Source: a virus. Taken from it: a stretch of 23,875 nt of DNA. A program made the translations under genes and the position numbers. The stretch spans positions 1 through 23,875 of the IMG/VR virus record IMGVR_UViG_3300035698_007032. One strand, given 5' to 3'. Numbering within the stretch: the stretch's first letter is position 1; each line of letters starts with the position of its first letter. Of the stretch, positions 1 through 23,875 are shown piece after piece. The notes below the pieces were generated by a model. It searched no databases and was not told the DNA's origin. It saw nothing but the letters and a program-made list of their open reading frames with translations.

Positions 1-1
1 A

Positions 2-127
2 GGCAACCAAGTAGCCATCATTAACTACTGCCTTCCTGAGGATCTTAAGCAACTAAAAGCCACCAAAGACGCCGACATTACCATCGCTCCGGCTATCGAG
101 CACGTCCAAACAGACCCAGATACTTGA
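2..127 (+). CDS. C-terminal end of an unidentified upstream gene (partial)
   Basis: An open frame enters from the left edge and ends at TGA 125-127, giving 41 residues that end in ...IEHVQTDPDT. The other two frames on this strand close earlier or have no similar coding look (the first frame stops at 22-24). The composition is mixed and charged, as in the end of a globular soluble protein, with no membrane segment. I do not recognise the family from this fragment. It is the last gene before the 1-kb non-coding region and probably belongs to the replication or metabolism part of the genome that would lie further left. The start and most of the protein are outside the window. Confidence 0.6.
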   Translation, partial: GNQVAIINYCLPEDLKQLKATKDADITIAPAIEHVQTDPDT

Positions 128-181
128 GGTATGTTCGAGCTGACGCTTGATTTATGACCTAGTATGACCTTCTTAATAGAT

Positions 182-195
182 AGTCTAGCTAGACT
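182..195. repeat. Perfect 14-bp palindrome AGTCTAGCTAGACT
   Basis: The 14 bases equal their own reverse complement. Near copies AGTCTGGCTAGACA at 347-360 and AGTCTGGCTAGACT at 432-445 lie further right in the same non-coding region, and a weaker one starts at 742. Repeated dyad-symmetric sites like these are typical of binding sites for a dimeric DNA-binding protein, but no cognate regulator is visible in the window. Confidence 0.6.
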
Positions 196-346
196 TGTGT
201 CTTACTGGACTATCCCTAACTCGTTGATCTATATAGCATTCTCTCCTATCTTATCCCTAATCCAGCCATAACTAATGGACGTGGAGTCATAGCTACACAC
301 GCGAGAGCTACGCTCACATAACACTCACTACGTTCGATTAATGAGT

Positions 347-482
347 AGTCTGGCTAGACACATGGCTCATTAGACAGGTGTACCTATTTAGATACACTAG
401 GCTCATTAGACTGTTGCACCTACACAGCTCTAGTCTGGCTAGACTTAGGCCAGCTTAGATGGGCGTACCTATTTAGATACAC
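347..482. repeat. Diverged 51-bp direct duplication with 85-bp period
   Basis: Positions 347-397 and 432-482 align without gaps at an offset of 85 with 41 of 51 identities by hand count. The left 13 bases (AGTCTGGCTAGAC) and the right 18 bases (GTACCTATTTAGATACAC at 380-397 and 465-482) are identical; the middle has diverged. The right element is itself an interrupted inverted repeat: at 378-397, GTGTA and CTA face TAG and TACAC. GGCTCATTAGAC also occurs twice (364-375, 400-411). Conserved ends with a drifting middle suggest that the ends are the functional sites. Confidence 0.65.
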
Positions 483-530
483 ATGGCTTGTGCCTTGTAG
501 ACTTGTCCATTGAGTGTACCTGCACTGGCA

Positions 531-554
531 TTAATCAAGCGTTAGCTTGTGTTA
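531..554 (+). repeat. Hairpin repeat, copy 1 (CAAGC-GTTA-GCTTG)
   Basis: CAAGC 536-540 pairs with GCTTG 545-549 around the loop GTTA. The flanks TAA and TTA can extend the stem past a small internal loop. The 24-nt element recurs at 756-779 with a single difference, in the loop (GTCA). Confidence 0.65.
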
Positions 555-570
555 TGGTACCGTAGGTGCC

Positions 571-597
571 GGGGGTTCTGGGAAGGGGGGCCGCGGG
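571..597 (+). other. Canonical G-quadruplex motif 1
   Basis: Four G-runs lie on the plus strand: 571-575, 580-582, 585-590 and 595-597, with loops TTCT, AA and CCGC. This fits the G3+N1-7 rule with short loops. The motif stands out against the moderately AT-rich surroundings. Confidence 0.6.
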
Positions 598-755
598 TTT
601 TCTCCACGCACTTATATATATATGGACCTTCATGGGGAAAAATCCCAGAAAATTTCAGAAATGCTACTGAGAAAAAAGGCCTGTTCGGGAGTATTGACCC
701 TAAAAAACCGGGTATTAGATTAGATTAATCCCGTTCGGGCTAGTCTGGTAGGTCC

Positions 756-779
756 TTAATCAAGCGTCAGCTTGTGTTA
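756..779 (+). repeat. Hairpin repeat, copy 2 (CAAGC-GTCA-GCTTG)
   Basis: Second copy of the 24-nt element of 531-554, with stem 761-765/770-774 and one loop change (T to C). A change confined to the loop is what selection on the stem would leave. The copies are 225 bp apart. Confidence 0.65.
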
Positions 780-894
780 GGAGTCATCTGTGGAGTATAG
801 CTGTGGGACTTTAAATGGGCCGCCACAGTCTGAGAGCTCTATAGGGGTTAGATTGAGCGTAGGTATGCCTGACTATAGGGTAGGTATAGAAGTC

Positions 895-937
895 GGCTTA
901 GAGAGGCTTAGAGGGGGCTTAGAGGGGGCTTAGAGGG
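895..937 (+). repeat. 11-bp tandem repeat GGCTTAGAGGG, about four copies
   Basis: Units are GGCTTAGAGA (895-904, ten bases), then three exact GGCTTAGAGGG units at 905-915, 916-926 and 927-937. The next bases (938-949) look like a decayed unit. The repeat is not CRISPR-like because it has no spacers. Confidence 0.85.
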
Positions 938-949
938 GGTATTAGTGGG
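913..949 (+). other. Canonical G-quadruplex motif 2 formed by the tandem repeat
   Basis: G-runs at 913-917, 924-928, 935-939 and 947-949 are separated by loops of 6, 6 and 7 bases (CTTAGA, CTTAGA, TATTAGT). This meets the G3+N1-7 rule. More G-runs follow at 959-963, 975-980, 994-999, 1005-1008 and 1012-1014, with longer gaps. Confidence 0.6.
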
Positions 950-1127
950 TCAAAGACCGGGGGTACAATAACTAGGGGGGTATTATGAGGTGAGGGGGGC
1001 ACTTGGGGAGTGGGAGACTATAGATAATCTTTGGGGATATCTAGATAGTGGTGAGTACCGGGACCCTCGCTAGTAGTTATATACATACTAACCTCTAAAA
1101 TCAAGTGCTATTTAAAAATAAATTAGC

Positions 1128-1155
1128 TTGACACGGGAGACTTCCTGTATATCAT
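1128..1155 (+). promoter_or_regulatory. Sigma70-type promoter before the terminase gene group
   Basis: A perfect -35 TTGACA (1128-1133) is separated by 16 bases from a -10 TATCAT (1150-1155; five of six match TATAAT). An A/T-rich stretch at 1109-1125 lies just upstream like an UP element. Transcription would start near 1162, shortly before the ribosome site AAGGAGA (1171-1177) of the first gene. The host polymerase could use this promoter. I saw no repeated phage-type promoter sequence in the other gaps. Confidence 0.65.
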
Positions 1156-1184
1156 TAGAAACATCTACATAAGGAGATACACCC

Positions 1185-1406
1185 TTGTCCACTGTACACC
1201 GATCACTATGCGAAGTACTGCAGGAAATGAGAATGGTTCTCAATACTACTAACGCAATATCAGTATCCTTTACCAAAGGCCCTTTAAGAGCCTTAGTAGA
1301 GGAAGCCCAGATTCTAGGTAACCGGATGGAAGCCGGCCTTGGGTACAATAGCGATATCGAGAAGCTGCACCTGTTAAGAGCACACTTACTGAAGGAGTCC
1401 GAGTAA
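1185..1406 (+). CDS. Small hypothetical protein, 73 aa
   Basis: I do not recognise this protein. The TTG start at 1185 is chosen because AAGGAGA (1171-1177) sits 7 bases upstream, and no in-frame ATG near it has a ribosome site. The sequence looks mostly helical and soluble, with alternating hydrophobic and charged residues and no membrane segment; its C-terminal half is rich in Leu, Glu and Lys. Its TAA overlaps the ATG of the zinc-ribbon gene by one base (TAATG), so the two are translationally coupled. It is the first gene after the promoter at 1128-1155 and heads the terminase-proximal group. A small DNA-binding or terminase-accessory role is conceivable from position alone. Confidence 0.7.
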   Translation: MSTVHRSLCEVLQEMRMVLNTTNAISVSFTKGPLRALVEEAQILGNRMEAGLGYNSDIEKLHLLRAHLLKESE

Positions 1407-1708
1407 TGCCACTATATGAAATGCGTTGCCCTAACTGTAATGCTGAATACGAGGTTACAATGAGGATGTCTGAAGTAGGAGAGAGGGAGATCCCTTGTGA
1501 GGATTGTCAGACGATCATAGTACGCCACTACAGGACGCCTGTGAGCTTCGCCATGCCTGCAGACTTTACGTACGATGGTAAGATTAAAACCTCTGGGAGG
1601 ACTCTCAAGGAGCAACAGAGGGTTCCTGTGAACATTATAGACGAAAATCCTGACGGTTCGTACAAAGTGACCCGCATTGGCTCTAAGAAGGACATAGATA
1701 ATGACTAA
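1406..1708 (+). CDS. FmdB-like zinc-ribbon protein, 100 aa
   Basis: The N-terminus MPLYEMRCPNCNAEYE is typical of the FmdB/CxxC_CxxC_SSSS zinc-ribbon family. Two CxxC knuckles (Cys8/Cys11 and Cys31/Cys34) can bind one zinc ion. The rest, to residue 100, is hydrophilic and has no recognisable domain. Such small zinc ribbons occur in many phages and are usually labelled putative regulators; their function is mostly untested. Here it lies two genes upstream of the large terminase, so a nucleic-acid-binding role in packaging or late expression is possible but is inference. The ribosome site GAAGGAG (1391-1397) lies in the end of the previous gene. The 3' end overlaps the next start (ATG 1701) by 8 bases. 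Confidence 0.85.
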   Translation: MPLYEMRCPNCNAEYEVTMRMSEVGEREIPCEDCQTIIVRHYRTPVSFAMPADFTYDGKIKTSGRTLKEQQRVPVNIIDENPDGSYKVTRIGSKKDIDND

Positions 1709-1862
1709 TAAATTACCAAAAGAACACAGAGTTGCCCAGATGAAAGCTATTGAAGTATACAAAGAATTAGCTAAAGATGACGACACAATGGTTAAGTTCC
1801 TTAAAGCGCTAAGGGACAAGCTTAATACGGTCATAACTGACCTTGACGGAGAGAAAAAATGA
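1701..1862 (+). CDS. Small hypothetical protein, 53 aa
   Basis: An open frame runs from ATG 1701 to TGA 1860-1862. AAGGA (1688-1692) lies 8 bases before the start, and the frame fills the space exactly between its neighbours: it overlaps the zinc-ribbon gene by 8 bases and the next start by 4 (ATGA). This fit is the main evidence that it is real. The protein is highly charged, mostly Lys, Asp and Glu, and probably helical, with no membrane segment. No family is recognised. Because it sits just before the terminase and no small terminase subunit is evident, a packaging-accessory role is possible but unsupported. Confidence 0.65.
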   Translation: MTNKLPKEHRVAQMKAIEVYKELAKDDDTMVKFLKALRDKLNTVITDLDGEKK

Positions 1863-2047
1863 AGAACCTTATTATAATCAAACTAAAAGAGCTAGAAGTA
1901 TTGAAAGACCGTGCTATCCTTAAGCTGAAAGCGTTGTGTGTAGTACATAAAGCATACCTAAAGCGCATTGCTAAGTACACAGCGACTGTAGCATACACCA
2001 CACTAGTTGTTTGCGTAGTCGTGTCTGTGCTAGGAGCAGCCCTTTGA
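1859..2047 (+). CDS. Small single-pass membrane protein, 62 aa
   Basis: The N-terminal 40 residues are Lys- and Leu-rich and look like an amphipathic helix. Residues 41-62 (TATVAYTTLVVCVVVSVLGA and on) form one hydrophobic membrane segment that ends the protein, giving a tail-anchored layout. T7 has a small holin (gp17.5) and a spanin near its terminase genes, so a lysis role is a positional guess. The start ATG 1859 overlaps the previous TGA. The stop TGA (2045-2047) overlaps the terminase start TTG (2044) as TTGA, so the genes are coupled. No known family is recognised. Confidence 0.65.
   Translation: MKNLIIIKLKELEVLKDRAILKLKALCVVHKAYLKRIAKYTATVAYTTLVVCVVVSVLGAAL
2032..2036 (+). promoter_or_regulatory. 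Ribosome site AGGAG that decides the terminase start
   Basis: AGGAG is 7 bases from TTG 2044 but 25 bases from ATG 2062, which has no site of its own. This favours TTG 2044, which also gives the compact TTGA junction. Confidence 0.6.
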
Positions 2048-3399
2048 TAACTATACCGCACATGTTTACCCCCAGAGGATACCAGCTAGAGCTGTTTAGA
2101 GCTATGGACGGTGAGCAGGGTAAGCCTGAGACCAAGAAGAAAAGAGCTATCTTAAGATGGCACAGGCGTGCGGGTAAGGATAAAGCTTGTTGGTGCTACT
2201 TAATTAAAGAAGCGGCACAGGTACCAGGTAACTACTTCTATGTGTTCCCGACTAAGACCATGGCTAGACAGGCCCTATGGGAGAATGTCGATAGTTCTGG
2301 TTTTAAGATACTAGATCACGTGCCTACTCAGGTAATTAAAAGACGAAGTAACCAAGAGATGCTTATAGAGTTTACTAATGGTTCTACCATCCGTGTATTG
2401 GGGTATGATAAAGACCCTGATAGTATTCGTGGTATTGCGTGTAGGGGAGCTGTCTTTTCTGAGTTTGCTTTCTCTGACCCAGATTCGTACAGGACAATGA
2501 TACCGGCACTTAGAGAATCTAAGGGTTGGGCTATATTTAACTCCACACCTAATGGTCGTAATCACTTCTGTGACATGTGGAACCAAGTATGTGATAGCCC
2601 CAACTGGTACGCTAGCGCTATACAAACCTATTACCCAGACCAAGACGGCTATAGTGGCCTAGTCCCAATGGCGGACTTTGATGCTATCATGAACGAAGAA
2701 GGCTTGTCTAAAGAGGACGTAGAACGTGAGTATGGAGTATCTTTTAACTCAGGTCTAAAGGGTGCATACTACATAGACCAGGTAGAAAAGGCTTACGCTA
2801 CTAAGCGTATAGGGGACTTTACCTACGATGACACGTACAAAGTGGACACCTATTGGGATTTAGGGGTGGATGATTCGACAGCTATATGGTTTAAACAGAC
2901 CATTGGTAATAAGAAAGTCTTCATTGACTACTTCGAAGAGAGCGGGAAAGACCTACAGTTCTATATTAGGAAGCTAGAAGAGCTTGGATATAACTACGGA
3001 ACTCACCATCTACCGCACGATGCCCGCCAAAGGAACCTACAAACAGGTGTATCTACAGCAGATATGTTTGAAGACATGCTAGATAGGTCAGGAGGCCGAG
3101 GGGATGTGTACGTATTAGACAAGGTAGGGGTCCAATCTGGTATCAATGCTGTCAGGTCTAGATTCTCAACCTATTGTTTTGACAGGGAAAACTGTAGCGT
3201 AGGACTTAAAAAGATAGAACTATACCACAGAAAGTACGACAAAAGACGTCAAGTCTTCATGAAAGACCCTGTCCATGACGGGAACTCTCATGCCGCAGAT
3301 GCTCTCAGAATGGAAGCAATCAGTGAGGGACTACAAACTGATCCGTTCTATGTGGTCAATAACTTGCCTCCAAAGGTCGATTATGATATTTTTGATTAA
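2044..3399 (+). CDS. terL: Terminase large subunit (packaging ATPase/nuclease)
   Basis: This is the motor that drives phage DNA into the prohead and cuts it. With the TTG start the protein is 451 residues, usual for the family. The ATPase part has an adenine-motif-like start (PRGYQLELF, about 10-18), a Walker A of the HRRAGKDK type (about 40-47), and a Walker B with catalytic glutamate in GAVFSEFAF (about 135-143). The C-terminal RNase H-like nuclease part shows TYWDLGVDDST (about 270-279), LPHDARQ, and the closing HAADALR (about 416-422). T7 carries its terminase at the right end of the late region; here it stands before the portal, as in several environmental podoviruses. No small terminase subunit is recognised nearby. 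The start could also be ATG 2062 (445 aa). Confidence 0.95.
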   Translation: MITIPHMFTPRGYQLELFRAMDGEQGKPETKKKRAILRWHRRAGKDKACWCYLIKEAAQVPGNYFYVFPTKTMARQALWENVDSSGFKILDHVPTQVIKRRSNQEMLIEFTNGSTIRVLGYDKDPDSIRGIACRGAVFSEFAFSDPDSYRTMIPALRESKGWAIFNSTPNGRNHFCDMWNQVCDSPNWYASAIQTYYPDQDGYSGLVPMADFDAIMNEEGLSKEDVEREYGVSFNSGLKGAYYIDQVEKAYATKRIGDFTYDDTYKVDTYWDLGVDDSTAIWFKQTIGNKKVFIDYFEESGKDLQFYIRKLEELGYNYGTHHLPHDARQRNLQTGVSTADMFEDMLDRSGGRGDVYVLDKVGVQSGINAVRSRFSTYCFDRENCSVGLKKIELYHRKYDKRRQVFMKDPVHDGNSHAADALRMEAISEGLQTDPFYVVNNLPPKVDYDIFD

Positions 3400-3547
3400 A
3401 TTAATGACGATTTTCGTCCTTTCGGCCTTGATTATTGTGGGAAGCGTGTATATAACTATATATGAACAGGCCCCACTTTGGGAGAGATGTCAGGTTTTTT
3501 TAGTAGGATTTGGAATGTATGTTGGCTTATTATCGCTTTTGTGTTAA
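3383..3547 (+). CDS. Small two-pass membrane protein, 54 aa
   Basis: From ATG 3383 the frame encodes a hydrophobic segment at about residues 2-25 (IFLIKLMTIFVLSALIIVG...), a short polar loop (YEQAPLWERC) and a second segment at about 37-54. Such a two-helix hairpin fits small holins, but the sequence matches no family I know. AAGG (3373-3376) lies 6 bases upstream inside the terminase gene, and the start overlaps the terminase end by 17 bases. ATG 3404 is an alternative start that would shorten the first helix. The 3' end overlaps the next gene by 29 bases. The long overlaps make this call less certain than its neighbours. Confidence 0.5.
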   Translation: MIFLIKLMTIFVLSALIIVGSVYITIYEQAPLWERCQVFLVGFGMYVGLLSLLC

Positions 3548-3788
3548 ATTTGTGTCTACAGTCCATTTGATCCTTATATTTGGAAACTTGCTAGCGGTAC
3601 CCTTCCTGGTTACCCAGACCCCTTTCTACATATGGATGCCAATGATTACAATGTTAGTTTCTCCAGTCTTAGGAGGAGCCTATTGTAGCTTCAACAGATT
3701 AGAAAACCACTTTAGACGTAAAGCTGGAATGCCAGAGATCCATGATAGGATGGCTACACTTCTTTACGGTACTTACAAGCAAAATTAG
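3519..3788 (+). CDS. Two-pass membrane protein, 89 aa, holin candidate
   Basis: The start is set at ATG 3519, 10 bases after AGGA (3505-3508); a TTG at 3510 would lie too close to that site. Two hydrophobic stretches (about residues 13-34 and 41-63) are joined by a short turn with a proline, followed by a basic soluble tail (ENHFRRKAGMPEIHD). Two helices with a charged C-terminal tail resemble class II holins, but no specific family is recognised. The gene lies between the terminase and the pre-portal proteins, on the opposite strand and far from the endolysin. If it is not a holin, it may be an accessory membrane protein of unknown role. Confidence 0.6.
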   Translation: MLAYYRFCVKFVSTVHLILIFGNLLAVPFLVTQTPFYIWMPMITMLVSPVLGGAYCSFNRLENHFRRKAGMPEIHDRMATLLYGTYKQN

Positions 3789-3800
3789 GAGTAACACATT

Positions 3801-4136
3801 ATGGGAGCATTCATAGCCCCAGTATTAGCAGCCGCAGCAGCACCAGGAGCAGCCACACTATTAGGCGGCCTAGGCACGGTAGCTAGTCTAGTAACAGCAA
3901 GCAAGGGCGCGCCATCATCATCCCCTGCACCAGCAGCACCAGCCGCGTTAGCAGCACCTGCAGCACCTGAAGCATCAGTAGCCCCTGAGGCACAAGAAGC
4001 TCCTGTAGCGGACACTGAAGCAGCTAGAGTTAGAGCGATTAAGAGACGTAAGGCCTCAGAAGACACTAATCTATTTTCACTTTCAGGTGAGGATAGTAGC
4101 AGTACTACCCTTACTAAATCTTTGTTAGGAGAATAA
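3801..4136 (+). CDS. Ala/Pro-rich pre-portal virion protein, 111 aa
   Basis: Residues 4-85 are dominated by Ala, Pro and Gly (APVLAAAAAPGAATLLGG and PAPAAPAALAAPAAPEA), so most of the protein is low-complexity and probably disordered. The end has a basic patch (RVRAIKRRKA) and closes with ...TKSLLGE. The next gene has the same plan and ends in SSLLGD, which suggests tandem relatives. In T7, the small ejected or tail-assembly proteins gp6.7 and gp7.3 lie just before the portal and have a similar make-up (disordered body, basic patch, Ser/Gly-rich tail), so this is a likely positional analogue. That is inference; homology cannot be shown by eye. TTAGGAG (3786-3792) precedes the ATG at good spacing. 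Confidence 0.75.
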   Translation: MGAFIAPVLAAAAAPGAATLLGGLGTVASLVTASKGAPSSSPAPAAPAALAAPAAPEASVAPEAQEAPVADTEAARVRAIKRRKASEDTNLFSLSGEDSSSTTLTKSLLGE

Positions 4137-4137
4137 C

Positions 4138-4362
4138 ATGGGCGGATTCATGTCATCACCACCTCCTCCACCACCTGCGCCACCTCCAGTATCAGTGGCA
4201 CCTCCTGTAGAGTCTAAAGCACCAGACGCAGAGACACAGGGTGCAGCAGAAGGCAACAAACCAGTAGCTACAGACACTCGAAGAAAGCGTAGGTCTAAAG
4301 CAGCAACCTTATTGGGCGGCTTAAGCGGCTCAGAAGGCAAATCAAGTTTACTAGGGGACTAA
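4138..4362 (+). CDS. Pro-rich pre-portal virion protein, 74 aa
   Basis: The protein starts MGGFMSSPPPPPPAPPP, followed by a polar, disordered region, a basic cluster (DTRRKRRSKAA, about 46-56) and the C-terminus TLLGGLSGSEGKSSLLGD. The basic cluster followed by a leucine/glycine tail is shared with the preceding protein, and both start MG-x-F. Pro-rich proteins of this plan are common directly before portal genes of the head-to-tail connector family. A role as a minor virion or tail-assembly protein like T7 gp6.7/gp7.3 is inferred. The gene starts one base after the previous stop (TAACATG), and the ribosome site TTAGGAG lies inside the end of that gene. Confidence 0.75.
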   Translation: MGGFMSSPPPPPPAPPPVSVAPPVESKAPDAETQGAAEGNKPVATDTRRKRRSKAATLLGGLSGSEGKSSLLGD

Positions 4363-4370
4363 GTACTTAA

Positions 4371-6014
4371 ATGAATATTGACCCAAAACAGTTACTACAT
4401 AAAGCGCTAGAGTTGTTTGCAACTTCAGAGCGTCAGAACAGTGAAATCGTATGGGACGAGATATCTGAATTCATGCTTAATAACCAAAGCGGCTTATTCC
4501 TCCAGAACGGTGGTGTAGGTACAACATCTTTAATGGCTAACCCTGGTGGCAAGAAGACTAAAAGAATCTTTGACTCAACAGCACTTAAAGCTACACAAGA
4601 TTTAGCAGCAGCCTTCCAAGGCACCTTGACTAACCCAGCGACTACATGGTCTAAGCTTCGCTTCGAAGACGAAGAGCTTAATAATGACGAAGAGTCTACA
4701 GCGTGGTTAGAGCAAGCTAACAAGCTCATGCATAACAAATTTAATGAATCTAACTTCAATGATGAAATGGGTAAGTCTTACCAGTCTCTCTCTAGTCTAG
4801 CTAACATGGCATTGTTCCATGAGCTTAACGATGACGGTGGCTTTCAGTTCACAGCTATACATATTGCACAAGTAGCCTGGATGGAAAACAAAGACGGTAG
4901 AGTAGATACCATTGTACGTAAATTCAACCTCACAGCTAAACAGGCTGTAGAGAAGTGGGGAACAGCAGTTCATCCGGACATAGCTAAAGCTGCTGAAACT
5001 AACCCTAATACAGATTATTCATTCGTTCATTATGTTGGACCTAGAAAGCCTAGCCACGTTAAGCTAAACGCTGTAGGACTAGCTCCAGAACAAGACCGAC
5101 CCTTTGCCAGTTACTACATAGACGAGAGTCATGGTATTATGGTAGAAGAGGGTGGCTATTATGAACTACCAATTTATGTGTCCCGCTGGTCTCTAATGCC
5201 CGGTGAAGTATATGGCAGAGGCCCTGGACACTTAGCTTTACCTGACACACGCACTCTAAACCATTTAAAACGGAGAGGACTCGAGTCAATAGACCTTCAA
5301 GTCCGGCCTCCCATGTTTGCAAATCAGAGAGATGTCGTAGGCCAGCTCAATCTTACTCCCGGTGGTATCTCGGTCGTTAAAGACCATAGAGGCATCAGAG
5401 AGTTTGTATCACAAGCACGCGCCGATATTCTTCAATTTAGTGTTGAAGACTTGAAAGCTTCTATTAAATCTATATTCCATTTAGATCAACTTCTACTGCC
5501 TCCCAGGACTGAAACTGGTGAAATGACAGCTTATGAAGTATCTCAACGTATAGAGCAGATGCAACGCGTACTTGGGCCAACACTCTCAAGACTAAACAAT
5601 GAACTGCTTAACCCTTTGGTTATTCGTGCGTTCAAGATGATGTTAAGAAACGGTGACTTACCTGAGATGCCTGACCTATTGGTCGAGAAGGGTATTGATG
5701 TAGAGATTATCTTTGTTAACCAATTGGCTCGTGCCCAACAGATACAAGACATTAGCTCAATACAACAATGGGTACAGAACATGGCTACACTAGCTCAGTT
5801 CAAGCCAGAAGTATTAGATCTCATAAACGTAGATGGTATAGCTAAACACACTGCTAAGATACTAGGAGTGCCTGAAGTAGCTGTAACCAACAATGACGTA
5901 GTAGAAGAAGTTAGGCAACAAAGAGCACAAGTTCAACAACAACAAGCACAATTAGAACAAGCTAACATGGCAGCAGATACAGCAGCCAAATCAGGAAATT
6001 CTGGAGGGAATTAA
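4371..6014 (+). CDS. Portal protein (head-to-tail connector, T7 gp8-like)
   Basis: The 547-residue protein matches the podoviral head-to-tail connecting family in length (T7 gp8 is 536) and in motifs. It has an early block WDEISEFMLNNQSGLF (about 28-43) and the conserved core YGRGPGHLALPDTRTLN (about 281-297) followed by a basic stretch and QVRPPMFANQ. It forms the dodecameric ring at one capsid vertex through which DNA enters and leaves and to which the tail attaches. The C-terminal 40 residues are Gln/Ala-rich (QQQQAQLEQ), probably a helix or crown extension. The only ribosome site visible before ATG 4371 is the distant AGGGG at 4352, so initiation may depend on coupling to the gene before. 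Confidence 0.93.
   Translation: MNIDPKQLLHKALELFATSERQNSEIVWDEISEFMLNNQSGLFLQNGGVGTTSLMANPGGKKTKRIFDSTALKATQDLAAAFQGTLTNPATTWSKLRFEDEELNNDEESTAWLEQANKLMHNKFNESNFNDEMGKSYQSLSSLANMALFHELNDDGGFQFTAIHIAQVAWMENKDGRVDTIVRKFNLTAKQAVEKWGTAVHPDIAKAAETNPNTDYSFVHYVGPRKPSHVKLNAVGLAPEQDRPFASYYIDESHGIMVEEGGYYELPIYVSRWSLMPGEVYGRGPGHLALPDTRTLNHLKRRGLESIDLQVRPPMFANQRDVVGQLNLTPGGISVVKDHRGIREFVSQARADILQFSVEDLKASIKSIFHLDQLLLPPRTETGEMTAYEVSQRIEQMQRVLGPTLSRLNNELLNPLVIRAFKMMLRNGDLPEMPDLLVEKGIDVEIIFVNQLARAQQIQDISSIQQWVQNMATLAQFKPEVLDLINVDGIAKHTAKILGVPEVAVTNNDVVEEVRQQRAQVQQQQAQLEQANMAADTAAKSGNSGGN
6003..6007 (+). promoter_or_regulatory. Ribosome site GGAGG favouring TTG 6016
   Basis: GGAGG lies 8 bases before TTG 6016 and 14 before ATG 6022, in the same frame. 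Spacing favours the TTG start, adding two residues (MD) to the protein. Confidence 0.5.
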
Positions 6015-6015
6015 A

Positions 6016-6225
6016 TTGGATATGTCAGAACTAACAAAATTTCGAAAAGCACTAAAAAGCATCTTCGCAGGTGAAGACGGTAAATTAGTAGCTGAGTTTT
6101 TAACTTCGTCTTATGTGGACTCTTCTGTTTTAGAGGCAGATGTTAATACCACAATATACAGACTAGGTCAAAAAGAATTCGTACAAGGTTTAATCAAAGA
6201 CGCATATGCAAGTGAGGAAAAATAA
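6016..6225 (+). CDS. Bbp19-like small virion-module protein, 69 aa
   Basis: The pattern FRKALKSIFAGEDGKLVAEF, then Y..SS, then a late YRLGQKEFVQGLI resembles the Bbp19-like domain first named from Bordetella phage BPP-1. These small proteins lie between portal and scaffold or capsid genes in many podoviruses; their function is unknown. The protein looks helical and soluble. It starts one base after the portal stop. Its TAA overlaps the scaffold ATG (TAATG), so portal, this gene and scaffold form one translational chain. ATG 6022 is an alternative start. The family call rests on recalled pattern and position, not on a search. Confidence 0.7.
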   Translation: MDMSELTKFRKALKSIFAGEDGKLVAEFLTSSYVDSSVLEADVNTTIYRLGQKEFVQGLIKDAYASEEK

Positions 6226-7142
6226 TGAGCGAAGATAACATCCTATCAGGACAACCAGAAATTGTAGGTACACAAGCACCAGTAGAAGCAGCTCCAGTAC
6301 AGGAAGCCGCTCCGGTAATCTCTGAGGCACCTCTATTGTCAGACCTTTTAAGCGATGAGTATAAAGACTTATCTAACTTGAAAGACTTCAAAGACGTGAA
6401 TCATCTAGCTAAGAGCTATACAGAACTACAAAAATTAGTAGGCAATTCTGTTAGGATTCCAGCAGAAGACGCTTCACCAGAAGCCCGTCAAGACTTCCTT
6501 AATAAGATTAAAGACATAGACGGTATAGTATTAAAAGATGATGAAAACTTATTTAATAAACTAGGTCGTCCAGAAACTCCAGAAGGCTATGACTTCCAAG
6601 ACTTAATCAAGTCTGAGTCCATGCATGAAGAGCTAGACAACTTTAAGAAGACTGCTCACGATATCGGCTTAACTGCAGAACAAGCAAGTAAGTTAGTGGG
6701 AATGAGAGCATCTACACTAGAACAACAAGCTACAGCTCAACAAGAAGCTATCGACTCATCACAAGCCCAACTTAAGAAAGTCTGGGGTGAAGACTATGAT
6801 AACAGATTGAACGCTGCTAAGCAAATAGTTAAAATCTATTCAGAGAAGGGTGAAGAGTATGCTAACGCTATGGCTGAATTAGTCAATAGTCCAGCAGGCA
6901 ATAACCCTGTACTCCTTCAAATGCTATCAGAGCTAGCAGGTTCGTATAAAGAGAAAGGCCATACAGGCGCCCAAAGCGTTCAGTTCGGCATGACTCCAGA
7001 AGGTGCTCTATCTAAAATAGCAGACAAGAAAGCTGACAGAGGCTTCATGGAAGCTTGGGGCGACGCAATGCACCCAACACATAAGCAAGCTGTAGCTGAA
7101 CTTACAAGCCTTTATGAGTTAGCCAATGGAGTAAAGCGGTAG
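6225..7142 (+). CDS. Capsid assembly scaffold protein (T7 gp9-like)
   Basis: At 305 residues it is nearly the length of T7 gp9 (307) and lies between portal and major capsid genes, where the scaffold is expected. The N-terminus (1-40) is Pro/Ala/Glu-rich and flexible. The middle contains GRPETPEGYDF (about 106-116), a motif common in phage scaffolds, then helical, Gln/Ala/Glu-rich segments likely to form coiled coils (about 130-190). The end is mixed (ALSKIADKKADRGFMEAWGD and on). Scaffolds shape the prohead and leave before packaging. The family is recognised by composition, the PEGY motif and context. GAGGA (6212-6216) precedes the start. Confidence 0.88.
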   Translation: MSEDNILSGQPEIVGTQAPVEAAPVQEAAPVISEAPLLSDLLSDEYKDLSNLKDFKDVNHLAKSYTELQKLVGNSVRIPAEDASPEARQDFLNKIKDIDGIVLKDDENLFNKLGRPETPEGYDFQDLIKSESMHEELDNFKKTAHDIGLTAEQASKLVGMRASTLEQQATAQQEAIDSSQAQLKKVWGEDYDNRLNAAKQIVKIYSEKGEEYANAMAELVNSPAGNNPVLLQMLSELAGSYKEKGHTGAQSVQFGMTPEGALSKIADKKADRGFMEAWGDAMHPTHKQAVAELTSLYELANGVKR

Positions 7143-7312
7143 CTCCGCCTCACTCAGGTGAACTCAACGGAGAGGACAAGGTCACGGAACCCCCTCCCAA
7201 GTCAATTCCGTCGCTTAGGCTGCGTTAGTGCTCAGACAAAAGGCCCCTGAAAGGGACAAGTCAGTCGAAAACCACTAGGGTTCCATACTGGAATCCAATA
7301 CGTTAATAACCA
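7143..7312 (+). ncRNA. Structured leader of the major capsid gene (candidate RNA element)
   Basis: The 170 bases between scaffold and capsid genes hold several hairpins found by eye. (1) CTCCG 7143-7147 pairs with CGGAG 7168-7172, enclosing TCAC 7150-7153/GTGA 7158-7161. (2) ACGGAA 7184-7189 pairs with TTCCGT 7206-7211. (3) TAGTG 7226-7230 pairs with CACTA 7273-7277, enclosing GAC 7235-7237/GTC 7260-7262 and CCCT 7245-7248/AGGG 7252-7255. (4) GGGTTCC 7278-7284 pairs with GGAATCC 7290-7296 around ATACT, directly stacked on stem 3. The capsid ribosome site follows 19 bases later. The element could protect the mRNA end, be a processing site, or regulate capsid translation. There is no clear promoter inside it. 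Confidence 0.5.
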
Positions 7313-7314
7313 AT

Positions 7315-7319
7315 GGAGA
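7315..7319 (+). promoter_or_regulatory. Ribosome site GGAGA that decides the capsid start
   Basis: GGAGA lies 8 bases before ATG 7328. The in-frame ATG at 7313 overlaps this site and has no ribosome site of its own, so ATG 7328 is the likely start. Confidence 0.7.
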
Positions 7320-7327
7320 TACCAATC

Positions 7328-8200
7328 ATGGTAGCATCAGTAAACACAGCCTTTATAAGCCAATTCCAAGACACGCTGCATAGCCTAGTAGAACAGAAAG
7401 GTTCTAAAATGCGCCCAGCAGTCAAAGTAGAAATGGCTAAAGGTGAAAAACACTTCTTCGACCGTCTCGGAAGCTTCTCAGCTAACGAAATTACCGGCCG
7501 TTTAGACCCATCTAACTTGCAAGATCCTGCTCACAGTAGACGTCTAGCTTCGCTTAAACGCTATGAAGCAACCACGTACATTGATGACATGGATAAATTG
7601 AAAATGCTTGTAGATCCAACTAGTGACTACGCTCAAAAACTAGCCCGTGCTCATGGCCGTGCTCTTGATGACGCGATTCTAGAAGCTATGTTAGGCGCAG
7701 CCGCAACCGGAGCATCTGGTGAAGGTTCACAAGCTTTTGATACTTCGAATAACCAGATTGCCCACGGCAGTGCAGGATTCACAGTTGCTAAGTTTAACCA
7801 AGCCCTAAGAATCTTAGAAGGCAATGACGTTGACGTTGACGGTGCAAGATTGTACCTAGCAGCAGGCGCTAAAGCTATCGAAGATCTACTAGGTGATAGT
7901 TCTAACCAAATGACTAGTTTTGATTTCCAAGACAAAAAAGCATTGGCCGGAGCTGCACTTCCTAACTTTCGTGGTGTGAACATTATCCGCATCCAACGTG
8001 TACCAGAACAGACAGCTGGCTCTGTATATAGAGCCTTGTTGTTCACTGAAGATACCGTTAAGTTAGCAATGGCTGAAGACATTAAAGTGAAAGTAGGCGA
8101 AAGGGTTGACTTGAATTTCAACACCCAGATCTCTACTTACATGTCATACGGTGCTGTTCGTATGGAAGAATCTACAATTGTAGACGCTCTGTACCAATAA
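7328..8200 (+). CDS. Major capsid protein, 290 aa
   Basis: This is the main shell protein, inferred from its place after the scaffold, a length close to that of HK97-fold capsid proteins, and a sequence typical of podoviral capsid proteins. It has an N-terminal helix (AFISQFQDTLHSLVEQKGSK), a charged loop (KGEKHFFDRLG), the conserved-looking RRLASLKRYEATTYIDDMDKL (in two parts, about 73-93), Ala/Gly-rich helices (HGRALDDAILEAMLGAAATG), and a beta-rich C-terminus (VGERVDLNFNTQISTYMSYGAVRMEES). Similar sequences are annotated as phage capsid proteins in environmental podovirus genomes. The start is ATG 7328 because of GGAGA at 7315. A structured leader lies upstream and a hairpin downstream, fitting high expression. 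Confidence 0.88.
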   Translation: MVASVNTAFISQFQDTLHSLVEQKGSKMRPAVKVEMAKGEKHFFDRLGSFSANEITGRLDPSNLQDPAHSRRLASLKRYEATTYIDDMDKLKMLVDPTSDYAQKLARAHGRALDDAILEAMLGAAATGASGEGSQAFDTSNNQIAHGSAGFTVAKFNQALRILEGNDVDVDGARLYLAAGAKAIEDLLGDSSNQMTSFDFQDKKALAGAALPNFRGVNIIRIQRVPEQTAGSVYRALLFTEDTVKLAMAEDIKVKVGERVDLNFNTQISTYMSYGAVRMEESTIVDALYQ

Positions 8201-8214
8201 TACTAGATAAACTC

Positions 8215-8238
8215 GGGGGCTGATAACAAAGGCTCCCC
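8215..8238 (+). promoter_or_regulatory. Hairpin between capsid and next gene
   Basis: GGGG(G) 8215-8219 pairs with (T)CCCC 8234-8238 across a 14-base loop. No U-run follows, so it is a weak terminator at best; it may protect or process the capsid mRNA. Confidence 0.45.
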
Positions 8239-8258
8239 ACTAACCTAAGGAAAATATT

Positions 8259-8804
8259 ATGACTGCATCAACAGTTAATTCAAACAACATCGCGAACATC
8301 GTCGCTAGCCCAATTAGTGCTCTCGATCGTAAACGCGGTAAAGTAAAAACCATTATAGACAAAAAAGCTGTAGTAGCTGCAACTTCAACAAACGAAGCCG
8401 GCGATACAATCTTATTTGGTCCTATCCCATCTAACGCTGTTATTCTTGACGTACTCGTACGTTGTGATGACCTAGACGCACACGCATGTCCTACACTGGA
8501 AGGCGATTTTGGTTTAGTGTACAGCGGCATCGGTGGAAACCAAGCTAAAAATGGTAACTCTGTAGGGACAGCAATAGATTTAAACCTATTTGCAGACGCT
8601 TCAGCAGTACTACAAGCAGCAGTAACCTCTTGGACATCAGTTCAATGTGCTGACATGGACATCGTTAAAGGTGACCAAGAAGCATGGGAAGCAGCAGGCT
8701 TAGCAGCTGATCCAGGTGGCATCTTGTACCTGAGCTTTACAGTCGGAACCGGAGCAGCCACAGGCGCTGATGGTGATGTTGTAGTTCGTATAGATTACAT
8801 CTAA
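8259..8804 (+). CDS. Capsid-associated structural protein, 181 aa (decoration protein candidate)
   Basis: No firm family is recognised. The gene directly follows the capsid gene, shares its transcript up to a strong terminator, and has its own ribosome site AAGGA (8247-8251). The protein is rich in Ala, Val, Asp and Gly with alternating beta-like stretches (DTILFGPIPSNAVILDVLVRCDD near 48-70; GGILYLSFTVGTGAATGADGDVVVRIDYI at the C-terminus, in two parts). It looks like a secreted-type beta-sandwich without signal peptide, as in head-decoration or minor capsid proteins. Three cysteines (69, 77 and 129) are present. Copy number similar to the capsid protein is expected from the gene arrangement. 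The decoration role is inference. Confidence 0.75.
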   Translation: MTASTVNSNNIANIVASPISALDRKRGKVKTIIDKKAVVAATSTNEAGDTILFGPIPSNAVILDVLVRCDDLDAHACPTLEGDFGLVYSGIGGNQAKNGNSVGTAIDLNLFADASAVLQAAVTSWTSVQCADMDIVKGDQEAWEAAGLAADPGGILYLSFTVGTGAATGADGDVVVRIDYI

Positions 8805-8812
8805 GAAAACCA

Positions 8813-8848
8813 GAGAGGCTCGCTAGCGGGTCTCTCACTTTATTTATT
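8813..8848 (+). terminator. Strong rho-independent terminator after the capsid unit
   Basis: GAGAGGCTCGC 8813-8823 pairs with GCGGGTCTCTC 8826-8836 over all 11 positions (two of them G-U). In practice this is a 10-bp stem with loop CTAG. A T-rich tail (ACTTTATTTATT, 8837-8848) follows. The position matches T7, whose main late terminator follows the capsid gene. Confidence 0.8.
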
Positions 8849-8892
8849 AAGTAAAACTAACAAGCTCTTCGAGCTATTAAGAGGATATCACA

Positions 8893-9270
8893 TTGAGTTA
8901 CGGCAACACTTCAGGCAAGACACTAGAACCAGTTTCGTTAGAACAAGGCTACGACTTTATTTCCTTTTACTTCAAAGACATGCTACAAGTCCTAGAGTAC
9001 TCAAAGAAACTCTACACTAAATTCAATAGGATTAGCTTCCCTCATATAGAGCTAAACAGGAAGAACTTCATGCACGCTCCAGGCGATCCCCTACATTTCC
9101 ATACAGATGGTGATGCTAAAGATCTCTACCCCGATGCATACAACCACTTTCATATAGTCTTTCCAGGAGAACTCACACAAGAGGACTGGGAATATTTGTA
9201 TAAACACTGTAACGATACCAATCTTAAACTTAGATTACCAAAAAATCTACCTCTCAGGAGAGTGAAATAA
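8893..9270 (+). CDS. Hypothetical protein, 125 aa
   Basis: The start is TTG 8893, with AGAGGA (8880-8885) 7 bases upstream; no nearby ATG has a site. The protein is soluble and rich in aromatic residues and histidine, with a notable His/Asp stretch HFHTDGDAKDLYPDAYNHFH (about 68-87) that could bind a metal ion. I recognise no family. It is the first gene after the terminator and its TAA overlaps the start of the gp11-like gene (TAATG). It may be a tail-assembly factor or minor virion protein. A small palindrome, AGCTC-TTC-GAGCT at 8863-8875, lies just before the ribosome site. Confidence 0.75.
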   Translation: MSYGNTSGKTLEPVSLEQGYDFISFYFKDMLQVLEYSKKLYTKFNRISFPHIELNRKNFMHAPGDPLHFHTDGDAKDLYPDAYNHFHIVFPGELTQEDWEYLYKHCNDTNLKLRLPKNLPLRRVK

Positions 9271-9839
9271 TGTCAAGCAAAGTCCAAATATGCAACATGG
9301 CCCTTAGTAGGCTAGGTGCAAATACCATCACGGCCCTCTCAGACAACACAACTGAAGCAAAACTGTGTACTACTCTATACGATGATCTAGCAGATAGAGT
9401 GATGATGCAAGGTTCTTGGACTTCTACTATATACAGAGTAGCCTTAGCCCAGACCACTAACACACCTGCTTACGGTTACGCTTACGAGTATCAGCTACCT
9501 ATAGACCCTTTGTGTCTTAAGGTATTAGAAGTAAACGAATCAGCACCTGGTTCAATAGACCATCAGATAGAACAGGATAAACTGTTAACTGATTCAGCGT
9601 CTATCAAGATCAAGTACATAGGTAGACTAGTAGATACAGAGTCCTACGGACCGATGCTAGCAGAGACCATAGAAGTCCTTCTAGCCAGCTACCTTGCCTT
9701 CCCCATCACTGGAGACAGAGGCATGGCACAGGGCCTTAGAGAAGAGTATGCAGCCCTTATAGGTAATAACCTAGCTATTGATGGCCAACAAGGTTCCAAT
9801 CAAGTCATATCGGCTACCGATTTAATAGATGTGAGGTAA
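9270..9839 (+). CDS. Tail tubular protein A (T7 gp11-like)
   Basis: The 189-residue protein has the typical start VQICNMALSRLGANTITAL, then TTEAKLC..LYDDLADRVMMQGSWTST, where the W is typical of the family, and YEYQLPIDPLCLKVLEV in the middle. T7 gp11 is 196 residues. This protein forms the dodecameric adaptor ring between portal and nozzle and is the gatekeeper that closes the head after packaging. It pairs with the following gp12-like nozzle protein, as in T7. AGGAG (9256-9260) precedes the ATG, which overlaps the previous stop. Confidence 0.92.
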   Translation: MSSKVQICNMALSRLGANTITALSDNTTEAKLCTTLYDDLADRVMMQGSWTSTIYRVALAQTTNTPAYGYAYEYQLPIDPLCLKVLEVNESAPGSIDHQIEQDKLLTDSASIKIKYIGRLVDTESYGPMLAETIEVLLASYLAFPITGDRGMAQGLREEYAALIGNNLAIDGQQGSNQVISATDLIDVR

Positions 9840-9843
9840 AATA

Positions 9844-12800
9844 GTGACTAAACAAATTATAGGACAATCCAGCTTTACGTCCGGAGAGATTAGCCCAAGA
9901 TTATATGCCAGGACAGACACAGACAAATACGCTTCAGGACTGGAAACAGCCACGAACGCAATGATTATCCCTCATGGACCTATGGCCAGACGTAACGGCA
10001 CCAAGTATGTAGCCGAAGTGGCAGACTCATCAGCAGCAGTAGGACTGTTTAAATACCAGTTTAGCCAATCTGTAGCCTTTATATTAGAATTCGGAAATGA
10101 GTACATTAGATTCATTAAAGACTCTGGTCAAGTACTAGAGAGTGCGCTAACTATTACAGGCATTTCAGCAGCCTCAGAAGCCGTAGTAACCAGCAATGGA
10201 CACGGTCTAGCTAATGGGGATCAAGTATACATTACTAGTGTAGTGGGAATGACTGAGGTCAATAACTCTTCTGTCCCTTACTTAGTAGCATCTGTAACCA
10301 CTAACACCTTTAAGATTCAAACCCTGGCAGCTGTAGCCATTGACTCTTCAGCTTTTACTGACTACTCTTCAGCGGGTAGTGTGTTCAAGATATACGAGCT
10401 AGTAAGTCCTTACACTACAGCTCAAATAAAGGACATTCAGATTGTCCAAAGTGGTGCTACAATGTACCTAACTCATCCAGACGTTCCTCCTAAGACATTA
10501 GTACGTACTAGTGATACTAACTGGACAATAGCAACTTTAAGCCTCCTACCCCCGCCAACCTACGAATCCGGTTATGACCCATCACTACCTGCTAGAGCAC
10601 TAGCTACTACAGGTATTGATAAGGAAGTTCTAATCGGAGCCGTAGACTTGACTGGAGGCGCCTATCAGTGGACCGCTTCGGGCTCTGGTACTTCGGAGTA
10701 TTACATGCAACTAGCAGCAGGAGGTGATCCTAGCTTTGCAACTCCAATTACCATAATAGAAAATCTTCTTTCTATACCCGAAGGCACTGTGGGCTCTTTA
10801 TCCGCAGGTGAATGGGACTATGCTGACAATGATTCTTTAGGGTATAGTACAATATACGTTAGACTAACAGACAGTGCTGATCCAGACGCTAAAGCCTCTT
10901 TATTCTTAACAGGCAGCTCGTCCGATATCTTACTAGGTGGCGATGTAGGCAGACAGATAATAGTAGACGCTGGAGGCAGAGCCTCTATAACAGCTATAGT
11001 ATCTGGCGCCTTAGCTACTGTTGATATTATCGAAGACTTCTTAGACACTAGTATAGTAGTCTCAAACACATGGAACATTGATTTATCTCCTGTATGTGAT
11101 TTAGAACTAGATGGCTCACAAGCCGGTGCTATCATTAACATCCGGTCTGAGTACTCCGCTGGTTCATTAGGATCGAGGACTACCATTACTGCCATCACTG
11201 CAGCTAACCCAGGTGTAGTGACTGCCGCAGGGCACGGCCTAGCCAATGGTGAGACCGTACAGCTTCAAGATATCGTGGGTATGACCCAAATAAACAACAA
11301 GACTTTCACGGTCGAAAACGTGTCTACGGACACCTTCGAGCTGAAAGGGGAAAACACTTCTGGCTATACTGCTTATTCCTCCGGCGGTATAGTTAGAAAG
11401 GTCCTCTCTGATGAAGTCCTAGGGGCTTTCAGATCAGCTGACGTGGGCAAGTACATCAAAGCCAATGGCGGTGTGCTTCAAATTATTACAGTAAACTCCT
11501 CGTCTGACGTAGATGCTGAAGTAGTCAAGGGACTTAATAGCTCTGACTCCACAGGTAACTGGACGATAGAAGAGCCTACTTGGAACGCTACTAGGGGATA
11601 CCCCAGGTCAGTAGGCTTCCATGAGCAAAGACTTATCTTTGGCGGGACTGCTACCCAACCTCAAAATCTATGGCTCTCTGAGTCAGCTATCTTTGATGGT
11701 TTCGGTATAGGCCCAGACGATGAAGATTCTATAGAGATTGAACTTGTCAGTAATGAAGTTAACACAATCAGCTGGATGGCCTCTTCTAGAGACTTAGTCA
11801 TCGGCACATCAGGAGGCGAGATCACTGTATCTTCAGGTTCCGGTGCGGCCATGACTCCAGCTACCATACAGCAACGGCCCAGGACCTATCACGGTTCACA
11901 GTCACAGCCTATCGCTAATGTCAAGGATGAGATTCTATTCATTCAGAACTCTAAAAAGAAGATTAGAACCTTTAGATACGATTTTAACATCGATGGCTAT
12001 ACAGGTCAAGATTTAAACTTCATAGCAGAGCACATCACAGAAGGCGGACTAGAGGAACTTATCTACGTTCAAGAGCCAGATCCTACCATATATGCGGTAT
12101 CTACCAACGGTGATTTGATAGTAGGTTCATACGATAGAGCTATTAAGGTCATAGGCTGGACCAGATACACCACAGACGGCAGCTACGAGGCCATACAGAC
12201 GATTTCTACTGATTCTACTGATGTAGTCTTCACTGTAGTTAAGCGTACCGTAGGCGGCGTTACAAGGCGGTATATAGAGAAGTTCATAATCTCAGACGGT
12301 TCAGGAGATACTGACGGTTTTAGTGATTCTTACTTGACTTATAGTGCTCCCTTGACTATAACTAGTATAACGGCCGCAAGTACGGCAGTAGTCACCACAG
12401 ACGGCGCTCATGGCCTCTCAAACGGTGATTCAATTGTACTTAAAGGATTAATTGACCCAGACGCATCCGACATAGACTCTTCCCTGACTAACATGTCAGA
12501 CTTAAATAGGGGAGTATACACGGTAGCTAACAAGACTTCTACCACGTTCGAGCTAACAGGTGTCAATACGAGCACATACAACGGTTATGGTACATTAGGG
12601 TATGTACACGCACGGGTTACCTCATTATCTGGTTTAGACCATTTAGAAGGCAAGTTAGTACAAGTCAAGGTAGACGGAGCAACACACCCCGATAAGACAG
12701 TCTCTTCAGGAGCCATAAGCTTAGATTTCGCAGCAGGGGAAGTAGTAATAGGGCTCAAGTACACGACCACTATTAAGCTTCTCAGCTTAGAGTACAACAC

Positions 12801-13071
12801 ACAGATAGGGTCAGGATTGGGACAAAGAGCTAGATGGTCAAAACCACAGTTACAAGTCTACAAATCTACCAAACCTTTAGTGAACGGTGAGTACATACCT
12901 TCACGTTCAGGAGCTAATAGGATGGGGCAGAGAGTTCCACTATACAGCGGCTTCCTAGAATACGGTTCATTAGCTTGGGGCAATTCTCCGGCATTGACTA
13001 TCGCAGTTTCGGACCCACTACCTTTGGTGTTAATCGGAGTAACGGGAACCATTAACTCTGGGGTTAAGTAG
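9844..13071 (+). CDS. Tail tubular protein B / nozzle (T7 gp12-like) with three inserted repeat domains
   Basis: The N-terminus (GQSSFTSGEISPRLYARTDTD, in two parts, then GLETATNAMIIPHGPMARRNG) is the signature of gp12-like nozzle proteins in environmental podoviruses. At 1075 residues it is longer than T7 gp12 (794). The excess is partly three related modules at about 101-180, 444-518 and 837-925. Each has ITxIxAAxxxVVTxxxHGLxNGDxV, a second block ending in TTxTFELxG, and a Gly/Tyr-rich close. They resemble the FCCH-like beta domains of Ubiquitin-activating enzyme E1 that are common in phage tail proteins. The protein forms the distal tail tube and probably contacts fibres. The start is GTG 9844, with GAGGT (9833-9837) upstream. 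It is followed by a 92-base gap. Confidence 0.9.
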   Translation: MTKQIIGQSSFTSGEISPRLYARTDTDKYASGLETATNAMIIPHGPMARRNGTKYVAEVADSSAAVGLFKYQFSQSVAFILEFGNEYIRFIKDSGQVLESALTITGISAASEAVVTSNGHGLANGDQVYITSVVGMTEVNNSSVPYLVASVTTNTFKIQTLAAVAIDSSAFTDYSSAGSVFKIYELVSPYTTAQIKDIQIVQSGATMYLTHPDVPPKTLVRTSDTNWTIATLSLLPPPTYESGYDPSLPARALATTGIDKEVLIGAVDLTGGAYQWTASGSGTSEYYMQLAAGGDPSFATPITIIENLLSIPEGTVGSLSAGEWDYADNDSLGYSTIYVRLTDSADPDAKASLFLTGSSSDILLGGDVGRQIIVDAGGRASITAIVSGALATVDIIEDFLDTSIVVSNTWNIDLSPVCDLELDGSQAGAIINIRSEYSAGSLGSRTTITAITAANPGVVTAAGHGLANGETVQLQDIVGMTQINNKTFTVENVSTDTFELKGENTSGYTAYSSGGIVRKVLSDEVLGAFRSADVGKYIKANGGVLQIITVNSSSDVDAEVVKGLNSSDSTGNWTIEEPTWNATRGYPRSVGFHEQRLIFGGTATQPQNLWLSESAIFDGFGIGPDDEDSIEIELVSNEVNTISWMASSRDLVIGTSGGEITVSSGSGAAMTPATIQQRPRTYHGSQSQPIANVKDEILFIQNSKKKIRTFRYDFNIDGYTGQDLNFIAEHITEGGLEELIYVQEPDPTIYAVSTNGDLIVGSYDRAIKVIGWTRYTTDGSYEAIQTISTDSTDVVFTVVKRTVGGVTRRYIEKFIISDGSGDTDGFSDSYLTYSAPLTITSITAASTAVVTTDGAHGLSNGDSIVLKGLIDPDASDIDSSLTNMSDLNRGVYTVANKTSTTFELTGVNTSTYNGYGTLGYVHARVTSLSGLDHLEGKLVQVKVDGATHPDKTVSSGAISLDFAAGEVVIGLKYTTTIKLLSLEYNTQIGSGLGQRARWSKPQLQVYKSTKPLVNGEYIPSRSGANRMGQRVPLYSGFLEYGSLAWGNSPALTIAVSDPLPLVLIGVTGTINSGVK

Positions 13072-13163
13072 CCTTTAGAGTTTTTCTAATTAGATTGTAG
13101 TTCATGACCGCTTACTAGTAGTCATAGCAGCAGAAAAATAAATGTCAAGAAGGATATACACAC
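13072..13163 (+). other. 92-base gap before the internal virion protein genes
   Basis: The gap holds an 8-base palindrome CTAATTAG (13086-13093), an inverted repeat ATGAC 13104-13108/GTCAT 13121-13125 whose loop contains TACTAGTA, and the ribosome site AGAAGGAT (13149-13156). I see no convincing terminator or promoter. It separates the nozzle gene from the ejection-protein genes. Confidence 0.5.
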
Positions 13164-13793
13164 ATGTCAGGTGATTTTTTAGGGCTCAGTCCAGACTTCA
13201 TAGAAGGGGCTTCAGGAGTATTTAGCCAACTCTTTGCGTCTAACATGACTCAAGATGCAGCCAATAGCCAAGCAGGGACTATCCTAGCAGGCGGAGATAT
13301 GGCGGCTCAAGGTAGAATGCTCACAGCAGACGGCTTTAGACAGTCTTCTAAGTCTGTACAAGGAGCGTCCGAGTTTAATCTATCAATAGATAGGATGAAC
13401 CTCTTTAGACAGATGCAAGCACTTAACAGACAGGGACAGAGAACACTCGGTACCCAAACTGTTCAAGCAGTTAACGCAGGCATAGGGGTCACAAGCGGAA
13501 CAGCACTGGCCCTACGCAACGAAGCACTCAACTTTTATGACAAGTCTTTATTGAATATCAAAGTAGACGCAGAGAACACGAGACGAGCTAAAGTGTTTGA
13601 AACTCAAGTTAGACAGACTAACCTAGAGAACCAAGCCAGAGCAGCAGAGTATGCAGCTAAAGTAGAACGTGTATCTGCAAGTAACCGTGCCGCAGAGGTT
13701 GCCTTTCAAGGGGAGATAGCTACAGCTAAATCAGGAACAAGCTTGATTAAATCTCTTCCCACGTTATTATCTCAATTAGGGGGAACTGAATAG
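13164..13793 (+). CDS. Internal virion protein (T7 gp14-like), 209 aa
   Basis: It is close in length to T7 gp14 (196) and first in the set of three internal virion genes, as in T7. The N-terminal 40 residues are Gly/Ala/Phe-rich. The rest is helical with many Gln, Ala, Asn and Arg and contains the block GIGVTSGTALALRNEAL (about 109-125) typical of this family. A long coiled coil is likely in residues 130-185. In T7, gp14 leaves the head first and inserts in the outer membrane as part of the channel for DNA entry. The TAG stop overlaps the following GTG start by one base (TAGTG). Confidence 0.85.
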   Translation: MSGDFLGLSPDFIEGASGVFSQLFASNMTQDAANSQAGTILAGGDMAAQGRMLTADGFRQSSKSVQGASEFNLSIDRMNLFRQMQALNRQGQRTLGTQTVQAVNAGIGVTSGTALALRNEALNFYDKSLLNIKVDAENTRRAKVFETQVRQTNLENQARAAEYAAKVERVSASNRAAEVAFQGEIATAKSGTSLIKSLPTLLSQLGGTE

Positions 13794-15946
13794 TGGCTAA
13801 GATATCAAGACCAGGTTCAGGCACAAGCCAGAGCAGAGCAGGAATCAACGAAGGTGTAGCAGGGTCAGTAGGCTCAGGACTAGGCGCCATCGGTGGACAA
13901 CAAGTATCTGCTGGCAGACAAGCACAGCAATCTAATGAGCTAGCTTTAACGGCACAGTTGAGCAACTTTATAGACACAGAAGGCAAGCGCCAGTTTGCAG
14001 AGTCTAAACAGGCACACGAATCAGCTCTCATGCTTAATAACATTTCCTCAGCTACAGAGTCTTTTGTTAAAGAATCACAACAACGGTACTCTCAGGTAAC
14101 AGACAAAGACGGAAACCCTACCTTTACTACTCTACACAAAGATATCGAAGGTATCGGCAACAAGATTATCGAACAGCATTCCAAGAAGATAAACAGTCCT
14201 GATGTAGCACGAGCTTTCAAACTCAAGTTTGGACAGTACGTAGCTAACCAAAAGGTATCTGCTTTACAGAAAGCAAGGACTCAACAATTAGACTATTCTA
14301 GGAACTCCTTAACTAAAGGATTACAGACATTCCTCAAGCAAGGCATAGCCGATACACCAGCTCAGCTAGGTAACTACGAGAATCAAGGTATAGAGGCCCT
14401 ACAAGGCGCGCTACAAGGCGGAGCTATATCACATGAAGAGTACATGCAGTATTCCTCTGGCTTCTCACAGGAGCTTAGAGGCGGTTCTATCCTTAATTCT
14501 ATCCAGAACGGTAATAGAGCAGAAGCTGCAGCTACACTGTCTCTACCTGCTGAAAAGCTAGGTATCTCAGAAGAGAAGAGACAAGAGCTATCCGATACCC
14601 TACACGCAGCTAACGCTACTGACAAAATCCTCAGAGAGCAAGCCATAGCTAGAATGGAAGTAGATGAGGCAGCTGACGAGAACGCTTTAATAGAGAATAC
14701 AGAAGCTAAGATACAAGCAGGCGCCATGCGCGCTGACGAACTACTAGCTATGAAGGGTAAGGTCACACCCGAGACTTTTAAAAGCCTTACAGATCAACAG
14801 ATTAAACAGCAAATTAAACAAGACAAAGAGTTTAAAGCTGTTAAAGAGATAGCAGTTCAAATATCAGAAGGCCAAGACATATCTACAGCCACTGCTGGAG
14901 AAAAAGAAAAGTACTTTAATTACCTAGTAGGTAAGGACTCAGACGCAGCAGGAAGAGCGCTAAACATGCAAGAAGAAGCCCAAATAGCAGCTTCTATACC
15001 GTCAAGTGTTCCTGTATACTCTAAGAAGCTTGCCTATAATGTAATGAATGCAGACGCCACTAAAGCAGGTGAATTGATATCTGCTTATACATACCTAAGA
15101 GATAGAAACAAACCTACTCTAGACAGCGGGTTTAGCGGAGATGCTACTACTGTCATGGAGCACGCAGAGCTACTAGTAGAAAGAACTGGAGCATCACCTG
15201 AACTAGCCCTTACAAGAGCTAGAGAGGCGGCTACAGCGGACAAAGACGTAGTAGGCGGACTCAGGTCTAAAGACTTTAACAAACTGTCTGCTTTTAAGAC
15301 CGAATCTAGTTTAGAAGAAACAGCAGCTACAGCATTGAACGCGGAATCTTTCTTTGGAACTAACCAGATATCTAGAGAAGTATCCTCTACATTCCACACC
15401 CTGGCTAAAGAAGCATTCTTAAAGTCAGGAGACGAAGACGCAGCTATAGCTAGTGCAGCTACACAGATGAAACGTGCCTACGGATACTCCAAAGTGAACG
15501 GTGAAGACGTGTTCATGTTAGCCCCACCTGAAAAGTTCTTCCCTCAGTATAGTGCAGATCTAATGAGAGAGATACTAATTGAAGACGCTACACCTATGCT
15601 ACCTGAAGGTATCGAAGGTGAAAGCTTACAAATTGAAGTAGACGCAGCTACAATAGGCTCAGTGTCTCCTAGAAAAGACCAAAACGGCAATACAGTTAAC
15701 GACAGCGTCCCAAGTTGGATTGTAACCTACGAGAGAGACGGAGTAAGACTACCTCTAGTTAACCCTAAGACAGGGGAACTACAAAGATGGAATCCAGCAG
15801 GGAGCGACTTAGCAGCTAGAAAGCAACAAGAAGCTGAACAAGAAAGACAATTAAAGATAGAACAGGCTAAACAGGCAGATGCTCAAGCCAGATCAGGTAA
15901 GAGACCAGCGCCGTCAAGCAATTTCGACATCGAGTTAGGGGGATAG
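13793..15946 (+). CDS. Internal virion protein (T7 gp15-like), 717 aa
   Basis: The length (T7 gp15 is 747), position between the gp14-like and gp16-like genes, and strongly helical Gln/Lys/Ala/Glu-rich make-up fit the gp15 ejection protein, which lines the periplasmic part of the DNA channel with gp16. The N-terminus (RPGSGTSQSRAGINEGVAG) is flexible; residues 60-400 look like helical bundles. The last 40 residues (RKQQEAEQERQLKIEQAK, then GKRPAPSS) are charged and then disordered. No enzymatic motif is seen. The GTG start 13793 has AGGGGGA (13778-13784) upstream. Family assignment rests mainly on context, as these proteins diverge fast. Confidence 0.8.
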   Translation: MAKISRPGSGTSQSRAGINEGVAGSVGSGLGAIGGQQVSAGRQAQQSNELALTAQLSNFIDTEGKRQFAESKQAHESALMLNNISSATESFVKESQQRYSQVTDKDGNPTFTTLHKDIEGIGNKIIEQHSKKINSPDVARAFKLKFGQYVANQKVSALQKARTQQLDYSRNSLTKGLQTFLKQGIADTPAQLGNYENQGIEALQGALQGGAISHEEYMQYSSGFSQELRGGSILNSIQNGNRAEAAATLSLPAEKLGISEEKRQELSDTLHAANATDKILREQAIARMEVDEAADENALIENTEAKIQAGAMRADELLAMKGKVTPETFKSLTDQQIKQQIKQDKEFKAVKEIAVQISEGQDISTATAGEKEKYFNYLVGKDSDAAGRALNMQEEAQIAASIPSSVPVYSKKLAYNVMNADATKAGELISAYTYLRDRNKPTLDSGFSGDATTVMEHAELLVERTGASPELALTRAREAATADKDVVGGLRSKDFNKLSAFKTESSLEETAATALNAESFFGTNQISREVSSTFHTLAKEAFLKSGDEDAAIASAATQMKRAYGYSKVNGEDVFMLAPPEKFFPQYSADLMREILIEDATPMLPEGIEGESLQIEVDAATIGSVSPRKDQNGNTVNDSVPSWIVTYERDGVRLPLVNPKTGELQRWNPAGSDLAARKQQEAEQERQLKIEQAKQADAQARSGKRPAPSSNFDIELGG

Positions 15947-15947
15947 A

Positions 15948-18905
15948 ATGCCAATTTATGACGAGAGTGACTTTTTAAACCGTGTACGATCAGGTGTAGT
16001 ATCCGAGCAAGACGCCCCAGATGCTCCTGAAGGCCCTGGCATTGTAGACACCGCTAGGTCTTTCTTCGCTATGGATAACCCTATATTTGAAAAGACTAAA
16101 GAACTGTTCTTACCTGCTGTTAGTCAGGAAGACGATATAGACTTTCAAGCTATAAACACTCTAGAGCAAGAGAACCCAGAACTACTGGACTTTGCTGATG
16201 ACTTTATAGGTATAAAGAACAAAGATGAATATAATAGACAGGTATTCAACCTGAACTATAATTTAGAACAAAAAGAAGCATTCTCCAAAGCATCTACAGT
16301 TACACAACTGGCAGCGGGCTTAATGGCAGGCACATTAGACCCTCTATCCCTAGTGCCGTTTGCTACAGTAGCTAGGTCAGCCAAACTAGGCATGACCGTA
16401 GGTAAAGCTGTAGGTCAAAATGCCGCTATAGGCGGGGCAGCAGCTCTAACTAGAGAAGGCATACTAGCAGAACAAGCAGGCAGGACGGAAGAAGAAGCAG
16501 TAGCTAACGTTATAGCAGAATCTATGTTTGCAGGCATATTAGGGGGAGCAGCAGGATTCCTAAGTGAAGCTCCAAGGATAGCCGGACAAAAGATGCTAGC
16601 TAAAGCCCTAGGCGACTCAGATGTAGAATACAAGATTAATGCAGCAGGCGACATAGAGCACGAATTTCAAGGCAACTTGGGAGCTGCAGAAACTAAGTCT
16701 ACTTTAGACGACTTAGGTATAGCCAGAATGAACGAGAACTTAACTAAAGTCCTAACGGGACCCCAAGGCTTGAGAGCACCTGACTTAAGAGCAGCATTAA
16801 GCCCTAGTGAGTCAATTAGAAAGTTCGGAGAGAACCTATATAACTCTAACATCATTAGAAAGAAACACCTTAGAGGCGAAGCAGCTAGCCAACAAGCACA
16901 GTCTTTTGTGTTTAGAAGAGACCAAGCGTTAATACTCAATGTTAAAGCTGTTAACGACTTATACCTTAAGCACACTGGGGCAGGAGCACTTAGAAGCTCA
17001 CTAGCTAAACCAGCAGGCAAGCTAAAACTAGACGAATTCAACACTAGAGTGTGGGACAACCTAACAGACGCTAAAAGAGTAGACGACATTTCAGAAGTAA
17101 ACCAAGCCTCTGCGCTAATGCGTAAAGACATGGACGCACGCTTCGAAGAGCTAAAGATACAGTACCCAGAATTAAAAGACATTGAGCCAGAGTTCGCTAA
17201 GAGTTACCTAACACGTGTATATAATACAGACAAGCTTAGAATACCTGCTAACAGGGCTAAGTTCCAACAAAAGGTAAGCGCCTGGTCTAGAGACCATAAC
17301 AAGGACGGTTCACTTAGAGACGCCCCTATAGGTGCTGACGAAGCAGACTCTATCGCTGACGGCATCGCTATCAACATATTAGGTGAAGGAGAAGACCAGG
17401 TAGCTCTCAGGGCTATGTCTGGAGGCTTGGCGTCTAAAGGTAAGTTCCTTAAACAGAGACAGCTTTTAATACCTGATTCAGAAATAAAAGAATTCCTAAG
17501 CACTGACGCTGTTAGTATCTACAACAACTACATGTTTAAGACATCTAGAATGTTAGAGACACAAAGAGCATTACAAAGAGCAGGCTTCGATTCCCTTACA
17601 GACATGCATCACCAGATGCAAACAGAAGCATCTAGAGCAGTAGCAGCAGCTAAGTCCGACAAGGAAGCAGTTAAGATAGCTCAGAAGTTCCAAGACGAGA
17701 CTAAACTAGCTACAGAAATGTACAAGTCTATGTTAGGTGAACTAAATGCACGAGGTCCTGGAGAGAAGATATACCAGAATCTCCTTAAATATCAATACAT
17801 TAGGCTACTAGGCGGTGTAACTATATCCTCACTACCAGAACTAATGATGCCTATATTTAGGTCAGGACTGACCAAAACCATAAAGCACGGGTACGCACCA
17901 ATGGTTAGAGACTTCAAAGCTGCCCAAGCGTCTAAGCAAGAAATAGAAATGCTGACTGGGGTTTTAGAGAACGAACAGGCTAACGTACTTAAAGCAATGT
18001 CAGGAGTAGATGGTGCTGAAAATATCGGTAGAACTAAATCTAGTTGGGATAGAGGAATGGACGCAACCACTGGAGCATTCACGAAAGCTTCTGGTATTGG
18101 TCACTTCACCTCTTTCGGACGCCGTATCTCAGGGCAAATAGCTACAGCCTCTATAATAAACACCTTAAAGAAGGGTCCTAAAGGGGAAGATATCGTTAGA
18201 CTAGCCCAGTTAGGTATAGGCAAAGCAGACTACAAGACCATGACTGCGGCTATAAACAAATACACTACCTCACATAAAGGCTCGCACTATGTCAATATGG
18301 ACATGTGGTCAACAGCTGACAAGCCATTACTAGATAAGCTACTTAACGGCATACAAAAAGAAGTAGAGGCTACAATTATTAAACCTGGCCCAGAATCATT
18401 ACCGTTCTTTGTCCAAAAGCACGCATTCGCTAGGATGTTGTTCCAGTTTAAATCTTTCATGAACTCTGCCACAGGTAAGATAACCATCTCTGGCCTACAA
18501 AGAAGAGACATGGCAGCTATGAACGGTGTAGTGTCCCTCGTTATCATGGGAGGCATGACATCCATGCTCAAAGACGCCCTCAGAGGTAGAGATACTGACA
18601 TGGACATAGACGAATTCATGCTAAAAGGGATCGCACAGTCAGGCCTACTGGGACTAGTAGGAACTACTGTCCTTGATGTTAGCATGGCAGCCATGGACCC
18701 TAAGCAAAAATTATACTTAGGTGACAGAGTAGCCAGTGCGGCACTAGGGCCCTCTGTATCTCAGATATCTGGGATGACTAAGGTGCTACAGAAGCTAACA
18801 GACGGTGACGTAACCTCTAAAGATGTCAATGCGGCATCTAGGATGGTACCTTTTATGAACCTTTTTTATCTTAGAATATTACTAGACCAAGCATTCAAAG
18901 AATAA
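15948..18905 (+). CDS. Internal virion protein (T7 gp16-like), 985 aa
   Basis: This is the third and largest ejection protein by position and make-up. T7 gp16 is 1318 residues and starts with a lytic transglycosylase domain; here the protein is 985 residues and starts with an acidic region, and I see no transglycosylase signature. Hydrophobic Gly/Ala-rich stretches at about 116-142 (VTQLAAGLMAGTLDPLSLVP), 190-206, 860-878 and 897-917 could interact with the inner membrane, as expected for a channel protein. Between them lie long helical segments and, from about 600, a block LKYQYIRLLGGVTISSLPEL and AFARMLFQFKSFMNS typical of gp16-like proteins in marine podoviruses. The gene starts one base after the previous stop, with AGGGGGA at 15937-15943. 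Confidence 0.85.
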   Translation: MPIYDESDFLNRVRSGVVSEQDAPDAPEGPGIVDTARSFFAMDNPIFEKTKELFLPAVSQEDDIDFQAINTLEQENPELLDFADDFIGIKNKDEYNRQVFNLNYNLEQKEAFSKASTVTQLAAGLMAGTLDPLSLVPFATVARSAKLGMTVGKAVGQNAAIGGAAALTREGILAEQAGRTEEEAVANVIAESMFAGILGGAAGFLSEAPRIAGQKMLAKALGDSDVEYKINAAGDIEHEFQGNLGAAETKSTLDDLGIARMNENLTKVLTGPQGLRAPDLRAALSPSESIRKFGENLYNSNIIRKKHLRGEAASQQAQSFVFRRDQALILNVKAVNDLYLKHTGAGALRSSLAKPAGKLKLDEFNTRVWDNLTDAKRVDDISEVNQASALMRKDMDARFEELKIQYPELKDIEPEFAKSYLTRVYNTDKLRIPANRAKFQQKVSAWSRDHNKDGSLRDAPIGADEADSIADGIAINILGEGEDQVALRAMSGGLASKGKFLKQRQLLIPDSEIKEFLSTDAVSIYNNYMFKTSRMLETQRALQRAGFDSLTDMHHQMQTEASRAVAAAKSDKEAVKIAQKFQDETKLATEMYKSMLGELNARGPGEKIYQNLLKYQYIRLLGGVTISSLPELMMPIFRSGLTKTIKHGYAPMVRDFKAAQASKQEIEMLTGVLENEQANVLKAMSGVDGAENIGRTKSSWDRGMDATTGAFTKASGIGHFTSFGRRISGQIATASIINTLKKGPKGEDIVRLAQLGIGKADYKTMTAAINKYTTSHKGSHYVNMDMWSTADKPLLDKLLNGIQKEVEATIIKPGPESLPFFVQKHAFARMLFQFKSFMNSATGKITISGLQRRDMAAMNGVVSLVIMGGMTSMLKDALRGRDTDMDIDEFMLKGIAQSGLLGLVGTTVLDVSMAAMDPKQKLYLGDRVASAALGPSVSQISGMTKVLQKLTDGDVTSKDVNAASRMVPFMNLFYLRILLDQAFKE

Positions 18906-18936
18906 CCTACACGTACTTACATATAGAGAGACTAAC

Positions 18937-20031
18937 ATGACAATTTCAAGCGTATACGAACCAGACACATACTCAGGCGACGGGTCCCTAACCACCTTTG
19001 CCATAACTTTTGCATACTTAAGTGTGAGTACAAACATTAAGGTGTCAGTTAAAAATAACACTACTGACGTTATCACATTAAAGACTGCATCTTCACACTA
19101 TAACGTAGTTGGGTCTAACGTCGTCTTCACCGGAGGTAATATACCTGCGTCAGGAGAGACCGTCATTATAGAGTTAAGCCCAGATTTCACACAAGATTCT
19201 GATTACACTGAAAATAGTGTGTTTCCAGCCGAGACTTTAGAGTCTGACTTAGATGAACGCTGCTTAGAATCTCAGATTAATAAAGATAAACAGGGTAGAG
19301 CATTTAAATTAGATTCTTCAGTATCTTTATCCGGCAAGGTCCTGGAAATAGGGCTACCCTCCAGCGGTACTAAGTACCTCACGGTATCCCCTACGGGATT
19401 GACAACGGCCACTATTGGAACCTTTGACGAAGTGCCTCTACCTTTAAGCCTAGCTAATGGTGGACTAGGAGTATCTCTTTCTGACCCAGGTGCGGATAGT
19501 CTACTTATATGGGACGATTCAGCTGGCGAGTCTGCACACTTAACCCCTGCATCAGGATCAGATAAAATTGCTTTCTATGATGACTCTGCTAGCAGCCTAG
19601 GGTTCCTAACTGTAGGTGCTAACCTAACCCTTTCCGGTACTGTACTGACAGCAGACTCTCAGGTACCGGACCAAGACGAGTCTATAGTTATAGCATGTAG
19701 TAGTGAGATGGCTGCTTTAATTGCAGCTACATCGGTTGCCACATTCAGAATGCCTTTCGCCATGACCTTAACGGCAGTGAGAGCTAGTGTAGGTACAGCC
19801 CCTACTGATGCAAACATAATAGTTGACATCAACGAAGCTGGCACTACTATTTTAAGCACTAAACTTAGTATTGACGCCTCAGAAAAAACATCTAGCTCAG
19901 CGGCAGTAGCGGCAGTCATCAGTGACGCAGCTTTAGCAGACGATGCTGAAATCACCATTGACTTAGACCAGGTAGGTAGTACTGTGGCAGGAGCAGGGTT
20001 GAAAGTAACCCTAATTGGAACAAGAACATAA
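18937..20031 (+). CDS. Tail fibre protein with T7 gp17-like N-terminus, 364 aa
   Basis: The first 130 residues match the T7 gp17 N-terminal domain that fixes the fibre to the tail: YEPDTYSGDGSLTTFAITFAYL in two parts, SHYNVVGSNVVFTGG, PASGETVIIELSP, and DLDERCLESQINKDKQGRAF, in which T7 has a similar L-x-x-x-E block before the rod. The middle (about 140-240) has repeats of Leu/Gly/Ser. The C-terminus (about 245-364) resembles a beta-type fibre module seen in many phages (TFRMPFAMTLTAVRASVGTA; DDAEITIDLDQVGSTVAGAG). The fibre is shorter than T7 gp17 (553), and the next gene probably supplies the receptor-binding tip. GAGAG (18926-18930) lies before ATG 18937. Confidence 0.9.
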   Translation: MTISSVYEPDTYSGDGSLTTFAITFAYLSVSTNIKVSVKNNTTDVITLKTASSHYNVVGSNVVFTGGNIPASGETVIIELSPDFTQDSDYTENSVFPAETLESDLDERCLESQINKDKQGRAFKLDSSVSLSGKVLEIGLPSSGTKYLTVSPTGLTTATIGTFDEVPLPLSLANGGLGVSLSDPGADSLLIWDDSAGESAHLTPASGSDKIAFYDDSASSLGFLTVGANLTLSGTVLTADSQVPDQDESIVIACSSEMAALIAATSVATFRMPFAMTLTAVRASVGTAPTDANIIVDINEAGTTILSTKLSIDASEKTSSSAAVAAVISDAALADDAEITIDLDQVGSTVAGAGLKVTLIGTRT

Positions 20032-20041
20032 GGTACATGTA

Positions 20042-20869
20042 ATGTCAATATTCATTAATGCATACACATACGGAAATATAAACGCCACAGGCGGTACTAA
20101 AACCACTTCAGGCGATTACACTATTCATACCTTTACGTCATCTGGCACGTTCACTATAAGCTCAGGATCCGGAGTGCTAGACTACTTAATAGTAGGCGGT
20201 GGTGCTGGTGGCAGTAGTAATAACGGAGGTGGCGGTGGCGGAGCTGGTGTTGTCTTTGGTAGCACAGGCGGTACAGTTACAGAATACTCAATCACGGTAG
20301 GAGCCGGAGGAGCAGGCCAAATATCAGGCGCAGGCTCTCCAGGCTCTGGTGCAGACGGAAGCGCTAGCTCGGCGTTCGGCCTCACAGCTGGTGGAGGAGG
20401 TGGCGGTGGCTCACCCAACGGACTAGCCGGAGAAGACGGTAACGCTACTAACGGTTCTGCCGGTGGTGGTGGCGGTAAAGGTGCTGGTGCTGGTGGTACC
20501 GGAGATGGTGCTGGAGGAGACGGCGGTAACGGTGTCCTAGGCACAGCATCTGGAGCAGGTGGTGGCGGTGGCTACGGCTCGAACGGATCTAACGGTACTA
20601 CCTCAAAAGGTGGCGATGGGGGCGAAGGTTACGACTCTTCAATTTCAGGATCTTCTAATATATATGGCTCTGGAGGCGGAGGTGGTGCTATTTCAGGTAC
20701 TCAATCTGCAGGCGGCACTAATGCAGGGAACGGCGGGAACACTTCTGCAGGGTCCACAGCAGCAACGGACGGCTTTGGCGGCGGCGGAGGCGGCGGTGGC
20801 AATAACGGAGAATCAGCTGGGACCACAGACGGCGGCGATGGAACTGTTATTATAAGATATTTAACTTAA
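20042..20869 (+). CDS. Glycine-rich adhesin / receptor-binding tail protein, 275 aa
   Basis: Start ATG 20042 with AAGGT (20030-20034) 7 bases upstream. The N-terminal part ends in TFTSSGTFTISSGSGVLDYL (about 35-54), the entry to the phage glycine-rich domain family (IVGGGAGG follows). Residues 56-262 are mostly Gly, with Ser, Asn, Thr and Ala, in runs such as GGGGGGAG and GGGGGGG. The end DGTVIIRYLT is the usual closing strand. Glycine-rich stretches of this type form a sandwich of polyglycine II helices in the gp38 adhesins of T4-like phages, where the loops between Gly runs bind the receptor. The gene directly follows the fibre, so a host-recognition role is likely. The loops would be the variable part. 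Confidence 0.8.
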   Translation: MSIFINAYTYGNINATGGTKTTSGDYTIHTFTSSGTFTISSGSGVLDYLIVGGGAGGSSNNGGGGGGAGVVFGSTGGTVTEYSITVGAGGAGQISGAGSPGSGADGSASSAFGLTAGGGGGGGSPNGLAGEDGNATNGSAGGGGGKGAGAGGTGDGAGGDGGNGVLGTASGAGGGGGYGSNGSNGTTSKGGDGGEGYDSSISGSSNIYGSGGGGGAISGTQSAGGTNAGNGGNTSAGSTAATDGFGGGGGGGGNNGESAGTTDGGDGTVIIRYLT

Positions 20870-20881
20870 GAGAGAAAGTAC

Positions 20882-21244
20882 ATGACGTATTACGCTAAAA
20901 TTGTAAACAACATCGTATCTGAAGTGGTCAAGGCTGACCCCAGCTACATAGAAGGACAACAAGGTGTATGGATACGGACAGACAAATACACCAGGGAAGG
21001 CGTCCACTACACTAAGGTAACTAACGTTCCTTCTGCAGATCAGACCAAAGCTTTTCGGAAGAACTATGCAGGGGTAGGCCATACTTACGATGCGACTAGA
21101 GACGCATTTATACCTCCAAGTCAATATCTTTCTTGGGAGTTAAACGAACAGACATGCATATGGGATTGCCCTAAGCCTTATCCAGAGGATGACGGGAAAG
21201 AATACGAATGGTCAGAGGCCGAACTGGATTGGAAGGAGATATAA
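20882..21244 (+). CDS. Conserved phage protein of unknown function, 120 aa
   Basis: The pattern MTYYAKIVNNIVSEVVKADP, then FRKNYAGVGHTYDATRDAFI followed by PP, then NEQTCIWDCPKPYP with a closing W near the end, is a small protein known to me from many marine phages (cyanophages, pelagiphages and environmental podoviruses), often found beside tail-fibre genes. Its function is unknown; a role in the tail or fibre assembly is inferred from location. It is soluble, rich in Tyr and Trp. The stop is followed one base later by the next start, and that gene's ribosome site AAGGAGAT (21233-21240) lies inside this one. Confidence 0.8.
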   Translation: MTYYAKIVNNIVSEVVKADPSYIEGQQGVWIRTDKYTREGVHYTKVTNVPSADQTKAFRKNYAGVGHTYDATRDAFIPPSQYLSWELNEQTCIWDCPKPYPEDDGKEYEWSEAELDWKEI

Positions 21245-21245
21245 A

Positions 21246-21476
21246 ATGGAAGAATGGGTACTAGGTATAGCAGGCGCTGTACTTAGTTTATGGCTAGGTA
21301 GCATAGAGGTACGTATGAGAAATCAAGACTCAAGACTTCGCGACGCTCCGTCTCGTAAAGAAATGAAGGAAGACATTAAGATACACTTAGAATCAGTGCG
21401 TGTCCTCCAACAGGAACTTAAAGAAGACATTAAAGAGATGCGCAAGTCACTTGAAAAACTCCTAGAGAGCAAATAG
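21246..21476 (+). CDS. N-terminal membrane segment plus coiled coil, 76 aa (spanin or holin candidate)
   Basis: Residues 4-20 (WVLGIAGAVLSLWLGSI) form one membrane helix. The rest is a charged helix with heptad-like spacing and a repeated KEDIK (two copies, about 40-65), ending EKLLESK. One N-terminal helix plus a long coiled coil is the layout of inner-membrane spanins (Rz, T7 gp18.5-like), and also of some small phage proteins of unknown role. It is the last plus-strand gene and lies only 5 bases from the stop of the convergent endolysin, which supports a lysis role. No outer-membrane partner with lipobox is visible. The start ATG 21246 has AAGGAGAT upstream at good distance. Confidence 0.7.
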   Translation: MEEWVLGIAGAVLSLWLGSIEVRMRNQDSRLRDAPSRKEMKEDIKIHLESVRVLQQELKEDIKEMRKSLEKLLESK

Positions 21477-21481
21477 ACCTA

Positions 21482-21922
21482 CTAAGAGTAATCTTCTTCG
21501 TCTAAGAACAGAGCGCGTTCAGCCCTTCTGCGCCTTGCTAGGCCTGCTAGAACATTCCCTCCAGCTTTATTCCATCTTAGGAGTTCCCAAGCTGCACCCG
21601 TGTAGTCTCCCATATTAAGTTTCTTCCTTAATGTAGACATTCTCAGGTTCCTAGCTCCAAGGTTATAGGTGAAGCTAACTAGAGCATCAAACTGACCCTG
21701 TGTCAGAGGCACCGAGAAGGCTCTAAGCACCTCACCCTCTACCCTCATCAAGTCCATCTCTAAAAGATTCCCAGCGACCTCTAAGGTTATCAGCTGTCCC
21801 TCTTTAACCATGGCAGTATGACCATACCCTATAGTCAACACGCCAGCAGGGCACTTATATGCCTTTAATCTAACACCTTCAAAGTGTTTAATCAGTGCTA
21901 TTCCTTTATTAGATATACGCAT
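21482..21922 (-). CDS. Endolysin: GH24-type lysozyme (muramidase), 146 aa
   Basis: It cuts the beta-1,4 bond between N-acetylmuramic acid and N-acetylglucosamine at the end of infection. The catalytic block is clear: KHFEG..LKAYKCPAGVLTIGYGHT, with Glu15, Cys24 and Thr30. This is the E-8aa-D/C-5aa-T layout of family GH24, with Cys in place of the T4 Asp. The C-terminal part (QFDALVSFTYNLGARNL and LARRRRAERALF) is also typical. There is no signal peptide or SAR-type N-terminal helix, so a holin is needed for release. It is the last gene of the minus-strand operon and overlaps the start of the previous gene's end by 14 bases. Confidence 0.95.
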   Translation of the reverse strand: MRISNKGIALIKHFEGVRLKAYKCPAGVLTIGYGHTAMVKEGQLITLEVAGNLLEMDLMRVEGEVLRAFSVPLTQGQFDALVSFTYNLGARNLRMSTLRKKLNMGDYTGAAWELLRWNKAGGNVLAGLARRRRAERALFLDEEDYS

Positions 21923-22307
21923 TGACGCCTCCAGGCAGTTGGTCTATCACTTCTTGAGGCCACATCTTAAGAGGATCTAGGTAGTGCACCTCAATGCCCA
22001 GCTCTTTAGCCCATTCTATCTCATCTAACACCCCAACGGAATCATCCCAACCAGGTAGTGTAAGTACAATAATCCCGTCTGATATTGATATGAAATTCCG
22101 ATCTCTAGCTTTCCAGAAGGCATAACCTCCAGGTAGCTCGTGCCTTAAGGACTGCTCATGGCACATAGCAATGGGTTCAATCAAAGTATGCCCCATCTTA
22201 GTCAGCATAGAACCAGTGTATATCACCGCTTCATATCTAAACTGTTTAATAAACGTGTTGTCATGACTATACGGTGATGCTAAGTAGTACAGTTTGTTCT
22301 TGTCCAT
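21909..22307 (-). CDS. DUF1937-family protein, nucleoside deoxyribosyltransferase-like, 132 aa
   Basis: The start YYLASPYSH (7-15), the middle GHTLIEPIAMCH, and ISDGIIVLTLPGWDDSVGVL followed by DEIEWAKE (75-102) are the pattern of DUF1937, related in fold to nucleoside 2-deoxyribosyltransferases. Those enzymes use a Glu in an EI motif as nucleophile, matching Glu96 here (D-S-x-G-x-x-D-E-I), and Asp77 in ISDG would be in the active site. Reaction and substrate are unknown; a role in base exchange or nucleotide salvage is inferred. It overlaps the endolysin by 14 bases and the upstream shorter relative by one base. Together with the nucleotide hydrolase-like gene it suggests a nucleotide-metabolism cassette. 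Confidence 0.8.
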   Translation of the reverse strand: MDKNKLYYLASPYSHDNTFIKQFRYEAVIYTGSMLTKMGHTLIEPIAMCHEQSLRHELPGGYAFWKARDRNFISISDGIIVLTLPGWDDSVGVLDEIEWAKELGIEVHYLDPLKMWPQEVIDQLPGGVNAYI

Positions 22308-22579
22308 TATTCATCCCCCCAAGGATTATCCATGGCTGCCCATGGTTCATGTGCTATCAGGTACATACACGTACCATGTCGTTTAAAGGTTTTCTCCATA
22401 GCCCTTAGAATCATTGGACTCTCAGACCACCCTGGAAAGGCAGGGATGATAACACCCCAATACTCCCCTTCAGGTTCTCCTACCGCTACTTCATAGCCTT
22501 GCTTCTCGAACCCACTTACTAGTTGTTCAGCATAGTTACCGAAAGGCGTTACTATAAAGACTTTATTTTTTGAAAACAT
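22307..22579 (-). CDS. Short deoxyribosyltransferase-like protein, 90 aa, possibly inactive
   Basis: No named family is recognised, but it parallels its DUF1937 neighbour. SKNKVFIVTPFG at the start corresponds to DKNKLYYLASPYS, and VIIPAFPGWSESPMILRAME (43-62) to GIIVLTLPGWDDSVGVLDEI. The equivalent of the putative catalytic Glu is missing (RAM instead of DEI), and the helical middle part is shorter. The likely reading is a tandem relative that keeps the fold but not the chemistry, perhaps a partner subunit, or a distinct small Rossmann-like protein. GAGGAT lies about 8 bases before ATG (22579-22577). It overlaps the upstream gene end by 17 bases and the DUF1937 start by one base. Confidence 0.7.
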   Translation of the reverse strand: MFSKNKVFIVTPFGNYAEQLVSGFEKQGYEVAVGEPEGEYWGVIIPAFPGWSESPMILRAMEKTFKRHGTCMYLIAHEPWAAMDNPWGDE

Positions 22580-22859
22580 TTAGTTTATCCTCATCACTCA
22601 TAGCCCCTTCCAGACCTCGCACTACTAGCGTATACTCCATTAAGCATCGAGCGGCTGCGTGTAGTAATGGGTGTAGTCCAGACTCGTGGTCTTCCTCTAT
22701 CCCTGAGTAAGATTCTGCCACATGCCTAAAAATAGACGCGTGGTTGTCTCTGTGGTTAAAGTGTTTCCCCTCTAACCAGCTGTTTTCTCCGTACTTTTCA
22801 GCTCCCATCTCTAGGACCTTTGCTACATGTGTGAATTCCTCTGGGTACTCTATGCTCAT
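22563..22859 (-). CDS. dATP/dGTP diphosphohydrolase-like protein (DUF5664/MazZ-type domain), 98 aa
   Basis: The core KYGENSWLEGKHFNHRDNHA (about 22-41) followed by IFRHVAES..GIEEDHESGLHPLLHAAARCLMEYTL matches, as I recall it, the phage domain annotated as the N-terminal part of dATP/dGTP diphosphohydrolases. Such enzymes cut deoxynucleoside triphosphates to monophosphates. The acidic EEDHESG and the His residues would bind metal ions. In 2-aminoadenine phages a MazZ enzyme of a related type supplies dGMP, but no purZ is present here, so modified DNA is not shown. Start ATG 22859 is chosen over GTG 22868 because AGAGG (22872-22868) lies 7-8 bases upstream. Alternative: all-alpha NTP pyrophosphatase of unknown substrate. 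Confidence 0.75.
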   Translation of the reverse strand: MSIEYPEEFTHVAKVLEMGAEKYGENSWLEGKHFNHRDNHASIFRHVAESYSGIEEDHESGLHPLLHAAARCLMEYTLVVRGLEGAMSDEDKLNVFKK

Positions 22860-22870
22860 TGGCAACACCT

Positions 22871-23803
22871 CTATACGTTAATGCTTAATTCAAAGAGTTG
22901 GTCCTTAATGGTTGTAGACAATGCAGCCTGCAACCCTCTAGCCCCTGTTTTATTGTTTATGCATGTTTCTATTATAGTAGATTCGTCATCAGAAGTCAAT
23001 TGCAAGTACTTACCTGAAGCTGTAAACATCTCGTGGTAGTCTGGCAATACAAACCTATGGAACACATCCGTTAGTTCTGCCTTGTTTAGAGACGTTAGTT
23101 CTGCTACATCACTAAGTCTACCTACTATCTGTGTAGCTACACCAGCTTTATCTAGTTCTTGGATGAAACTAATCTGCTCCTCTGGGACACCTCCTTTGGT
23201 TTCGGGGTCTCTAAACCCCATACTAGGTTTAACTCTAGCTACTCTATCTGCCCTCACTTCAGCAAAGTTACCTGCTAAGATAAACAGCATATCATGAGTA
23301 GGAGCACGCTGGCCTGGTGCAAAGAACGCTCCCTCTATACCTTTAAGCAAGTTATACTGTGTGTTCCTATTGTGGTCAGTTCCTTCCCTTCCTATTGCCG
23401 GAGAGGCTAGCTTATCGAACTCATCTAAGAAGACTACGGTGGACCTAAACTTTAAAGTATCCCCCATCTCCTTGTAATGGTCCTCTATACACTTGGAAAA
23501 GTCTTGTCCTGCCCAACCTGCACTAGTAAGCTCAGTACAGTCGAGCTCTAGCATAGGACATATGTCATAGCCTAGTATCTGTTGCACCGCCTCACAGGCT
23601 AAGTGGGTAAGGTACGTTTTACCGCACCCCGTCGGTCCCATTAGCAGTAGGTTGTGCTTCTTTATCGGAGTATTCTCTTTCTCTTGTTCCAACAATCTCA
23701 ATACATGTAAGAACATCGCAGTGGACACTGATTTTTTAGCTTCATCTTGACCTACTATACGTTCATCTAAGTAGTCGTAGATCTGTCCTGGAGAGATTTT
23801 CAT
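22871..23803 (-). CDS. ClpX-like AAA+ ATPase / unfoldase, 310 aa
   Basis: All core AAA+ motifs are present: IVGQDEAKK (16-24), Walker A GPTGCGKT (56-63), pore loop GWAG (96-99, where ClpX has GYVG), Walker B VVFLDE (123-128), a sensor-1 region LAGNF (176-180), an arginine finger in IVGRL (226-230), and sensor 2 KTGARGL (285-291, Arg289). The zinc-binding N-domain of ClpX is absent, hence 310 rather than about 424 residues. MGF (195-197) stands where ClpX has the IGF loop that docks on ClpP. The protein probably forms a hexamer that unfolds proteins, alone or with host ClpP. No phage clpP is in the window. AAGGAG (23816-23811) precedes the ATG. Confidence 0.92.
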   Translation of the reverse strand: MKISPGQIYDYLDERIVGQDEAKKSVSTAMFLHVLRLLEQEKENTPIKKHNLLLMGPTGCGKTYLTHLACEAVQQILGYDICPMLELDCTELTSAGWAGQDFSKCIEDHYKEMGDTLKFRSTVVFLDEFDKLASPAIGREGTDHNRNTQYNLLKGIEGAFFAPGQRAPTHDMLFILAGNFAEVRADRVARVKPSMGFRDPETKGGVPEEQISFIQELDKAGVATQIVGRLSDVAELTSLNKAELTDVFHRFVLPDYHEMFTASGKYLQLTSDDESTIIETCINNKTGARGLQAALSTTIKDQLFELSINV

Positions 23804-23805
23804 AT

Positions 23806-23874
23806 TTAGCTCCTTAGTTTTTTGTTCTTACTAGTTATTGTATGCTTACCTGCGTAACCACCATGGTCTTTACA
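23806..23874 (-). CDS. C-terminal end of an unidentified gene (partial)
   Basis: An open frame enters from the right edge on the minus strand and ends at TAA 23808-23806, two bases before the ClpX-like start, giving 22 residues (CKDHGGYAGKHTIT and a Lys-rich end). The tight spacing, and the ribosome site of the next gene inside its end, fit the operon style here. A second frame is also open to the edge but stops earlier (about 23835), so the call is uncertain. No family is recognised. Confidence 0.4.
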   Translation of the reverse strand, partial: CKDHGGYAGKHTITSKNKKLRS

Positions 23875-23875
23875 C

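Follow-up and report, generated by a model that had tools for sequence, protein, structure and literature searches.

A reduced ClpX-like unfoldase in a podophage clade, a candidate motor of a phage-encoded chambered protease

In cells, the pairing of AAA+ motors with chambered peptidases is nearly fixed, ClpX working with ClpP and HslU with HslV, and ClpX itself is also able to remodel without ClpP. Phage-encoded ClpX and ClpP are already known from jumbo phages: full-length ClpX is found in Bacillus phage G (gp258), Agrobacterium phage Atu_ph07, the Pseudomonas phage Callisto/PA5oct group, and the Lak phages, and clpP adjoins clpX in phage G (gp257-258) and in Acinetobacter phage MD-2021a. 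A group of short phage ClpX-like ATPases (249-281 aa), encoded mostly in early or replication gene regions, includes those of the Schitoviridae phages DEV and Philippe, Demerecviridae phage Stubb, Queuovirinae R7M and Vibrio phage 1.207.B, and Tenacibaculum phage Gundel. HslV is likewise known in phages (PMC7823757).

The locus described here lies in a viral window of 23,875 nucleotides (the whole stretch of DNA that was analyzed) and encodes a ClpX-like protein comparable to each of these systems. With E. coli ClpX (b0438) it shares the AAA+ core with all motifs and a docking tripeptide at the same column, but it is only about 27-33% identical to ClpX, has no zinc-binding domain, carries GWAG in place of GYVG, has a shortened RKH loop and a shorter C-terminus, and falls in a separate clade. 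It resembles jumbo-phage ClpX as a phage-encoded ClpX-type motor with an [IMLVF]GF loop; unlike it, jumbo-phage ClpX keeps the zinc domain and groups with cellular ClpX. The short phage proteins share its lack of a zinc domain, but their whole ClpP-docking loop is deleted and they form another clade with 100/100 support. HslU belongs to the same AAA+ family, and HslV-like peptidase genes lie near the clpX-like genes of relatives of our protein; in contrast to HslU, however, the protein has no I-domain and possesses a ClpP-type loop, and HslU lies outside the family clade. Judged from alignments and trees, what is new is a distinct clade, in podophages, that lacks the zinc domain yet retains the docking loop. 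Our preferred reading, which we rate slightly better than even, is that this protein serves as the ATPase motor of a phage-encoded chambered protease.

Sequence and motifs of the ClpX-like protein

The gene occupies positions 22871..23803 on the minus strand and encodes 310 aa from an ATG start. ClpX was its best match in curated and structural sequence libraries, at scores well under the ClpX cut-offs: solved ClpX chains matched the product with E values down to 6e-28, PHROG 4339 matched at 1e-42, and the NCBIfam ClpX model matched at 2.7e-40, under that model's cut-off. Against the curated ClpX models TIGR00382 and NF003745, the protein scored 119 and 138.5 bits, below both cut-offs (371 and 359, respectively). 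Going by these ClpX-library matches and by homologues at 43-30% identity in other phages, the open reading frame is a real gene; judged by the defining features of ClpX, its product would work like ClpX but is not a ClpX orthologue.

Alignments and the structural model revealed a complete ClpX-type AAA+ module, comprising Walker A (GPTGCGKT, residues 56-63, 23615..23638), Walker B (VVFLDE, residues 123-128, 23420..23437), the arginine finger box (GRL, residues 228-230, with GR at 228-229; 23114..23122), and sensor 2 (TGARG, residues 286-290, with GAR at 287-289; 22934..22948), all on the minus strand. The original prediction, made from the sequence alone, had claimed retention of all ATPase motifs, loss of the zinc-binding adaptor domain, and a GWAG pore loop, and each of these claims was borne out. 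Residue 1 of the protein aligns with ClpX residue ~63, and the N-terminal zinc-binding domain is not present. Because an in-frame TAA lies 27 nt upstream of the ATG, with a Shine-Dalgarno sequence (AAGGAG, 23810..23815, minus strand) between them, no zinc domain is hidden upstream, and a misannotated start masking such a domain is thereby excluded.

Pore loop 1 (GWAG, residues 96-99, 23507..23518, minus strand) keeps the aromatic residue of the ClpX GYVG loop as W and changes V to A; the corresponding loop in the relatives reads GWSG, GWEG, GWVG, GWAG, or GYVG. The RKH loop, responsible for ssrA recognition in ClpX, is shortened in the alignment and has no RKH. Since the zinc domain is lost and the RKH loop is shortened, what is known of ClpX suggests substrates other than adaptor-delivered or ssrA-tagged ones; the protein would thus recognize substrates of its own, with the usual ClpX adaptors and the ssrA tag not used in the standard way. 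No insertion of the HslU I-domain type follows pore loop 1, which sets the protein apart from HslU.

Phage relatives and the MGF loop

Seven distinct relatives (L094, L095, L096, L097, L098, L318 in contig G038, and L337), at 30-43% identity, were recovered by alignment-driven and motif-driven scans of viral contigs, a single-sequence search being insufficient; L096 is the same phage as L319 and L329. A scan for the GWAG motif returned 69 loci, none of them a relative of the window protein, and the best 80 matches of a genome-contig scan were all ClpX-type loci at 28-33% identity, none of them closer. The relatives come from podophage-type contigs, and the portal of these podophages is nearest to those of HTVC010P-type pelagiphages and Vibrio phages, at about 34% identity. 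All seven lack the zinc domain. The gene at L337:11933-13216 encodes a ClpX-like protein with an acidic C-terminal extension of ~100 residues that is absent from the other members.

In a tree built without L337, the window protein and its relatives formed one clade apart from cellular ClpX, jumbo-phage ClpX, and the short phage ClpX-like proteins. With L337 included, the family clade held at 100/99, and its inner branching gave no resolved clades of HslV or ClpP carriers. The window protein, whose nearest relative is L094, falls outside the cellular ClpX clade, at a deep position that long branches render unsure. Membership in the loop-less short phage group was ruled out by the tree and by the presence of the loop.

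The MGF tripeptide (residues 195-197, 23213..23221, minus strand) lies 33 residues before the GRL at 228. It had been placed near the IGF of ClpX in the original prediction, and in the alignment it coincides exactly with the IGF column of the E. coli protein. In a single-chain AlphaFold model (mean pLDDT 89.8, built with 33 sequences), MGF belongs to a loop of low confidence that joins helices 181-191 and 208-219, where ClpX has its flexible IGF loop. All best Foldseek matches shown for this model were ClpX. VIA-align returned ClpX chains from ClpXP complexes (Z 28.8, rmsd 4.1, 294 residues), the likeness to the ClpX fold spanning Z 24-29 over most of the chain, with HslU reaching Z up to 25.

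Conservation within the family bears on the same loop. Only 37 of the 310 columns are invariant in the eight-member alignment (the window protein and its seven relatives), and within the 29-residue segment 186-214 the sole invariant residues are G196 and F197; the [MIL]GF tripeptide is kept in all eight members. Its retention while the proteins diverge to 30% identity points to selection, and a loop conserved throughout the family supports docking to a ClpP-class peptidase. Together, the alignment position, the flexible loop of the model, and the invariant G and F uphold the docking-loop reading of MGF as a prediction from sequence and modeling. Gamma-proteobacteria use IGF as the docking tripeptide, and MGF or LGF can take its place in other phyla (PMC9753991); MGF also occurs in the full-length ClpX of Pseudomonas phage Callisto. 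As a natural variant already on record, MGF by itself is not novel.

The loop also weighs on the idea that the protein is a stand-alone remodeler, dismantling phage or host complexes without a peptidase. The ability of ClpX to remodel without ClpP favors this idea, as does the loss of the ClpP loop from other short phage ClpX-like proteins, which presumably act otherwise, and no peptidase gene was found in the window. However, a tripeptide kept in 8/8 members would be needless for a pure remodeler and the relatives carry peptidase genes, leaving this the least supported of the explanations we weighed and, in our estimate, a very improbable one.

Peptidase genes and gene order

The early region was covered in six relatives (L094, L095, L096/L329, L097, L098, and L337), and every one of them encodes at least one ClpP- or HslV-type peptidase; neither the contig of L318 nor the window reaches this region. 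Canonical ClpP is encoded in L095 and L097. In L095 its gene begins 4 nt short of the end of the clpX-like gene, so that the two overlap, and the diphosphohydrolase gene known from the window comes next; in L097 the ClpP gene lies 3.2 kb downstream of the clpX-like gene. The two ClpP proteins are 68 and 72% identical to E. coli ClpP and keep the catalytic triad S97/H122/D171. Most positions of their docking pocket are kept or conservatively changed; counting against docking are changes at F112 (to Y/N), Y60 (to H/A), and I90 (to T/L).

The other four phages (L094, L096/L329, L098, and L337) encode an HslV-like threonine peptidase matching phrog_1040 at 1.6e-11 to 5e-17. These proteins have an N-terminal Thr, and an Asp and a Lys fall on or beside the columns of HslV Asp17 and Lys33; the Thr, Asp, and Lys columns are invariant. 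The model of the L096 protein adopts the fold of HslV as found in HslUV (Z 18.0, rmsd 3.4, 166 aligned residues); Pfam PF00227 gave no match to the HslV-like proteins of the relatives, whereas phrog_1040 and the fold do match. Within the available sequence, canonical ClpP and HslV-like genes never occur in the same phage. The four HslV-like carriers and L095 also encode a ClpP-like protein (phrog_1827) whose N-terminus bears a hydrophobic segment and which is predicted to be membrane-anchored. Beside it in L098, upstream of the ClpX-like gene, a second and different ClpP-like protein with a signal-like N-terminus is encoded at 2997-3584. SbmA/BacA-like membrane proteins (PF05992, 2.5e-6 to 4.6e-12) are encoded in three HslV-carrying relatives, at L098:6424-7296, L326:12578-13399, and L329:11786-12619 (minus strand), and in two of these the gene adjoins that of the ClpP-like protein with the membrane segment. 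To our knowledge, a phage-encoded transporter of this peptide-uptake type is unusual.

In L094, L096, and L337, genes follow the order HslV-like, RusA, exonuclease, clpX-like, diphosphohydrolase, with the HslV-like gene 1.3-1.9 kb upstream of the clpX-like gene. Upstream of the ClpX-like gene, the contig of the window runs for only 72 bp before it stops inside the conserved exonuclease gene. The cut gene (23806..23874, minus strand), separated from the ClpX-like gene by 2 nt, retains the C-terminus CKDHGGYAGKHTITSKNKKLRS, up to its stop, of an RNase H/PolB-exonuclease-like protein. This stretch matches the exonuclease C-terminus of L094, where the exonuclease-like gene directly precedes the ClpX-like gene, with 11/22 residues identical; its alignment score of 62 exceeded those of all 500 shuffles, which reached no more than 43. 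On the strength of this match, the order exonuclease, ClpX-like, diphosphohydrolase is common to the window, L094, L096, and L337; L097 has the same order too, with an exonuclease C-terminus that does not match that of the window.

Downstream, at a distance of 2 nt, lies a dATP/dGTP diphosphohydrolase-like gene (22563..22868, minus strand; PF18909, 1.3e-16), which by gene-order comparison is kept in the neighborhood of the ClpX-like gene in six of the seven relatives. It is followed by a DUF1937/nucleoside 2-deoxyribosyltransferase-like gene (21909..22307, minus strand; PF09152, phrog_355), whose place in the cluster is conserved in L094, L097, and L337, and, at the end of the cluster, by a phage lysozyme (endolysin; 21482..21922, minus strand; PF00959, 3.5e-46). 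The ClpX-like gene is on the strand opposite to the virion genes; its placement next to nucleotide genes and not among virion genes was thus correctly foreseen. Two further proteins of the window deserve mention. A 1075-aa tail protein (9844-13071) contains two E1_FCCH-type repeats (PF16190, 1.6e-27), a domain that takes its name from ubiquitin-activating enzymes, and a very glycine-rich protein of 284 aa (20015-20869) encoded downstream of the tail genes is possibly a tail-tip or receptor-binding adhesin.

Two claims of the original prediction fared less well against this gene order. The protein had been called stand-alone, but the contig breaks off 72 bp upstream of its gene and the relatives encode their own ClpP, or HslV-like together with ClpP-like proteins. 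Redirection of host ClpP had also been proposed, and it is not the best reading, since close relatives encode their own peptidases and the window stops at the place expected for such a gene. The prediction had further looked to the full genome for clpP. A ClpP search of the whole record gave no match, an absence of little weight, since the record spans nothing beyond the 23,875-base window, a genome fragment.

Candidate roles of the motor

As the motor of a phage-encoded protease, the protein would be a ClpX-type AAA+ unfoldase cut down to the core motor and probably assembling as a hexamer. Six MGF loops would dock on a ClpP-class chambered peptidase, and pore loops containing W would pull substrates in, feeding the unfolded proteins to the peptidase for presumed degradation. 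The phage AAA+ protease would be expressed in an operon with DNA-processing genes, and the peptidase gene would be expected just past the contig end, as carried by relatives. For this phage itself, the peptidase partner is inferred from relatives sharing 30-43% identity, as the window, a fragment, contains no peptidase gene; peptidase carriage in the relatives is suggestive, coming from few, related, and partial genomes of one phage group that are not independent. The setting among DNA-processing and nucleotide genes suggests an early action, either in removing host proteins or in regulating replication proteins, and host takeover by proteolysis is plausible.

The best supported of the rival explanations holds that the protein docks on host ClpP as a phage motor with new specificity, redirecting the host barrel. 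The conserved MGF loop favors it, MGF being a natural docking tripeptide (PMC9753991), as does the lack of a peptidase gene in the window, and modulation of a host Clp protease by phages is known, for example from SPO1 Gp53, which acts on ClpCP (PMC6873191). Nevertheless, with ClpP- or HslV-type peptidases encoded by 6/6 covered relatives and the window cut where such genes lie, we regard the use of host ClpP as unlikely.

Next in support is a pairing with the phage HslV-like threonine peptidase, in which the protein would replace HslU and make contact through the MGF loop or its short hydrophobic C-terminus, which ends in LSINV. Each of the four distinct phages in which this HslV-like type was detected encodes the ClpX-like protein as well, three of them in the same gene order, and the window, whose nearest relative is the HslV-like carrier L094, preserves the exonuclease, clpX-like, diphosphohydrolase part of that order. 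The presence of an HslV-like chambered peptidase in four relatives counts against our preferred reading, as HslV in HslUV is docked by the C-terminus of the ATPase and not by an IGF loop (PMC4106860), so that the loop may serve either partner there. However, C-termini vary among the HslV carriers, the window protein has a ClpP-type loop but no HslU I-domain, a ClpP-like protein is encoded by these phages as well, and no HslV-like gene was seen in the window. We therefore consider this pairing rather improbable.

A wider proposal is that small podophages keep one ClpX-type motor and swap its peptidase, either canonical ClpP or an HslV/proteasome-type enzyme, which would yield a hybrid ClpX-like/HslV-like protease; we put it forward as doubtful. 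We know of no such hybrid from cells. No paper on a phage system of one motor with either peptidase was found in the open literature searched, subscription journals and preprints lying outside that search. If true, a phage clade in which one reduced motor serves either peptidase would be a natural test of pair exchange, and small phages, besides jumbo phages, would be seen to supply the host cell with an ATP-dependent protease of their own. A phage-encoded chambered protease of the HslUV type was also observed in Cronobacter phage CR5 (L023), where the gene at 2980-5043 encodes a 687-aa HslU-like protein containing a large insertion and an HslV gene lies 2.3 kb upstream, at 173-676.
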